Part shown: positions 1 through 64,000 of the stretch, piece after piece
Position numbering within the stretch: position 1 is the stretch's first letter
How the letters are laid out: each line of letters begins with the position of its first letter
Origin: Salidesulfovibrio onnuriiensis
Lineage (GTDB): Bacteria > Desulfobacterota > Desulfovibrionia > Desulfovibrionales > Desulfovibrionaceae
Assembly: GCF_008001235.1 (NCBI RefSeq)
Contig: NZ_CP040751.1
Coordinates: 2,215,001-2,279,000, forward strand
Direction of reading: 5' to 3'
DNA: 64,000 bases
Program-made: the position numbers and the translations under genes
The notes under the pieces: generated by a model
What the model saw: the letters and a program-made list of their open reading frames with translations, nothing else
Database searches by the model: none
Told to the model about the DNA's origin: nothing

Positions 1-120
1 GGATATAAAAAAAGAGCCGCAAACGTTTCCGAACTCCCTGTCAGCACTTGATTTCTGTCTCCAAACGTGAGACGAATTTCCAGTTGAGGAACTGCCAGTC
101 ACGTCAAGCCCGGAGGAACA

Positions 121-519
121 ATGAAAGCCTTGATCGTTGATGACGATTTCTATAGCCGCAACATGATTCACGAAATATTGCGTCCGTATGCGTCTTGCGA
201 CATTGCCGTCAATGGCGAGGAGGCCATTTACGCCTTTCGTGAAGCCATGGACAGGGGAGAGCCCTATGACCTCGTCTGCCTGGATCTCGTGATGCCCGAG
301 GTGGACGGCCAGGATGCCCTCAAGGAAATTCGCGCCATTGAAAAAGAGTTCGAGGTCCATCCCGAGAAGGAAGCCAAGGTCATCGTCACCACCATGCTGG
401 ACGACAAAAAGGAAACCCACGATGCCTTTTTCTTGGGCGGGGCAACTTCCTATCTGGTTAAGCCCATTGATGAGACCAAGCTGCTGAGCGAAGTGAAGAG
501 CGTCGGGCTCATCAATTGA
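121..519 (+). CDS. Stand-alone response regulator receiver protein (CheY-like)
   Basis: A 132-residue protein made only of a receiver domain. The acidic pocket is D7-D8-D9, the likely phosphoacceptor is D55 in LDLVMPEVDG, the switch residues are T90/T91, and the conserved lysine is K114 in LVKPID. There is no output domain, so it should act by protein-protein contact, as CheY or a phosphorelay intermediate does. No histidine kinase lies beside it, so its partner is unknown. A clear GGAGG ribosome site precedes the ATG by about five bases. A terminator-like hairpin follows, so it is probably transcribed alone. The family call is secure; the pathway cannot be told from sequence. Confidence 0.93.
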   Translation: MKALIVDDDFYSRNMIHEILRPYASCDIAVNGEEAIYAFREAMDRGEPYDLVCLDLVMPEVDGQDALKEIRAIEKEFEVHPEKEAKVIVTTMLDDKKETHDAFFLGGATSYLVKPIDETKLLSEVKSVGLIN

Positions 520-543
520 TATCATAGCTTTTTTTTACGCGAG

Positions 544-580
544 AAGCCGCATCCCGCCCTGCGCTGGACGCGGCTTTTTT
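544..580 (+). terminator. Rho-independent terminator after the response regulator
   Basis: The arms AAGCCGC (544-550) and GCGGCTT (570-576) pair perfectly and run into a T tract. The 19-base loop is long for a terminator, so the call is moderate. Confidence 0.6.
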
Positions 581-618
581 CTGTTTTTCGGGCTGTGCCG
601 CCATTGTGGGATTCCTAT

Positions 619-647
619 TTGAAGTTGTGAAGGAATTCTTCTATATT
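619..647 (+). promoter_or_regulatory. Sigma70-like promoter for ricT-metG
   Basis: TTGAAG (619-624), a 17-base spacer and TATATT (642-647) lie about 55 bases before the ricT start. Spacing is ideal and both hexamers are close to consensus. This is pattern evidence only. Confidence 0.5.
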
Positions 648-704
648 ACCCGCTCCAAATGAACGCGCCCTCCCTCGGGAGTCCGCATATACAGGCAGGT
701 TTGA

Positions 705-1883
705 ATGAGCCAGATTCTTGGTGTCAAATTTAACGATTACAGCCAGGTCTACTATTTTTCCTCGGGACCGTTCGTTGTCCGGGAAGGCCAGCATGTGATC
801 GTCAAGACCGACCAGGGCATGGGGCTAGGCAAGGTGGTCATGATCCGGCAGGCGCCGCTGGAAGGCGAGGAAACCGAGGACCATAAACCCATATACCGGC
901 TGGCCAATGACGAGGACATGGAAGCCGTTGCGGAAAACGACGCGCTTTCCAGGGATGCCCACAAGTTTTGCCGCGAATGCATAATCAAGCATGAACTGGG
1001 TATGAAGCTTGTCGATGTCGAAGTTTTTTTCGACCGCAGCAAGATGATTTTCTATTTCACGGCTCCGGGGCGGATCGATTTCCGCGAACTGATCAAGGAT
1101 TTGGTCAAGGAATACCGGACCCGCATCGAATTGCGCCAGATCGGCGTGCGCCATGAGACGCAGATGCTCGGGGCCATCGGCAATTGCGGCCAGTTGTGCT
1201 GCTGCCGCAGATTCATGCGCAAGTTTGTTCCCGTAACCATCAAGATGGCCAAGGAACAGAATCTTTTTCTCAACCCCACAAAGATATCCGGCATTTGCGG
1301 CAGGCTGCTCTGTTGCCTGAGCTTTGAGCAGGACTCCTACGAGGAATTCCATCGCGAGTGTCCGAAGATCGGGAAGAAGTACACGACCTCCTATGGCCGG
1401 GCCAAGGTGCTGCGTTCCAATTTCTTCAAGAAGACGCTGAGCCTGTTCTTTGAGGGGGGCGAGGAACGCGAGATCTCCCTTGACGAATGGAAGGATATTG
1501 TCAACAAGGCACCGGGCGAGGGCTTGGAGGAATTGAGCGGCGCAGAGCCGCCGTCTCCACGGCCGCGCAGGGAACAGCCGAGGCGCGATCGTTCGCAGGG
1601 AGGTTCTTCCTCACGGCCTGACCGGAAGGCGGCCTCCTGTCCGGAGGATAACGAAGGCGAAGCCCCCCGTGCGGAAAGCGCGGAGTCCGGCGTTGATTCC
1701 GGGGAGGACAAGTCTCCCAGGAAAGGCGGAACCGAGGGCCGCGGAGCTCGTTCCTCGCGCAAGCCGAGTTCCCGCAAGCCGCAGCAGAAACGGAGCAAGC
1801 CTGCGGAGGACCAGGGCAAGGACGAAGAAAAGTCCAAGCGCCCGCGCCGCCGTCGCCGCAGACGTCCCCCAAAAGCCAAATAG
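705..1883 (+). CDS. ricT: PSP1/RicT family protein
   Basis: A 392-residue protein. The N-terminal ~270 residues form a PSP1 domain, including the cysteine-rich stretch with NCGQLCCCRRF and ICGRLLCC. In Bacillus RicT these cysteines help the RicA-RicF-RicT complex bind [4Fe-4S] clusters and support RNA processing; a similar role here is inferred. The last ~120 residues are a low-complexity tail rich in Arg, Lys, Ser, Pro and Glu ending in an Arg run, likely disordered and nucleic-acid binding, and not part of the family core. An AGGCAGG site precedes the ATG. It lies 54 bases upstream of metG in the same direction, a neighbour arrangement common in this group. Confidence 0.9.
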   Translation: MSQILGVKFNDYSQVYYFSSGPFVVREGQHVIVKTDQGMGLGKVVMIRQAPLEGEETEDHKPIYRLANDEDMEAVAENDALSRDAHKFCRECIIKHELGMKLVDVEVFFDRSKMIFYFTAPGRIDFRELIKDLVKEYRTRIELRQIGVRHETQMLGAIGNCGQLCCCRRFMRKFVPVTIKMAKEQNLFLNPTKISGICGRLLCCLSFEQDSYEEFHRECPKIGKKYTTSYGRAKVLRSNFFKKTLSLFFEGGEEREISLDEWKDIVNKAPGEGLEELSGAEPPSPRPRREQPRRDRSQGGSSSRPDRKAASCPEDNEGEAPRAESAESGVDSGEDKSPRKGGTEGRGARSSRKPSSRKPQQKRSKPAEDQGKDEEKSKRPRRRRRRRPPKAK

Positions 1884-1937
1884 ACGTTGTTCCCGGCCTT
1901 TCCGGCCGGAAGAAATCGAATATAAGGAGCTTTCAGC

Positions 1938-3884
1938 TTGGATAGTTTTTATATCACCACGCCCATCTATTACGTGAACGCAAAGCCCCATCTGGGGCAT
2001 GCCTACACCACCATTGTCGCCGATTCCTTGAGCCGGTTCCACAAGTTGATGGGCAGGGAATCCTACTTTTTGACCGGTACGGACGAACATGGCGACAAGA
2101 TCGTCAAGGCAGCGGAGGCCAATGGGCAGACTCCCCAGGAATACACCGACTCCATCAGCGCCCTGTTCCGCAACCTGTGGCCCGACCTGCAGTGCGAGCA
2201 CGACGACTTCATCCGTACCACCGAGCCGCGCCATGTGAAGGTCGTGCAGGAAATCCTGCAAAAGGTCTATGACAAGGGCGATATCTATTTCGGCGAGTAT
2301 GGCGGGCATTACTGTTACGGCTGCGAGCGGTTCTACACGGAAAAGGAACTGGTGGACGGCAAGTGTCCGGATCATCTCACCGAGCCCGAGTACATTTCCG
2401 AAAAGAACTATTTCTTCAAGATGGGCAAGTATCAGGACTGGCTCCGGAAACACATTCAGGACAATCCCGATTTCATCCGCCCCGAGCAGTACCGGAACGA
2501 GGTGATGAGTCTGCTGGAATCCGGCGCTCTTGAAGACCTGTGCATTTCCCGCCCCAAATCGCGCTTGACCTGGGGGATCGAGCTTCCCTTTGACAAGGAT
2601 TACGTCACCTACGTCTGGTTCGATGCGCTCATCAACTACATCTCGGCCTTGGGGTTCCCCGACGGGGACAAGTACAAGCAGTACTGGCCGGTGGCCAACC
2701 ACATGGTTGCCAAGGACATTCTCAAGCCACACGCCATATTCTGGCCCACCATGCTCAAGGCCGCGGACATCGAGCCCTACCAGCACCTCAACGTGCACGG
2801 GTACTGGCTCATCAAGGACACCAAGATGTCCAAGTCCCTGGGGAACGTGGTGGAGCCCCTCAAGATGAAGGATACCTACGGCCTCAGCGCCTTTCGGTAT
2901 TTCTTGCTGCGCGAGATGTCCTTCGGGCAGGATTCCAGCTTTTCGGAAGAGGCCCTGGTGGGCAGGCTCAACGCCGACCTTGCGAACGACCTGGGCAACC
3001 TGTTCAACCGCACCCTGTCCATGACCCACAAGTATTTCGGCGGCGTGGTCCCCAGGCCCGAGGACGAGGAGATCGAGGACGTCGAGATCAAGAAGCTTGG
3101 TCAGCAGGCCATGCATACCTATCAGGACGAGTTCACCCAGCTGCGTTTCCCACGCGCCCTGGAAGGGCTGTGGGAACTGGTACGCGGCCTGAACAAGTAT
3201 ATCGACACCACCGCGCCCTGGACCCTGTTCAAGGAAAAGGACATGAGCCGTTTGAGCACGGTCATCTACGTGCTGCTGGAGAACATGCGCAAGATTGCCG
3301 TGCACCTCTGGCCGGTCATGCCCGAGGCCAGCGAACGCATGCTTGAGCAGCTCGGCATCCAGTTCGATCCGCGCAAGTTCGTGCTTTCCAAGGAACCCGA
3401 GGTTTGGGGGCTGCTCGAATCCGGGCACGAAGTCGCCAAGACTTCCAACCTGTTCCCGCGCGTGGACCTGCCCGAACCCAAGACTCCGGCCGAAACGGCC
3501 AAGAAAGAGGCCGCAAAGAGCGCCAAGGGTGCAAAGTCGGAAAAGAAAGCGGAGGCCGCTTTCATTGAGTTCGAGGATTTCCAGAAGCTGGACCTGCGCG
3601 TAGGCACCGTGGTTTCGGTCGAGCCGCATCCGGATGCGGACAGGCTGTTGCTGGTCAAGGTGGACCTGGGCGAGGATGAACCCCGTCAGGTGGTCGCCGG
3701 GCTGGCCGAGTTCTTCAAACCCGAGGACCTGGAAGGACGGCAGGTGACAGTGGTTGCCAACCTCAAGCCGCGTAAGCTTCGCAAGCAGGTTTCCCAGGGC
3801 ATGATCCTGGCGGTCAAGACCGAGGAAGGCATGGAACTGCTTACCTCCACCGGAGCAGTGCCCAACGGTTCCAAGGCCAGCTAG
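1938..3884 (+). CDS. metG: Methionyl-tRNA synthetase
   Basis: A 648-residue class I synthetase that charges tRNA-Met. The HIGH-type motif is HLGH at 18-21 and KMSKS lies at about 296-300. A zinc-knuckle region contains CYGC and a later CPDH, so the fourth ligand may be His. After an Ala/Lys-rich linker, residues ~543-648 form a C-terminal EMAPII/Trbp111-type tRNA-binding domain (FQKLDLRVGTV), as in dimeric MetG. Translation most likely starts at TTG 1938: an AAGGAG site sits at 1924-1929 and the reading gives the usual N-terminus. It follows ricT and is closed by a strong terminator. Confidence 0.97.
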   Translation: MDSFYITTPIYYVNAKPHLGHAYTTIVADSLSRFHKLMGRESYFLTGTDEHGDKIVKAAEANGQTPQEYTDSISALFRNLWPDLQCEHDDFIRTTEPRHVKVVQEILQKVYDKGDIYFGEYGGHYCYGCERFYTEKELVDGKCPDHLTEPEYISEKNYFFKMGKYQDWLRKHIQDNPDFIRPEQYRNEVMSLLESGALEDLCISRPKSRLTWGIELPFDKDYVTYVWFDALINYISALGFPDGDKYKQYWPVANHMVAKDILKPHAIFWPTMLKAADIEPYQHLNVHGYWLIKDTKMSKSLGNVVEPLKMKDTYGLSAFRYFLLREMSFGQDSSFSEEALVGRLNADLANDLGNLFNRTLSMTHKYFGGVVPRPEDEEIEDVEIKKLGQQAMHTYQDEFTQLRFPRALEGLWELVRGLNKYIDTTAPWTLFKEKDMSRLSTVIYVLLENMRKIAVHLWPVMPEASERMLEQLGIQFDPRKFVLSKEPEVWGLLESGHEVAKTSNLFPRVDLPEPKTPAETAKKEAAKSAKGAKSEKKAEAAFIEFEDFQKLDLRVGTVVSVEPHPDADRLLLVKVDLGEDEPRQVVAGLAEFFKPEDLEGRQVTVVANLKPRKLRKQVSQGMILAVKTEEGMELLTSTGAVPNGSKAS

Positions 3885-3929
3885 CCAGGCCGTCCATAAG
3901 GCGCAAACGACAGCGTCAGCGAATAAGTC

Positions 3930-3972
3930 CAGGCCGCTTGTGTATGTGCAATACACAAGCGGCCTGTTTTTT
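3930..3972 (+). terminator. Strong Rho-independent terminator after metG
   Basis: A perfect 16-bp stem (3930-3945 with 3951-3966) and a 5-base GTGCA loop are followed by six T. The 3973-4164 stretch that follows holds no convincing gene and presumably carries the promoter of the radical SAM gene. Confidence 0.92.
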
Positions 3973-4164
3973 CGTGTCCACACTTTCTGAACGGCCTGAA
4001 AAATGGTCACAAAGCGGCAATGAACTGGGCTTGAAACGTTTCGTCGATGTGCGTCGTCCTACTTTTGAACGGTGCGCCATGTCGTTCGTAGATACTGGCA
4101 GATCTTTTGCAAAAGGTCTTTTGCTGGATTGTTTAACGTCAAATTTGCGTCTGCAGGAAGGACT

Positions 4165-5871
4165 ATGCGCGTCATACTCATTCATCCGCCACCGTGGCAG
4201 ATTCCGGCTCCAGGGCAGGATACGGGTGCCTTCACGTTCCCGCCTCCGCTGGCCGGAGAGGAATTGAAGATTGTGGATCTCGATTTCCTGTCCATTCCCT
4301 ATGGCCTGCTTTCACTTTCCGCCCAGGCCAAGAAGGCGGGCCACAAGGTGGCCGTGCTGAACATGTCCAATTTCCTGTGGGATACGGTGGAGGACGTCAT
4401 CAGGAACAACCCCGCGGATGTCTACGGAATCACGGGAATGACGCTCAACCGGCGCGGCATGGCGGCCGTGGCCCAGTGTGTACGCAAGCACCATCCCGAA
4501 GCCCATGTGACCGTGGGCGGCCCGCACGTGACAGCGCTTCCCCGGGAAACCCTGGAGCACTACCCGTTCATCGATTCCGTGGCCATCGGTGAAGGGGAGA
4601 TGACCCTGCTGGACATGCTGGAACGCATGGAGGAAGGGCGTTCCCTGGAGGGCGTTCCCGGCCTCATGTGGCGGGACGAAAACGGTTTTCATGAGGGGCC
4701 GGAGCGGGAACGCATCGCGGACCTGGATTCCCTGGTGCTTCCGCACGAGCTGTACCCCGTGGACGTAATCATGACCTCGCGCGGTTGCCCGGGAAAATGC
4801 ACTTTCTGCGCCAGCAGCACCATCTGGAAACGCCGCCTGAAATTCATATCCGTGGAACGCGTGCTGGACATGATAGAGCTGGCCGTCAAAAAGCACGGGC
4901 TGCGCGCCTTGGCCATCAAGGACGACACCTTCACGGCCGCGAAGGGCAGGGCTTTGGATATTTGCCGGGGCATTCGCGAACGCGGGCTCAATTTTCTCTG
5001 GAGCTGCGACACCCGCGTGGATTATCTGGACGAGGAAATCCTGTATGAAATGCGGCTGGCCGGTTGCCAGCGCATCAGCGTGGGCGTGGAGTCCGCCAAC
5101 CGGGAAATCCTGGCCAACATCTGCAAGCGCATCACGCCCGAGCAGGTCATCGAGGCCACAAATATGGCCCGGAAGTACGGTTTTCAGATTCGCTATTACA
5201 TGATCGTGGGCAACCGGGGCGAGACTCTGGAGACCTATCGGGAGTCGTGTGAATTCATTGAAAAGGCCCGCCCCAACAAATCGGTCTTCTGCATCCTTTC
5301 CGCCGTGCCCGGCACCGCGGACTGGGAGTTTTTGGAAATGGGCGGCATGAAAAAGGACATCTTTTTTGACAGCGACGTGGCCAGCTTCGAGTATTTCGCG
5401 GGCGACCTGAAGGATCGCGACGCCATCTGGGAGGATGTGGTCGGCAACGCCCTGCGCGACCATTGGGCCTATGGCGTGCTGGACCGGCAGCGCGTGCTGC
5501 AGCGTCTTCCCGGGCACCATGCGGCGCTGGTGGAAATGGCCGAGGCCCTGTACCGCAAGGGGCGCATGGATCAGGCCGTGAGTTTTCTCAAGCAGGGGCT
5601 TGAGGCCGGATACCCGCTTCCGGGTTTGGGCATGAACCTGCTGGCCTGCATCAGCGCCTCTGCCGGGGATCTGAATGCCGCCCGTGCGCATCTGGATAAC
5701 GCCCTGCGGGATTATCCGTTCACGGTGGTAAAGCGCAACCTGGAAACCCTGAACCGGGCCATGCGGCAAGGGCACAGCGGCCCCTTGGAGCTTGACCCGA
5801 GCACGGATTTCGAGATCACCCTGCGCATCGAGCAGCCCATATATCCCACAACGGAGTCATTCGTGGCCTAG
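4165..5871 (+). CDS. B12-binding-domain radical SAM protein with C-terminal helical repeats
   Basis: A 568-residue protein. The N-terminal ~180 residues resemble a cobalamin-binding fold (PYGLLSLSAQAKKAGH, VTVGGPH) but lack a DxHxxG base-on motif. The radical SAM core follows with CxxxCxxC in RGCPGKCTFCASS at about 206-217, then a typical barrel (GVESANREIL). From about residue 440 the C-terminus looks like TPR-type helical repeats (YRKGRMDQAVSFLKQGLEAG). The substrate is unknown. Start chosen at ATG 4165 because a GGAAGGA site sits just upstream; an in-frame ATG at 4072 would add 31 unconserved-looking residues. Its stop shares CTAG with the stop of the convergent gene. Confidence 0.85.
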   Translation: MRVILIHPPPWQIPAPGQDTGAFTFPPPLAGEELKIVDLDFLSIPYGLLSLSAQAKKAGHKVAVLNMSNFLWDTVEDVIRNNPADVYGITGMTLNRRGMAAVAQCVRKHHPEAHVTVGGPHVTALPRETLEHYPFIDSVAIGEGEMTLLDMLERMEEGRSLEGVPGLMWRDENGFHEGPERERIADLDSLVLPHELYPVDVIMTSRGCPGKCTFCASSTIWKRRLKFISVERVLDMIELAVKKHGLRALAIKDDTFTAAKGRALDICRGIRERGLNFLWSCDTRVDYLDEEILYEMRLAGCQRISVGVESANREILANICKRITPEQVIEATNMARKYGFQIRYYMIVGNRGETLETYRESCEFIEKARPNKSVFCILSAVPGTADWEFLEMGGMKKDIFFDSDVASFEYFAGDLKDRDAIWEDVVGNALRDHWAYGVLDRQRVLQRLPGHHAALVEMAEALYRKGRMDQAVSFLKQGLEAGYPLPGLGMNLLACISASAGDLNAARAHLDNALRDYPFTVVKRNLETLNRAMRQGHSGPLELDPSTDFEITLRIEQPIYPTTESFVA

Positions 5872-6821
5872 ACGTGGTTGCGGAGTCTGAGCTCCAGCGG
5901 ATGCGGGTGCAGATAGACCTGCTTTGCCAGGTAGTCCTTTCCGTACTTGCGCACGTGGTGGTTCAGGAGCGTCACGGGCACGATGAGGGGCACCAATTCC
6001 TTGTGGTAGGCGTCGATGAGTTCCAGGCATTCCCTTTTTTCATCGGCACCGAGATCCTTCTTGAAATAGCCGAGGATGTGTTGGAGCACATTGACGTTTT
6101 TCTTGACGGTGGTCCTGAGTTTCAGGGCGGAGAGCAGTTGTTCCAGATAGGACTTGAACAGTGCGTCTTGCTCCATTTCCCTGGCATGGGCCACCAGTTT
6201 GCCCAACCTGCGGTATGCCTCCACACTGCAGGCCATGAGCAGGAGCTTGTGCCGGGTGTGGAAGTCCACTAGCGCGCCCGTGGTGCGCTTTTCCCCGACC
6301 ATGTCCCGCCATCGTTTCATGGTGAAGATGCGGGTGAGGAAGTTTTCCCGCAGGCCTGCGTCGTGGAGCCGTCCGTCGTCCTCCACTGGCAGCAGGGGGA
6401 AACGGTCCTGGAACATGCCCGCGAAGAAGCCTCGGCCGTCGTAGCGCGGTTGGCCTCCCTCGGGAGGGTAGACCTTGACCCGGGCCATGCCGCTGGAAGG
6501 GGACTTTGCCTTGAAAACAAAACCGCACAGGTTCAGCTGCTCCAGCCGGTCGAGTTCCTTTTCCGCCCAGGCGCGCATGCGTCCGGTCCAGTCCTCTCCG
6601 GATTTCCTGCCCACGATACGCGGATTTCGTACATCGCCCACAAGCCGTACCGGCTCGCGGGGAATCCCCATGCCCGCGCCCACCTCGGGGCACACCGGCA
6701 CGTATTCCACGAACGCACCCACGGTGTCGGCGAGATACCTGTCCAGTTGATGGCCGCCGTTGTAACGAACCTCCTGGCCGAGCAGGCAGGCGCTGATGCC
6801 GAGCTTGATGGAATCGGACAT
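5868..6821 (-). CDS. DUF523 and DUF1722 domain protein (YbgA-like)
   Basis: A 317-residue fusion. The N-terminal DUF523 half has the typical start LGISACLLGQEVRYNGGH with CPEVGAGMGIPREPVRLV. The C-terminal DUF1722/YbgA half follows from about residue 190 (VDFHTRHKLLLMACS). No function is established for either domain. It lies downstream of the FeoA-like gene on the same strand. Its Shine-Dalgarno sequence is buried in a perfect inverted repeat, described separately, so translation may be controlled. Its stop overlaps the stop of the radical SAM gene through the palindrome CTAG. Confidence 0.9.
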   Translation of the reverse strand: MSDSIKLGISACLLGQEVRYNGGHQLDRYLADTVGAFVEYVPVCPEVGAGMGIPREPVRLVGDVRNPRIVGRKSGEDWTGRMRAWAEKELDRLEQLNLCGFVFKAKSPSSGMARVKVYPPEGGQPRYDGRGFFAGMFQDRFPLLPVEDDGRLHDAGLRENFLTRIFTMKRWRDMVGEKRTTGALVDFHTRHKLLLMACSVEAYRRLGKLVAHAREMEQDALFKSYLEQLLSALKLRTTVKKNVNVLQHILGYFKKDLGADEKRECLELIDAYHKELVPLIVPVTLLNHHVRKYGKDYLAKQVYLHPHPLELRLRNHV

Positions 6822-6825
6822 GAGA

Positions 6826-6872
6826 AATCCTCCAATGACGCAATGCGGATGATGTTACATCATTGGAGGATT
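6826..6872 (-). promoter_or_regulatory. Inverted repeat sequestering the ribosome-binding site
   Basis: AATCCTCCAATGA and TCATTGGAGGATT form a perfect 13-bp inverted repeat with a 21-base spacer. On the minus strand the 3' arm contains the GGAGG that should serve the DUF523/DUF1722 start at 6821, and the 5' arm holds its exact complement. It begins 16 bases after the stop of the FeoA-like gene and has no T tract, so a translational switch or coupling element fits better than a terminator. Confidence 0.55.
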
Positions 6873-6888
6873 GGTTGCAGCAATAAAC

Positions 6889-7170
6889 CTAGCTGGCCTT
6901 GGCTTTTTCCTCGCAGTCCTTCTGGGGGCAGATGGGGCTGCCGCAGGATTCGCAGACCAGCACCTTGTCGCAAAGACCCTGGCCGAGCACGACCTCGGAG
7001 TCGCGTACCTTGATCTTCAGCGGTCCGCAGCCGTCGGACATGAGTTCCACCGGGCAGCCCGGGGTCAGGCCCAAGGCCAGAAGGCGCGCCCTTGCGGTGC
7101 AGCCGCCTTCGATATCCAGGACCCGTACTGTGGAACCCTTGCAAAAACAGTTCAGTGGTTTTGGTGTCAT
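6889..7170 (-). CDS. FeoA-like domain protein with C-terminal cysteines
   Basis: A 93-residue protein with a FeoA/SH3-like core (RVLDIEGGCTARARLLALGLTPGCPVEL). FeoA proteins assist ferrous iron uptake by FeoB, but no feoB is nearby. Six cysteines cluster at the ends, including CFCKG and CESCGSPICPQKDC; the CxxC...C...C tail resembles a small metal-binding knuckle. Start 7170 is chosen because GAGGGAA lies eight bases upstream; a longer reading from 7221 has no such site. A Fur-like palindrome sits directly upstream, supporting iron control. The DUF523 gene follows in the same direction. Confidence 0.82.
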   Translation of the reverse strand: MTPKPLNCFCKGSTVRVLDIEGGCTARARLLALGLTPGCPVELMSDGCGPLKIKVRDSEVVLGQGLCDKVLVCESCGSPICPQKDCEEKAKAS

Positions 7171-7187
7171 CGCTTCCCTCTGAAACT

Positions 7188-7206
7188 GATAATAAGAATC
7201 ACCCTC
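7188..7206 (-). promoter_or_regulatory. Possible Fur box before the FeoA-like gene
   Basis: GATAATAAGAATCACCCTC matches the classical 19-bp Fur consensus at 14 positions by my hand count. It ends 17 bases before the FeoA-like start, where a repressor would block expression. One half-site is much better than the other. Confidence 0.35.
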
Positions 7207-7346
7207 TCGGGTGTCAATCACGGAAATAGGTTAAATGCTTAGTTCCCGTATGCTGTTGATTGCCCGTAACAAACGCAACAGACTTGACATCGGAGGGCTG
7301 TGCGAATTAGGCCCATGGTTCACATTCTTTCGAGGAGGATGGCTGT

Positions 7347-8129
7347 ATGCGTACGATTCTGTGTGTCTTGGTTCTGTGTCTGTTTCTGCCCGCCCTTGCC
7401 AGCGCTTCCGACTTGCCGGACCTGAAGGGCCACACTGTGGTGGCCGTCACCGGCAACGACTACAAGCCCTTGAATTTCGTCGATCCCGCGACTGGAGAGA
7501 GCGTCGGCTGGGAGTATGATGCGGTCAACGAGATCTGCCGCCGTCTCAACTGCAAGGTGGACTGGCAGGTTTCCTCCTGGGAAACCATGATCGCGGCCGT
7601 GCGCAACGGCCAGTTCGACGTGGGCATGGACGGCATCACCATCAACGAGGAACGCTCCCAGCAGGTCGATTTTTCCAGGCCGTACATGGTTTCGCAGCAG
7701 TTCATGCTCGTGCGGGCCGACGAGGATCGTTTCTCCTCGCCCGAGGAGTTCCGGGCCAACAAGGATCTGCTGATCGGCGCTCAGGCCGGCACCACCAATT
7801 TCTATGTGGCCGTGTACAATGTGCTGGACGGCAAGGAAGACAACCCGCGCATCAAGCTCTTCGAGACCTTCGGCGCTTCTGCCCAGGCGCTCATGGCCGG
7901 GGATGTGGATATGGTGCTCATGGACGCCTCCACCAGTGAAGGATACATCAAGCATTTTTCCGGCAGGCTCAAGAACGTGGGCGGCCCGCTTGGAACCGAG
8001 AAGTTCGGTTTCATCTTTACGCCCGGCTCCGACCTTGTGGCCCCGTTCAACGCGGCCATCGATTCCATGGAAGCCGACGGCACCTTGGACAAGCTGACCA
8101 ATAAGTGGTTCTACGAACTCAATAAATAA
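7347..8129 (+). CDS. Polar amino acid ABC transporter, periplasmic binding protein
   Basis: A 260-residue type II periplasmic binding protein of the HisJ/GlnH family. Residues 1-20 are a clear signal peptide ending ALASA. The ligand-binding core shows [20 protein letters not shown], the signature region [20 protein letters not shown], and [13 protein letters not shown]. It should capture an amino acid and deliver it to the permease encoded 37 bases downstream. Which amino acid cannot be told. A GAGGA site precedes the start. No ATPase gene accompanies the pair, so the ATP-hydrolysing subunit must be elsewhere or shared. Confidence 0.93.
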
Positions 8130-8166
8130 AGAGAGCGGGGGGCTTTGCGCTCCCCTTATTTCGTTC

Positions 8167-8976
8167 ATGAGAAATCCTGCTGCCAGCAAGAAAGGCCTAC
8201 TGCACAACACGCCGTACTGGCTGTTGTCCCTTGTGGTCATCGGCGTCGTGGTCCTGTGGAATATGACCACGAACGATACCTATTCCACCATCCTGTCCGC
8301 CATTGCCAAGGGTGTCGGCGTCACGGCCTGGGTGGCGGTGATCGCATTCGCCTTTTCCATGCTGCTCGGTCTGGGCATGGGGCTCATGCGTCTTTCCCGC
8401 TTCCGGGTTTTGCGCGAGGTTGCCACGTTCTATATCGAACTCATTCGCGGCGTGCCCATGCTGGTCATTCTCTATTACATCGCCTTTGTGGGCGCGCCCG
8501 GCCTTGTGGATGGGCTCAACTGGCTTTTTTCTCCGCTCATCGAGTCCGGAGCCTTGGCCAAGATCAGCGTCCGGGAACTCAACTTCACCTGGCGCGCCAT
8601 CATTGCCCTGACCATCGGGTACAGCGCCTTCATCGCCGAGATCGTGCGCGCGGGGATCGAGTCCGTGCCCCGCGGGCAGCGCGAAGCCGCCCGGTCCTCC
8701 GGCCTGACGCGGTGGCAGTGCATGCGGCACGTCATCCTGCCCCAGGCCCTGCGCAACGTCCTGCCAGCACTGGGCAACGACTTCGTGGCCATGATCAAGG
8801 ATTCGGCCCTGGTCTCGGCCCTGGGCGTCCAGGACATCACCCAGCTGGGCAAGGTCTATTCCTCGTCCACCTTCAAGTTCTTCGAAACCTACAACGTGGT
8901 GGCCTACCTTTATTTGATTATGACCATCACGCTTTCCCTGCTCGTTCGCCAGCTGGAGCGCAGAAAAATCCGCTAG
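8167..8976 (+). CDS. Polar amino acid ABC transporter, permease
   Basis: A 269-residue inner-membrane permease of the HisM/GlnP type. A first membrane helix at about 18-36 is followed by a second at about 55-75 and further helices. The EAA-loop signature lies at VPRGQREAARSSGLTRWQCMRHVILPQALRNVLPALGNDF, written here only as a region (about residues 168-206). It forms the channel for the binding protein just upstream. The C-terminus ends in a basic ERRKIR. A hairpin follows the stop and carB begins after a separate leader, so this appears to be a two-gene unit. Confidence 0.93.
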   Translation: MRNPAASKKGLLHNTPYWLLSLVVIGVVVLWNMTTNDTYSTILSAIAKGVGVTAWVAVIAFAFSMLLGLGMGLMRLSRFRVLREVATFYIELIRGVPMLVILYYIAFVGAPGLVDGLNWLFSPLIESGALAKISVRELNFTWRAIIALTIGYSAFIAEIVRAGIESVPRGQREAARSSGLTRWQCMRHVILPQALRNVLPALGNDFVAMIKDSALVSALGVQDITQLGKVYSSSTFKFFETYNVVAYLYLIMTITLSLLVRQLERRKIR

Positions 8977-8982
8977 GCGTGA

Positions 8983-9016
8983 AAAACGCATTTGCCTGTC
9001 CGGGCGGATGCGTTTT
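8983..9016 (+). terminator. Probable terminator after the ABC permease
   Basis: AAAACGCAT (8983-8991) and ATGCGTTTT (9008-9016) pair over nine bases. The 3' arm itself ends in T residues. Because the 5' arm begins with A residues, the hairpin could work in both directions. Confidence 0.55.
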
Positions 9017-9130
9017 CCCTATTCGGCGACGCTTCTGTTGCGTTTTTCGAATTTCGATCCATTTAGTTAGCTTCCAAAACGTGTCAGCCCTTGTCATTCC
9101 TTGGCAGATGGGCAATATAAGCGTTGCTTT

Positions 9131-9195
9131 CCCACGCGGAAGTGGGTAATACCCCACTCACCCCGCGGGCGGCGGGGTTGCCTGCCCGCTGGGGT
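9131..9195 (+). promoter_or_regulatory. carB leader with mutually exclusive GC-rich stems
   Basis: Several CCC and GGG blocks can pair in competing ways. CCCAC 9131-9135 pairs with GTGGG 9142-9146, and that same GTGGG pairs with CCCAC 9153-9157. CCCCGC 9161-9166 pairs with GCGGGG 9172-9177, and overlapping GCGGGC 9165-9170 pairs with GCCCGC 9184-9189. ACCCCA 9151-9156 can also close the whole with TGGGGT 9190-9195. It lies 53 bases before carB. An attenuator or RNA switch is inferred from this layout alone. Confidence 0.4.
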
Positions 9196-9248
9196 GTTTA
9201 CGTATCAGATTCCCCGAAACGTAACTTCAACCCCTTGGCGAATTATTC

Positions 9249-12482
<3,234 letters not shown>

Positions 12483-12505
12483 GGCGAACAGAGGGACGAG
12501 ATACA

Positions 12506-13927
12506 ATGAAGAAAGAATACTGCGGACTCTTTGGTGTTTACGGCCACCCCGAGGCGGCCAGGATGGCCTATTTCGGCCTCTATGCCATGCAGCACAGGGG
12601 CCAGGAATCTGCCGGGATCGTCACCTGGGACGGCACCAAGATCCGGGAACAGAAGGGTATGGGACTGGTGGCCGACGTGTTCAACGAGCGGCACATCGGC
12701 AAGGAGCTCAAGGGCGATATTGCCATGGGGCACATCCGGTACTCCACCACGGGCGCATCCCTGCTGCGCAACGCCCAGCCGTTCCTGGTGCGCCACGGCG
12801 ACCTCCGCCTGGCCGTCGCCCACAACGGCAACCTGGTCAACACCTGCGCTTTGCGCAGGGAACTGGAAGAGCAGGGCAGCATCTTTCAGACCACCATGGA
12901 CACGGAAGTGTTCGTGCACCTGATCATCCGCAACCTCAACGGCAACACCATCGAGGAGGCGGTGAAGCTGGCCTGCCAGCGCATCAAGGGCGCGTATTCC
13001 ATGCTCATCCTGGCCAATGACAAGCTCATCGCCGTCAAGGACCCCAACGGGTTCAGGCCCCTGGCCATCGGCCGCCTGGACGACAATTATGTCCTGGCCT
13101 CCGAGACCTGCGCCTTCGACCTTATCGAGGCCGAGTATCTTCGACCGCTTTCCCCGGGCGAGATGGTGGTCATTGAAAACGGCAAGATGACCTCCTGCCA
13201 GGCCGTGGAGGCGCAGGCCAAGAAACAGTGCATTTTCGAGCTCATCTATTTTGCCCGCCCCGATTCCTACGTCTTCGGCGAGGTTGTTTACGAGCGGCGC
13301 AAGGAAATGGGCAAGGTCCTGGCCCGCGAGGCCCCGGTGGACGCGGACCTGGTCATGCCGTTCCCGGATTCTGGAAACTATGCCGCAATCGGCTATTCCC
13401 AGGAATCCGGCCTGCCCCTGGAGCTGGCCATGATCCGCAACCACTACGTGGGGCGGACTTTCATCCAGCCCACCCAGGGCATGCGCGACTTCAGCGTGCG
13501 CGTGAAGCTGAATCCGGTCCGGAGCATGATCCAGGGCAAGCGCATCGTCATAGTGGAGGACTCCATCGTGCGCGGAACCACCATCCGTACCCGCGTCAAG
13601 AAATTGCGCGAACTGGGCGCCAAGGAAATCCACATGCGCGTGAGCTGTCCGCCCATCAAGCATCCCTGTTTCTACGGCATCGACTTTTCGTCCAAGGGCG
13701 AACTGATCGCGGCCAACCATCCGGTGGATGATATCGCCCGGTTCCTGGGGCTGGATTCCCTGCACTACCTTACCATCCCGGGGCTGCTCAGCTCCGTGAG
13801 CAAGCAGGACGACTACTGCCTGGCCTGCTTTGACGGGAACTACCCGGTTCAGGTAGAAGACAGTGCAGGCAAGATGTGCCTGGAGGACAACGGAAGCAAG
13901 CCGGGAATCATCAAGGAATTTTGCTAG
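12506..13927 (+). CDS. purF: Amidophosphoribosyltransferase
   Basis: A 473-residue enzyme for the first committed step of purine synthesis: PRPP plus glutamine to phosphoribosylamine. The catalytic N-terminal cysteine is C6 after a short MKKEY propeptide, as in the Bacillus type. The glutaminase region has MQHRGQESAGI. The PRPP loop IVIVEDSIVRGTT lies near 348-360. Cysteines in KKQCIF, IKHPCFYG and DDYCLACF sit where Bacillus PurF binds a [4Fe-4S] cluster, so an oxygen-sensitive Fe-S form is likely. An AGAGGGA site precedes the ATG. It follows carB closely. Confidence 0.97.
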   Translation: MKKEYCGLFGVYGHPEAARMAYFGLYAMQHRGQESAGIVTWDGTKIREQKGMGLVADVFNERHIGKELKGDIAMGHIRYSTTGASLLRNAQPFLVRHGDLRLAVAHNGNLVNTCALRRELEEQGSIFQTTMDTEVFVHLIIRNLNGNTIEEAVKLACQRIKGAYSMLILANDKLIAVKDPNGFRPLAIGRLDDNYVLASETCAFDLIEAEYLRPLSPGEMVVIENGKMTSCQAVEAQAKKQCIFELIYFARPDSYVFGEVVYERRKEMGKVLAREAPVDADLVMPFPDSGNYAAIGYSQESGLPLELAMIRNHYVGRTFIQPTQGMRDFSVRVKLNPVRSMIQGKRIVIVEDSIVRGTTIRTRVKKLRELGAKEIHMRVSCPPIKHPCFYGIDFSSKGELIAANHPVDDIARFLGLDSLHYLTIPGLLSSVSKQDDYCLACFDGNYPVQVEDSAGKMCLEDNGSKPGIIKEFC

Positions 13928-13986
13928 CGGCCGATTCAGGGACATAATGGCGGGCGAACCGCCGGAACAATGCTGTGCAAGGTATT

Positions 13987-14016
13987 GACAAATCCGGTAA
14001 AAAGCGGATTGTCTTT
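13987..14016 (+). other. Stem-loop between purF and kdsD
   Basis: GACAAATCCG (13987-13996) pairs with CGGATTGTC (14005-14013), with one bulged A, and is followed by TTT. It may be a weak terminator for carB-purF. The same stretch also contains TTGACA at 13985-13990, so a promoter for kdsD is equally possible. Confidence 0.35.
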
Positions 14017-14071
14017 CCTTGCATTGGCATATTGGGCAATCCGATCGCAACTTTTACCAGGAATAGACTGA

Positions 14072-15067
14072 ATGGGATGTCATAAGCCCGGCACCATGCT
14101 GGAGGTGGCCCGCAAGGCCTTGGATATAGAGATACAGGGGTTGGAAGCCGTGCGCGACCAGCTGGACGGCGGTTTCACCCGGGCGGTGGACGCCATGGCC
14201 GCATGTACCGGCAGGGTGGTCATCACCGGGGTGGGCAAGTCCGGCCTGGTGGGGCGCAAGATAGCCGCAACTCTTTCCAGTACCGGCACTCCCTCCTTTT
14301 TCCTTCATCCGGTTGAGGGCGCTCACGGGGATATGGGCATGATCCGCGACGAAGACGTGGTGCTGGCTATCTCCAACAGCGGCAACACGGATGAGGTCAA
14401 TGCCATCCTGCCCACGCTCAAGTCATTGGGTGCCACGGTCATTTCCCTGACCGGCAACGAACAGTCCACCATGGCCGAGCTTTCGGACATCCATATCCTC
14501 GCCAAGGTGCCGCGTGAAGCCTGCCCCATCGGCCTGGCTCCCACGGCAAGCACCACGGCGCACCTGGCCGTGGGCGATGCCCTGGCCGTCTGCCTCATGG
14601 AGATCAAGGCCTTCAGTCAGAAGGATTTCAAGCGTTTTCATCCCGGCGGCTCCCTCGGGCAGCGCTTGTCCATGTGTGTGGACGAGCTCATGCATACCGA
14701 GAAGCTGCCCGTGGTGGATGCCGGAACTCCGCTCAGGGATGCTCTGGAAGTGCTGCACCGGGGCGGTTTCGGGCTGGTGGCCATAGTGGAGAACGACTGC
14801 AGGCTGCTCGGCGTGCTTACCGACGGCGATGTGCGCCGTTCGGTCATTACCGGGGAGCTGGATCCGCAGCGGCCCGTGGACGGTGTCATGACTCCGTCGC
14901 CGCGCAGCGTCAGCGTGGGCGAATCCGCAGCCTGTGTGCTGGATCTCATGGAGATTCATCAGATCACGGTGTTGCCGGTTGTGGGCGATGACGGCTGTTT
15001 GGCAGGGATCGTGCATCTCCACGACCTGTTGGGTAAGGGCAAGTTGAAATTTTCGAATGGAATGTAG
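14072..15067 (+). CDS. kdsD: D-arabinose 5-phosphate isomerase
   Basis: A 331-residue KdsD/GutQ family protein that interconverts ribulose 5-phosphate and arabinose 5-phosphate, the first step to Kdo for lipopolysaccharide. The N-terminal SIS domain shows VVITGVGKSGLVGRKIAATL and HPVEGAHGDMG, with SNSGNTDEV binding phosphate. Two CBS domains follow from about residue 205 (DELMHTEKLPVVDAG and DGVMTPSPRSVSVGE). Start 14072 has a CAGGA site nine bases upstream. It is followed by a YkgJ-type gene and the PBP1A gene in the same direction, an envelope-flavoured group. Confidence 0.93.
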   Translation: MGCHKPGTMLEVARKALDIEIQGLEAVRDQLDGGFTRAVDAMAACTGRVVITGVGKSGLVGRKIAATLSSTGTPSFFLHPVEGAHGDMGMIRDEDVVLAISNSGNTDEVNAILPTLKSLGATVISLTGNEQSTMAELSDIHILAKVPREACPIGLAPTASTTAHLAVGDALAVCLMEIKAFSQKDFKRFHPGGSLGQRLSMCVDELMHTEKLPVVDAGTPLRDALEVLHRGGFGLVAIVENDCRLLGVLTDGDVRRSVITGELDPQRPVDGVMTPSPRSVSVGESAACVLDLMEIHQITVLPVVGDDGCLAGIVHLHDLLGKGKLKFSNGM

Positions 15068-15079
15068 GATATTCGCGGA

Positions 15080-15670
15080 ATGAGCATGTTTTCCGGCAAG
15101 GAGACGGTCGCGGGCGGCGGGAAGGTCGATCCTGGAGTTTGCGCACGGTGTGCAGGACTCGGGCCCACCTGCTGCCATCTGACTCCCGGCCATGAGGAAT
15201 TCTGCTTTCCGGTATCCGAGATGGAAAAGGGACGCATCCTCGAGAGCATGCCCTGTACGGGCGGGTTTGTTCTGGAGGAAAATTCCGAGGCCTTCGTGGA
15301 TAATGTTTGCCGCCTGTTCCCGGGCGAGGAGGATGTTGTCCGCGAACTGTTTCCCCGGGCCAAGTCCCATTACCGGCTGGCCATCGGCGAGGAAGGGGCC
15401 TGCCGTTTTCTCGGCTCCTCGGGCTGCACCATCCCCCGGGAAATCCGGCCCTATTATTGCCGCTTGTTTCCTTTCTGGATGGCGGGTAATGAAGTCATCA
15501 TCTTTGATGCCCAGAGTTGTCTTGCCCGGCGCGAGGCCCGCAACCTCAACAGGATGCTGGAAAGCATCGGCACCACCAAATCCGAAATCCGCGATCTCTT
15601 CGGCCGTCTGCGGCTGGCCTGGAACCTGCCGCCCCAGCGCGGCATGAATTCTGTAAAAAAGAAATTTTAA
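15080..15670 (+). CDS. YkgJ-type cysteine-cluster protein
   Basis: A 196-residue protein with the CxxCx(n)CCx... pattern of the YkgJ/DUF zinc- or iron-binding family: CARCAGLGPTCCHLTPGHEEFC near residues 20-45 and later GACRFLGSSGC followed by RPYYCRLFPFW. These eight or so cysteines probably bind metal. No catalytic role is established for the family. It lies 12 bases after kdsD and nine bases before the PBP1A gene, so the three are probably one transcript. TAGGAT gives a modest ribosome site overlapping the kdsD stop. Confidence 0.83.
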   Translation: MSMFSGKETVAGGGKVDPGVCARCAGLGPTCCHLTPGHEEFCFPVSEMEKGRILESMPCTGGFVLEENSEAFVDNVCRLFPGEEDVVRELFPRAKSHYRLAIGEEGACRFLGSSGCTIPREIRPYYCRLFPFWMAGNEVIIFDAQSCLARREARNLNRMLESIGTTKSEIRDLFGRLRLAWNLPPQRGMNSVKKKF

Positions 15671-15679
15671 TAAATAGTT

Positions 15680-18025
15680 ATGAAAATTCTCAAAATACTT
15701 TTGATCACGTTTCTGGTCTTTCTTGTCGCCGCCATTGGCGGCGTAGTCTTTATCTACAACTGGGCGGCAAAGGATCTGCCCGGGTTCAAGGAGATAACCG
15801 ACTACAACCCGCCGCTGGTGACCACGGTCTACGCCAAGGACAACCAGGTGCTGGGGTATTTCTACAAGGAAAAACGGTTCCTGGTGACCTTGGATCAGAT
15901 GAGCCCCTGGATCCCCAAGGCCTTTTTGGCCGCCGAGGACGCAGGTTTTTACGAGCACGAGGGTGTGGACCTTGCCGCCATCGCCCGCGCCTTTGTCATC
16001 AATGTCAAGGCCGGGCACATCAAGCAGGGCGGTTCCACCATCACCCAGCAGATCATCAAGCGGCTGCTCCTGACCTCGGAAAAGAAGTATGAGCGCAAGC
16101 TCAAGGAAGCCATCCTCGCCTTCAGGCTTGAGCATTACCTGACCAAGGACGAGATCCTGACCATCTACCTGAACCAGATCCCGCTAGGCGCGCGTTCCCA
16201 CGGTGTAGAAGCCGCTGCGCGCGTCTATTTCGGCAAGCACGCCAACGAGCTGGATCTGGCCGAGTGCGCCATTCTCGCTGGCCTGCCCCAGGCGCCCAGC
16301 CGGTACAATCCCTTGCGCCACCCTGATCGCGCCCGGAAAAGGCAGGTCTATGTGCTGGAGCAGCTTCTCAGCCAGGGCTGGATTACCCAGGAGCAGTTCG
16401 AAGAGGCCATAAACAAGGAAATTGTCTACCAGAGCATGCCCGATCCGTCCTGGAAGGTCGGCGCCTATTACCTGGAAGAGGTCCGGCGCTGGCTGATCGA
16501 CAAATACGGCGAGGAGCAGGTGTATACCGGCGGCATGACCGTGACCACGCCCTGCGATCTCAAGCATCAGGACGCCGCGGAAAAGGCCCTGCACAAGGGG
16601 CTGGAGGATTCCGCCAAGCGCCGTGGCTGGACCGGGCCTCTTGAAAACGTGAGCATGGGCGATGCCACCCGCATTCAAAGCGAGGGCCCTCAGGATACGG
16701 AAGGCCTTGAGGCGGGCAGCCGGGTCAAGGCCCTGGTTACTAAAGTTCGCCAGGACGGGGCCGAGGTCGTGTTCGGCGCATTCAACGGTTTTATTACCCT
16801 GAAGTCCATGTGGTGGTGCCGCGAACCCGATATCAGAAAATCCCATGAGGACGTGCCCGATCCCAAGGACGCCCGCATGATTCTCAATAAGGGCGATGTT
16901 GTCTGGGTCTCCATCACCGAGATTCCTGAGGTTTCCGGTGCCGTCTGGAAGCTCGGCCTGGAGCGTGAGCCCGAAATCGAGGGTGCCATCGTTTCCATCA
17001 AGCCGGACACCGGCGAGGTGCTGGCGCTGGTGGGCGGCTATTCCTTCCACAAGAGCCAGTTCAACCGCGCCACCCAGGCCAAGCGCCAGTGCGGTTCGGC
17101 CTTCAAGCCCATCGTCTATTCCACGGCCATCGACAACGGGTTTACCCCGGCATCCATTGTGTTGGACGCGCCCATCGTCTTTGCCAACGACGAGCAGGGC
17201 AAGCTCTGGCGGCCCGAGAACTTCGAAAACAAATTCTACGGTCCCACCTTGCTGCGCACCGCATTGGTCAAGTCGCGCAACCTGGTAACCATCCGCGTTG
17301 CCCAGAAGCTGGGCATCGGCAAGATCATCGAGCGGGCCAGGGCATTGGGCCTGGACACCGAGTTCCCACACGACCTGTCCGTGGCGCTGGGCTCCGCATC
17401 CGTGAGCCTCATAAACCTGTGCGAGGCGTATACCGCCTTTGCCCGTGGCGGTTCCTACATCAAGCCACGCATCGTGCTTTCCGTGCAGAGCGCCTGGGGC
17501 GAGGAACTCTATGTTTCCGAACCCGAGGCCGTGGACGCCATCAGCCCGCAGACCGCATTCATCATGGCCAGCCTCATGAAGGAGGTCGTGCGCGACGGCA
17601 CCGGCTGGCGCGCACGCATTCTGGGCCGTCCCGTGGCGGGCAAGACCGGCACCTCCAACAATGAACAGGATGCCTGGTTCATGGGCTATACCCCGTATCT
17701 GCTCACCGGCGTCTACGTGGGCTTTGACGAGCTCGCCCCCCAGGGCAAGTGGGAGACCGGTTCCCGTGCGGCCAGCCCCATCTGGGTGGACTACCGCAAG
17801 GTCGTGGAGGAGGATTTCCCCTACCAGGACTTCACCCAGCCCCCGGGAGTTGATATGGTGCGCATAGACGGCAGAAGCGGACGCCTTGCCGGGCCCAATT
17901 CCAAGGAAGTGTATTTCCTGCCGTTCAAGTCCGGCACGCAACCTTCGCAGATGGCCGCGTCTTCGGGCGGCGGCAGCGGGGACGCGCCCGTTTCGGACGA
18001 CGATCTCTTCAAGCAGGTATTCTAA
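15680..18025 (+). CDS. mrcA: Penicillin-binding protein 1A, bifunctional peptidoglycan synthase
   Basis: A 781-residue class A PBP that polymerises glycan strands and cross-links peptides in the periplasm. One N-terminal membrane anchor spans about 3-28. The transglycosylase (GT51) domain has EDAGFYEHEGVD with the catalytic Glu, GGSTITQQ and LNQIPLGARSHGVEAAA. A PCB_OB-like region lies in between. The transpeptidase domain has SxxK in GSAFKPIVYS, a KSRN motif and KTGT in VAGKTGTSNNEQDAW. The tail is Ser/Gly-rich and ends DDLFKQVF. No good Shine-Dalgarno is visible, so translation may depend on coupling to the gene just upstream. Confidence 0.96.
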   Translation: MKILKILLITFLVFLVAAIGGVVFIYNWAAKDLPGFKEITDYNPPLVTTVYAKDNQVLGYFYKEKRFLVTLDQMSPWIPKAFLAAEDAGFYEHEGVDLAAIARAFVINVKAGHIKQGGSTITQQIIKRLLLTSEKKYERKLKEAILAFRLEHYLTKDEILTIYLNQIPLGARSHGVEAAARVYFGKHANELDLAECAILAGLPQAPSRYNPLRHPDRARKRQVYVLEQLLSQGWITQEQFEEAINKEIVYQSMPDPSWKVGAYYLEEVRRWLIDKYGEEQVYTGGMTVTTPCDLKHQDAAEKALHKGLEDSAKRRGWTGPLENVSMGDATRIQSEGPQDTEGLEAGSRVKALVTKVRQDGAEVVFGAFNGFITLKSMWWCREPDIRKSHEDVPDPKDARMILNKGDVVWVSITEIPEVSGAVWKLGLEREPEIEGAIVSIKPDTGEVLALVGGYSFHKSQFNRATQAKRQCGSAFKPIVYSTAIDNGFTPASIVLDAPIVFANDEQGKLWRPENFENKFYGPTLLRTALVKSRNLVTIRVAQKLGIGKIIERARALGLDTEFPHDLSVALGSASVSLINLCEAYTAFARGGSYIKPRIVLSVQSAWGEELYVSEPEAVDAISPQTAFIMASLMKEVVRDGTGWRARILGRPVAGKTGTSNNEQDAWFMGYTPYLLTGVYVGFDELAPQGKWETGSRAASPIWVDYRKVVEEDFPYQDFTQPPGVDMVRIDGRSGRLAGPNSKEVYFLPFKSGTQPSQMAASSGGGSGDAPVSDDDLFKQVF

Positions 18026-18039
18026 CCCGGAGCAGGATC

Positions 18040-18825
18040 ATGAAGCTGGATATCTATCAGGTCGACGCATTTGCCGAAGGGGTGTTCAGCGGCAATCCCG
18101 CCTCGGTCATTCCGCTGTATGAATGGCCGAGCGACGAGCTCATGCAGAATATCGCCCGGGAGAACAACCAGTCCGAGACGGCCTTTTATGTTCCCAAGGG
18201 TGAATACTTCGAGCTACGCTGGTTCACCCCCGAATTCGAGATCGACCTGTGCGGTCACGCCACCATGGCGGCTGCCCATGTCATCTACGAGCACTCGGGG
18301 TATTCGGACCCGGCCGTGGTCTTTGTGACCAAGAGCGGCAGGCTGTTCGTGGACCGGGAGGAGTCCGGGACCTACACCATGGATTTTCCGGCCTGGGACT
18401 ACAAGGAGCTGCAGGTCACGGAGCGGGTGGCCAAGTCTATTGGGGTGCGGCCCCGGGAGCTTTACGCCAACGACCGCGACATGCTGGCCGTGCTGGACGC
18501 GGAAAGCGAGGTCCGGAACATCACCCCCGATTTCAGGAAGATCAACGAACTGGACTGCGTGTGCCTCATTGTCACGGCTCCGGGAGAAGACCATGATTTC
18601 GTGTCCCGGGTTTTTTGCCCCGGAGCGGGCATCCCAGAGGACCCGGTGACCGGTTCGGCCCATTGCTCCCTGGTACCGTACTGGGCAAAGCGCCTTGGCA
18701 GGGAAAGCCTGCAGGCCTTTCAGGCCTCGGAGCGGGGCGGAGTGCTCGGCTGCGAGCTGGCCGGGGACCGGGTGCGGATTTCCGGCATGGCCGTGACCTA
18801 CATGCAGGGCACCGTCTTTTTGTAG
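18040..18825 (+). CDS. PhzF family isomerase/epimerase-like protein
   Basis: A 261-residue protein of the PhzF/DapF-like fold. The N-terminus reads KLDIYQVDAFAEGVFSGNPA, typical of the family. The conserved catalytic Glu lies in NQSETAFYV near residue 47, and DLCGHATMAAAHVI follows. The second half carries GIPEDPVTGSAHCSLVPYW. Members isomerise small metabolites; only PhzF itself has a well-defined role in phenazine synthesis, and no other phenazine gene is present here, so the substrate is unknown. It starts 14 bases after the PBP1A stop with a GGAGCAGG site. Confidence 0.92.
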   Translation: MKLDIYQVDAFAEGVFSGNPASVIPLYEWPSDELMQNIARENNQSETAFYVPKGEYFELRWFTPEFEIDLCGHATMAAAHVIYEHSGYSDPAVVFVTKSGRLFVDREESGTYTMDFPAWDYKELQVTERVAKSIGVRPRELYANDRDMLAVLDAESEVRNITPDFRKINELDCVCLIVTAPGEDHDFVSRVFCPGAGIPEDPVTGSAHCSLVPYWAKRLGRESLQAFQASERGGVLGCELAGDRVRISGMAVTYMQGTVFL

Positions 18826-18856
18826 AGGCTCATTAAAAGCAAGGAATTTCAGTATA

Positions 18857-19528
18857 ATGAAACGTAGCGAAATCAATGCTCTCATTCGGGACGCCAAGGC
18901 CTTCTTCGAGTCCATGAACTTTAAGCTGCCGCCGTGGGCCTTCTGGAAGCCCGAGGTCTGGAAAGGCATGGGCGATACCGAGATCGTGGCCAATCAACTC
19001 GGCTGGGACCTGACCGACTATGGTGCGGGCAAGTTCGAGGAGCGCGGCCTGATCCTGTTCACCATCCGCAACGGCAATTTGCAGGCCGGGCATCCCAAGC
19101 CCTATGCTGAAAAGATCATGATCGTGCGGGAGAATCAGATCTGTCCCATGCACTTCCATTGGTCCAAGATGGAGGACATTATCAATCGGGGCGGCGGCAA
19201 CCTGGTCATCGAGCTGCACGGTTCGGACGAGGAAGAGAATTTTTCCGGAAAGCCGCTCACGGTCATGGTGGACGGCATTGCCCGCATCGTGGAGCCGGGC
19301 GGCACCGTCGTGCTTGCGCCGGGAGAGTCCATCACTCTGGAAAAGGGCATGTATCATCGTTTCTCCGGAGAACCGGGCAAGGGCAAGGTCCTGGTGGGCG
19401 AGGTCTCCTCGGTCAACGATGACAACACGGACAACCGTTTTCATCAACCCATGCCACGTTTCCCGGAAATCGAGGAAGATGAGGCTCCGGTGCATCTTCT
19501 GTGCACCGATTATCCCAAATACATCTAG
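18857..19528 (+). CDS. D-lyxose isomerase-like cupin protein
   Basis: A 223-residue cupin resembling bacterial D-lyxose ketol-isomerases, which convert D-lyxose to D-xylulose and also act on mannose. The metal site is visible in CPMHFHWSKMEDIINRGGG (two His and a Glu), with another His in KGMYHRF. The N-terminus MKRSEINALIRDAKAFFESM and LGWDLTDYGAGKF fit the family. Whether this organism uses lyxose is unknown. A PfkB sugar kinase gene faces it across a repeat-rich gap and could act on a related sugar, but that link is speculative. A strong terminator follows. Confidence 0.85.
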   Translation: MKRSEINALIRDAKAFFESMNFKLPPWAFWKPEVWKGMGDTEIVANQLGWDLTDYGAGKFEERGLILFTIRNGNLQAGHPKPYAEKIMIVRENQICPMHFHWSKMEDIINRGGGNLVIELHGSDEEENFSGKPLTVMVDGIARIVEPGGTVVLAPGESITLEKGMYHRFSGEPGKGKVLVGEVSSVNDDNTDNRFHQPMPRFPEIEEDEAPVHLLCTDYPKYI

Positions 19529-19563
19529 GCTGCTGATAAACCTCCATCTACTTTGTTGCTGCT

Positions 19564-19616
19564 AAAAAGCCAAACCCTCGTGTATAATGCATACATGTCG
19601 GGCTTGGCTTTTTTTT
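19564..19616 (+). terminator. Terminator after the lyxose isomerase-like gene
   Basis: AAAAAGCCAA (19564-19573) pairs with TTGGCTTTTT (19604-19613), and CCC pairs with GGG just inside after one mismatch. A run of eight T ends the 3' side. Confidence 0.8.
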
Positions 19617-19640
19617 GCGCCTCGTATCTGACGATTTCTA

Positions 19641-19664
19641 AGCAGCCTATAATCATAGGCTGCT
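19641..19664. other. Short perfect hairpin in the gap before the sugar kinase
   Basis: AGCAGCCTAT and ATAGGCTGCT form a perfect 10-bp stem with a 4-base AATC loop. It is followed on the plus strand by CTTTCTT, so it could be a second terminator. The sequence AGGCTGCT also occurs at the lyxose isomerase stop. Confidence 0.5.
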
Positions 19665-19687
19665 CTTTCTTGAATTAAGCAATGGGG

Positions 19688-19817
19688 AGCAGGCTGTTCA
19701 TAAGCGTGCAAGAGCAAGGCGCAAGGAAATATCCTGACCGTAGCGTATTATCTAAATACGTGAGGATCAGGATATTTCGTAGCAACACAGCTATTGTGCG
19801 TTAAGGGACAGCCTGCT
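19688..19817. repeat. Long palindromic repeat element, REP/MITE-like
   Basis: About 130 bp bounded by AGCAGGCTGT and ACAGCCTGCT, a perfect 10-bp inverted pair. Inside, AAATATCCTGA (19727-19737) pairs with TCAGGATATTT (19767-19777), and CGTATT (19744-19749) pairs with AATACG (19755-19760) at the tip. The whole can fold into one long imperfect hairpin. No transposase is encoded. Its right end overlaps the 3' end of the PfkB-type kinase gene. Confidence 0.7.
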
Positions 19818-20675
19818 GGGCATGGGCGGCATGGCTCCGGCCTGAGTACAGACATAGGCCGCCACCTCCGAGGCGTAGCGGTTGATTTCGTCCAGCTTTC
19901 TGCCCTTGAGCCAGGCCAGGGCCATGGCTGCGGTGAACGAGTCCCCCGCGCCGATGGTGTCGCTGATCCGCACGCTCATGCCTGCGAAATCCGATGCCTT
20001 GTCGGCCGTGAGCAGCAGGCTGCCGCTACCGCCCCGGGTCAGCACGCCCAGCTTGAGCGAGAAGTGCCGCACCAGCCCGCGCAGCATGGTCTGCTGGTCG
20101 CCCCGGAAGCCGAGTAGGGGGCCCACCACGTCCAGCTCCTCGTCGTTGATCTTGAGCACGTCGGCCAGCGCCAGGGAGTTCTCGATGATTTCCCTGGTGT
20201 AGAAGTCCTTGCGCAGGTTGATGTCGTAAATCTTCAGGCATGCGCCGGGCAGTTGGCCCAGAAGCGACAGGATGGCGCTGCGGGAGTTCTCCGAGCGTTG
20301 GGCCAGGGTGCCGAAGCAGACAGCATTCAGGGCTGGCAGGGCGGCGCGGGCCGCATCGTTGGCCTCGATGAAGTCCCAGGCGACATGGTCCGGGAATTCG
20401 TAGGAGGCCACTCCCTGCGCATCCACGGTCACGTCCACGCGGCCCGTGGGATGAACCGGGTCAACGGTCACGGCGCGTATGTCCAGAGCGTGTTTTTTCA
20501 AGATCGCCAGGGCCTCGCGCCCCATGTCATCGTCGCCCACGCGGGAGATGGTGATGCTCTCGCCGCCCAGCGCCTTGAAGTGGTAGGCGAAGTTGGCGGG
20601 TGCGCCCCCGAGTTTTTTGCCCTCCGGGAGCATGTCCCAGAGGATTTCGCCGATGCCTGCTGCCTTGAATGCCAT
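19791..20675 (-). CDS. PfkB family carbohydrate kinase (fructokinase-like)
   Basis: A 294-residue sugar kinase. The N-terminus (GIGEILWDMLPEGKKLGGAPANFAYH) is typical of fructokinases. The C-terminal PfkB signature holds the anion hole and catalytic Asp in DTIGAGDSFTAAMALA. It should phosphorylate a ketose such as fructose using ATP; exact substrate is not provable. The last eight residues (SRLSLNAQ) and the stop codon lie inside the palindromic repeat, so the original C-terminus was probably replaced when the repeat arrived. It starts nine bases after the U32 gene on the same strand. Confidence 0.9.
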   Translation of the reverse strand: MAFKAAGIGEILWDMLPEGKKLGGAPANFAYHFKALGGESITISRVGDDDMGREALAILKKHALDIRAVTVDPVHPTGRVDVTVDAQGVASYEFPDHVAWDFIEANDAARAALPALNAVCFGTLAQRSENSRSAILSLLGQLPGACLKIYDINLRKDFYTREIIENSLALADVLKINDEELDVVGPLLGFRGDQQTMLRGLVRHFSLKLGVLTRGGSGSLLLTADKASDFAGMSVRISDTIGAGDSFTAAMALAWLKGRKLDEINRYASEVAAYVCTQAGAMPPMPSRLSLNAQ

Positions 20676-20684
20676 GGATCCGTC

Positions 20685-22673
20685 CTAGAGCAGTTTCAGT
20701 TTCCAGTTGAAGGTGCTGGTGCGGCGCGGCCGGGGCACCGAACGGGGCCAGGGCTCGTGCAGGTGGATAAAGGTGCTGATGCCCGCGCGTTCCAGGTGCT
20801 TGAGCTCCCCGGAAAGATCCAGTTCCCAGCCGGGATAGATCCAGTAGTTCTGCCCGTGTTTCTTGACCCAGGCCACCTCGTGCATGGGGCTCTTTATGGG
20901 CGTTTCTTCCTTGACCTCCTCGGCCAGGATGCGGGAGATGCCGAAGGGCCAGAGGCCCTTGATCACCATGCCCAGCGGGATGATGGGCTTTTTGGCTAGC
21001 GCCATGACGTCCTCTGCCGGAAGCTCCGGGCTGATGATGGCAGAGGAGAAACCCAGCCCTTTGAGTGCGGCCAGGGCCAGGTGGTTGGATACGTTGCAGA
21101 AAGGCCCTGCAATGAGTTCCGCCTTGCGGTCCTTGAAATAGGCCGCCTGCCAGGGCGAGTTGAGCACGAAGGTGGTGGCTCCGTTGCGCTGGGCGTCCTT
21201 GATCAATCCCCTGTACTTGGAATCTTCGGCAGGCCAGATCACCGGCGGCAGCCACCATGTGGTGCGGGGAATCATCTGGCGAGACACGCCCTGCAGGGAG
21301 GAGCGCTCCAGCCACAGGGCCGCATGACCCTGGATGCGTCCTTTGGGCAGGCTGCGGTTCACTTGCATGTGCACGGGGCGCTGCCTGCTGCGCTGGCCCG
21401 TGCCCTTGGGCATCTTGGGCTCGAAGGTGGATTCCTTGGGGGCCGGGCGTTCGTGATTCTTGAGATCGTTTTCCAGCTCATGGATGAGCTTGGTCAATTC
21501 CTTTTCGCGGCGGTCCACCAGAAAGACGTTGTATCCCGAGCGCAGGCCCGGGCCCTTGATGTTTTTCCTGAAGGGAATATCGAATCGTCCCCGCTTGGGG
21601 ATGCGCCTGCGGATACTCAGGGTGCGGTGGCCGGGCTGGTCCTCGTAGCCGATGCGCACCAGGTCGCCGGGTTGCAATTCCTCGCGCGTGGTGAAGTAGA
21701 ACTTCTGTCCGTCCTTCTTGACCTGGCCGATGAACAGCCCCGAGCTGGTTTCCTCGTGCGGCTTGATGGGCATGTACGGGCGCTGGGGCAGGAAAACTGA
21801 ATGGCTGGAGGGCCGACCAAGGGCCTGGTCCAGCAGGCTCTGGGCCATTTTCTTGGCCTGGGCGTCCGTTGGGTTGTCGCGCAGAAGCTTGTAGGCCTTG
21901 ACCGTATAGTAGACGTAGTGGGGCCCTTTCTTGCGGCCTTCGATCTTCCAGGATGTGACCTGGGGGATGTCCAGCAGGGGCTTGGTCAGCACGTCCAGGC
22001 TCAGGTCCATGCATGAGAACAGACGCTTGGCGTCGTGGCTGCCGCCCTGTTTGTACAGGCGTCGGCAGGGCTGAACGCAGCGGCCGCGCAGGCCGCTTTT
22101 GCCGCCCATGTAGCTGCTCCAGTAGCAGCGGCCCGAGACACAGTGGCACAGGGCGCCGTGGATGAAGATTTCCAAATCCAGTCCCTTGGGCGTTGCCTTG
22201 GCCATTTCCCGGATTTCGTCCAGGTTCATTTCACGCGGCAGCACCACGCGGCTGGCGCCCAGTTCCTTAGCAATGGCCAGTCCCGCGGGGTGGGTCACGT
22301 TGGCCAGGGTGGAAAGGTGCAGCTCGCCCTTGTAGCCCGCTTGCCGCGCCAGCTGGAGCATGGCAAGATCCTGGACGATGAGCGCCTCGGGCTTTACCGA
22401 TTGGGTCAGCCTGTGGATTAGCCGTCCCGCGGATTGTGCATCATCGGGCTTGACCAGGGTGTTCATTGCCACGTAAGTCTTGGTGCCGTGCTCGCGAGCC
22501 AGGCTGGCCAGCGCGGCAAGGTCGCTGATGGAAAAGTTCTTGGCCTGCATGCGGGCGGAAAAGTGCTTGAGGCCGACATAGATGACGTCTGCGCCAGCAG
22601 CCACCGCAGCAAGGTAGGAGCTTTGGTCGCCCGCCGGGGCCATTATTTCTGGTTTCAATTCTTTTTTACTCAT
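20685..22673 (-). CDS. U32 family protein, RlhA/YdcP-like RNA hydroxylation factor
   Basis: A 662-residue U32 family protein. The N-terminus has PEIMAPAGDQSSYLAAVAAG and VYVGLKHFSARM-like sequence. The cysteine cluster CHCVSGRCYWSSY plus RGRCVQPCRR near residues 175-205 should bind an Fe-S cluster. Length matches E. coli RlhA (YdcP), which hydroxylates a cytidine of 23S rRNA, rather than the shorter TrhP. The old peptidase label of the family is not supported by known biochemistry. Start codons of this gene and pyrK are only 15 bases apart on opposite strands, and no strong Shine-Dalgarno is visible. Confidence 0.87.
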   Translation of the reverse strand: MSKKELKPEIMAPAGDQSSYLAAVAAGADVIYVGLKHFSARMQAKNFSISDLAALASLAREHGTKTYVAMNTLVKPDDAQSAGRLIHRLTQSVKPEALIVQDLAMLQLARQAGYKGELHLSTLANVTHPAGLAIAKELGASRVVLPREMNLDEIREMAKATPKGLDLEIFIHGALCHCVSGRCYWSSYMGGKSGLRGRCVQPCRRLYKQGGSHDAKRLFSCMDLSLDVLTKPLLDIPQVTSWKIEGRKKGPHYVYYTVKAYKLLRDNPTDAQAKKMAQSLLDQALGRPSSHSVFLPQRPYMPIKPHEETSSGLFIGQVKKDGQKFYFTTREELQPGDLVRIGYEDQPGHRTLSIRRRIPKRGRFDIPFRKNIKGPGLRSGYNVFLVDRREKELTKLIHELENDLKNHERPAPKESTFEPKMPKGTGQRSRQRPVHMQVNRSLPKGRIQGHAALWLERSSLQGVSRQMIPRTTWWLPPVIWPAEDSKYRGLIKDAQRNGATTFVLNSPWQAAYFKDRKAELIAGPFCNVSNHLALAALKGLGFSSAIISPELPAEDVMALAKKPIIPLGMVIKGLWPFGISRILAEEVKEETPIKSPMHEVAWVKKHGQNYWIYPGWELDLSGELKHLERAGISTFIHLHEPWPRSVPRPRRTSTFNWKLKLL

Positions 22674-22688
22674 ATTCTGGATGGTGTC

Positions 22689-23468
22689 ATGTCGTTAAGA
22701 GATTGCCGGAACGTGAAGGTATTGGATGTTGTCCCCGTTGGTCAATCAAAAAGGCCCGGGGATTTTTTTGAATTGGTTTTGGAGTATCCGGATTGGGATG
22801 CCTGGAAGCCGGGTCAGTTCGTCATGATTCGGCCCGCAAGCTGGGGGCCCGAGCTGGTCTGGGGCCGTCCGTTCTCCATCTGTTCGGCCGACGGCAAGTC
22901 CCTGACCCTGTTCATTCAGAAGGTCGGCCGGGGCACGTCGCGTATCGCCGAGCTTGAAAAGGGCGATTCCGTCACTGTCTGGGGGCCGCTGGGCAACGGG
23001 TTCGCCGTGGAGCCGGAAACCCCCACACTTATGCTGGCGGGTGGCATCGGCATTGCCCCGTTCCGTGGTTATATCGAGCAGCATCCCACCTCTGAAAATT
23101 TGAAGCTATTCTTTGCTCACCGCATGCCGAGAGCATGCTATTCCTACGATTCCATGACCGCGACCGTGCGGCATCAAAGCATGGTCGAGCAGAATCCCGA
23201 CGACCTGCAGGCCATCATAAAGGAAATGGGCGTTTTGATCGAGCAGTACAAGGACGGCCTGATCCTGTGCTGCGGACCGACCCCGTTCATGCGCACGGCG
23301 CGGAAATTCGCTCTGGAGCATGGCGCGCGTCTGCAGGTTTCCCTGGAGAATCACATGGGGTGCGGCGTAGGCGCCTGTCTGGGGTGCGTCTGCAAGAACG
23401 ACAAGGACAAGTACGTGCAGGTATGCACCAACGGGCCGGTGTTCTGGGCCGACAAGGTGGAGCTTTAG
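22689..23468 (+). CDS. pyrK: Dihydroorotate dehydrogenase electron transfer subunit
   Basis: A 259-residue iron-sulfur flavoprotein subunit of class 1B dihydroorotate dehydrogenase. It passes electrons from PyrD to NAD. The FAD-binding region has RPFSICSADGK, and LMLAGGIGIAPFRGYI belongs to the NAD-binding domain. The C-terminal [2Fe-2S] motif is CGVGACLGCVC with a later Cys in VQVCTNGP. Start at ATG 22689 gives the usual family N-terminus; the open frame extends further upstream but only over the divergent U32 gene. pyrD follows after 12 bases. Confidence 0.94.
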   Translation: MSLRDCRNVKVLDVVPVGQSKRPGDFFELVLEYPDWDAWKPGQFVMIRPASWGPELVWGRPFSICSADGKSLTLFIQKVGRGTSRIAELEKGDSVTVWGPLGNGFAVEPETPTLMLAGGIGIAPFRGYIEQHPTSENLKLFFAHRMPRACYSYDSMTATVRHQSMVEQNPDDLQAIIKEMGVLIEQYKDGLILCCGPTPFMRTARKFALEHGARLQVSLENHMGCGVGACLGCVCKNDKDKYVQVCTNGPVFWADKVEL

Positions 23469-23480
23469 GAGGACGGCATC

Positions 23481-24398
23481 ATGAACATGAAGGTATCTTT
23501 CGGCGGTCTGGAGATGAAGAATCCGGTCATGACCGCCTCGGGGACGTTCGGCAACGGCCTTGAATTCGCGCCTTATGGCGACCTGGAAAAGCTCGGCGGC
23601 ATCTGCGCCAAGGGTCTTTCCCTGAAACCGCGCGAGGGCAATCCCATGCCGCGCATCGCCGAGACTCCCTGCGGCATGCTCAATGCCATCGGCATTCAGA
23701 ACCCGGGCGTGGAATATTTTCTCACGAACATCTTGCCGTCGCTCAAAAGCAAGGACGTGGCCGTGGTCGCCAATCTTTATGCTTGCGATGCAGAGGAGTT
23801 CGGCGAGCTCGGAGCCATCCTCGCGGCCGAGGACAAGATCGCGGCCCTGGAGGTGAACGTCTCCTGTCCCAACGTGAAGGAGGGCGGTGCGGCCTTCGGC
23901 CAGGATCCCCGGCAGATCACCAAGGTCACGGAGGCGGTCAAGAAGCGGGCGGGCAGCAAGCCTGTCATGGTCAAACTTTCGCCCAACGTCGCGGACATCG
24001 TTTCCTGCGCCAGGGCGGCCGTGGACGGCGGGGCGGACATCCTTTCGCTCATCAATACGCTCATCGGCATGTCCGTGGACATCCGCAGCCGCAGGCCGCG
24101 CATCGCCAACGTCGTGGCCGGGCTTTCCGGGCCGGCAATAAAGCCCGTGGCCCTGCGTTGCGTGCATCAGGTCTGCCGCGCCGTGGATGTTCCCGTGGTG
24201 GGCATCGGCGGTATTGCCTCGGCCGAGGACGCCCTGGAGTTCATCCTGCTGGGCGCGCACGCGGTGCAGGTGGGGACGGCCAACTTCATGCGCCCGGATT
24301 TCGCCTTTTCCCTGGCCGGGGACATGGAAAAGCTGCTGGAGGAGATCGGCGCGAAAAGCCTGGAGGACTACCGCGGGAGTCTGGAGCTTCCCTTGTAA
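23481..24398 (+). CDS. pyrD: Dihydroorotate dehydrogenase B, catalytic subunit
   Basis: A 305-residue FMN enzyme that oxidises dihydroorotate to orotate, the fourth step of pyrimidine synthesis. The TIM barrel shows NPVMTASGTFGNG, the catalytic Cys in LEVNVSCPNVKEGG near residue 130, and FMN-binding VVGIGGIASAEDALEF. It is class 1B, consistent with the pyrK partner directly upstream. A TAGGAGG site lies 10 bases before the ATG and overlaps the pyrK stop, giving tight coupling. Confidence 0.97.
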   Translation: MNMKVSFGGLEMKNPVMTASGTFGNGLEFAPYGDLEKLGGICAKGLSLKPREGNPMPRIAETPCGMLNAIGIQNPGVEYFLTNILPSLKSKDVAVVANLYACDAEEFGELGAILAAEDKIAALEVNVSCPNVKEGGAAFGQDPRQITKVTEAVKKRAGSKPVMVKLSPNVADIVSCARAAVDGGADILSLINTLIGMSVDIRSRRPRIANVVAGLSGPAIKPVALRCVHQVCRAVDVPVVGIGGIASAEDALEFILLGAHAVQVGTANFMRPDFAFSLAGDMEKLLEEIGAKSLEDYRGSLELPL

Positions 24399-24486
24399 AC
24401 TCAGGTTGTTGAAAAAAAATGTGTTTTTAGTGAAATTTTTGCTTGCCACCCGCAGGTGATTTCGCTAAATACACATCTCCCAACGC

Positions 24487-24578
24487 GGAGAGGTGTCCGA
24501 GTCCGGCTGAAGGAGCACGCCTGGAAAGCGTGTGTGCGGGAAACCGTACCGGAGGTTCAAATCCTCTCCTCTCCGCCA
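24487..24578 (+). tRNA. tRNA-Ser (anticodon GGA)
   Basis: Acceptor arms GGAGAGG (24487-24493) and CCTCTCC (24568-24574) pair over seven bases, followed by discriminator G and an encoded CCA. The anticodon stem encloses CTGGAAA with GGA, reading UCC/UCU codons. The long variable arm (GTGCGGGAAACCGTACC region) and the TTCAAAT T-loop are typical of tRNA-Ser. Confidence 0.97.
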
Positions 24579-24591
24579 GAGAGAGAATAAT

Positions 24592-24617
24592 GGGCCTGCA
24601 GAATGCAGGCCCTTTTT
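24592..24617 (+). terminator. Terminator after tRNA-Ser
   Basis: GGGCCTGCA and TGCAGGCCC form a perfect 9-bp stem with a GAA loop, followed by TTTTT. Confidence 0.9.
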
Positions 24618-24670
24618 CTTGACGGCAGCATGTGCCTGCGTTAGACAGTCCTTCCCTCTACGGTAGTGGA

Positions 24671-24770
24671 AGGGTGGAGGGAAGTCGGACGGCGGTATCG
24701 CCGCAAACCCCGTCAGGCCCGAAAGGGAGCAGCGGTAGTGGTTGCTATCGGGTGTCTGGCTTCCCTCACA
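24671..24770 (+). ncRNA. ffs: Signal recognition particle RNA, small bacterial (4.5S) type
   Basis: The diagnostic SRP hairpin is present: GTCAGGCCC, a GAAA tetraloop (24721-24724) and GGGAGCAGC, the Ffh-binding helix 8. The outer helix forms from AGGGAAG (24678-24684) with CTTCCCT (24760-24766). This RNA joins Ffh to target membrane proteins to the translocon. Ends are approximate: a promoter-like TTGACG-16-TTAGAC begins near 24620, so the 5' end may lie some 15 bases earlier. A UUCG-loop terminator follows directly. Confidence 0.9.
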
Positions 24771-24801
24771 GGGGCGCTCTTCGGAGCGTCCCTGTTTTTT
24801 T
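24769..24801 (+). terminator. Terminator of the SRP RNA gene
   Basis: CAGGGGCGCTC and GAGCGTCCCTG pair with one G-U wobble around a C(TTCG)G tetraloop, followed by seven T. Confidence 0.93.
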
Positions 24802-24828
24802 ATGCAAACTCCATGAGGGAGCCGCGCC

Positions 24829-25539
24829 ATGTCCAGACTCCAATCCATTCCCCGATTTTTTGAGCGCCACTTTATTCTCGTGGCCGTGATTCTTTCCGGG
24901 TTGTCTCTTTGGCAGCCGTCACTCTTCATCTGGATCAAGCCGCACATTCCGCTGGGGCTCGGGGTGATCATGTTCGGCATGGGGCTGACCCTCGATTTCG
25001 ATGATTTCCGTGAGATTTTTCGTAAATGGCGACTGGTGGGACTCGGCGTGGTGTTGCAGTTCACGGTCATGCCTCTGTCGGCGATCCTCCTGGCACATGT
25101 GTTCAACCTTCCCGTGGTTTTCCCGCTTATTGACGGTCTCATTCTCCGCCGTGTTTTCCGGAAGCGTCTGGAGCCTGTTTTGCATTGGTTTCCCTCTGTT
25201 TCCATTACAGTGATCGCCCTGCTCGTGGCCTGTATTGTCGGTCTGAACCGGGCTGCGCTGCTGGCCTTTCCCGCGTTGGTTTTTCTTGCGGTGGCCCTGC
25301 ACAACGGGCTGGGCCTTGCCGTCGGGTATGTCTCCGGCAGGTTGCTCGGCCAACACGAATCAGATTGCCGCACCCTGGCCATAGAGGTGGGAATGCAGAA
25401 CTCCGGGCTCGGCGTGGCGTTGGCCGCGCAGTATTTTGGGGCCGCCTCGGCATTGCCCGGCGCATTGTTCAGCCTCTGGCACAACATTTCCGGGGTATTC
25501 CTGGCCACATTCTGGCGCAGAACGAGGGGTAGCCTTTAA
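24829..25539 (+). pseudogene. Bile acid:sodium symporter family protein with an internal deletion
   Basis: A 236-residue membrane protein clearly of the BASS/YocS family: N-terminal GVIMFGMGLTLDFDDF and QFTVMPLSAILLAHVF, C-terminal AIEVGMQNSGLGVALA and SLWHNISG. Family members are about 310-320 residues. Near residues 92-100 the sequence jumps from the end of one conserved helix (HVFNLP) directly to a segment normally some 75 residues later (VVFPLIDGLILRRVF). The missing part normally carries the PGGTASN sodium/substrate motif. The deletion is in frame, so a shortened protein could still be made, but transport is doubtful. Calling it a pseudogene is my judgement. Confidence 0.65.
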
Positions 25540-25669
25540 GACACCTGTCCGATATGATTCAATATTTTTTGTTTGTGCTTGACCTGTATTACCATTGTGT
25601 TATTCATATGCGGTCTAAGTGATAGAGGTCTGGATTCATATTCACAACTAATGGTACTGGAGGAGCTGT

Positions 25670-26419
25670 ATGAGGCGTGTGGCAGTTGTTGTGACGGCAG
25701 TGTTTTTGTTGGCGGCCCTGGTCTCCAACGCATGTGCGCATTTCGGGATGCTGGTCCCGGATACCGATGAGGTCTCCCAGAAAAAGCGCGACATCAACCT
25801 GACTCTTTCCTTCTCCCATCCCATGGAAGGACAGGGCATGGTGCTGGAAAAACCACAGCAGTTTTTCGTTGTCCAGGACAATGAAACCAAAACGGACCTG
25901 CTGGGCCAGCTGAAGGAAGCCAAGGTCATGGATTTCCAGGCATGGACGGCCAACTACAAGCCCAAGGCTCCCGGTCTGTACACCTTTGCCTATGTTCCGG
26001 TTCCCTACAAGGAAGATGCCGAGAACAACTACATCCAGCACTTCACCAAGGTGTACGTGGATGCCTACGGCGAGGGCGAAGACTGGATGCAGCCCCTGGG
26101 GCTGCGCACGGAAATCGTGCCCCTGACCCGTCCCTTCGGCAATTACGCAGGAAACGTGTTCCAGGGCGTTGTCTATCTTGACGGCAAGCCCGCTCCCTAT
26201 ACCCGCGTGGAAGTGGAGTACTACAACAAGGACGGGAAGCGTCATGCTCCCAACGAGCGCATGGTGACCCAGGAAGTAATGGCCGACGGCAACGGCGTGT
26301 TCACCTTTGCCTGCCCGTGGAAGGGCTGGTGGGGTTTTGCCGGCCTGAATACCGCAGCCGATGAATACAAGGGCCGCGAGCTGGAACTCGGCGCAGTGCT
26401 TTGGGTGGAAATGAAATAA
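25670..26419 (+). CDS. DUF4198 periplasmic protein, possible metal-uptake accessory
   Basis: A 249-residue exported protein. Residues 1-23 form a signal peptide ending NACA, so the mature protein would begin HFGMLVPD, exposing an N-terminal His. The body matches DUF4198 (PHMEGQGM-like region, YEDAENNYIQHFTKVYVDA). DUF4198 proteins often accompany Cbi/Nik-type nickel or cobalt ECF transporters; a CbiO-CbiQ pair lies about 2 kb downstream, which fits. The His-initiated mature end could bind metal, an inference. A GGAGGAG site precedes the ATG. A shared bidirectional terminator separates it from the convergent next gene. Confidence 0.83.
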   Translation: MRRVAVVVTAVFLLAALVSNACAHFGMLVPDTDEVSQKKRDINLTLSFSHPMEGQGMVLEKPQQFFVVQDNETKTDLLGQLKEAKVMDFQAWTANYKPKAPGLYTFAYVPVPYKEDAENNYIQHFTKVYVDAYGEGEDWMQPLGLRTEIVPLTRPFGNYAGNVFQGVVYLDGKPAPYTRVEVEYYNKDGKRHAPNERMVTQEVMADGNGVFTFACPWKGWWGFAGLNTAADEYKGRELELGAVLWVEMK

Positions 26420-26443
26420 TTGTTTTGATTGAACGAGATATTG

Positions 26444-26471
26444 AAAAGGCCCGCTTGAGCGGGCCTTTTTT
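26444..26471. terminator. Bidirectional terminator between convergent genes
   Basis: AAAAGGCCCGC and GCGGGCCTTTT form a perfect 11-bp stem with a TTGA loop. A residues on one side and T residues on the other let it end both the DUF4198 gene and the minus-strand membrane protein gene, whose stop touches it. Confidence 0.88.
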
Positions 26472-26928
26472 ATTGCGGAAACAGTCTGGCAAAAATGTTT
26501 TTCTCCCATGTGGGTTCCTTGTGCCGGAGCAGGGCAAGGATGGGGGAGACGTATTCGTCGGTAAGCGCTCCGGCAATGCCGCCCAGCCAACTGCCTACCA
26601 GGCTGCCCACCAGGATGTTGGCCCCGGTGGCGCTGCTGGCTATCTGTACCAGGGTGCCCAGCAGGGAGCCCATGAACGCGCCGAGCACCATGCCGTCGTT
26701 GTGGATGGGGGAGTATGGCTTGAGCCCTCGACGCAACCGCAGCAGGTCCTTGAGGATGAAGCCCATGAGCCCGCCGAGAAAGGTGGTGGTGATGGTCAGT
26801 ACCGCTCCCGGGAAAATATAGTGCAGGGCAAAGCCGTGAGCGAGCGTGCCTTCCAGCAGTCCGGCCAGACCTCCCACCAGCATGATGCCTGAGAACCCTT
26901 TTTCCTTGGTGTCCAGTTCCAGTTTCAT
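26470..26928 (-). CDS. Small glycine-rich membrane protein of unknown function
   Basis: A 152-residue protein with about four hydrophobic, glycine- and alanine-rich segments: GIMLVGGLAGLLEGTLAHGF, an AVLTITTTFLGGLMGFIL stretch, GMVLGAFMGSLLGTLVQIA and ILVGSLVGSWLGGIAGALT. The GxxxG spacing suggests tightly packed glycine-zipper helices. A short charged N-terminus and a C-terminal tail (LRHKEPTWEKNIF) are cytoplasmic-looking. I do not recognise the family. Because it sits between a DUF4198 gene and CbiO/CbiQ it might belong to metal transport, but it lies on the opposite strand and does not resemble a CbiM/NikM component. Confidence 0.7.
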   Translation of the reverse strand: MKLELDTKEKGFSGIMLVGGLAGLLEGTLAHGFALHYIFPGAVLTITTTFLGGLMGFILKDLLRLRRGLKPYSPIHNDGMVLGAFMGSLLGTLVQIASSATGANILVGSLVGSWLGGIAGALTDEYVSPILALLRHKEPTWEKNIFARLFPQ

Positions 26929-27224
26929 GTCTACTCCGGTTTGCGGAAATGATTTCCGTTTTCTTTTCGAATGCCAGAATCATGCCGCGTATCATGGCGA
27001 AATTCCGTTTTGTTGACGAGGGATTGAAATAGCTGTTTCAAATGCCTGTTTGGTTAACGTATTGGTTTTTCTGATTTACTTTTCATTGGGTTGTGGTACA
27101 AGGCAGAAGTTTCTGCGGCGCTGATTTTGCGCCGTTTTGTATACCGGAGGGGCCGTGGAGGTTTGGTGTGCAAGACGGGGCAAATACCAAGAAAGTTACG
27201 CGCCGTTCGTATGAAGGGGGAAGG

Positions 27225-28478
27225 ATGAAAAAATCTGTTCTATTGTTCTGTCTGATGCTGACGGCGTGCGGGCTGGCCGCCGTCAGCATTTCCAATGCCC
27301 ATGCAGCCGGTTTTGCGCTTTATGAATGGAGCAGCCGAGGAAACGGTATGGGCGGGGCGCTTACCGCACTCGTGGATGATGCTTCGGCTATCGCCTACAA
27401 TCCGTCGGCAATGACCCGGGTCGAGGGGACTCAGTCCATGGCCGGTGTCACTCTTATTCAACCTCATGCCGATGTTGAAATGAACGGTGAGACCGCATCC
27501 ACGAAAGGGAAGGTGTATGTTCCACCCCATGCCTATATTACCCACCAGGTGAACGATGATCTGTGGGTCGGTTTTGGGGCTTACACTCGTTATGGTGTGG
27601 GGACGAACTATGACCATGACTGGGAAGGGCGCTACAATGTGTATAAGGCAAGTTTGGAGTCTCATTCCTTCAGCCCGGCCGTAGCCTACAAGGTGAATGA
27701 CAAGTGGTCTGTCGGCGCTGCCGTGGACGCCATGTGGCTTTCTTTCGATCTCAGGAAAATTATATCCCCATTGTCTCCTGTCCCTGCTGCGAGAAATGCG
27801 GATCTGCATCTCGATAACACTGGTTGGGCATGGGGCGGCAATATCTCCACCCATTACCAGTTTACGGACAAACTTTCCGTTGGGGCCATTTATAGAACTC
27901 CTCAACGGCTGGTTGGGAGCGGCAAAACCAAGATACTTGAAACCGGCGTGGAAGAAGATCTTACCATGCGCGCAACGCTTCCCGGCAGCCTGACTTTTGG
28001 GCTTGCATTTGAGCCCACGGACGTATGGCGGTTCGAGGTCGACGCCATTTACACAAACTGGAGCGATTACAAGCAGATCGAGTACCGGTACGGAAGCCAG
28101 ACTGCAACTCAGGCCTTTTTTGGTCAATCTCAGACGGATGCGGCCAAGCATTTTAAAAACGTCTGGCGACTTCAGGTCGGCACCGAGATTGATATCAATG
28201 ATGCCAACACGCTTCGGCTCGGATTTGTCTGGGACCAAAGTCCTATCAAAACGGGATATGAAGATTACATGCTCCCTACCAATGACCGCACCATGTACAG
28301 TGTCGGCTATGGGTACAAGAGCGGTGATTGGAATGTAGATCTGTCATTGATGTACCTGAACATGGACGACAGGCATATTGATGCGCGGGGCAATTCCCTT
28401 GTCACCGGCATTTATGATACCGACATCACCGGTAGTAGTGCATACCTCGGTGGAGTCTCGGTTACCTATAATTTCTAG
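27225..28478 (+). CDS. FadL-family outer membrane transport protein
   Basis: A 417-residue outer-membrane beta-barrel. The signal peptide (about 1-27) ends SNAHA, and the mature N-terminus AGFALYEWSSRGNGMGGALTALVDDASAIAYNPSAM is the FadL/TodX hatch-domain signature (given here in parts: positions ~28-62). Alternating aromatic strands follow and the chain ends in VSVTYNF with the C-terminal Phe expected for barrel insertion. FadL proteins take up long-chain fatty acids or other hydrophobic compounds. Start at 27225 is chosen for its AAGGGGGAAGG site and signal peptide. A terminator follows. Confidence 0.9.
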   Translation: MKKSVLLFCLMLTACGLAAVSISNAHAAGFALYEWSSRGNGMGGALTALVDDASAIAYNPSAMTRVEGTQSMAGVTLIQPHADVEMNGETASTKGKVYVPPHAYITHQVNDDLWVGFGAYTRYGVGTNYDHDWEGRYNVYKASLESHSFSPAVAYKVNDKWSVGAAVDAMWLSFDLRKIISPLSPVPAARNADLHLDNTGWAWGGNISTHYQFTDKLSVGAIYRTPQRLVGSGKTKILETGVEEDLTMRATLPGSLTFGLAFEPTDVWRFEVDAIYTNWSDYKQIEYRYGSQTATQAFFGQSQTDAAKHFKNVWRLQVGTEIDINDANTLRLGFVWDQSPIKTGYEDYMLPTNDRTMYSVGYGYKSGDWNVDLSLMYLNMDDRHIDARGNSLVTGIYDTDITGSSAYLGGVSVTYNF

Positions 28479-28497
28479 GCTGCGTACAATTAATTCA

Positions 28498-28532
28498 AAG
28501 GCCCCTTGCCGGAGACGGCGAGGGGCCTTTTC
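28498..28532 (+). terminator. Terminator after the FadL-family gene
   Basis: AAGGCCCCTTGCCG and CGGCGAGGGGCCTT pair over 14 bp with one wobble around a GAGA loop and end in TTC. It separates the porin gene from cbiO, which must have its own promoter in the ~55 bases that follow, or rely on read-through. Confidence 0.88.
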
Positions 28533-28587
28533 TTGTGTTGACAGCGGGCAGTGCTGCTGCTCAACTGGTCCGTATGAGGAAATGTCC

Positions 28588-29316
28588 ATGATCCGTCTCG
28601 ACAATATTTCATATGCCTACTCCAGGGAGTGTCCGGCCCTCTATGATTTGTCCCTGGAAGTCCGGCCGGGCGAGGTGCTTGTCTTGGCCGGGGCCAACGG
28701 CAGCGGCAAGTCCACGCTGCTCTCCCTGCTTGCCGGGTTGTATTCGCCCACGTCCGGCACTCTGGTGATCAACCGGGAAGATCGGGATAAGGGCGCGGGC
28801 GTCAATCCGCAATGCCGTCTTGTCATGCAGGATGCCGACCTGCAGATCATCGGGGCCACGGTGGAGGAGGATCTCCTGGTGGGCCGGGAGAAGCGGGAAG
28901 GCGCCGTGCAGGCGGCGAAAACCATGGCGCGTACCTTCGGGCTGGATGAATACTGGGAGGCACCGGTACAGAACCTTTCCTGGGGAACCAAGAAGAAGCT
29001 TTGCCTTGCAGCGGCCTTGCTCGACGAACCGCAGGTGTTGCTTTTGGATGAACCTTTCAGCGGTCTCGATTATCCCGGTATCCGGGAAATGCGGCGTCTT
29101 ATTGATGAAAACCGGCGCAGGGGCCTGACCCAGGTGGTGGCCGTGCATGACCTGGAGTGCCTCGTGGACCTGGCGGACCGGCTGGCCGTGCTCAGCGGCG
29201 GCAGGCTTGTTGCCCTGGGCTCTCCCGAGCAGGTTCTCGATGTCGTGCGCGAGCATGGCGTGCGTCCGCCGTGTTCATGGCTTTTGGAGAACAAGGTCAG
29301 GCCCTGGGATGATTGA
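28588..29316 (+). CDS. cbiO: ECF-type ABC transporter ATPase (CbiO-like)
   Basis: A 242-residue ATPase of the energy-coupling factor family. Walker A is GANGSGKST near residue 35, the Q loop lies at MQDADLQ, the signature is LSWGTKKKLCLAAAL in place of the usual LSGGQ, and Walker B is VLLLDEPFSGLD. The altered signature is odd but similar variants occur in CbiO proteins. Start at 28588 rather than 28582 is favoured by GAGGA seven bases upstream. It overlaps the CbiQ gene by eight bases, so the two are coupled. Likely cobalt or nickel uptake; substrate not provable. Confidence 0.9.
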   Translation: MIRLDNISYAYSRECPALYDLSLEVRPGEVLVLAGANGSGKSTLLSLLAGLYSPTSGTLVINREDRDKGAGVNPQCRLVMQDADLQIIGATVEEDLLVGREKREGAVQAAKTMARTFGLDEYWEAPVQNLSWGTKKKLCLAAALLDEPQVLLLDEPFSGLDYPGIREMRRLIDENRRRGLTQVVAVHDLECLVDLADRLAVLSGGRLVALGSPEQVLDVVREHGVRPPCSWLLENKVRPWDD

Positions 29317-30016
29317 CTTCAAGGCCGTTCAGTCGCTCGACCCCCGGTTGAAGATCGGGGCGGTTCTGCTCCTCGGAGCGGCCCTGTGGAACACGGGGTG
29401 GTGGGGGCTGTGCCTGTGTGCGGTGCTTCTGTTTTTTCTGTTCGCCCTTGCCGGTCGTTTCCGCGCCGAAACAGGGGATTTGGTCAGGCGTTTTCTGCTC
29501 TTTGTCCTTTTCTGGATGGGGCTCAAAATCGTTCTCGGAGTTGTCCGGGGTGAGCCCCTGGGTGGGGTCCTGTCCGGATCCCTGTTTTTCGGTTTCCGGC
29601 TTTTCCTGCTGCTGCTGACGGGATTGGCGCTGGCCGTGACCACCTCGGCGCGGCAACTCGGCCAGAGCCTGTCCTGGGTCCTGAGGCCCTTTCTCGGCAG
29701 GGATCGGGCCTGGAAACCGGCGCTGGCGCTGGCGCTCATGACGCATTTTCTTCCCCAATGCGCAGAGGCCTTCGGCACGGCCCGTACCTGCCTGTCCATG
29801 CGTTTTCCGCATGCTCCGGCTTATCGCAAGGCCTTGTTATATCCGCAGATGGTGTTGCGGTTCATGGGGCAAAAGACATGGGACCGGACATTGGCCGTGA
29901 CCGTGCGAGGGCTGGACGAGGCTTCTGCCTGGGTGCCCGGATTCTGTTGGAAGGAGCGGGATACGGTCGCCGCGGGATTAGTCGCCCTGGCGGGGGCCGC
30001 CGTTTTTATGCTCTAG
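29309..30016 (+). CDS. cbiQ: ECF transporter transmembrane protein (CbiQ-like)
   Basis: A 235-residue integral membrane protein. Four or more hydrophobic helices are visible, including KIGAVLLLGAALWN, LCLCAVLLFFLFAL and LFLLLLTGLALAV. The family's Ala-Arg-Gly coupling motif appears as VRGLDEAS near the C-terminus and a related helix SMRFPHAPAYRK lies before it. It should transmit ATP hydrolysis from CbiO to a substrate-binding S component. No CbiM/NikM-like S component is visible in the window. Start ATG 29309 overlaps the CbiO stop. Its 3' end overlaps the convergent MauE-like gene by 39 bases. Confidence 0.87.
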   Translation: MIDFKAVQSLDPRLKIGAVLLLGAALWNTGWWGLCLCAVLLFFLFALAGRFRAETGDLVRRFLLFVLFWMGLKIVLGVVRGEPLGGVLSGSLFFGFRLFLLLLTGLALAVTTSARQLGQSLSWVLRPFLGRDRAWKPALALALMTHFLPQCAEAFGTARTCLSMRFPHAPAYRKALLYPQMVLRFMGQKTWDRTLAVTVRGLDEASAWVPGFCWKERDTVAAGLVALAGAAVFML

Positions 30017-30418
30017 CAGGGTCCTGCAGAGAACCAGAACGCAGAGAACGGTCAGGCAGATGTCCCGCGTCAGCACCAGGCGCATGTCGGAGGTCGCTTC
30101 GGGAGTGGTGGTGAAGCAGCCGCAGTTGATATCCAATCCACGGGCGTGGCTATAGGCCACCGCAGCCGTGAAAATCGCCATGAGGCCGGTGGCGACGGAT
30201 GCCGCCCCGTGGCGGAACCAGCCCACCATCAGCGCCAATCCCACAACAAGCTCCAGCCATGGCAGCCAGAGAGCCGCGGGGCCGATCAGCGCGTCGGGCA
30301 GGATATGATAGTTGCCGATGGCCTGGGCAAACCCCACGGGGTTCATGAGCTTGTCCCAGGAAGCGTAGACAAAGATTGCTCCCAGCAGGAACCGAAGCAG
30401 GAAAGTCATTTTCTTCAT
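29978..30418 (-). CDS. MauE/DoxX-like membrane protein
   Basis: A 146-residue protein with four predicted helices: FLLRFLLGAIFVYASWDKLMNP, AALWLPWLELVVGLALMVGWF, AASVATGLMAIFTAAVAYSHA and ICLTVLCVLVLCRTLL. The motif GLDINCGCF between helices three and four is characteristic of MauE-type members, which help form disulfides in periplasmic proteins. Start 30418 overlaps the stop of the upstream rhodanese gene as ATGA, so the two are translationally coupled and probably act together in periplasmic sulfur or redox chemistry. The 3' end runs 39 bases into cbiQ. Confidence 0.83.
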   Translation of the reverse strand: MKKMTFLLRFLLGAIFVYASWDKLMNPVGFAQAIGNYHILPDALIGPAALWLPWLELVVGLALMVGWFRHGAASVATGLMAIFTAAVAYSHARGLDINCGCFTTTPEATSDMRLVLTRDICLTVLCVLVLCRTLLEHKNGGPRQGD

Positions 30419-30897
30419 TGCAGGCCCCCCTCGGTTTCCCTGCCCAGTTCTGCCCACTTCTGGAATCCTTCCGGAAAGATGTCGGCGTTGAATTCCTTGT
30501 CGATGAGCATGAGGGCCAGTTTCTGGGCCGTATTGCAGAGTTCGTTGCTGCAGTAGACCACAAGCTGCTTTCCCCGGGGCAGCACCTCCAGCACCGACGG
30601 GTCGGCCTGGGCTTCGTGCAGCGGGATGTTTATCGCGCCCGGAATGTGCCCCATGTCGTAATCGAAGGAATCCCGGCCATCCACGAAGACTACGTCCTTG
30701 CGCGTGAAGAGGTCGTATGCCTGTTCCGCAGTCAGGGGGACCGGGGCGGTGGGCATGTTCATGGGGGCCTGCAGGACGGGAGTCGCCGGTGTTTCCATGA
30801 GCCCGCGAACGTCTGTGCGGGCCGCGTATGTTGTTGCCGCCAAGGCCAGCGATACGGCCAGGAGCAGCGCAATTTCCTTGAAGGTTTGCCTAATCAT
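30415..30897 (-). CDS. Exported rhodanese-like domain protein
   Basis: A 160-residue protein. Residues ~6-25 form a signal peptide or anchor (IALLLAVSLALAATTYAA). A single rhodanese domain follows, with DVVFVDGRDSFDYDMGHIPGAINIP and the active-site Cys in VVYCSNELCNTA near residue 117. It probably handles sulfane sulfur outside the cytoplasm. The loop CSNELC has a second Cys four residues on, unusual for a plain sulfurtransferase and possibly redox active. It is coupled to the MauE-like gene through an ATGA overlap. Confidence 0.87.
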   Translation of the reverse strand: MIRQTFKEIALLLAVSLALAATTYAARTDVRGLMETPATPVLQAPMNMPTAPVPLTAEQAYDLFTRKDVVFVDGRDSFDYDMGHIPGAINIPLHEAQADPSVLEVLPRGKQLVVYCSNELCNTAQKLALMLIDKEFNADIFPEGFQKWAELGRETEGGLQ

Positions 30898-30999
30898 GTT
30901 GATTATCTTTCATTATTTGCTATTGCTGGAAAGTAGGAATGTAGGGAACCTACTGAACGCAGGAATGAAAATCAATGTGTTTTCAATGGCGGAGGGTCT

Positions 31000-31836
31000 A
31001 TGAGCCGTGCGATCCAAAACATTGATCCCAAACAGGCCGAAGAGCTGATGTCGGGCATGCGCCCGGACGAATACACCCTGTTGGATGTCCGTCAGCCTTG
31101 GGAGTACGAGGTCTTTCACATTCCTGGCGCCTTGCTGGCTCCCTTGCCCGAACTGGCTGATCATCTGGATGAGTTCGAGCAGGACGAGCCTGTCATCGTC
31201 TATTGCCGTTCCGGCGGCAGGAGCATGGCCGCCGCCAAGATTCTGGCCGGGAACGGCTATACACAGGTCCACAACCTTATGGGCGGCGCTTCCGCCTGGT
31301 TGGGGCAGGCCGCCTACGGGCCGGTCGATCTCGGACTCATTGATTTCACGGGCAGCGAAACTCCGGGCGAGGCCGTGGCCAAGGCCTTTGACATGGAGCA
31401 CAACCTTCAGCTTTCCTATTTGCGCTGGGCCGAGGAACAGGACGGCGAGGATGCCACGAATCTGTTTGTCGAGTTGGCGGGGTTCGAGGAGCTGCACAAG
31501 GACGTGCTTTACCGCATGTATGCCAAAGTGGAGGATGCCCCTCTAGACCGCGCGACATTCGAGGCCCGGGTGCTCGGAACGGCTGGGGGCATGACCGAGG
31601 GCGGCGTGGAGATCGAAACTTTCCTGGAGGAGCACGGAGAGCTTTTTGAAGGGCTGGAGGGCATCGTCATGCTGTCCATGATGATCGAATCCCAAGCCTA
31701 CGATTATTACATGCGTTGTTCGCGGGCGAGTCTCAATTCGGAGACGCGGGAGGCCTTCGGGCTGCTTGCCCGCGAGGAACAGGCTCATCTCAGGCTGTTG
31801 GGGCGGCGCATGGACGCATTCGGGGACGAGGCATGA
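31000..31836 (+). CDS. Rhodanese-rubrerythrin (ferritin-like) fusion protein
   Basis: A 278-residue two-domain protein. Residues ~5-105 form a rhodanese domain (LLDVRQPWEYEVFHIPGALLAPL) with catalytic C69 in VIVYCRSGGRS. Residues ~125-275 form a ferritin-like four-helix bundle with carboxylate-histidine motifs: FDMEHN, FEELHKDVLYRMY, IESQAYDYY and AREEQAHLRLLG, fit for a di-iron site. No rubredoxin-type CxxC domain is present. A role in sulfur transfer combined with peroxide reduction is an inference. The stop overlaps the next start as ATGA, coupling it to a PilZ gene. Confidence 0.9.
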   Translation: MSRAIQNIDPKQAEELMSGMRPDEYTLLDVRQPWEYEVFHIPGALLAPLPELADHLDEFEQDEPVIVYCRSGGRSMAAAKILAGNGYTQVHNLMGGASAWLGQAAYGPVDLGLIDFTGSETPGEAVAKAFDMEHNLQLSYLRWAEEQDGEDATNLFVELAGFEELHKDVLYRMYAKVEDAPLDRATFEARVLGTAGGMTEGGVEIETFLEEHGELFEGLEGIVMLSMMIESQAYDYYMRCSRASLNSETREAFGLLAREEQAHLRLLGRRMDAFGDEA

Positions 31837-32462
31837 TCACACGACTGAAAACAGAGCTGTATTCAAAGATGATATTGGAGTTTCCCCCGGTCCGGGAACG
31901 GATGAGTTGCCGTTTCATCGGGGTCATGCCCGACGAGTTCGTGGCCGTGCGGGTGCCGCTGGTGCCCGGCATCAAGGAACGGCTTCAGGAAGGGGCCATT
32001 GTCGATTTCCGTTACCTGCACGAAGGGAACCTTATGGGATTCCGCACGGAGGTGCTCTATTACCAGGCCACTCCGTATTCCATTGTCTTTGTGCGCTATC
32101 CCGACGCCATCGAGAAGCACGAGCTTCGCAAGGAAAAGCGGGTTCGCTGCCGACTGCGTACCACCGTTACCAAAAAGGAACTGTCCTGGAAGGGCGTTAC
32201 CGTGGATATCAGCGGCAGCGGTTGCCATTTCCTGGTGGATGCCTCGGCCCAGGAGGCTCCGGCCGTAAGGGTCGGGGATTTCGTTTCCGGTATTTTTCAC
32301 ACCATCTGTGCCATGGAGCTGAGCTTCAAGGCCAAGGTGGTCAGCGCTGGGCAGGAGGACAGCCGTTTTTCCCTGGGGCTTGTCTTCGAGGGAAACGAAG
32401 AGTTCCCTCCCGGGGAGTTTTTTGATTCCCTCAAGGAAACCGCTGAATTGCTGGGCGACTAG
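31833..32462 (+). CDS. PilZ domain protein, YcgR-like
   Basis: A 209-residue protein. The N-terminal ~100 residues resemble the YcgR-type flagellar brake domain. A PilZ domain follows, with the c-di-GMP motifs RKEKRVRCRLR (RxxxR type) and DISGSGCHF (D/NxSxxG). It should bind cyclic di-GMP and control motility or surface functions. It is translationally coupled to the rhodanese-rubrerythrin gene, an odd pairing. Start at 31833 is set by the ATGA overlap and the family N-terminus. Its stop shares CTAG with the convergent transporter gene. Confidence 0.88.
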   Translation: MITRLKTELYSKMILEFPPVRERMSCRFIGVMPDEFVAVRVPLVPGIKERLQEGAIVDFRYLHEGNLMGFRTEVLYYQATPYSIVFVRYPDAIEKHELRKEKRVRCRLRTTVTKKELSWKGVTVDISGSGCHFLVDASAQEAPAVRVGDFVSGIFHTICAMELSFKAKVVSAGQEDSRFSLGLVFEGNEEFPPGEFFDSLKETAELLGD

Positions 32463-33343
32463 CGCTCGTCCAGGCGGCGCTGGATGGTAAGCAGCCGCAG
32501 ATTGGGGAGCACTATCCCGGCGATGATCAACGCGGCTCCGCCCACCTGGAGCATTACGACGTTTTCCCCCAGCAGCCATGCCGCAGCAGCCAACGTGGCC
32601 ACGGGCTCGATGCTCGAGAAAATGGAGGCATAGGCGCTCCCCACCTTTTCGATGGCCAGATAAAGGAAGGCCACGGCGATGACTGAGGCCACCAGGCCCA
32701 ATCCCAGGCCGATGAGCAGGCCGTCCACGGTTATGTTTGCATATGGCGTCAGCCCGCCATGGACGTTGTACGTCAGACTCGAAAAAAGCAGTACATAGAA
32801 CGTGGCGCGCAGCGGCCTTTCATCCTTGAGCAGCACCTGCACCAGCATGAGATAGGTGGAGAACACCGCCATGGCGCCGAAGGCCATGGAGATGCCGGTC
32901 ATGTTCATCTGCTGCAGGAAGGCGTCGAAAAAGACCAGGGCGCATCCGCCCACCACCAGCAGCAGGGAAAGGATCATGGTGGGGCCTATCTTCATCTTGA
33001 AGAAAAGAGCTGAAAGCAGGGTCACGGCCACCGGGTAGAAATAGAGAATCAGGGCGGTGGTGGATGCTGGAATATACTTGGCCGCCCCGGCAAAGAGAAT
33101 GGCCTGGAGCGGATAGATGAATATTCCGATGGCGGCGCAGCGCAGCAGGGTCTTGGGCCTGGCCTTGAGCTGGGCACGGTCCGTGAACAGCAGCCAGAAA
33201 AAGAGGATGAGCACCCCGAAGGTGAAGCGGTACTGCATCATTTCCGGGGCGTCCAGACCGGCCTGATAGCCGAGCTTGACGAAGATGACCAGCATGCCGA
33301 AGGCAATGGCGGAAATAAAGGAATAAATCAGACCCTGTATCAT
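32459..33343 (-). CDS. EamA/DMT family transporter
   Basis: A 294-residue inner-membrane protein with ten predicted helices arranged as two EamA repeats, starting LIYSFISAIAFGMLVIFVKLGYQ and, in the second half, ISMAFGAMAVFSTYLMLVQVLL. SSIEPVATLAAAAWLLGENV is the usual end of the second repeat. Members export amino acids, nucleotides or other small metabolites, but substrate cannot be predicted. It is flanked by convergent and unrelated genes. The final residues (QRRLDER) are charged and cytoplasmic. Confidence 0.9.
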   Translation of the reverse strand: MIQGLIYSFISAIAFGMLVIFVKLGYQAGLDAPEMMQYRFTFGVLILFFWLLFTDRAQLKARPKTLLRCAAIGIFIYPLQAILFAGAAKYIPASTTALILYFYPVAVTLLSALFFKMKIGPTMILSLLLVVGGCALVFFDAFLQQMNMTGISMAFGAMAVFSTYLMLVQVLLKDERPLRATFYVLLFSSLTYNVHGGLTPYANITVDGLLIGLGLGLVASVIAVAFLYLAIEKVGSAYASIFSSIEPVATLAAAAWLLGENVVMLQVGGAALIIAGIVLPNLRLLTIQRRLDER

Positions 33344-33432
33344 GAATCTCTCACATTTTCAGACGGTTGGCAGCACAGACGCTACGCCAGGCCCCATGGC
33401 ATGGCAAGCGCTTTCCTCAACGGTTGTGCGGC

Positions 33433-34173
33433 TTATCGTCGGAAATAGGCGAGGTATTCCTGATTGCCCTTGGGACCCTTGATCTTGGAGGGAACCACGC
33501 CCACCGTGATGAGCCCCAGTTCCTCTTCGCAGAAACCCGTGACGATTCGGATGGCCTGCTCGCGCAGGGACTCGTCGCGGACCACGCCCTTGTCGGTCTG
33601 GCCCGGGCCCAGCTCAAACTGGGGCTTGATCAGACAGACGATCTCTCCGGTTTCGCGCAGGAACTGCATGCAGGCCGGCAGGATCTTGGTCAGGGAGATG
33701 AAGGATACGTCGGCCACGATGATGTCCACGGGCTCGGGAATGAGGTCGGGTTCTGCGTGGCGGATGTTGGTGCGCTCCATGTTGACGACCCGTTCGTCGG
33801 TGCGCAGTTTCTCGTGCAGCTGGCCGTAGCCCACGTCTGCGGCATAGACCCGCAAGGCCCCGTGCTGGAGCAGGCAATCCGTGAAACCGCCCGTGGAGGC
33901 CCCCGCGTCCAGGGCCACCTTTCCTTCCACCTTCAGGCCGAAGTGCTCGATGGCCGTGAGCAGCTTGTAGGCCCCCCGGCTTACGAAACGGTCGTCGCCG
34001 GGCACCGTGAATTCCGTTCCCTCGGGAAACTGCTGTCCGGGCTTGGACACGGGGATCTTCTGGCCCTTGTCCAGGTAATGGACTTTGCCCGCCATGATCA
34101 GGCGTTTGGCCTTTTCACGGCTTTCGGCAAGGCCCAGTTCCGCTATGAGCTGGTCGGCGCGCTTCTTGGGCAC
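33433..34173 (-). CDS. tlyA: TlyA family rRNA 2'-O-methyltransferase
   Basis: A 246-residue protein. Residues ~1-65 form an S4 RNA-binding domain (KKRADQLIAELGLAESREKA). The FtsJ-like methyltransferase domain follows, with SAM motif ALDAGASTGGFTDCLL and DIIVADVSFISLTKILP. TlyA methylates ribose of 16S and/or 23S rRNA, affecting capreomycin sensitivity in mycobacteria; the older haemolysin label is misleading. It lies 10 bases after thrC and is probably cotranscribed with it. Confidence 0.92.
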   Translation of the reverse strand: MPKKRADQLIAELGLAESREKAKRLIMAGKVHYLDKGQKIPVSKPGQQFPEGTEFTVPGDDRFVSRGAYKLLTAIEHFGLKVEGKVALDAGASTGGFTDCLLQHGALRVYAADVGYGQLHEKLRTDERVVNMERTNIRHAEPDLIPEPVDIIVADVSFISLTKILPACMQFLRETGEIVCLIKPQFELGPGQTDKGVVRDESLREQAIRIVTGFCEEELGLITVGVVPSKIKGPKGNQEYLAYFRR

Positions 34174-34183
34174 GGATGCTCCG

Positions 34184-35632
34184 CTACTTTCCCTGAAGGC
34201 CCAGCTTGGCCACCACCTTGTCGGCGGTCGCCCTGGTGTATTCCTCGGGGCTGAGCTTTTCCTTTTCGTCCGGGCTGATGATCAGTTCGGGCTTGTTGGC
34301 AAGGCTCTGGTCCGGGGCCACCTCGAATTCGGCCGGGAAGGTGTTTTCGAAGTACATGGACTGGAAATCCACGAACTTGAGATGATGGGCCGTGGAGTCG
34401 AGGATGCACAGCTCGTCGCTGGCGACCAGGCCGAGTTCCCGGGCGCGCTTGGCGCCTGCAAAGGATTCGCCGCCCTGGGTGCAGGCGATGTGTCCGTTGC
34501 GGTTGGCCTGGATCATGGAATCCATGATCTGCTGCTCGGTGACCTGGATGACGTGGAAGGCGTCTTCGCCGGCAATGGCCTCGTACTTTTCCGCAAAGTG
34601 CTTCACGCGCGGGAAGGAGACTGGGTTGCCGATCATGGCCGCCTGGGCCACGCTCGGGGTCACGATGACGGGCTTGTAGGCGCGCTGCTGGGCGTCTTCG
34701 ACGCTGTAGTAGCGGTAGACCGGGTCGGCATGGTGCGACTGGACGCCGAACATGCGCGGCAGTTCGTCGATGATCTCAAGCTCGTAGAGCTTGAGGAAAC
34801 CGGCCATGATGGCGGTGATGTTGCCCGCGTTGCCGATGGGCACGAAGATATTTTTGTTTTCCATGTTCCAGTCGAACCATTGGGCGATCTCGAAGGCGTA
34901 GGATTCCTGGCCCAGGATGCGCCAGGAGTTCTTGGAGTTGAGCAGGGCCACGCGGTAGTTGTCGGCCAGGTGCTCCACCACCTTCATGCAGTCGTCGAAC
35001 ACGCCGGGCACTTCCAGCACGGTTGCTCCGGAGCCGAGCGGCTGGGAAAGCTGGGCCGGGGTGACCTTGCCGTGGGGCAGGATGACCACGGACTTGATGG
35101 GCCCGCCGATGTAGGAGGCATACAGGGCCGCAGCGGCCGAAGTGTCGCCGGTGGAGGCGCAGACGGTCAGGATCTGGTCCCAGTCGTTGGCGCGTACCAG
35201 GGAGCGCAGGTAGGAGAAGGCGCAGGCCATGCCGCGATCCTTGAAGGATGCGCTGGGGTTTTGGCCGTCGTTCTTGTAGGCCGTGGCCATGCGTGTCGCC
35301 CGTCCGAGGTTCTCGCTGGACTCGATGATGGGCGTATTGCCTTCGCCCAAGTAAACGATGTCCTTTTCTTCCAGCACCGGGGCCATGAGTTCATAGAAAC
35401 GGAAAATGCCGCGCAGGGCGGTGTTCTTGGTAGCCGCGCGGTCATCGAAGATCTTGCGCCATTCCTCGCCGGAGGTTTCCTTGAGCTTGTCGAAGTCCAG
35501 GTTTTCCAGCAGGAACACGCCGCCGCAGTCCGGGCAGGTGTAGTAGAGCTCATCAGCGGGGAACCGTTTGCCGCAACCCAGGCAGAAATATTCCATCCTG
35601 CCGCGATACTTTGGGAATTCGTTTCTATTCAC
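34184..35632 (-). CDS. thrC: Threonine synthase
   Basis: A 482-residue PLP enzyme converting O-phosphohomoserine to threonine. The PLP lysine is in PSASFKDRGMACAFS, and the phosphate-binding loop appears later as GNAGNITA. The N-terminus carries a zinc-ribbon-like segment, CLGCGKRF and CPDCGGVF, seen in a subset of threonine synthases. It is the first gene of a likely thrC-tlyA unit. Confidence 0.94.
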   Translation of the reverse strand: MNRNEFPKYRGRMEYFCLGCGKRFPADELYYTCPDCGGVFLLENLDFDKLKETSGEEWRKIFDDRAATKNTALRGIFRFYELMAPVLEEKDIVYLGEGNTPIIESSENLGRATRMATAYKNDGQNPSASFKDRGMACAFSYLRSLVRANDWDQILTVCASTGDTSAAAALYASYIGGPIKSVVILPHGKVTPAQLSQPLGSGATVLEVPGVFDDCMKVVEHLADNYRVALLNSKNSWRILGQESYAFEIAQWFDWNMENKNIFVPIGNAGNITAIMAGFLKLYELEIIDELPRMFGVQSHHADPVYRYYSVEDAQQRAYKPVIVTPSVAQAAMIGNPVSFPRVKHFAEKYEAIAGEDAFHVIQVTEQQIMDSMIQANRNGHIACTQGGESFAGAKRARELGLVASDELCILDSTAHHLKFVDFQSMYFENTFPAEFEVAPDQSLANKPELIISPDEKEKLSPEEYTRATADKVVAKLGLQGK

Positions 35633-35770
35633 TGTTCTGACCTAATGAGTGTAATAGTTTACTGAAATACGTTTGTGCACTTTCGTAGAGACGTACTGTC
35701 TAACGTTTTGCGAATCAACAAAAAATGCTGTGAGATCGTGACAGAGCACAAGGCCTTTCCGGGCAGTCGG

Positions 35771-36268
35771 CTAGGGCCAGATGGCGGGGGTGCCCAGCAC
35801 CACGATAACCGCACCGAGCGACATCTTGAAGGTCATGCCGAAGGCCTTGCCCCAGAATGCGCCGAGCGCTGCATGGCGGGCTTGGGCAAAGTCCTTGCCC
35901 GGCATCTCGAAGATGAGGCAGCCCAGGTACGCGCCGCCCAGCGCGCCCAGCAGGGCGCCGAAGCCGAGTAGAAATGGGGCACAGATGATGGCCCCGGCAA
36001 TGGCGCCGATGATGCCGCCGATGTTGCCGGCCCTGCCCGCGCCGTACTTTTTGGCCCCCCAGGTCTGGAGGGCGAATTCCGTGATTTCTCCCACCAGTGC
36101 GATGCCTGCAAGGAGCGCCACGAACTGCCAATCCATGGAGGCGGGGTAGAGCCATTTCCACAGGGCCACGAGCCCCACGCCGACCCAGTTGGCAGGAGCA
36201 CCGAAGACCTGCAGCACCTGGGAGCCGATGAGCAGGGAAATTACCAGGGAAGCCCAGACGTATTCCAT
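35771..36268 (-). CDS. DUF456 family membrane protein
   Basis: A 165-residue protein with glycine-rich hydrophobic helices (NIGGIIGAIAGAIICAPFLLG, ALLGALGGAYLGCLIFEM) typical of DUF456. The mid-region ITEFALQTWGAKKYGAGRAG is the family signature. No function is established. It lies three bases after paaK and likely ends the rpsF-dnaB-paaK transcript. Confidence 0.87.
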   Translation of the reverse strand: MEYVWASLVISLLIGSQVLQVFGAPANWVGVGLVALWKWLYPASMDWQFVALLAGIALVGEITEFALQTWGAKKYGAGRAGNIGGIIGAIAGAIICAPFLLGFGALLGALGGAYLGCLIFEMPGKDFAQARHAALGAFWGKAFGMTFKMSLGAVIVVLGTPAIWP

Positions 36269-36271
36269 GGT

Positions 36272-37570
36272 CTAGCTGTCCTTTTCCTGGTCGCGGAGAT
36301 CAACAACGCGCACGGCCTTGCCCGCTGCCTTGGGGATGGCGTCGTGCATGACCAGTTCCACACGCGGGGTGACCAGTATTTCGTTGCACAGGCGTGCGGC
36401 AATGCTCTTTTGCAGGTTGCGCAGCACGCGCATGTCTTCCACGAAGTATTCCTCTTTGACCTCCACCTTGACGCGGATCTGGTCCATGAAGCCTTCGCGG
36501 ATGAGTTCGATGACGTAATTCTGTCCCACCTCGGGCATGGCCATGAGCACCTGCTCGATCTGCATGGGGTAGATGTTCACTCCCTTGATGATCAGCATGT
36601 CGTCCGCGCGGCCCGTGATGCGGTCGATGCGGCGGTGGGTGCGGCCGCAGGCGCATTGACCGGGGATGAACCGGGTCAGGTCGCGGGTGCGGTAGCGGAT
36701 GATGGGCATGCCCTCGCGGGTCAGCGTGGTCATGACCAGCTCGCCCACTTCGCCTTCTGCAACGTGCTCGCCCGTGGCGGGGTCGATAATTTCGGCGATG
36801 TAGGCGTCTTCCCAGACATGCATGCCGGTCTGCTCGGTACATTCGAAGGCCACGCCCGGGCCGTTCATTTCCGACAGGCCGTAGGAGTTGTAGGCCTTGA
36901 TGTGCATGAGTTCCTCAATGCGCCTGCGGGTCTCCTCGGTGTGCGGTTCTGCGCCGATCAGGGCCACTTTCCAGGGCATTTCCGCTGGGTCGAATCCTTC
37001 CTCCACCACCTTCTGCGCAAAATAGAGGGCAAAGGAGGGTATGATGTGCAGCACCGTGACGCTGAAATCGCGAATGAGTTTGATCTGACGGCGGGTGTTG
37101 CCCGCGCCGGCGGGTACCGTGAGACAGCCGAGGCGCTCGGAGCCGTAGTGGATGCCGAGCCCGCCGGTGAACAGGCCGTAGCCGGACATGTTCTGGAGCA
37201 CGTCGGAGCGGCGTACGCCCACGGCGTACATGGACCGGGCCATGAGGTCGGCCCATTGGTCGATGTCCTTCTGGGTGTAGAAAACCGCTGTGGGGGTGCC
37301 TGTGGTGCCCGAGGAGGCATGCAGGCGGACAAAGTCGTCCAGGGAACGGGTCAGTAGCCCGTAGGGGTACTGGGAACGGAGGTCGTCCTTGGTGGTGAAG
37401 GGCAGCTTGGTGATGTCGCTGGCGGTTTGGAGTTCCCGGATGTCGAAGTCCTTGAGCCGTTCACCGTAGAACGGGGACTTCCGTGCGTTTTCCACGACGG
37501 CGCGCAGGCGCTCGACTTGCAGGTTTTCCAGTTCGGAGCGTTTCAGAGACTCGGACGGATGGTAGAACAT
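36272..37570 (-). CDS. paaK: Phenylacetate-CoA ligase family protein
   Basis: A 432-residue adenylate-forming enzyme. The AMP/ATP loop is ASSGTTGTPTAVFYT, followed by LSEMNGPGVAFEC and the hinge region YRTRDLTRFI. Family members activate phenylacetate or other aryl acids with CoA. In sulfate reducers such genes often lie near indolepyruvate oxidoreductase, which makes aryl-CoA from aromatic amino acids, but none is present here. Its position 24 bases after dnaB is unusual. The DUF456 gene follows at once. Confidence 0.9.
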   Translation of the reverse strand: MFYHPSESLKRSELENLQVERLRAVVENARKSPFYGERLKDFDIRELQTASDITKLPFTTKDDLRSQYPYGLLTRSLDDFVRLHASSGTTGTPTAVFYTQKDIDQWADLMARSMYAVGVRRSDVLQNMSGYGLFTGGLGIHYGSERLGCLTVPAGAGNTRRQIKLIRDFSVTVLHIIPSFALYFAQKVVEEGFDPAEMPWKVALIGAEPHTEETRRRIEELMHIKAYNSYGLSEMNGPGVAFECTEQTGMHVWEDAYIAEIIDPATGEHVAEGEVGELVMTTLTREGMPIIRYRTRDLTRFIPGQCACGRTHRRIDRITGRADDMLIIKGVNIYPMQIEQVLMAMPEVGQNYVIELIREGFMDQIRVKVEVKEEYFVEDMRVLRNLQKSIAARLCNEILVTPRVELVMHDAIPKAAGKAVRVVDLRDQEKDS

Positions 37571-37594
37571 GGCTGCCCCTTGGTCGTTTGGAAA

Positions 37595-39001
37595 TTAATC
37601 GTTGCCTTGCATCTCTCCGGGGAACTCGGACGGGTATGGTGTGGAGTCCAGGTTGCCGAACAGGGTGCACTCCTTCTTGAAGTAGAGCGTACAGGTTCCG
37701 GTGGGACCGCTGCGCTGCTTGCCGATGATGATGTCGGCCTCGTTCTTGCGCGGGTTGTCCTCGCCCTTGTTGTAGGCCGCGTCGCGGTAGAGGAAGATGA
37801 TGATGTCCGCGTCCTGCTCGATTGCGCCGGATTCGCGGAGGTCGGACATCATGGGAGTCTTGTCCGTGCGTTCTTCCACCTTGCGGTTGAGCTGCGACAG
37901 AGCGATGACCGGCACGTTGAGTTCCTTGGCCAGCGCCTTGAGGCTTCGGGAAATGTCGGAGATCTCCTGCTCGCGTGAATCCGTGCGGGCGCTGGAGCGC
38001 ATGAGCTGGAGGTAGTCCACCACGATGAGGCCCAGGTTGTGCTCGGCCTTGAGGCGGCGGCATTTTGCCTGCAGTTCCAGGGTGGACAAGGCAGGAGTGT
38101 CGTCGATGAAAATGGGGGCGCGGGAAAGCACGTCGGCCGCCTCGTAAAGCGCGCTCCAGTCCTGGTCGTCCAGGTAGCCGGTTCGCAGGTTGCCCATTTC
38201 CACGTGGCTCTGCACCGAAAGAAGGCGGACCATGAGCTGCTCCATGGCCATTTCCAGGGAGAAGACGGCTGTGGGCACTTCGGCTCGGGCTGCGGCGCGT
38301 AGGGCGATGTTTAGGGCGAAGGCGGTCTTCCCCATGGCGGGGCGCGCCGCAATGATGATCAGGTCGGAATTCTGCAGGCCCGCAGTCATAGAGTCGAAAT
38401 CGGTATACCCGGTAGGGATACCGGTAATGGCGGACTTGTTTTCGTATTTTGCCTGCAGTTCCTCGAACACCTTGATGATCAGCTTGTCGCTGGCCAGCAT
38501 ATTCTTGGAGGATTTGGCCTGGGCGATCTTGAAGATTCGTTTTTCGGATTCGCTCAGGACCACATCCACGTCAGCCGCTTCGTAGCAGTCGCTGATGATG
38601 GTGCCGGAAATGTCGATGAGTTCGCGCAGGATGGCTTTGTCGCGAACAATGGTGGCGTGGTATTCCGCATTGGATGCGCTGACCACTGAGTCGGCTATTT
38701 CGGCCAGGTAGACCGGACCGCCGATGGTATCCAACGTACCTTGAGAATTGAGAAAGTCCGAGACCGTGATCAGGTCGATGGGCTTGTTGGTGCGGTAGAG
38801 TTCGGAAAATGCCTCGAAGATGACCTTGTGGGCCGGGGAATAAAAATGATCCGGCTCAACGATTTCCACCAGGGAACTGAACATGGTGGGAGACTGGAAC
38901 ACGCCGCCCAGGACGGACTGTTCTGCTTCGAGATTGTGCGGGGGGACTTTACGAAGTAAATCGGAAGAAGCCCTCGAAAGGGCTTCTTCCGTTGAATTCA
39001 T
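37595..39001 (-). CDS. dnaB: Replicative DNA helicase
   Basis: A 468-residue hexameric helicase that unwinds DNA at the replication fork. The N-terminal domain starts PPHNLEAEQSVLGGVF, the RecA-like core has Walker A ARPAMGKTAFALN, Walker B LIVVDYLQLM, and ELNVPVIALSQLNRKVEER. Start 39001 is chosen for AAGGTC just upstream; an upstream in-frame ATG at 39124 would overlap rplI and add a Lys-rich stretch. It follows rplI by 13 bases, in the common rpsF-rpsR-rplI-dnaB order. Confidence 0.95.
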   Translation of the reverse strand: MNSTEEALSRASSDLLRKVPPHNLEAEQSVLGGVFQSPTMFSSLVEIVEPDHFYSPAHKVIFEAFSELYRTNKPIDLITVSDFLNSQGTLDTIGGPVYLAEIADSVVSASNAEYHATIVRDKAILRELIDISGTIISDCYEAADVDVVLSESEKRIFKIAQAKSSKNMLASDKLIIKVFEELQAKYENKSAITGIPTGYTDFDSMTAGLQNSDLIIIAARPAMGKTAFALNIALRAAARAEVPTAVFSLEMAMEQLMVRLLSVQSHVEMGNLRTGYLDDQDWSALYEAADVLSRAPIFIDDTPALSTLELQAKCRRLKAEHNLGLIVVDYLQLMRSSARTDSREQEISDISRSLKALAKELNVPVIALSQLNRKVEERTDKTPMMSDLRESGAIEQDADIIIFLYRDAAYNKGEDNPRKNEADIIIGKQRSGPTGTCTLYFKKECTLFGNLDSTPYPSEFPGEMQGND

Positions 39002-39014
39002 CTGACCTTGCTTT

Positions 39015-39563
39015 CTAGGCCTCTGCGGATTCTTCAGATTCTGCATCGGCAACTTCGGCTTCGGCCACTGCTTCTTCCACAACCGGAGTTTCTTCTTCGA
39101 CTTCTTCTTCGCCGACGCGAACATGCTTCACGACGGAAAGCTTGAGTTCGCCGCGAACGTCCGGATGCAGCTTGATGTCGATTTCGTATTCGCCCAGAGC
39201 GCGGATCGGGTCAGCCATGACGATCTTGCGGCGATCGATGTCCACGCCTGCTTCGGCCAGGGCATCGCCAATGTTGCTGGCGGTGACGGAGCCGTAGAGC
39301 TTGTCGCCTTCGCCCACGCGCACGGTGATGGTGACCGGGGTGGCGGCGATCTTTTCTGCCAGAGCCTGGGCTTCACCCTTGAGGGCGTCAGCCATGACCT
39401 GCAGCTTCTTGCGTTCCAGGTCAAACTGCTTCTGGTTGGCTACGGAAGCGGGCATGGCCAGTCCCTGAGGGATCAGGTAGTTGCGGCCATAGCCTGCCTT
39501 GACGGTAACAATATCTCCGAGTCGACCCAGGGAGTCGACGTCAGCACGCAGAATAAGTTTCAT
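39015..39563 (-). CDS. rplI: Ribosomal protein L9 with acidic C-terminal extension
   Basis: A 182-residue L9. The first ~150 residues are normal: MKLILRADVDSLGRLGDIV, GYGRNYLIPQGLAMPA, the long helix, and the C-terminal domain ending VVKHVRVGEE. Typical L9 is about 148-150 residues; the remaining ~30 are a Glu/Ala-rich low-complexity tail of unknown role, seen in some relatives. It follows rpsR by 12 bases. Confidence 0.96.
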   Translation of the reverse strand: MKLILRADVDSLGRLGDIVTVKAGYGRNYLIPQGLAMPASVANQKQFDLERKKLQVMADALKGEAQALAEKIAATPVTITVRVGEGDKLYGSVTASNIGDALAEAGVDIDRRKIVMADPIRALGEYEIDIKLHPDVRGELKLSVVKHVRVGEEEVEEETPVVEEAVAEAEVADAESEESAEA

Positions 39564-39575
39564 GTGACTCTCCTC

Positions 39576-39839
39576 CTACAGGTTGGTCTTCTTCTTCACG
39601 TCAGTGGAGTGGACGGTGGTGTAGAACATAAGAGCCATCTGCCTTGCGCGCTTGATCTCGGTGGTCAGGCGACGCTGGTGCTTTGCACAGGTGCCGGTGA
39701 TGCGGCGGGCAATGATCTTGCCGCGTTCGGTCACGAAGTCGCGCAGGATGTCCGGACGCTTGTAGTCCAGGGGCAGCTCGCTGTCGGCGCAGAAACGGCA
39801 GAATTTCTTCCTCGGGGTGAATTTCTTGCGGAATGCCAT
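39576..39839 (-). CDS. rpsR: Ribosomal protein S18
   Basis: An 87-residue small-subunit protein. Signature stretch [20 protein letters not shown] is present. The N-terminal CRFC forms the C-plus (zinc-ligand) variant, with the rest of the ligands partly lost, so zinc binding is uncertain. It lies between rpsF and rplI in the standard operon and has an AAGGAGG-like site. Confidence 0.97.
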
Positions 39840-39851
39840 GGTTATACCTCC

Positions 39852-40145
39852 TTAAGCGGCCTTTTCGAGTTTGACGGTCATGAACTTGAAGATGCCGTCA
39901 GTGATGCGGATGTTGCGTTCCAGTTCGGCAACGATCGGGCCGGGACCGCTGTAGACGAGGCGGATGTAGTAACCACGGGTCTGCTTCTGCACCGGGTAGG
40001 ACAGAGTGCGCATGCCCCATTCATCGACTTCGACGATCTCACCGCTTTCGCTGGAGATGACGCCGGCCAACTTTTCCATGATTTCCTTGCGGCCGTCTTC
40101 ACCCAGTTCCGGGGAGAGCAGCAGAAGGGTTTCGTAATTAGCCAT
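39852..40145 (-). CDS. rpsF: Ribosomal protein S6
   Basis: A 97-residue protein, normal length. ANYETLLLLSPELGEDGRKE and DEWGMRTLSYPVQKQTRGYY are typical of S6, which binds S18 and 16S rRNA. It is the first gene of the operon. A GGAGGAAC site precedes the start. A TTGACA-containing promoter is found about 70-95 bases upstream. Confidence 0.97.
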   Translation of the reverse strand: MANYETLLLLSPELGEDGRKEIMEKLAGVISSESGEIVEVDEWGMRTLSYPVQKQTRGYYIRLVYSGPGPIVAELERNIRITDGIFKFMTVKLEKAA

Positions 40146-40213
40146 TCTTGTTCCTCCTTGTGGTCATTGGCCCCCTCTTCGGAGAAAAGAGAGAGCAAGG
40201 CTAAAGAAGAGGC

Positions 40214-40242
40214 TTCTTATTGGGTTTGTAAAGAACTGTCAA
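40214..40242 (-). promoter_or_regulatory. Promoter for the rpsF operon
   Basis: On the minus strand TTGACA (40242-40237), a 17-base spacer and TAAGAA (40219-40214) precede rpsF. The -35 is perfect; the -10 is weak. A small AAGAAG/CTTCTT hairpin overlaps the -10. Confidence 0.45.
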
Positions 40243-40255
40243 GGGCAGCAGTATG

Positions 40256-40411
40256 TCACCTTTCACTTTCCTTGTCAGCTTTCGTTTTTTTGCGGGGCGT
40301 CCAGCCGCACTTTCCGGTCATTCAGCCGCGCAGTTTGAGCCGTGGGGCCACGAAGAACCCCACGGCCAGGGCTATGCAAATATACAGGAAGGTGAGTAGA
40401 ACTCCCTTCAT
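40256..40411 (-). CDS. Putative membrane selenoprotein micro-gene, copy 2 (in-frame TGA at codon 30)
   Basis: The frame from ATG 40411 encodes a 29-residue single-helix peptide (MKGVLLTFLYICIALAV, then VAPRLKLRG) up to TGA at 40324-40322. It then continues in frame as MTGKCGWTPRKKTK plus a charged tail to TGA 40258-40256, 51 residues if the first TGA is read as selenocysteine (U30, with C35 next). The ATG overlaps the read-through stop of copy 1 as ATGA. A hairpin with loop UGGAC lies 18 bases after the TGA. If TGA is a true stop, the gene is just 40322-40411. Sequence shows duplication and frame conservation; Sec insertion is inferred. Function unknown, perhaps membrane-anchored thiol/selenol redox. 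Confidence 0.55.
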
Positions 40412-40560
40412 TGCTTGTTCTCTTTATCCTTGGGCGGCGTCCAGCCGCAGCTGTTCTTTGCGCCCTGTCACTTGCCGCTGAGCCCCAGCTTCGGGGCCAG
40501 CCAGGTGATGGCAAAGTAACCCGCTGCGAAACAGCCGAGCAGAATCAGCAATTCTTTCAT
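40408..40560 (-). CDS. Putative membrane selenoprotein micro-gene, copy 1 (in-frame TGA at codon 31)
   Basis: The frame from ATG 40560 has a strong AGGAGG site that overlaps the purC stop. It encodes one membrane helix (MKELLILLGCFAAGYFA), then APKLGLSGK, then TGA at 40470-40468. The same frame continues QGAKNSCGWTPPKDKENKQ to TGA 40410-40408, giving 50 residues with U31 and C38. It aligns with copy 2 in helix, AP(K/R)LxLxG motif, TGA position and CGWTP. A GCGGC(UGGAC)GCCGC hairpin lies 24 bases after the TGA. Without read-through the gene would be 40468-40560, 30 residues. I do not recognise the family. It probably belongs to a purC transcript. Confidence 0.6.
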
Positions 40561-40569
40561 GGCGCCCTC

Positions 40570-41466
40570 CTAGATGTCCAGGTCGCTCCCTGTCAGCAGG
40601 CGGTAGGCCTCGATGTATTTGGAGCGGGTCTGGGCGTTGATGTCCTCGGGGATGGCGGGTCCCGGAGGCTGCTTGTTGAAACCGATGTCCATCAGCCAGT
40701 CGCGCAGGAACTGCTTGTCGAAGCTGGGTTGACCCGCGCCCGGCTTATATCCTTCCATGGGCCAGAAGCGGGAGGAGTCCGGGGTGAGCACCTCATCTAT
40801 GAGAATGAGGCGGTCGCCTATGGTGCCGAACTCGAACTTGGTGTCCGCGATCAGGATTCCGCGCTTCTTTGCATAGTCGCGAGCTCTGGAATAGATGTCC
40901 AGAGAAAGTTTTTCGACCTTGCGCATCATGTCTTCGCCAAGAAGCGTCGCCGCCTTTTCCAGGGTGATGTTCTCGTCATGCTCGCCCAGTTCCGCCTTGG
41001 TGGATGGCGTGAATATCGGCTTTTCCAACATTTCGGATTCCTGGAGATTTTCCGGGAGCTTGTGCCCGCAGACATTGCCTGTTTTTTGGTAATCGCTCCA
41101 GCCGGATCCGGTGATGAAGCCGCGAACGATGCATTCGATGGGCAGGGGCTTGGCCTTTTTCACCAGCACTGCGCGGCCCTCGAGCTGGTCGCGATACGCC
41201 CTGAGCGGTTCGGGGAAATCGTCCACTTCTGAGGCGATGATATGGTTTTCCACCATATCGCCCATCATTTCCATCCAGAACAGGGTGATCTGGTTGAGCA
41301 CCACGCCTTTCTGGGGGATGGGATCGGGCATGACCACGTCATAGGCCGAGATGCGGTCCGAGGTGACGATGAGCAGGGTTTCCTCGTCGATGTCGTAGAT
41401 GTCCCTGACCTTGCCGCGCGAGAGCAGCGGGTAGTTCTTGATGTCGGTCTGGATGACGGTTTTCAT
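40570..41466 (-). CDS. purC: SAICAR synthase (phosphoribosylaminoimidazole-succinocarboxamide synthase)
   Basis: A 298-residue ligase that joins CAIR and aspartate in purine synthesis. The family signature VRGFITGSGWSDYQKTG is present with LPIECIVRGF, and the ATP loop RGKVRDIYDIDEETLLIV lies at the N-terminus. IADTKFEFG and LIDEVLTPDSSRFW follow. The length suits the longer form of the family. It lies 47 bases after hisD and ends on the ribosome site of the first micro-gene. Confidence 0.96.
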   Translation of the reverse strand: MKTVIQTDIKNYPLLSRGKVRDIYDIDEETLLIVTSDRISAYDVVMPDPIPQKGVVLNQITLFWMEMMGDMVENHIIASEVDDFPEPLRAYRDQLEGRAVLVKKAKPLPIECIVRGFITGSGWSDYQKTGNVCGHKLPENLQESEMLEKPIFTPSTKAELGEHDENITLEKAATLLGEDMMRKVEKLSLDIYSRARDYAKKRGILIADTKFEFGTIGDRLILIDEVLTPDSSRFWPMEGYKPGAGQPSFDKQFLRDWLMDIGFNKQPPGPAIPEDINAQTRSKYIEAYRLLTGSDLDI

Positions 41467-41513
41467 GGTATCCTCGTGAGTCTTTGGTTTGGGCTATTAC
41501 AACTATAGTATGC

Positions 41514-42818
41514 CTATTTCCTGCGGCATTCCACAGAACGGGCATGGGCTTCGAGGCCCTCCAGCCGGGCAAGACGGGCAATCTTGTCGGCGTGCTCGTT
41601 CACATAATCCGGGCTGGTGGCGATGACGCTGGATTTCTTGACAAAGGTCTCCACGGACAGGGCCGAGGAGAAGCGGACCGTGCGTAAAGTGGGGAGCACA
41701 TGGTTCGGGCCGGCAAAGTAATCTCCCACGGGCTCGGGGGAGTGGTGCCCCATGAAAATGGCTCCGGCGTGTTTGATCTTGCCGAGAAGGGACCAGGCGT
41801 CATTCACGGCCAGCTCCAGGTGTTCCGGGGCCAGCAGGTTGATGAGTTCCGCCCCCGTGTCCAGGTCCGGGACAGTGATGACGGCTCCCCAGTCCTCCAG
41901 GGATTTTTGGGCGATTTCACTGCGGGGCAGGGCAGCTGTCTGTGTCTTGAGTTCCTCGCAAACGGCAGTCCCGAGTTCCGGGCTTGTGGTCACCAGGATG
42001 GACGCTGCCAGAGGGTCGTGCTCGGCCTGGGAGAGCATGTCCGCGGCAAGCCAAGCGGCATTGGCGGATTCGTCGGCAAGGATGGCGATTTCGCTGGGGC
42101 CGGCAAACATGTCGATGCCGATCTGGCCGATGAGCTGGGCTTTGGCCGTGGCCACAAAGATGTTCCCGGGGCCGGCGATGACGTCGCAGGGGGCGATGGT
42201 TTCGGTGCCGTAGGCCAGGGCCGCAATGGCCCAGGCGCTGCCTGCCAGGTGGATTTCCGAGAGACCGAGCAGGGCGGCTGTGGTCAGGATGTAGGGGTTC
42301 AGGGTGCCGTCTTTGCGGGGCGGGGAAATGACCGCTATCTCGGGGACACCCGCCACTTGGGCGGGGACGGCGTTCATGATCAGGCTTGAGATGAGTGGAG
42401 TTTCGCCTCCCTGCCCGCCGGGAACGTACAGGCCGACGCGTTCCACGGGCCGTACCATCTGGCCGAGAATGGTGCCGTCCTCTGCCGTGGTCCACCAGGA
42501 TTTTTCCTTCTGGTTTTCGTGGAAGGCGCGGATGTTGGCGATGGACTCCTCGAGGATGGCCAGATCATCCGCCGGGATGGATGCCTTGGCCTTTGCGATG
42601 TGTTCAACAGGCACTCGGATGTTGCGGGCCTCGAACCCTGCGCAGTCGAATTTGCCGGTATACCGGGCCAGGGCTTCGTCTCCGTTGGCGCGCACGTCGG
42701 CCAGAATGTCGCGGACAATGCCGTCCACCTTGGTGTCCGGATCCTTGCGCGCGGCAAGCCAGGTATCAATGGTGGGCCAATCGGCCTTTGACGTATATGA
42801 AGTGGTCTTACAGGTCAT
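41514..42818 (-). CDS. hisD: Histidinol dehydrogenase
   Basis: A 434-residue zinc enzyme performing the last two oxidations of histidine synthesis. Visible signatures are VERVGLYVPGG, IAGPGNIFVATAKAQL, DMFAGPSEIAILAD and the zinc/catalytic stretch FMGHHSPEPVGDYFAGPNHVLPT. Start 42818 is preferred over 42860 because AGAGGA sits just upstream. It is isolated from other his genes and lies next to purC; histidine and purine synthesis are metabolically linked through AICAR. Confidence 0.96.
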   Translation of the reverse strand: MTCKTTSYTSKADWPTIDTWLAARKDPDTKVDGIVRDILADVRANGDEALARYTGKFDCAGFEARNIRVPVEHIAKAKASIPADDLAILEESIANIRAFHENQKEKSWWTTAEDGTILGQMVRPVERVGLYVPGGQGGETPLISSLIMNAVPAQVAGVPEIAVISPPRKDGTLNPYILTTAALLGLSEIHLAGSAWAIAALAYGTETIAPCDVIAGPGNIFVATAKAQLIGQIGIDMFAGPSEIAILADESANAAWLAADMLSQAEHDPLAASILVTTSPELGTAVCEELKTQTAALPRSEIAQKSLEDWGAVITVPDLDTGAELINLLAPEHLELAVNDAWSLLGKIKHAGAIFMGHHSPEPVGDYFAGPNHVLPTLRTVRFSSALSVETFVKKSSVIATSPDYVNEHADKIARLARLEGLEAHARSVECRRK

Positions 42819-42943
42819 GGTGTCCTCTAGTGGCGGATTTGAAGAGTTATACAAGGACATGGCGGGCCGTTAAGAGGCCTTTCGCCGGGGAGCCAATCTA
42901 TAGCCGAGAGGCATTCAAAAGTCGAGACAATGACTAGGTGCCG

Positions 42944-42977
42944 AAAAAAAGAAGGCCGGGACCCGAAGGTCCCGGCC
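42944..42977 (-). terminator. Terminator of the porin gene
   Basis: On the minus strand GGCCGGGACC pairs perfectly with GGTCCCGGCC around a TTCG tetraloop, followed by TTC and seven T. It lies 35 bases past the porin stop, as expected for a highly expressed gene. Confidence 0.94.
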
Positions 42978-43012
42978 AGTGTATGACGCATTAGGTGAAG
43001 TGAGGCGGGGTC

Positions 43013-44389
43013 TTAGAACTCGTAGTTCAGACCCATGGACACTTTGTAAGCGGTGTCGTCGGTGTTGATGCCGGCGTCTTCCCACTTGCTGTCCCAATCT
43101 GCGGAGATCCAACCGAGTTCCACGTAGGCGGTCAGTTCGTCGTAGATGGAGTAGGAGGTGTTCAGGTCGATTTCAAAGATGGAGTCATCTTCGAGCAGGG
43201 TCTTGCCGAACTGAACCTGCGGGCGGTTGGTGGCGTCGTAACCTGCATCCAGGATGCTTTCATCGTTGGTGCCCTGAGCGTACAGGACGTGCACGGTGTG
43301 CTTCATGCCTTCGAAGAAGGAGATGTCCTTGAGGGACACACCAACGGTCCAGAAGCCCATGCCGGAACCATCGTTTTCAGAGTCGATGGAACCACTCAGA
43401 CCCCAGTCACCGCCGAAGAAGAAGGAACCGAGAGCCCAGTCGTTGGACAGGATGGGCATACGTTCGGATTCCAGGTCGGAGGTGCCGTTTCCGTCTTCAC
43501 CAGAGGTGTAGGCGAAGAACAGTTCGGGCTTCATGAAGTCCCAACCGGTGTAAGCGAAGGAAGCAGCAGCATACCAACCGGACATGTCTGCATCGTCTTC
43601 TTCAGCGTCAACGCGACCGTAGTTCACGTCAGCCTTGAACACGAACGGATCAAACATGGTCAGTTCGAAAGCCACGCCAGCCCACCAAGCGCTGTTGATT
43701 TCGGTGGTGCTGGTAGCGTTGTGAGCTTTCATGCCGGTGAGCGGAATGTCGCCAGCAGTGTACTGGTCGCCGATGCCGCCGATGGCGAAGAAGGGCTTCA
43801 CGGAAACGCCGTCAAAGGTCAGCGGCAGAGCGCCAACCCACAGGTCCATGCTGCTTTCGTTGCGGGAAGCAGCAGCCTTGTCGGCGCGGACCCAACCAGC
43901 GAGGTAGGACACGTTGTCGGTGATCGGACCGGAAACGATCAGAGCCGGAGCTTCGTCGTTCTGGATGATGGAACCGCCAACAGCGGAAGGCAGAGCAACG
44001 CCGAAGTGACCGACTTTGATGTTCTGCTGAGTGCCGGGCCAGTTGAAGTCAATGTAACCGGCCTTGATTTCGACGGAACCTTCATTCTGAGCGGTGGAAG
44101 CGTCAGTGATGTTGGTGCTGTCTTTCATCTGGCGACCCCAGGTGGAGGTGCCGACTTCGGTGTACAGAACGCCCTTCAGGTTCTCGTTCGCGATGAACTC
44201 GAACTTGGTGCGCAGGCGCTGGTAGACATCGAACTTGGATGCAGCAGCAGCGTCATCCTGGAAGTCCATGTCGGACCAGATGAATTCAAAGGTGTAAGCA
44301 CCGGTGGCTTTGATGTCAGCGGCGCTTGCGGTGGCTGCCATGCCGAACACGAATGCGCAGAGCACGGCGAGCATTACCAAACGTTTCAT
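43013..44389 (-). CDS. Desulfovibrio-type outer membrane homotrimeric porin
   Basis: A 458-residue porin. The signal peptide ends ATASAA, so the mature chain begins near residue 24 with DIKATGAYTFEFIWSDMDF. Many alternating aromatic beta strands follow, and the C-terminal YKVSMGLNYEF ends in Phe as barrel proteins do. The overall pattern, rich in Asp and Trp with AGWVRADKAAA-type strands, matches the abundant porins of Desulfovibrio. A strong AAGGAAGG site and perfect terminator suggest high expression. It probably lets small solutes, including sulfate, cross the outer membrane. Confidence 0.9.
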   Translation of the reverse strand: MKRLVMLAVLCAFVFGMAATASAADIKATGAYTFEFIWSDMDFQDDAAAASKFDVYQRLRTKFEFIANENLKGVLYTEVGTSTWGRQMKDSTNITDASTAQNEGSVEIKAGYIDFNWPGTQQNIKVGHFGVALPSAVGGSIIQNDEAPALIVSGPITDNVSYLAGWVRADKAAASRNESSMDLWVGALPLTFDGVSVKPFFAIGGIGDQYTAGDIPLTGMKAHNATSTTEINSAWWAGVAFELTMFDPFVFKADVNYGRVDAEEDDADMSGWYAAASFAYTGWDFMKPELFFAYTSGEDGNGTSDLESERMPILSNDWALGSFFFGGDWGLSGSIDSENDGSGMGFWTVGVSLKDISFFEGMKHTVHVLYAQGTNDESILDAGYDATNRPQVQFGKTLLEDDSIFEIDLNTSYSIYDELTAYVELGWISADWDSKWEDAGINTDDTAYKVSMGLNYEF

Positions 44390-44811
44390 AATAATCCTTC
44401 CTTCTTTTGCGATTAAAGGTTCACCAGTTAACGTCAATACAGTTGCTCTTTTATCTCATCTGGAAATCGTGTGCAAGGGGAAAACGTGTTTTGGTCAAAA
44501 TTTTTTTACCGTCCAAAAGGTTGAACATATCTAAAAGCGTGATTGATCCCAATATACTGAAATAATAAGATAAATTACTAAACAATGCGTGGGAGAGGTT
44601 CTTGTGTATTACTCTGTTCGTGAGTTTGGTGTTGCAAAAAAACAAAATTATAATGTTTGGCGGGATGAAGGAGTTCAATAATTTTGTTTGCATATCATGT
44701 TGGGTTGTATTGGTTCTTTATTTAATTAAATCATGGCATTAATTGATGCCAACTTCGCTGGGGCATTCTCCTGCCGTTGCTTTTCCTTCCAAAAGTTGTG
44801 AGACTGAGCCC
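44390..44811. other. AT-rich intergenic region between divergent porin and uvrC
   Basis: About 420 bases without a supported gene. It is visibly richer in A and T than the flanks and holds the promoters of two divergent genes. A minus-strand open frame at 44451-44693 has no ribosome site, an atypical composition rich in Ile, Asn and Phe, and no recognisable domain, so I leave it out. Several T/A runs (for instance 44500-44512) could be UP-element or nucleoid-protein targets. Confidence 0.5.
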
Positions 44812-46622
44812 ATGGCAACCAATTTTATCTGGAATTCCGGGGAATACCCACTACAGCCCGGCGTATATCTCATGAAAGACGCTACCGGGAAGATTATTTA
44901 CGTGGGCAAGGCCAAGAAATTGCGCACCCGTTTGGCGTCCTACTTTCGGTCCACCGGCGGGCACACGCCCAAGACCCGGGCGCTGGTGGAGCGTATCGCC
45001 TCCATCGACATCCTGCTGACGTCCAACGAGAAAGAGGCCTTGCTGCTTGAGGCCAGCCTGATCAAGAAGCACAAGCCCCGCTATAATGTGGTCCTGCGGG
45101 ACGACAAGCAGTATGTACTATTCCGGCTGGACAAGAAGTCCGAGTATCCCCGGCTGACCGTGACACGCAAGGTGGTGCGTGACGGTTCCGTCTATTTCGG
45201 GCCGTTCACCTCCGGGACTGCGGCCAAGGCCACCTGGAAGCTGCTCGGCAAGGTTTTTCCCCTGCGGAAATGTAATGACAACGCCTTCCGTAACCGGGTT
45301 CGCCCTTGTCTCTACCATCATATCAAGCAATGCCTTGCACCTTGTGTCCTGGATGTGGAGCCTGCCGTATATAAGGAAATAGTCCGTAAGGTGGAAATGT
45401 TCCTTTCCGGCCGCACCGGGGAGCTCCTTGAGCGCTTGCGCAGGGAGATGCAGCTCGCCTCGGAGTCTCTGGAGTTTGAAAGGGCTGCGGAGTATCGCGA
45501 TCAGATCCGGGCCGTGCAGAAGACCGTGGAGCGTCAGGTGGTGGTCATGCAGGACGACAAGGACCAGGACGTGATCGGGCTGGCCGAGGTCTCCGGCGGT
45601 TTGGGGTTGGGATTATTGTATATTCGCCAGGGGCGTCTGCTGGATGAAAAGCAGTTTTTCTGGCCCGGTCTGACCCTTGAAGAAGGCCCCGAGGTCCTGG
45701 AAAGTTTCATCAGTCAGTTTTATGGGGTGGAGCGCTTCATTCCATCCCGGATAATTGTTCCCGCAGCACTGGATACGGAAGCCTTGGGCGAAGCGCTTGC
45801 CGAGCGCCGGGAGGGTAAGGTGCGCATCGCCGCCGCTTCCAATGCGCATGAAAACCATCTGGTGGATATCGCACGCAAGGTGGCCCGCAGGGTGCGGGAG
45901 GAAAAGGAGAACCTTACGCAGCGACTGCAGCGGCTTTTGCGGTTGGATTTGGAGCCCGTGCGTATCGAATGCATTGACGCCTCACACCTTGGCGGGGAAG
46001 GTATGCGTGTGGGGATGGTGGTTTTCGAGCACGGACAACGCATCAAGGAAGATACGCGGATCTATACCTTTCCCGAGCTGGAGGGGACGGGGGATGATTA
46101 CGCGGCCCTTGCCGCATGGGTCTCGCGCCGGCTGGAGTCGGGGCCGCCCTGGCCCGACCTTTTGCTTATTGACGGGGGCAGGGGCAACTTTCCGCAGTGG
46201 AGCGTATCCTGGCGGATGCGGGTGCGGATGTGGGCTGGGAGTTGGCGTCCATTGCCAAGGGGCCGACCCGACGCGCCGGGGAGATGGAGGACCGGATTTT
46301 TTGCCCTGGCCGCAAGAACCCCATGCCCCTCAAGCCGGGCAGTCCGGAATTGTTGTTTTTGCAGCGGGTGCGCGACGAAACCCACCGCTTTGTCATCGGT
46401 CGGCAGCGGAGTTCACGCAAGAAACGCATGTTGGACAGTGAACTGTTGAGCCTGCCGGGAATAGGGGAAAAGACGGCCCGGATTCTCTGGGACCGTTTCG
46501 GGTCGCTGACGGCTATGCGGGAGGCGGGCGTCAAAGAAATCGAGGCCTTACCCGGCATCGGTAGGAAGCGAGCGGAAAAGATCCAGGCCCAACTTTTGGA
46601 AATGCCGCGAAACAGACGTTAG
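44812..46622 (+). pseudogene. uvrC: Excinuclease ABC subunit C, interrupted by a one-base frameshift
   Basis: UvrC makes both incisions in nucleotide excision repair. The GIY-YIG domain (PGVYLMKDATGKIIYVGKAKKL), UVR motif and RNase H-like domain (IECIDASHLGGEGMRVGMVVF) read normally from ATG 44812 to codon GGC 46183-46185 in LLIDGGRG. The rest, beginning QLSAVERILADAGAD, is in another frame and runs with DETHRFVIG and two helix-hairpin-helix motifs (LSLPGIGEKTARIL, EALPGIGRKRAEKI) to the stop at 46622. One missing C after 46185 explains it. As given, the first frame runs into 46449 and loses the catalytic His and DNA-binding HhH domain. True mutation or sequence error cannot be decided here. 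Confidence 0.9.
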
Positions 46623-47296
46623 ATTTCTTTGGGCTTTCCTATCTCAAGGTGCAGGATTTTCGTATCCGGCGTTGTTTTTTTTAGTTCCCGGTCAAAAGCC
46701 TCGGTGTTTTGCGCCAGGATGGGCCAGGTGCCCCAGTGCATGGGAATGACCGTGTTGCACTTGAGTAGCTTGCAGGCATAGGCCGCTTCCTGAGCGTCCA
46801 TGGTGAACCTCCCTCCAATGGGCAGGGCTGCAATGTCTATGTCGTTGAATCTGGAGAACAGTTCCATGTCGCCGAAAAGGCCTGTGTCCCCGGCGTGGTA
46901 GATGCATCTGTTGTCCGGCATGGTCAGGATGAAGCCCACGGCAGTGCCGGTGATGCTGGAGTGCAGCGCCTGGACCATCTTGATCTTGACGCCGCCGCGT
47001 TCAACGGTGCCGCCGATGTTCATGGGCACTCCCAGGGATTCGGGCAGCCCTTGGGCAATGAGGTTCTGAATGGTGTCGTGAACCCCCACCACCTCCGCGT
47101 CCAGGCGGATGGCCAATTCCAGCGCCTGTCCCACGTGATCGGTATGGTCGTGCGTCACCAGGATGACATCGGCCTTCGCTATTTGGTCGTAGGTGACCGG
47201 GGCGGACGGATTGCCCACGAAGAACGGATCCACGAACAGGTCGGTGTCGCCGTGCCTGTAGCGGAAATTTGCATGTCCGAACCATGTGATTTCCAT
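46619..47296 (-). CDS. UPF0173 family metal-dependent hydrolase
   Basis: A 225-residue beta-lactamase-fold protein. The metal motif HxHxDH is THDHTDH at about 48-54, with later ligands in YHAGDTGLFGDM and PMHWGTWP. Members are related to UlaG-type lactonases, but substrate is unknown. It begins eight bases after ubiX ends on the same strand, a probable two-gene unit. Its stop overlaps that of uvrC as TTAG. Confidence 0.92.
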   Translation of the reverse strand: MEITWFGHANFRYRHGDTDLFVDPFFVGNPSAPVTYDQIAKADVILVTHDHTDHVGQALELAIRLDAEVVGVHDTIQNLIAQGLPESLGVPMNIGGTVERGGVKIKMVQALHSSITGTAVGFILTMPDNRCIYHAGDTGLFGDMELFSRFNDIDIAALPIGGRFTMDAQEAAYACKLLKCNTVIPMHWGTWPILAQNTEAFDRELKKTTPDTKILHLEIGKPKEI

Positions 47297-47304
47297 GCTG
47301 CCTC

Positions 47305-47868
47305 CTATTGCCCCCAGCGGGTGAAAAGATCGTGGGGGATGCCCAGTTGGTCTAGAATTTTGCCCGCGATTTGCCGGGTGAGATCCTCCACTGTTTCAGG
47401 CTTGTGGTAGAAACCCGGGCTTGCCGGTAATATGGTTGCCCCGGCCTGTTTGGCCGTGAGCATGTTTTTCAGATGAATTTCACTCAGGGGCGTTTCCCGC
47501 ACGGCCAGGATCAGGGGACGGGCTTCCTTGAGCGTTACGTCCGCGGCGCGGTGGATCAGATTGGTTCCCAGGCCATGGGCAATGGCTGCCAGGGAGGCCA
47601 TGGAACAGGGGCAAATGATCATGCCGTCATGCAGCCAGGAACCGCTGGCTGGGGGCGCGGCAATATTGCTTGCAGCGTGAATCGCATGCGCGGCCCCGGT
47701 CAGTGTTTTTTCGTCCACGCCTTCAAGTTGCAAGACCTTTCGGGCTGCTTCCGAAACAATGAGATGGAGTTCTATGGAGGAATTGGCAGCCAGGGCCTTG
47801 GCGACTTCCAGGCCGTACTGGGCACCGCTGGCGCCTGTGACTGCAAGCAGGATACGTTTCTTCGACAT
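47305..47868 (-). CDS. ubiX: Flavin prenyltransferase
   Basis: A 187-residue UbiX/PadI-type enzyme that adds a dimethylallyl unit to FMN to make prenyl-FMN, the cofactor of UbiD decarboxylases. The start LLAVTGASGAQYGLEVAKAL binds FMN. ICPCSMASLAAIAHGLGTNLIHRAADVTLKE and ILPASPGFYHKP (shown here as parts of the chain) are family signatures. Start 47868 is preferred for its GGGGAAGG site. A ubiD homologue lies only 1.5 kb away across tRNA-Arg, so the two probably function together. Confidence 0.93.
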   Translation of the reverse strand: MSKKRILLAVTGASGAQYGLEVAKALAANSSIELHLIVSEAARKVLQLEGVDEKTLTGAAHAIHAASNIAAPPASGSWLHDGMIICPCSMASLAAIAHGLGTNLIHRAADVTLKEARPLILAVRETPLSEIHLKNMLTAKQAGATILPASPGFYHKPETVEDLTRQIAGKILDQLGIPHDLFTRWGQ

Positions 47869-48043
47869 TTGTTTTCCTTCCCCGCCGAGGTGTCTCAACA
47901 GGGATGTTGGCGTGTTTGCTGCGTATTTGGAGTATTTCTACAATTTTTTTAGAGTTTCCTGCAAGCAATTATTGTCAGGCTGTTGAAAAGCGCGGGCGGT
48001 GGGGTTCTTTTTCAGTTTTCACACGGTAATGAGATGTGTATGC

Positions 48044-48072
48044 TTGACAAAGGGCGGAGGCAGAGATAGGTA
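48044..48072 (+). promoter_or_regulatory. Promoter of tRNA-Arg
   Basis: A perfect TTGACA (48044-48049), 17-base spacer and TAGGTA (48067-48072) end 12 bases before the mature tRNA. The -10 is poor. Confidence 0.45.
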
Positions 48073-48084
48073 CTCCGCCTACGC

Positions 48085-48161
48085 GGGCAATTAGCTCAGT
48101 TGGATAGAGCGCTAGCCTCCGGAGCTAGAGGCCACAGGTTCGACTCCTGTATTGCCCACCA
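48085..48161 (+). tRNA. tRNA-Arg (anticodon CCG)
   Basis: Acceptor GGGCAAT (48085-48091) pairs with ATTGCCC (48151-48157), followed by A and an encoded CCA. The D arm is AGCTCAGTTGGATAGAGC, the anticodon stem CTAGC/GCTAG encloses CTCCGGA with CCG, and the T arm has GGTTCGACTCC. It reads CGG codons. Confidence 0.97.
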
Positions 48162-48171
48162 CGCGAAGAAT

Positions 48172-48204
48172 AAAGGCCTGTGCAGGATCTGCGCAGGCCT
48201 TTTT
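48172..48204 (+). terminator. Terminator after tRNA-Arg
   Basis: AAAGGCCTGTGCA pairs with TGCGCAGGCCTTT over 13 bp with one G-U wobble, loop GGATC, then T residues. Confidence 0.9.
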
Positions 48205-48297
48205 CGTATGCGGCTTTCTTTGTTGACTCCGGGCTTGGCTTGGGCAAGACTTTTTGCTAACCCGACTCGCTGTCATGAACGGGAACCGGAGCAAGCA

Positions 48298-48816
48298 ATG
48301 AACAAGATCGTCCTATCCGTCACCTTGAGCGTGGACAGGGAAAACACCGATGACGCCTATCTCGATTTCAACCTGACCGTTGACGAGGAATATATTCACC
48401 CCCCGGAAAGTTATGTGAACCCCGTGGATCTGGTGAACAGCGCCACCCTCGGCGGTGAGCTGTATATTTTCACCTGCAGTTGCGGCGATCCCGGCTGCCT
48501 GGGCATTGACGAGGGTATCCAGGTGTCCCACGGCAACGGTGTGGTGCGGTGGAAGGTGCGCAATCCCATTGCCTGGAATCCGGAGGAGGCTCTGCCGGAA
48601 TGGACCCACGACGTGGAGTTCGTTTTCGACAGGGATGAATATGTCTCGGCCGTCAAGGTGGCCCTGGAGCAGGCCAAGGCGCTGGTCCGCCACTGGAATG
48701 GCCCGGGGGCTCTCTGGGTTGGGCCTGGAGAGATGAGTGTCGACCAGCTCATGACCCTGGATATTTCGGATTCGTTCGCCATCATTGCCGCCGTGGACAA
48801 TCGTTCGATTCATTAA
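48298..48816 (+). CDS. Hypothetical protein with a CxCG...C motif
   Basis: A 172-residue soluble, acidic protein that I do not recognise. The middle holds FTCSCGDPGCLGIDEGIQVSH, a CxCx(4)C pattern that could bind zinc or iron, followed by GVVRWKVRNPIAWNPEE. No signal peptide or membrane helix is visible. Start 48298 is chosen because a longer frame would run back through tRNA-Arg; GGAGCAAG lies upstream. It stands alone between two terminators. Confidence 0.75.
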   Translation: MNKIVLSVTLSVDRENTDDAYLDFNLTVDEEYIHPPESYVNPVDLVNSATLGGELYIFTCSCGDPGCLGIDEGIQVSHGNGVVRWKVRNPIAWNPEEALPEWTHDVEFVFDRDEYVSAVKVALEQAKALVRHWNGPGALWVGPGEMSVDQLMTLDISDSFAIIAAVDNRSIH

Positions 48817-48838
48817 TTTTCATTTCGTTTTTTCTTGG

Positions 48839-48872
48839 GCTTCCATGCTGTTGCGGCATGGAAGCTTTTTTT
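48839..48872 (+). terminator. Terminator after the CxCG hypothetical gene
   Basis: GCTTCCATGC and GCATGGAAGC form a perfect 10-bp stem with a 7-base loop, followed by eight T. Confidence 0.93.
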
Positions 48873-48991
48873 TGTGCTTCGTGCGGGGAGCATAAGAGGG
48901 GCGGGAGCTCGGCTTCGGAATCCTATTATAATTGTTCCATGGGAATAATCGTGCTGCATTGCTATGAATAGAGAATTGTCGGGGGTGAACC

Positions 48992-49261
48992 ATGAAAAGA
49001 AACGATTGCAACCACAATGAATGCAGGGGGTGCGTTTTCTACAGGAAAAAATGCCTTGTGGGAATTCGAAGACCCTGGAATCTCAGTGCTTGCGAAAACT
49101 TTCTGCCTTATTGCCTTATTTGTACCTATCCCGAGGTTTTTTGCCGAACCTGCTGCAACCGCGCCCTGAGGGTGGACAAGCCCGTGGGCGTCGAACTGCT
49201 TGGAGGCGTTTCTCCTCCGGAGCAGGGCGTATATCAATGCGTATGGGACCCGTGCCTTTAG
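48992..49261 (+). CDS. Small cysteine-rich protein of unknown function
   Basis: An 89-residue protein with about 13 cysteines, many in pairs: DCNHNECRGCVFYRKKC, SACENF, YCLICTY, FCRTCCNR and VWDPC. No signal peptide is present, so a cytoplasmic metal-binding or Fe-S role is likelier than disulfides. GGGGGTGA lies just before the ATG. I do not recognise the family. Cys density and good ribosome site argue it is real. It lies about 120 bases upstream of ubiD in the same direction. Confidence 0.6.
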   Translation: MKRNDCNHNECRGCVFYRKKCLVGIRRPWNLSACENFLPYCLICTYPEVFCRTCCNRALRVDKPVGVELLGGVSPPEQGVYQCVWDPCL

Positions 49262-49380
49262 CAACGCCGTAACTTGCCGCCTCTCCTTCCTCTTCTCGCC
49301 GTCGCCTCCAATCCCTGCTTAACATTTCCGTCCGTTCCGTCTAGATTGATGCGCTGAAACACTTTTTGACGGAAGGCTGC

Positions 49381-51222
49381 ATGGGGTACAGAAATCTTTC
49401 TCAACTGCTCGCCGCCCTTGAACAGCGGGGTGAGTTGGTTCGTATTGAAAAGGCCGTTGACGCCGACATTGAAGCCGGGGCGATCCAGCGCCGCGTCTTT
49501 GAGGCCGGCGGGCCTGCGTTGCTGTTTACCAATGTCCGCGATTGCCGCTTTCCCATGGCCGCCAATCTTTTTGGCACCAGGGAACGCATGCGTTTCATTT
49601 TTCGCGATACCATATCCACGGTGGAGCGGCTCATGCGGCTCAAGGTGGATCCCTCCGTCGCGTTCAAACGGCCGTGGGAATACCTCGGAGCCCCCCGGGC
49701 CGCGTGGAACACCATGCCCAGAAAAGTGCGCTCGGGACCGGTCATGGAACAACAGTGCCGGATTTCGGATTTGCCCAGGCTCGTTTCCTGGCCCCGCGAC
49801 GGCGGCGGGTATGTGACCTTGCCGCAGGTCTACAGCGAAAGCCCGGAAAAGCCCGGATTCATGGGCTCCAACCTGGGCATGTACAGGGTGCAGCTTTCCG
49901 GGAACGACTTTGAGCGGGACCGCGAGGTTGGGCTGCATTATCAGATTCATCGCGGCATCGGTCACCACCATGCCCAGGCCATCTGCAGGGGCGAGGAACT
50001 CCGGGTGAATATTTTCGTCGGCGGGCCCCCCGCCATGACCCTTGGGGCGGTCATGCCGTTGCCCGAAGGCATGCCCGAGGTCTGTTTTGCGGGCGCCATG
50101 GCCGGTCATCGGATTCCCTTTGTCTGCCGGGAAGGGCAATTGCCCGTTCTGGCGGAAGCGGATTTCTGCATCAGCGGCCGCATCGATCTCAAGGTCCAGA
50201 AGCCGGAAGGGCCCTTTGGCGACCATTTGGGCTATTACAGCCTGACGCACGACTTCCCGGTTCTCAAGGTGGATGCGGTCCATCACCGCAGGGATGCGGT
50301 CTGGCCGTTCACCACGGTGGGCAGGCCCCCGCAGGAGGATACGATCTTCGGGGAATTCATCCACGAACTGACCTCGGAACTGGTGCCCACGGTCTTTGCC
50401 GGGGTGCATGAGGTGCATGCCGTTGACGCAGCCGGGGTCCATCCCCTGTTGCTGGCCGTCGGCAGCGAGCGCTACGTGCCCTATGCGGCCGAGCGCCAGC
50501 CCCAGGAATTGATCACCAATGCGCTGTCGCTCCTGGGCAACACCCAGACCTCCCTGTCCAAGTACGTGCTCATTTCCGCCAAGGAGGATGCGCCGGACCT
50601 TTCCGCCCACGACATGCCCTCCTTTTTCGACAATTTGCTCCGGCGGATCGATCTGAGCCGCGACCTGCATTTCATCACCAGGACCACCATCGACACCCTG
50701 GATTATTCGGGCATCAGCCTGAACCAGGGCTCCAAAGTCGTCATTTCCGTGGCCGGACCGCACAAGCGCGAGCTGGGCACGGAGCTCCCCGCGGATTTCA
50801 GGCTGCCGAAAGGCTTTGGCTCACCCACGGTCTTTGCGCCGGGGATTCTATTGGTTTCCGGCCCCGGCCACGACCGGAAGCGGGATGAGCATGACCCCGG
50901 GATGGAACGGCTGGGAGCGGAGCTGGAAGACATCAAGGGATTGGAAGGGTTCCCGTTCATTTTTGTGGTGGACGATGCGGAATTCACGGCCAGGAGTTGG
51001 GATAATTTCCTGTGGGTGGGCTTCACCCGTTCGGATCCGGCCACCGACATGTACGGAGTGGGCGCGTTCACCCACTGCAAGCATTGGGGGGCCGAAACCT
51101 CGGTCCTCATCGACGCAAGGCTCAAGACATACCATGCGCCGCCTCTGGAGCCCGTGCCCGAGGTGGAACGATTCGTTGACTCTCTGGGGGCGCCCGGCGG
51201 GCCGCTTCACGGCATCATATAA
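49381..51222 (+). CDS. ubiD: UbiD family decarboxylase
   Basis: A 613-residue prenyl-FMN-dependent decarboxylase. MGYRNLSQLLAALEQRGELVRI is the usual family start, so ATG 49381 is preferred over one five codons earlier; GGAAGG lies upstream. The prFMN/metal region includes GIGHHHAQAICRG and the catalytic acidic motif KPEGPFGDHLGYYS. HEVHAVDAAGVHPLLLAVG is also typical. Members decarboxylate aromatic or unsaturated acids in quinone synthesis or aromatic metabolism; sulfate reducers make menaquinone by the futalosine route, where such a protein is often found. It depends on UbiX, encoded nearby. Confidence 0.93.
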   Translation: MGYRNLSQLLAALEQRGELVRIEKAVDADIEAGAIQRRVFEAGGPALLFTNVRDCRFPMAANLFGTRERMRFIFRDTISTVERLMRLKVDPSVAFKRPWEYLGAPRAAWNTMPRKVRSGPVMEQQCRISDLPRLVSWPRDGGGYVTLPQVYSESPEKPGFMGSNLGMYRVQLSGNDFERDREVGLHYQIHRGIGHHHAQAICRGEELRVNIFVGGPPAMTLGAVMPLPEGMPEVCFAGAMAGHRIPFVCREGQLPVLAEADFCISGRIDLKVQKPEGPFGDHLGYYSLTHDFPVLKVDAVHHRRDAVWPFTTVGRPPQEDTIFGEFIHELTSELVPTVFAGVHEVHAVDAAGVHPLLLAVGSERYVPYAAERQPQELITNALSLLGNTQTSLSKYVLISAKEDAPDLSAHDMPSFFDNLLRRIDLSRDLHFITRTTIDTLDYSGISLNQGSKVVISVAGPHKRELGTELPADFRLPKGFGSPTVFAPGILLVSGPGHDRKRDEHDPGMERLGAELEDIKGLEGFPFIFVVDDAEFTARSWDNFLWVGFTRSDPATDMYGVGAFTHCKHWGAETSVLIDARLKTYHAPPLEPVPEVERFVDSLGAPGGPLHGII

Positions 51223-51233
51223 GGAGGCTTCAC

Positions 51234-51734
51234 ATGGATGAAAATGTTGTCAGTCAATTGAAGCGCGGCTTTGCCATGGATTTGTGGGAAACCATACGAT
51301 CGGCCAAGGGCGCAAAAGGAGAGCGGGTTTTCCGGCACACCATGTTCGACCAGGGGGAGATGATGGTTTTTGCGGCCCTGTTTCCCAAAAAGGAGCTGCT
51401 TGAATTCCCGGATCTGGAGCAGAATTTCGTGGAAAGGCTCAAGGTGTTCAACCTGCTGGGCGTGGCCACGGATGGCAAGACCACCATGGACATGTTCCTG
51501 CTGGGCGGCATGAACAAGCCTTTTACCTCCCTGAGTTCTGTGGAAGAGTTGATGAAGCTCTTTGACGAGGAGCCGTTGATGGCCTTTTTGGATGCCTATT
51601 TTCGGGCCCGGGGCTCAAACATAGACATCATGACCATCAGCCATGACGAGTTCATGAAGGCCGTGGAGCGGGAGGTCTTTGCCAATACCCCCATGTCCGA
51701 ACTGAGCAACTTGCAGAAGATGTTTACGAACTAA
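51234..51734 (+). CDS. Hypothetical protein downstream of ubiD
   Basis: A 166-residue soluble protein that I do not recognise. It is rich in Met, Glu, Leu and Phe and appears largely helical (LPNLEQNFVERLKVFNLLG region, then SSVEELMKLFDEEPLMAFLDAY). No cysteine motif or membrane helix is visible. A TAAGGAGG site overlapping the ubiD stop precedes it by several bases, so translation is coupled to ubiD and a shared transcript is very likely. Confidence 0.78.
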   Translation: MDENVVSQLKRGFAMDLWETIRSAKGAKGERVFRHTMFDQGEMMVFAALFPKKELLEFPDLEQNFVERLKVFNLLGVATDGKTTMDMFLLGGMNKPFTSLSSVEELMKLFDEEPLMAFLDAYFRARGSNIDIMTISHDEFMKAVEREVFANTPMSELSNLQKMFTN

Positions 51735-51752
51735 CTGTTGGTTCGGGGCGTG

Positions 51753-52157
51753 TCAGGCCTCTTCCCTGGCCTCGGCCGCCTTTTGAATGACCATGTTGAG
51801 CATGGCTTCGTGCAGCCGGATGCTGATGGAGTCGCTCTGGGTGATGTTTTCCACCAGCTCCCGAAGCTTGTCCACGGTTTCCAGCATGACCGTGATAGCT
51901 TGGTCGTTGGGGGCCATTTTCCCCTTGCGAATCATTTCCAGAATGTTTTCCAGTTTGTGGGAAAGGGACTCGATATTCTTCAGCTTGAGCAGATTTGCGC
52001 CTGCCTTGACCGAGTGGGCGTCCCGGAAAATGCCGTGGATCAGTGCGTCGTCGCAGTCCTCTCCGCAGGCCTCCAGCCTGAGCAGGCCTGCTTCAATGGA
52101 GCCCAGACGCTCTGAAGTCTCCTCCACAAAGACGTTCAGTACAGGGTCGTTTATCAT
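51753..52157 (-). CDS. Histidine phosphotransfer (Hpt) domain protein
   Basis: A 134-residue helical protein with a single Hpt domain. The phosphoacceptor is H48 in FRDAHSVKAGANLLKLKNI, and SHKLENILEMIRKGK follows as in CheA P1 domains. No kinase domain is present. It starts on the last base of the cheV stop (TAATG), so the two are translationally coupled and may form a phosphorelay between Hpt and the CheV receiver. Confidence 0.88.
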   Translation of the reverse strand: MINDPVLNVFVEETSERLGSIEAGLLRLEACGEDCDDALIHGIFRDAHSVKAGANLLKLKNIESLSHKLENILEMIRKGKMAPNDQAITVMLETVDKLRELVENITQSDSISIRLHEAMLNMVIQKAAEAREEA

Positions 52158-53113
52158 TATTCCTTTTTACCTTCGATGAGTTCGATGGCCTTCTGGGCGA
52201 TGTGTTGCAGGTCGGGCTTGGAAATCTGGAAGTCTGCCCTGACCGCTTCCCCCTTGTGGCGAAGCTCGTCCGTGATGATGGACGAATACAGGATCACCGG
52301 AAGTTTGCCAACAACCGGATCCTCCTTGATGTTCTTGGTCAGACTGAATCCGTCCATGAGCGGCATCTCGATGTCGGAAATGACCACATTGACGTATTCG
52401 GTGATGTCCTTGCCCTCGGCTTCCGCCCGCGCCTTCAGTTCCATGATTTTTCGGAGCGCCTCGTCCCCGTTGTTGGTGATGATGTAGTTGAAGTTGGAAA
52501 CTTCCAGCGACTGCTGGAGCATTGTCCTGATGGTCGCGGAGTCGTCGGCCACCAGCGCGGTGTAGCCCTTGTCCGTGACCGTCAGTGTGTCCGGGTTGAT
52601 GTCCAGGGAGAACTCGGAAAGGATGGTTTCCAGGTCTAGGAGCTGGATGAATCTGCCGCCCTTGTCCACCATGCCCACGATGGCGTCGGTGCTTTTGGCG
52701 ATGATGCCTGCCGGGGGGATGACCTCCTGCCAGCCCACGCGATGAATTTCCGTGACCCCGGAAACCAGGAACCCGGTGACTGACTGGCTGAATTCGGTGA
52801 CGATGACTATGTCCCGTTCGGTTTTCGGCATGTCTATGTCCAGCCAGACGCTCAGGTCGAGCACCGGCAGGATGTGCTGTCGCAGGGGAATGGTGCCCAT
52901 GAACGAGGGATGCGGGGCCGATTCAGGCGGCTCCAGGTTCGGCGTTTCAATGACCTGCATGACCTTGGCCACGTTGATGCCGAAGTAGTTGGGGGTGGGC
53001 GGTTCTCCCTCTTTTCTGGTCTCGTTGATGTAGAATTCGAGGATTTCGAGTTCATTGGTACCTGTTTCGAGAAGGATGCCGGTATCTATTGCAGATTTTC
53101 CTTTAACGCTCAT
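52157..53113 (-). CDS. cheV: Chemotaxis protein CheV (CheW-receiver)
   Basis: A 318-residue protein. Residues ~15-165 form a CheW-like coupling domain (ILEFYINE, GINVAKVMQVIETPNLE, HPSFMGTIPLRQHILPVLDL). A receiver domain follows, with acidic pocket VADDSATIRTML, phospho-Asp in VVISDIEMPLMDG and Lys in FQISKPDLQ. CheV couples chemoreceptors to CheA and adapts by phosphorylation. No other chemotaxis gene is near. It is followed at once by an Hpt gene. Confidence 0.93.
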   Translation of the reverse strand: MSVKGKSAIDTGILLETGTNELEILEFYINETRKEGEPPTPNYFGINVAKVMQVIETPNLEPPESAPHPSFMGTIPLRQHILPVLDLSVWLDIDMPKTERDIVIVTEFSQSVTGFLVSGVTEIHRVGWQEVIPPAGIIAKSTDAIVGMVDKGGRFIQLLDLETILSEFSLDINPDTLTVTDKGYTALVADDSATIRTMLQQSLEVSNFNYIITNNGDEALRKIMELKARAEAEGKDITEYVNVVISDIEMPLMDGFSLTKNIKEDPVVGKLPVILYSSIITDELRHKGEAVRADFQISKPDLQHIAQKAIELIEGKKE

Positions 53114-53439
53114 GCCGATTGTCCTTTCCCTTCGGTTGAATCGAAAGCCCGATATTTACTGGGCACATTACCAGCGGCAGGCTTTTGCTGTCTATACTAT
53201 TATCTTGATTATACCGTGTTTTTTTACAAAGGACATGATTTTCTCCTCTTCGTTCGGTCATGAGAAAATGGGGAGGCAATGGCGCGGGGCGGGGAGGATT
53301 CCGTGATTCGCTTCTTTTCTCCGCGCGTGTGGGCATTATTCCTTTTATTATTTGATATCATGGTGTTGCCTCCCGGTTTCAATCTGCTATGCTGCATGTA
53401 AATGGTTTTGAAAATAAGTAACGATATGGGGATGCTGGC
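53114..53439. other. Intergenic region between divergent cheV and tpx
   Basis: A 326-base gap with no supported gene. On the minus strand TATAAT (53213-53208) could be the cheV -10 but no matching -35 stands out. Ahead of tpx, TTGCCT-16-TATGCT (near 53361-53388) is a weak promoter candidate. Short open frames here lack ribosome sites. Confidence 0.5.
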
Positions 53440-53955
53440 ATGAACGAAAGATCGGGGATCGTGACGTTTCAGGGAAGTCCGCTGACTTTGTTGGGAAATG
53501 AAGTGCGCGTCGGCGACACTGCTCCGGATTTTACCGCAGTGGATAACGATATGAATCCGGTTTCCCTGGCCGATTTCAAGGGAAAGAAACTGATTCTCGC
53601 TGCAGTTCCCTCGCTGGATACTCCCGTGTGCGATATGGAAACGCGCAGGTTCAACACCGAGGCGGCGTCCCTAGGGAGCGACGTGAAGATCGTGACCCTG
53701 AGCATGGATCTGCCTTTTGCGCAGAAGCGCTGGTGCGGCGCCGCGGGGGTCGATGCGGTCCGTACGCTTTCGGACCACCGCGAGGCGAGTTTCGGCACGG
53801 CTTACGGTGTGTTGATCAAGGAACTTCGGCTGTTGGCGCGGGCTGTTTTTGTCGTTGATCCGTCAGGGACGGTGGTCCATGCGGAGTATGTTCCCGACAT
53901 CACCCGGGAACCTGAGTATGAAGCGGTTTTGAATGCCGTGAAATCAATTGGTTAG
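53440..53955 (+). CDS. tpx: Thiol peroxidase (Tpx-type peroxiredoxin)
   Basis: A 171-residue peroxiredoxin reducing H2O2 and alkyl hydroperoxides with thioredoxin. Peroxidatic C64 lies in SLDTPVCDMETRRFN and resolving C99 in FAQKRWCGAAG, 35 residues on, the atypical 2-Cys Tpx layout. It stands alone. A GGGGA site lies about eight bases before the ATG. In an anaerobe it would help survive oxygen exposure. Confidence 0.96.
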   Translation: MNERSGIVTFQGSPLTLLGNEVRVGDTAPDFTAVDNDMNPVSLADFKGKKLILAAVPSLDTPVCDMETRRFNTEAASLGSDVKIVTLSMDLPFAQKRWCGAAGVDAVRTLSDHREASFGTAYGVLIKELRLLARAVFVVDPSGTVVHAEYVPDITREPEYEAVLNAVKSIG

Positions 53956-54019
53956 TATCCTGTGCGACAGGAGAGTGCATTCTCTTGACCATGGGAGGAA
54001 TGAAGGATATCTATTACGT

Positions 54020-54035
54020 ATGAACATATGTTCAT
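54020..54035. promoter_or_regulatory. ArsR-type operator palindrome 1
   Basis: ATGAACATATGTTCAT is a perfect 16-bp palindrome 13 bases before the chosen arsR start, suited to autoregulation. A related imperfect palindrome lies before the permease. Confidence 0.7.
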
Positions 54036-54048
54036 GGAAGAGGGCGAA

Positions 54049-54411
54049 ATGACAGGAAACGCATGCAACCACTCGGAAAAGCATGGTGAAAATGTAGGTC
54101 AGGTCAGGACCGCAATGCTCAGCGAAAAGGATTTCCTTTTTTTGGCGGAGCTGTTCAAGGCCCTGGGTGACTATACCCGAGTCAGAATTCTGTACGCGCT
54201 TTCCGTTTCTGAATTGTGCGTCTGTGCCTTGGCGGAGGTTCTGGATATGTCCCAGTCGGCCATTTCCCATCAGCTCAGGCTGCTTCGGGCGGCGCGGCTG
54301 GTCCGGTACAGAAAGGAAGGGAAGAACGTGTATTATGCGCTGGATGATGACCATGTGGCCAATCTTCTTCAGCAAGGACTTGATCACATCAGGGAAGAGG
54401 GGCAGGCATAG
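54049..54411 (+). CDS. ArsR/SmtB family metal-responsive repressor
   Basis: A 120-residue winged helix-turn-helix repressor. ELFKALGDYTRVRILYAL and DMSQSAISHQLRLLRAARLV are the family DNA-binding core. The metal site CxC in ELCVCALAEVL (C57, C59) matches the alpha-3 type that binds arsenite, cadmium, zinc or similar; extra N-terminal Cys/His (NACNHSEKHGE) may add ligands as in CadC. Start 54049 is chosen for AGAGGG upstream and because earlier ATGs lie inside the operator palindrome. It should repress itself and the permease. Confidence 0.9.
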   Translation: MTGNACNHSEKHGENVGQVRTAMLSEKDFLFLAELFKALGDYTRVRILYALSVSELCVCALAEVLDMSQSAISHQLRLLRAARLVRYRKEGKNVYYALDDDHVANLLQQGLDHIREEGQA

Positions 54412-54440
54412 CCTGCCTTCATTCTCTTTTTTTGAATTTT

Positions 54441-54460
54441 ATATGAACATTTGATCATAT
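54441..54460. promoter_or_regulatory. ArsR-type operator 2, before the permease
   Basis: ATATGAACATTTGATCATAT has half-sites ATATGAACA and TGATCATAT that match as inverted repeats at eight of nine positions. It resembles operator 1 and lies 12 bases before the permease start. It suggests the permease can be repressed separately from arsR. Confidence 0.65.
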
Positions 54461-54472
54461 GTAGGTATGAGT

Positions 54473-55546
54473 ATGGAAGACGTGAGCGTATTGTTTTTGA
54501 ATATTGTTGCCGAGTCGTGGCATGTCCTGGTGGACGCCTCGCCATACGTGCTACTGGGTTTTTTTGTGGCCGGCCTGCTTAAGGCCGTGGTTCCGGACTC
54601 CTTTATGGCGCGTCATCTGGGCGGCAGGTCGTTTTGGTCCGTTCTCAAAGCCGCGCTCATAGGTGTTCCCTTGCCACTGTGCTCCTGCGGGGTGCTACCC
54701 GCCGCAATGGGATTGCGCAGGCAGGGGGCGGGGAAGGGAGCCGCCACCGCATTCATGATTTCCACGCCGGAAACAGGTGTGGACTCCATTGCCATCACCT
54801 ATGCGCTCATGGATCCGGTCATGACCGTTGCCAGGCCCGTTGCAGCTTTTATTACCGCAATTCTTGCAGGCATTCTGGTCAATGTCTTCCCGGAGGACGA
54901 TTCGCGGCTTCCGCTGGAAGCCCTTGTCCATACAGGGCATAATCATGGTTGTGGCTGTCAGGGAGAATGCGGGCACCAGGCTTCTTCCGTCTGGCAGCGT
55001 TTCAAGGGCGGGATGGATTTCGCCTTCGGCGAGATGATTTCCGATATAGGTCGCTGGCTTTTGCTGGGGGTGCTCATTGCCGGGGTGATCGCCGCAGTCG
55101 TGCCTGCGGATTTCATTGAGCGCTATGTGGGGCAGGGCTTTTTGTCACTGCTGATCATGCTGGTGGTGGGACTGCCTCTGTATGTCTGCGCAACCGCTTC
55201 CACCCCCATTGCAGCGTCACTGTTGCTCAAGGGGCTTTCTCCTGGCGCGGCGTTGGTGTTCCTGTTGGCCGGGCCAGCCACCAACGGGGCCACCATCACG
55301 GTCATGCTCAAGGTGCTCGGCAAAAGGGCGGCCATGCTGTATCTCGCCGCAATCGCCGTGTCTTCATTGGCTCTTGGATGGCTGGTGGATCGTATCTATG
55401 ACCATTTCAATTTGGATATACGTGCGGTCATTGCGGACGCGGGCGAAGTGCTGCCGGAATGGTTCGGCATTCTTTGTGCCCTGGTGCTGCTTGGCCTTAT
55501 TGTCTGGTCTTACCTGCGCAAGGGGACATGTGATTGTTGCCATTGA
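54473..55546 (+). CDS. Metal or metalloid efflux permease (UPF0718/SO_0444-like)
   Basis: A 357-residue integral membrane protein with about eight helices. The LPLCSCGVLPAAMGLRRQGAG motif with its paired Cys and later ISTPETGVDSI are family signatures; ASTPIAASLLLKGLSPGAAL is the second-half counterpart. A central cytoplasmic loop (HTGHNHGCGCQGECGHQ) rich in His and Cys should bind metal. Relatives include organoarsenical (ArsP) and copper/zinc (SO_0444) exporters. Start 54473 has GTAGG seven bases upstream; ATG 54467 is also possible. Controlled by the adjacent ArsR. Confidence 0.88.
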   Translation: MEDVSVLFLNIVAESWHVLVDASPYVLLGFFVAGLLKAVVPDSFMARHLGGRSFWSVLKAALIGVPLPLCSCGVLPAAMGLRRQGAGKGAATAFMISTPETGVDSIAITYALMDPVMTVARPVAAFITAILAGILVNVFPEDDSRLPLEALVHTGHNHGCGCQGECGHQASSVWQRFKGGMDFAFGEMISDIGRWLLLGVLIAGVIAAVVPADFIERYVGQGFLSLLIMLVVGLPLYVCATASTPIAASLLLKGLSPGAALVFLLAGPATNGATITVMLKVLGKRAAMLYLAAIAVSSLALGWLVDRIYDHFNLDIRAVIADAGEVLPEWFGILCALVLLGLIVWSYLRKGTCDCCH

Positions 55547-55622
55547 TGTCAAGGGAGCAATGGTTGTTCATATGTAAGTGGAAACGGTTATTTTCTTTAC
55601 AAAGTTATAGAAATATGAATAT

Positions 55623-55650
55623 GGGCCTAGTTTGTTTCAGGCCCTATTTT
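55623..55650 (+). terminator. Possible terminator after the permease
   Basis: GGGCCT (55623-55628) pairs with AGGCCC (55639-55644) and is followed by TATTTTA. Stem is short. A further TGTTCATAT half-site lies at 55565-55573. Confidence 0.55.
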
Positions 55651-55679
55651 ATTAACTGATATTCACACAGGGGTGGGAT

Positions 55680-56288
55680 ATGCAAAGATTCATACTGATT
55701 CTCATGGGTTTGTTTGTTTTTCTTGCTGCGGGTTGCAATGGTATTCAGGTGGTGGACAATACCTACGACTCTATTGGCGGCAAGAAGTTTCACGTTGTTG
55801 AAGATTATGAGTACAAGGGAATTGTTGATGCTTACTCCAAAAGCAACTGCCCTAGCTGCTCTGCAGGTAATCAGGTGTCGGCATTGAAAGTTCGTTCCGA
55901 TTTGTTTGTAAAGGCTGATGAAAACAAGAAGGTACAGGGTTTTGCTTTTATTGAGCGTCGGAACAGCGGAAGCCGCTATTATTGGTTGCCGGAAAAAGGG
56001 CCGCGCTGTGAACTGAGTGGATTTCCTTATGTTGAGCAGTTCTTTTTTTCCGATGGCTCGGACAATTATTCCCAGTATTATGTCGGTTACCTGACTAACA
56101 GCGGATATGACCTGACTTTGAAGGAAGGAGTTACCTGTATTGCGCTGAGGCGTAATTTTACCAAGACGACAAAAGGCGTTCTTGCCCAGTGCATTGATAC
56201 TGAACAGCTGCCGAAAGATTTATCCCAGGGAGAGTTGGAAGAGTATCTCAGAAACGAGATTCGGAAAACATTTACCCAGGTGGACTAG
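55680..56288 (+). CDS. Putative lipoprotein of unknown function
   Basis: A 202-residue exported lipoprotein. The signal peptide ends with lipobox LAAGC, giving lipidated C19. The mature part is hydrophilic and has NCPSCSAGNQ and ALRRNF, but no family I recognise. Its base composition looks slightly richer in A and T than its neighbours. GGGGTGGGAT lies just before the ATG. It stands alone with a terminator downstream. Confidence 0.78.
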   Translation: MQRFILILMGLFVFLAAGCNGIQVVDNTYDSIGGKKFHVVEDYEYKGIVDAYSKSNCPSCSAGNQVSALKVRSDLFVKADENKKVQGFAFIERRNSGSRYYWLPEKGPRCELSGFPYVEQFFFSDGSDNYSQYYVGYLTNSGYDLTLKEGVTCIALRRNFTKTTKGVLAQCIDTEQLPKDLSQGELEEYLRNEIRKTFTQVD

Positions 56289-56299
56289 AATCGTTTGCT

Positions 56300-56329
56300 A
56301 AAGGCGGCCTTCGGGCCGCCTTTCTTTTT
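56300..56329 (+). terminator. Terminator after the lipoprotein gene
   Basis: AAAGGCGGCC and GGCCGCCTTT form a perfect 10-bp stem around TTCG, followed by CTTTTT. Confidence 0.93.
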
Positions 56330-56494
56330 GGTTTGGCGCGTGCTACCCGACTATGGCGGCACGCGCATTTTTTTGCCGGAAAGGTTGTGTTTTTTTCAGT
56401 ATTGTATGAAGAAATTGTGCAGCTCGGGGAGCTATCCCGAGCCTGAGTGTTACTACTGATCACAAATTTAAATATATCAACAGCAAAGGTTTGA

Positions 56495-57460
56495 ATGGTT
56501 AATCACAAACTTGAATTCGAGGACAACGAACTGGCCCGGCAGCTTTTCGGGCCCCAGGAAACCCATCTGCGCCTGATTGCCGAACGCTTCGGCCTCAAGA
56601 TAGAAAGCCGCGGCAACAAGGCTATCGTCACCTCCCTGGAGGATGACAAGGAGAGCGTCGACCTGGCATCAAGGGTAATGACCCAGCTTTACGGCATGCT
56701 CCGGGCGGGCAAGAAGATCCATCCGCAGGATGTGGACCTGGCCTGCCGCATCTTGGACCGCGAGCCAGGCGCCAACATCGGCAAGGTCTTCCAGAGGGAT
56801 GTCTCGGCCGGTTCGCCCAAGAAGGGAGTGGTGCCCAAGACCATCAACCAGCGCACCTATCTCGACGCGATCCGTGAAAAGGACATGACCTTCGGTATCG
56901 GCCCTGCGGGCACCGGAAAGACCTACCTGGCCGTGGCCATGGCTGTGGGTGCGCTGTTGCGCCGCGAGGTAAAGCGTATCGTGCTGACCCGTCCGGCCGT
57001 GGAAGCAGGTGAAAAGCTCGGCTTCCTGCCCGGTGATCTCGTGGAGAAGATCAATCCCTATCTGCGGCCGCTGTATGACTCGCTGCACGCCATGCTCGAT
57101 TTCGAGAAGGTCAAGGAATACATGGAGACCGGGGTTATCGAGGTGGCTCCGTTGGCCTTTATGCGCGGCCGGACCATCAACGACGCGTTCATCATTCTGG
57201 ACGAGGCCCAGAACACCACGCCCGAACAGATGAAGATGTTCCTGACCCGTCTCGGCTTCGGTTCCCGGGCCGTGGTCACGGGCGACATCACCCAGATCGA
57301 CTTGCCACAGCATAGCAGATCCGGCTTGCTGCACGCCATGAAGGTGCTCGCAAAGGTCGAGGGCATCGAGTTCGTCACCTTTGATGATCAGGATGTCATC
57401 CGCCACCCGCTGGTGGGACGCATCGTCAAGGCCTATGACCGGGACTCGGGAGGGAAATGA
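56495..57460 (+). CDS. phoH: PhoH family ATPase
   Basis: A 321-residue protein with an N-terminal ~110-residue PhoH-associated region and a P-loop domain. Walker A is GPAGTGKTYLAVAMAVGAL; Walker B is FIILDEAQNTTPEQMKMFLTRLG (seen at about 228-250). VEAGEKLGFLPGDL is a family signature. PhoH proteins bind ATP and are linked with RNA metabolism and YbeY. It overlaps ybeY as ATGA. Confidence 0.95.
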   Translation: MVNHKLEFEDNELARQLFGPQETHLRLIAERFGLKIESRGNKAIVTSLEDDKESVDLASRVMTQLYGMLRAGKKIHPQDVDLACRILDREPGANIGKVFQRDVSAGSPKKGVVPKTINQRTYLDAIREKDMTFGIGPAGTGKTYLAVAMAVGALLRREVKRIVLTRPAVEAGEKLGFLPGDLVEKINPYLRPLYDSLHAMLDFEKVKEYMETGVIEVAPLAFMRGRTINDAFIILDEAQNTTPEQMKMFLTRLGFGSRAVVTGDITQIDLPQHSRSGLLHAMKVLAKVEGIEFVTFDDQDVIRHPLVGRIVKAYDRDSGGK

Positions 57461-57933
57461 TGCCGGCCAATCCCATACAGATCCTTCGGCAGTGCGCCCG
57501 CTGGGATCCCGTGTTTCCGCTTTCGTTCCATGAATTACAGGACGTCATTGCCCGAATTCTGGAAGCCTTGGGCTACGATGATGCGGCCCTGACGCTCAAG
57601 TTGGTGGACGATGTGGAGATAGCCCGGCTCAATAGCGAATTTCTGGGCTGTTTCGGCCCCACCAATGTGCTTAGCTTTCCCGCCCGGGAGCAGGAGGGCG
57701 AGGACGGAGACGGTTATCTCGGCGAGATCGCCTTGTCTGTGGATACCCTGGCCCGCGAAGTCGATCTTTACGGCCAGGATCCCGTGGAGCATCTGGTGCG
57801 CTTGTTGGCCCATGCCATCCTGCACTTGGCCGGCTTCGATCATGGCGAGGTCATGGATTCCCTGACCGAAACCGCTGTGGATGCCTTCAGGGATGGTGAC
57901 TTTGACCAGGAGGGACTGCATGCCCAGGCATAA
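57457..57933 (+). CDS. ybeY: Endoribonuclease YbeY
   Basis: A 158-residue zinc endoribonuclease that matures rRNA ends and takes part in ribosome quality control. The metal motif H-x3-H-x5-H is HAILHLAGFDH. FGPTNVLSFPA and YLGEIALSVD are also typical. It overlaps phoH by four bases and the following sensor gene by 14 bases, so the three should be cotranscribed. Confidence 0.95.
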   Translation: MMPANPIQILRQCARWDPVFPLSFHELQDVIARILEALGYDDAALTLKLVDDVEIARLNSEFLGCFGPTNVLSFPAREQEGEDGDGYLGEIALSVDTLAREVDLYGQDPVEHLVRLLAHAILHLAGFDHGEVMDSLTETAVDAFRDGDFDQEGLHAQA

Positions 57934-59497
57934 AGCCATTTGTGGAACCCGTTTGTATTCCATGCTTTTTTATGGCGTCATTTTCGCCACCCTGGCCGTG
58001 GGCGGGCTTGTTTTTTGGGGCATTCGCGATTTTCGGAAGGATGTCGCCACGGTGGCCGTGGAAAACTCCACCCGGGGCATGGCCGGGGCCGTGCAGATGT
58101 TGGTCAATGCCGTTGCCCGGTCCGATTCGGAAATGGGCCTCAACGAGCTGGAGAATCTCGATACCGGATATCTGCGCAAAACCTGCGCCCAGTTTTTCAA
58201 GCAGCAGGCCTCGTTGAGCGGGGTCATGGTCGGGGATGGCGAGGGGATACTTTATGCCGTCACCCGTGGCGACAAGGGCTTTCGCGAATGGCTGCCGCAG
58301 CGGGAGGACAGGGACAAGGTTTCCTGGAACCTTTTGAAAAAGGACGGATCCATAACCTCCTTTGTTCCCAAGCAGGCCGGTGACGTGAGTCGGCTCAACG
58401 CCATGTTTGCCGATGAGTTCAAGCATCTGGAGCCCGGCCAGGTCAACTGGTCCAGCTATTACAGGCTGTATCAGAACGGGGAATCCTGGATCACTGCATC
58501 CGTGCTGATCCCCGTGGGCAATACCGGCTCTTCCGTCATGCTTTCCTTTGTCATGCCCATTGATGTCATCGTCAATCAGCTGGCCCATGCCGAACACGGG
58601 GTGGCCGAAAGCATCTTCATCTATTGGGACAGCGGCAAGCTCATGGAGATTCCCCTGGCCAGCGGTGGGCAGGTGGCCGGAGATCGGGCCAGCCGGGCCG
58701 TTCAGCCGTCCGAGGCGGTGAATCCTGCCATCCGGCGCGCCGGGGAGTTGCTGGCCGCCAAGACCGCCTCCAAGGTGACCCCTTTCCGGTTCATGGTGGA
58801 TGACCAGGCGTGGTGGGCGGATCTCGAGGCCTTGTCCGTGTTCGGCGAATCCATGTATATCGGCGTGACCATGCCCGAGCGTGTGGTGTTTTCGACACTG
58901 ACCAGCGATCATTTCATCGCCGTGGGCGGAGTCGTGCTGTTGCTCATGTCCGGAGTTGTGCTGTTCCTGCTCAGGAAGAACAGGTCGCGCATCGAGGCCA
59001 TGGGCAAGCGCCAGGATATGGCCACGACCCCCGAAGACGTTCTGAGACTTATTGCCGGGGGCGAATCCTCGCGCCTCGAGTTCAAGCAGACCCTGCGTTT
59101 CAATATCAAGGCCGGAAAGAACGGCAGGGAGATCGAGCAGGCCAACATCAAGACCATTGCGGCCTTTCTCAATTCCGAGGGTGGCACCCTGCTTGTGGGC
59201 GTGGCCGACAGCGGGGCTGTCACCGGCCTCGGCGACGACAACTTCGAAAGCGACGACCGGGCTCTTCTGCACTTCAACAATCTCGTGAACCAGTACATCG
59301 GGGCCGAATTCGCCTCCTACGTCAATACCGCGGTCATCGAGGTGCAGGGCGAAAAGGTGCTCCGGGCCCATTGCGTGCCGGCCGGGACTCCCGCCTTTTT
59401 CCAGAAGGGGCAGGTGGAGGAGTTCTATGTCCGGTCCGGACCGGCCAGCAGACCCCTGAGCCTGAGCCAGTTTCATGAATGGCTCCAGAATCGCTAG
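57920..59497 (+). CDS. Membrane sensor with cytoplasmic AlbA_2 (Schlafen-like) domain
   Basis: A 525-residue protein. Helix 1 (~10-33, LYSMLFYGVIFATLAVGGLVF) and helix 2 (~331-353, IAVGGVVLLLMSGVVLFLL) flank a ~300-residue periplasmic part that resembles a double Cache sensor (DGEGILYAVTRGDKGF, YRLYQNGESWITAS). The C-terminus from ~380 is an AlbA_2/Schlafen-type domain: SSRLEFKQTLRF, AFLNSEGGTLLVGVADSG, VTGLGDD. AlbA_2 is a putative nucleic-acid-binding or nuclease domain. Start 57920 has an AGGAGGGA site and overlaps ybeY. Combining extracytoplasmic sensing with AlbA_2 is unusual; function unknown. Confidence 0.85.
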   Translation: MPRHKAICGTRLYSMLFYGVIFATLAVGGLVFWGIRDFRKDVATVAVENSTRGMAGAVQMLVNAVARSDSEMGLNELENLDTGYLRKTCAQFFKQQASLSGVMVGDGEGILYAVTRGDKGFREWLPQREDRDKVSWNLLKKDGSITSFVPKQAGDVSRLNAMFADEFKHLEPGQVNWSSYYRLYQNGESWITASVLIPVGNTGSSVMLSFVMPIDVIVNQLAHAEHGVAESIFIYWDSGKLMEIPLASGGQVAGDRASRAVQPSEAVNPAIRRAGELLAAKTASKVTPFRFMVDDQAWWADLEALSVFGESMYIGVTMPERVVFSTLTSDHFIAVGGVVLLLMSGVVLFLLRKNRSRIEAMGKRQDMATTPEDVLRLIAGGESSRLEFKQTLRFNIKAGKNGREIEQANIKTIAAFLNSEGGTLLVGVADSGAVTGLGDDNFESDDRALLHFNNLVNQYIGAEFASYVNTAVIEVQGEKVLRAHCVPAGTPAFFQKGQVEEFYVRSGPASRPLSLSQFHEWLQNR

Positions 59498-59608
59498 AGC
59501 CTTTCTGTCTTTTGCGGTGCCGGGGCTCAAAGGGCTTTACATTCGTGGTGTTATCGGCAAGGATCATCCCCCTTCAACGCTGTTGTTCTAACAATGGAGT
59601 GAGTGCAC

Positions 59609-60508
59609 ATGACCAAACACTTTTTGTCCATGCTGGACATGCCTCAGGAAGAAGCCTGGAACGTTCTCAAGCGCGCCAAGGAAATGAAGGACAACAAGGT
59701 CCGGACCAACCTGCTGGACGGCAAGGTTGTTCTCATGATTTTCGAGAAGGCTTCCACCCGTACCCGAGTCTCGTTCGAAGTCGGCATTCGACAGCTCGGG
59801 GGCGATCCTGTTTTCATTGCGGCCAAGGATTCCCAGCTTGGCCGTTCCGAACCCCTGGAAGATACGGCCCGCGTGCTGTCCCGTTACGCGGACGGCCTGG
59901 TGGTCCGAACCTTCGGGCAGAGGAAGCTCGATATCCTGGCCGAATACGGCACCATCCCTGTCATCAATGCGCTGACGGATGAATATCATCCCTGCCAGCT
60001 CATGAGCGACATGCTGACTATGTATGAGCGAACCCCGGACCTGAGAAACGTCAAGGTGGCGTGGATCGGCGACGGCAACAACATGGCTCATTCCTTTATC
60101 AATTCCGCCGCGCTGTTCGGTTTCGAACTGGCGCTGGCCATACCGGAGGGTTACGACCCGGATCAGGAGATCATGGAGAAGGCCGCCGCCTTGGGCGCCA
60201 ACTTCAAAATTACCCGAGATCCTGCCGAAGCCGCCGCCGGTGCCCATTTCATCAATACCGATGTATGGGCCAGCATGGGACAGGAAGAAGAGCAGCGCAT
60301 CCGCGAAGAAGCCTTCCGGGGATTCATCGTGGACGAGGCCCTCATGGCCAAGGCCGCTCCTGACGTCAAGTTCATGCATTGCCTGCCCGCCCATTGCGGC
60401 GAGGAAGTTTCCGCCGGGGTGTTTGAATCCTCGGCCTCCATTGTCTGGGACCAGGCCGAAAACCGGCTCCATGCCCAGAAGGCAATCATGGAATGGATTT
60501 GGAAATAA
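59609..60508 (+). CDS. argF: Ornithine carbamoyltransferase
   Basis: A 299-residue enzyme joining carbamoyl phosphate and ornithine into citrulline. SxRTR is EKASTRTRVSFEVGI, and the ornithine motif HCLPAH appears as FMHCLPAHCGEEVS. DEYHPCQLMSDMLTMYE is also conserved. Start 59609 is chosen for GGAG nine bases upstream; GTG 59603 is too close. It heads argF-argG-argH and uses carbamoyl phosphate from CarAB. Confidence 0.96.
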   Translation: MTKHFLSMLDMPQEEAWNVLKRAKEMKDNKVRTNLLDGKVVLMIFEKASTRTRVSFEVGIRQLGGDPVFIAAKDSQLGRSEPLEDTARVLSRYADGLVVRTFGQRKLDILAEYGTIPVINALTDEYHPCQLMSDMLTMYERTPDLRNVKVAWIGDGNNMAHSFINSAALFGFELALAIPEGYDPDQEIMEKAAALGANFKITRDPAEAAAGAHFINTDVWASMGQEEEQRIREEAFRGFIVDEALMAKAAPDVKFMHCLPAHCGEEVSAGVFESSASIVWDQAENRLHAQKAIMEWIWK

Positions 60509-60538
60509 TAAAGTTTTTAAGGATTTCAGGTAATAAAA

Positions 60539-61771
<1,233 letters not shown>

Positions 61772-61774
61772 CCT

Positions 61775-63154
61775 ATGTCTGAAAAGAAAATGTGGGGAGG
61801 GCGGTTCGCTGAGCGGACCGCCGCTTCCATGGAAGCATATTCCGAGTCCGTATCCTTTGACTGGCGGCTTTACCGTGAGGACATCCGCGGTTCCCAGGCC
61901 CATGCCCGCATGCTGGCCAAGCAGGGTTTTCTGACGGCAGGGGAAGCCGAGACCATAGTCAAGGGCCTGGATACGGTTCGTGAAGAGATAGAGTCCGGGA
62001 CCTTTGAATGGAAGGTGGAGATGGAGGATGTTCATATGAACATCGAATCCCGTCTCACCGAAATCATCGGCCCGCTGGGCGGCAAGTTGCACACGGCCCG
62101 CAGCCGTAACGACCAGGTGGCTTTGGGATTCCGTTTGCACGTGGCCAACCGCCTATCCGAATGGCGGCGTTTGCTCCAGGCCGTGGTTGCCGAATTCGCG
62201 GCGCAGGCCGAGGCCCATGCCGAAACCCTGCTGCCCGGCTGCACCCATTTCCAGCCCGCCCAGCCCGTGAGCCTCGCGCATCATTTACTGGCCTACTGCC
62301 AGATGTTCATGCGCGATGCGGAACGCGTGGAAGACTGCCTGAAGCGCGTGCGCGTTTCTCCGCTCGGTGCGGCAGCACTTGCCGGGACCACGCACCCCGT
62401 GGATCCGCAGGCCGTGTGCGACGACCTGGGGCTCGACCGGATTTTCTCCAACAGCATGGACGCGGTTTCCGACCGTGACTTCGTGCTTGAGGCCCTGTTC
62501 TGCGGCAGCCTGGTCATGGCCCATCTCTCCCGCTTCTGCGAAGAGGTCATCATCTGGGCCAACCCCAATTTCGGGTTTGTGAAGCTGCCGGACGCCTATT
62601 CCACGGGGTCCTCCATCATGCCCCAGAAAAAGAACCCGGACGCCTGCGAGATCATGCGCGGCAAGACCGGGCGGGTCTATGGCTCGCTCATGTCCATGCT
62701 CACGGTCATCAAGGGACTGCCCATGACCTACAACCGCGACCTTCAGGAGGACAAGGAGCCCTTCTTCGACGCGGACCGCACCGTGCGCATGTCCCTTGAA
62801 GTCATGGCCGGAATGTTGCCCGGGCTTTCCTTTATCCCCGAACGCATGGCGGCCACCATGAAGAAAGGCTTTTTGAACGCCACCGAACTTGCCGACTATC
62901 TGGCGGCCAAGGGAATCCCTTTCCGCGAGGCGCACCACATTACCGGTGCGGCGGTTGCCCATGCCGAGGCCGCTGGCAAGGGGCTCGAGGAGTTTTCTCT
63001 TGCCGAGCTGCAGCAGTTCTCCGCGGCCGTGGAAGAGGATGTCTTCGAGGTCCTGGGGTACGATGCCGCCGTCAGGAGGCGAACCTCGCCGGGCGGAACC
63101 GGACCCGAGTCCGTGGCCGGGCAGCTTGCCGCCGTCAGGGCGTGGCTGGCCTAA
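61775..63154 (+). CDS. argH: Argininosuccinate lyase
   Basis: A 459-residue fumarase-superfamily enzyme splitting argininosuccinate to arginine and fumarate. Signature [15 protein letters not shown] is present, with [16 protein letters not shown] and the catalytic region [25 protein letters not shown] is a normal start. No clear ribosome site is visible, so it likely depends on coupling to argG three bases upstream. A terminator lies about 160 bases downstream. Confidence 0.97.
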
Positions 63155-63310
63155 GATCCTGCCGCGTTCGGGCATTCCTTGCTCATTTTCATGTGACCGC
63201 AGCTTGCCTGCCGGATGGGCAGGGGGCTCAATTCATGGTCTTTTTTGACTTCGCAAGTTGCGGTCCGGTTTTCTTTGCTGTAACATTTTTAGGAACGATT
63301 CCTTGCTGAA

Positions 63311-63349
63311 GCGTGGGGCAAATAATCAAACATTGCCCCTTGCTTTTTT
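63311..63349 (+). terminator. Probable terminator of the arg cluster
   Basis: GGGGCAA (63315-63321) and TTGCCCC (63333-63339) pair, with a further AAGC/GCTT pairing outside after a two-base mismatch, followed by a T run. Apart from this, 63155-63459 shows no gene; it must also hold the ftsH promoter. Confidence 0.75.
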
Positions 63350-63459
63350 CGAACAAGGCATTACGTTCACTAAGATTGTTTTTTGATTGTCGTTTGCGGC
63401 CGGAATTCTTTCCCAATTCCCTTCCGCCGCAATGCACACAAATGCGCAAGGAGCATTTC

Positions 63460-64000
63460 TTGAACAATTTTTCCAAGAATCTGATTATCTGGGCGACCAT
63501 CTCCCTGTTGATGGTGGTCCTCTTCAATCTTTTCAATCAGCAGCCTTCGCCGCAGACGCAGTTCACTTACAGTGAATTCCTTTCCCGCGTGTCGAATGGC
63601 GAGGTCATGTCCGTGAAGATCCAGGGCAAGACCATCAATGGCGTCACTTCGGACAACAAGCGGTTCCAGACTTTCGCGCCCAACGATCCCAAACTGGTCG
63701 ATACCTTGATCCAGAAGGGGGTCGAGGTTGCCGCGGAGCCGCCTGCGGAAAATCCCTGGTACATGACGCTGCTCATCAGTTGGTTCCCCATGCTGCTGCT
63801 CATCGGCGTTTGGATATTCTTCATGCGCCAGATGCAGGGCGGCGGTGGAGGCCGGGGAGCCATGTCCTTTGGCCGTTCCCGCGCACGGCTCATCAATGAG
63901 GAGACCGCCAAGGTCACCTTCGAGGATGTGGCCGGTGTGGACGAGGCCAAGGAAGAACTGACCGAGGTGGTGGATTTCCTGCGCGAGCCGCGCAAGTTCA
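63460..64000 (+). CDS. ftsH: ATP-dependent zinc metalloprotease FtsH, partial (window end)
   Basis: The first 180 residues of FtsH, running off the window. Start is probably TTG 63460 with AAGGAG six bases upstream, giving the usual LNNFSKNLIIWATISLL start (first residue read as Met); an in-frame ATG at 63442 lacks such a site. Helix 1 (~6-23) is followed by a periplasmic part (TYSEFLSRVSNGEV) and helix 2 near ~108-128 (LLISWFPMLLLIGVWIFF). GRSRARL and TFEDVAGVDEAKEEL open the AAA domain. FtsH degrades membrane proteins and controls lipopolysaccharide enzymes. Catalytic motifs lie beyond the edge. Confidence 0.95.
   Translation, partial: MNNFSKNLIIWATISLLMVVLFNLFNQQPSPQTQFTYSEFLSRVSNGEVMSVKIQGKTINGVTSDNKRFQTFAPNDPKLVDTLIQKGVEVAAEPPAENPWYMTLLISWFPMLLLIGVWIFFMRQMQGGGGGRGAMSFGRSRARLINEETAKVTFEDVAGVDEAKEELTEVVDFLREPRKF

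Follow-up and report, generated by a model that had tools for sequence, protein, structure and literature searches.

Two tandem micro-genes of Salidesulfovibrio onnuriiensis as candidate members of a phylum-wide family of single-helix membrane selenoproteins

Two small, seemingly truncated tandem genes next to purC in the genome of Salidesulfovibrio onnuriiensis are best explained, with a high degree of confidence, as encoding SECIS-dependent selenoproteins of about 50 residues, predicted products of a family that extends through the phylum of their host. They lie in the window, by which we mean the whole 64,000-nucleotide stretch of DNA analysed here (G000:C1:2215001-2279000, from a host genome that consists of one contig of 3,886,744 bases). 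An earlier note on this DNA had proposed a new small membrane selenoprotein family from the two frames; to that proposal the comparisons described here add that both window copies belong to a predicted phylum-wide family of ~50-residue proteins, that this family appears to be nearly Sec-only, and that its members carry a SECIS-like hairpin and include some with two in-frame TGA codons. The parts of the two micro-genes are as follows.

40408..40560, minus strand: copy 1, candidate selenoprotein of 50 residues with Sec31 and Cys38; stop codon included
40256..40411, minus strand: copy 2, candidate tandem paralogue of 51 residues with Sec30 and Cys35; stop codon included
40468..40470, minus strand: Sec31 TGA of copy 1; the same codon is TGA in 94/95 members and TGC in 1
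40322..40324, minus strand: Sec30 TGA of copy 2, with an ATG immediately 3' in the sequence
40566..40571, minus strand: AGGAGG as Shine-Dalgarno word of copy 1, sharing bases with the stop codon of purC
40432..40465, minus strand: SECIS-like hairpin of copy 1 in the minimum-energy fold, apical stem CAGC/GCUG, loop UGCG; passes the SECIS criterion
40291..40309, minus strand: weak, interrupted hairpin of copy 2, with alternative folds; fails the SECIS criterion

Each copy consists of one membrane helix, an in-frame TGA and then CGWTP and a charged tail, an arrangement that the earlier note had described and that sequence and translation bear out. Copy 1 (minus 40560-40408) has 30 sense codons ahead of a TGA at codon 31, followed by a CGWTP that holds Cys38, and the order after its helix is APKLGLSGK, TGA (40470-40468), QGAKNSCGWTPPKDKENKQ, final TGA (40410-40408); copy 2 (minus 40411-40256) has 29 sense codons, its TGA at codon 30 and a CGWTP that holds Cys35, in the order APRLKLRG, TGA (40324-40322), MTGKCGWTPRKKTKADKESER, final TGA (40258-40256). 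The noted codon positions of the two TGAs are thus as found in the sequence, and the U31-C38 and U30-C35 spacings are those of the translations. The ATG of copy 1 is at 40560, nine bases from the purC stop, and the strong AGGAGG claimed for it was found at 40571-40566. Copy 2 starts inside the final stop of copy 1, in the ATGA of 40411-40408; this overlap is present and fits read-through, but the assertion that it is expected only from read-through was overstated. Downstream of copy 2 lies a ribosomal operon (S6, S18 and L9, which like purC were named from their translations).

A tblastn search with the read-through sequence of copy 1 gave matches at E<=0.1 in 76 of 197 genomes, its own included, with a TGA inside 71 of the 83 matches among those listed; the other 12 (11 with no stop, one with TAG), none of which has an E value better than 0.009, could be chance matches. 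A1, an alignment of 30 rows, combines both window copies with 28 of 31 loci (L002 being replaced by the window, and the spurious L020 and the duplicate L032 left out), and in it Met1, Sec31, Cys38 and Trp40 are invariant. The A1 profile found only the two window copies as standing out in their own genome (next match E 0.05), and at E<=0.01 it was positive in 163/348 genomes of the order and in 167/395 genomes sampled across the phylum. Among the order-level matches listed, six rows have no TGA in the match. One, from G070, has Cys; the other five, all from one genus, are partial and stop short of the Sec site, and one of these five was retrieved (G343, locus L083) and has TGA there. Forty phylum-level loci were also retrieved, 20 of which had been listed as partial matches without TGA, and a TGA is found behind the helix in 40/40, although L139, a doubtful member scoring 23.8 bits, has it displaced and lacks a Cys after it. 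A further profile, A3, built from 63 rows hand-chosen from 95 members, was positive at E<=0.001 in 177/395 phylum genomes, with TGA in 150/150 matches among those listed; A3 leaves out every second tandem copy and most of the members that lack a nearby Cys, so its invariant Cys is partly a matter of choice, and the unselected figures are those of the 95 distinct members. Row counts for the tblastn and A3 listings were tallied by eye, and because the multi-genome searches scored only ~17-19 candidates per genome, all of these prevalence figures are lower bounds. A pattern scan of genome contigs turned up one close relative, and none was found in the plasmids, phages and viral contigs searched. 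A local sequencing fault, which the earlier note had named as a way in which its claim could fail, can be rejected for the TGA, as can chance, since the TGA recurs in homologues across the order and the phylum and is matched by a Cys codon at the same site in L073.

The 95 distinct members were extracted from all fetched loci with a profile that scores TGA and Cys codons alike, and the codon at the Sec site is nonetheless TGA in 94 of them and TGC (Cys) in one. The next in-frame stop is distributed almost evenly (TGA 33, TAG 32, TAA 30). A Cys stands 5, 6 or 7 residues past the Sec site in 31, 26 and 28 members respectively (85/95) and 9-18 residues past it in four more, and six have none before the next stop; the U...C pair that the earlier note placed beside the helix is therefore present in both window copies and is not universal in the family, 10/95 members having no nearby Cys. 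Homologues with TGA or Cys at the same codon were expected and found; conservation of CGWTP, expected along with them, holds for only part of the family, C-x-W occurring in 49/89 of the members that have a Cys and the tail outside the window's order often being S-C-x-x-x-x-R instead of C-G-W-T-P-P. Conservation in frame past the TGA is otherwise evident from the invariant Cys38 and Trp40 of A1, from the recurrent spacing of the Cys and from a tail pN/pS of 0.45 in frame vs 1.03 and 1.82 in the other frames (125 pairs, not mutually independent), the 20 codons ahead of the TGA having a pN/pS of 0.79 over the same pairs. An SD-like word precedes 81/95 members. The one Cys form that was found, L073:5936-6127 (minus), belongs to a genome that retains selA.

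A competing reading takes the TGA as a true stop codon, with a helix of 29-30 residues as its product and an RNA element or a reinitiated second peptide in the remainder. Such a reading could draw on the ATG right after the TGA of copy 2, on the start-like codon (ATG, CTG or GTG) in that position in 25/94 members and on the conserved RNA structure of the downstream region. Against it stand the 69/94 members in which no such codon follows, so that reinitiation cannot explain the family, as well as the in-frame constraint on the tail, an invariant TGA at odds with the free stop usage downstream and the Cys codon of L073. We have rejected it for the family on the grounds of tail constraint, invariant TGA and scarcity of start-like codons, and regard it overall as very improbable; reinitiation may apply to copy 2 alone, given the ATG after its TGA and its failure of the hairpin criterion.

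The RNA downstream of the TGA points toward selenocysteine insertion. Bacterial SECIS elements were recognized by an approximate criterion: a stem of at least 4, a loop 16-37 nt past the TGA and a G as the first or second base of the loop. With that stem length, a hairpin is present in the minimum-energy fold of 86/94 members vs 23.6% of synonymous recodings, and downstream of 212/1402 Cys codons (15%) in long frames of the same loci, which served as controls; with a stem of at least 3, 88/94 members pass vs 28% of dinucleotide shuffles. In most members the loop starts 16-26 nt past the UGA, and the stability of the folds is modest (mean energy z -1.03, 48/94 below -1). The stem also covaries in a set of 17 sequences: its covariation score is 0.470 vs 0.226 +/- 0.037 and its share of paired cells 80.7% vs 65.5%, values that 0/500 shuffles reach in either case, and in the same 17 Cys-anchored sequences changes on both sides are seen in 6/7 stem pairs, while slid stem registers score 0.082-0.235. 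Two of the five covariation measures, both counting measures, are weaker, with 28 and 86 of the 500 shuffles attaining their respective values. The covariation set comprises 17 of 19 peptide-motif sequences, with L085 and L137 dropped after inspection and the register set by eye, and both of these choices favour structure. As listed above, copy 1 passes the hairpin criterion and copy 2 fails it; the case for copy 1 is strong, and copy 2 has a weak hairpin. A second copy similar to copy 2 is also present in G021 (locus L003), and that one folds well.

The host genome contains what is needed for decoding. The earlier note had asked for the Sec machinery, and selA, selB, a tRNA-Sec (84.6 bits, anticodon UCA) and a selD with one in-frame TGA (C1:1015077-1016003) are all there, so that UGA is very probably read as Sec elsewhere in this genome. 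The selA gene (G000:C1:2200939-2202306) and the SelB C-terminal domain (2207327-2207464) lie ~8-14 kb before the window start, some 50 kb from the micro-genes. Across the phylum SelB was found in 347/395 genomes, and A1-positive genomes make up 158/347 of those with SelB vs 9/48 of those without (Fisher p 5e-4). A SelB match accompanies 168/177 A3-positive genomes (overlaps of SelB and family were tallied by eye), and the nine family-positive genomes without one (completeness 66-98%, the same nine with A1 and with A3) all carry selA above the cut-off; among the 177 positives, no family-positive genome without Sec machinery was found. Many SelB-positive genomes show no member (168/347 are family-positive, with a limited number of candidates scored per genome). 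In one genus, g40, 11/11 sampled genomes are SelB-positive and no family member was found; this absence is either loss or a limit of the search, and the pattern counts against a simple rule that SelB implies the family. Taking the 94/95 TGA codons, the hairpin, the in-frame constraint on the tail and the Sec machinery together, we strongly infer from sequence that SelB and tRNA-Sec decode the family UGA as selenocysteine, as the earlier note had proposed, and that both window frames are candidates for SECIS-dependent selenoproteins.

Members begin with a very short N-terminal stretch that leads into one hydrophobic helix; a [P/R][K/R]-L-G-like motif, the UGA, usually a Cys, and a charged tail come after it. 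A mean of 29 residues precede the UGA, which thus falls at about codon 30, just past the helix. The most hydrophobic 17 residues average >=1.6 on the Kyte-Doolittle scale in 94/95 members, and Lys and Arg are in excess on the C side of the helix in 93/95, so that by the positive-inside rule the proteins would be oriented N-out/C-in, with Sec only a few residues away from the membrane on its cytoplasmic side. No fixed partner gene was found phylum-wide in the gene context of 56 loci and the 76 neighbours scanned. In the neighbour scan itself, 43 loci gave 163 neighbour ORFs, called mechanically and including spurious antisense ORFs, of which 76 were scanned; each of the 25 of 99 families listed is confined to 4 or fewer of the 76, DsbD-type membrane proteins being found in 3 and thioredoxins in 2, a weak hint at thiol redox. 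At L107, L112 and L118, in genomes of different families, a DsbD/CcdA-type gene adjoins the micro-gene, within one gene cluster common to all three. Several loci from the window's own taxonomic family have the micro-gene by the same purine and replication genes as in the window. With no fixed neighbour found, a family member probably works on its own or together with a housekeeping partner.

What such a protein would do may be pictured as a stand-alone membrane selenol-thiol redox peptide. In the mechanism we prefer, to which we would give slightly better than an even chance, the selenolate would attack a peroxide, polysulfide, disulfide or membrane partner, a selenenylsulfide would then close between Sec and the following Cys, and a cytosolic thiol system would re-reduce it; when Sec is not supplied, termination would leave just the helix of 29-30 residues. 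That last feature could also serve a true selenoprotein that, as a subunit gated by selenium, regulates a membrane complex: the tail would be made and would dock when selenium is available, and only the helix would be left when it is not. Single-helix micro-proteins often regulate membrane complexes, and a UGA placed just past the helix means that termination leaves the helix complete; the lack of a fixed partner gene at the 56 loci and 76 neighbours argues against this idea, which we think unlikely while giving it some weight. Somewhat less likely again is that Sec and Cys, in what is still a true selenoprotein, have no redox turnover and instead handle metals or metalloids at the membrane, binding or detoxifying them. 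A selenol-thiol pair is soft and would have affinity for Hg, As or Cd, and the family, to judge from taxonomy, is frequent in anaerobes of sulfidic settings; yet most members have only one Cys to go with the Sec, and among the 25 neighbour families listed there is no metal-resistance family except for one AcrB-type transporter. The redox peptide remains the reading we favour.

The family is new to the protein-family libraries, as the earlier note had supposed, in that no NCBIfam or Pfam match reached the cut-off, and membership in a known family was rejected on the basis of these libraries and the NF049953 profile. NCBIfam gave no family for the two window proteins (E<=1) or the 30 A1 members (E<=0.1), and for 8 divergent members three sub-threshold ATP synthase or FtsB matches only (E 0.11-0.23); Pfam gave sub-threshold matches only for the window copies, the 30 A1 members and the 8 divergent members. 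PF12669, the FeoB-associated Cys-rich membrane proteins, comprises proteins of about 50 residues with one N-terminal helix and a Cys-containing tail. The candidate family is similar in size, helix and Cys tail to that general description, but no profile match rose above the cut-off: the best E was 0.032, in 2/30 A1 members, with none in the 8 divergent members, and no FeoB family is among the 25 neighbour families listed. The likeness to bacterial SECIS-dependent selenoproteins lies in the in-frame UGA, the hairpin just downstream, the Sec machinery and the Cys near Sec. SELENOS and SELENOK, for which Pfam holds models, are likewise small or disordered single-pass membrane proteins with Sec near the C-terminus, whereas they are far longer, eukaryotic and ER-bound; no Pfam selenoprotein model matched the window copies, the 30 A1 members or the 8 divergent members, and the resemblance is likely one of analogy, not homology. 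According to the available text of PMC10298544, SELENOS shows disulfide reductase and peroxidase activity in vitro, and an internal selenenylsulfide can form in it.

In the accessible part of the 2026 catalogue (PMC13188914), which gives 119 prokaryotic selenoprotein families or subfamilies and includes in its table families credited to Haft and Tolstoy 2025, none of those listed is a single-helix family of ~50 residues with U-x(4-6)-C, and most of those listed have the size of enzymes, Cys homologues being common among them, whereas in this family Cys takes the Sec site in 1/95 members. The consulted sections of the deep-Sep study (PMC12013277) count 10 known selenoprotein genes and no new ones in Salidesulfovibrio onnuriiensis IOR2 (GCA_008001235.1), predict NF049953 (Sec 'hypothetical protein DG') and other small Sec proteins in related sulfate reducers, note that all known selenoproteins now seem to have Cys homologues, and state that the method may miss selenoproteins that lack them. 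The NF049953 profile (172 positions) gave no match in the host genome, a weak test in that its control likewise matched nowhere. No earlier description was found in the accessible portions of the literature searched, including PMC1914089, PMC5029168, PMC8318568, PMC2398784 and PMC10298544 (subscription papers, preprints and supplements being outside its scope), and the family seems undescribed so far. With moderate confidence we would go further and see in it the first essentially Sec-obligate selenoprotein family, one of micro-selenoproteins with a single helix that occur throughout the phylum, escape gene finders and screens based on Cys homologues, and place a selenol-thiol pair on the cytoplasmic membrane face of sulfate reducers and their kin; it would be a convergent bacterial counterpart of SELENOS/SELENOK, with two Sec in some members. 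If true, this family, absent from the libraries and from the accessible part of the 2026 catalogue (PMC13188914), would rank with the more widespread selenoproteins in the phylum (177/395 sampled genomes, a lower bound). It would also give the study of membrane selenol chemistry a model of 50 residues, and a direct way to test why Sec persists with almost no Cys replacement.

The six members that have no Cys before the next stop are L120, L124, L129, L139 (the doubtful one) and, in each of G063 and G115, the second tandem copy. The two second tandem copies (L008 and L074) keep the TGA with no Cys after it and share the motif ..UMPxPPDVWETP; they are perhaps decaying or in another role. For L120, L124 and L129 the next stop is again TGA, ~26 residues past the first, and a DGPxCxIGGQSKK-like tail with a Cys follows this second TGA. 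A hairpin is found after both TGAs in L124 and is clear after the second in L129, and in L120 the second TGA folds otherwise.
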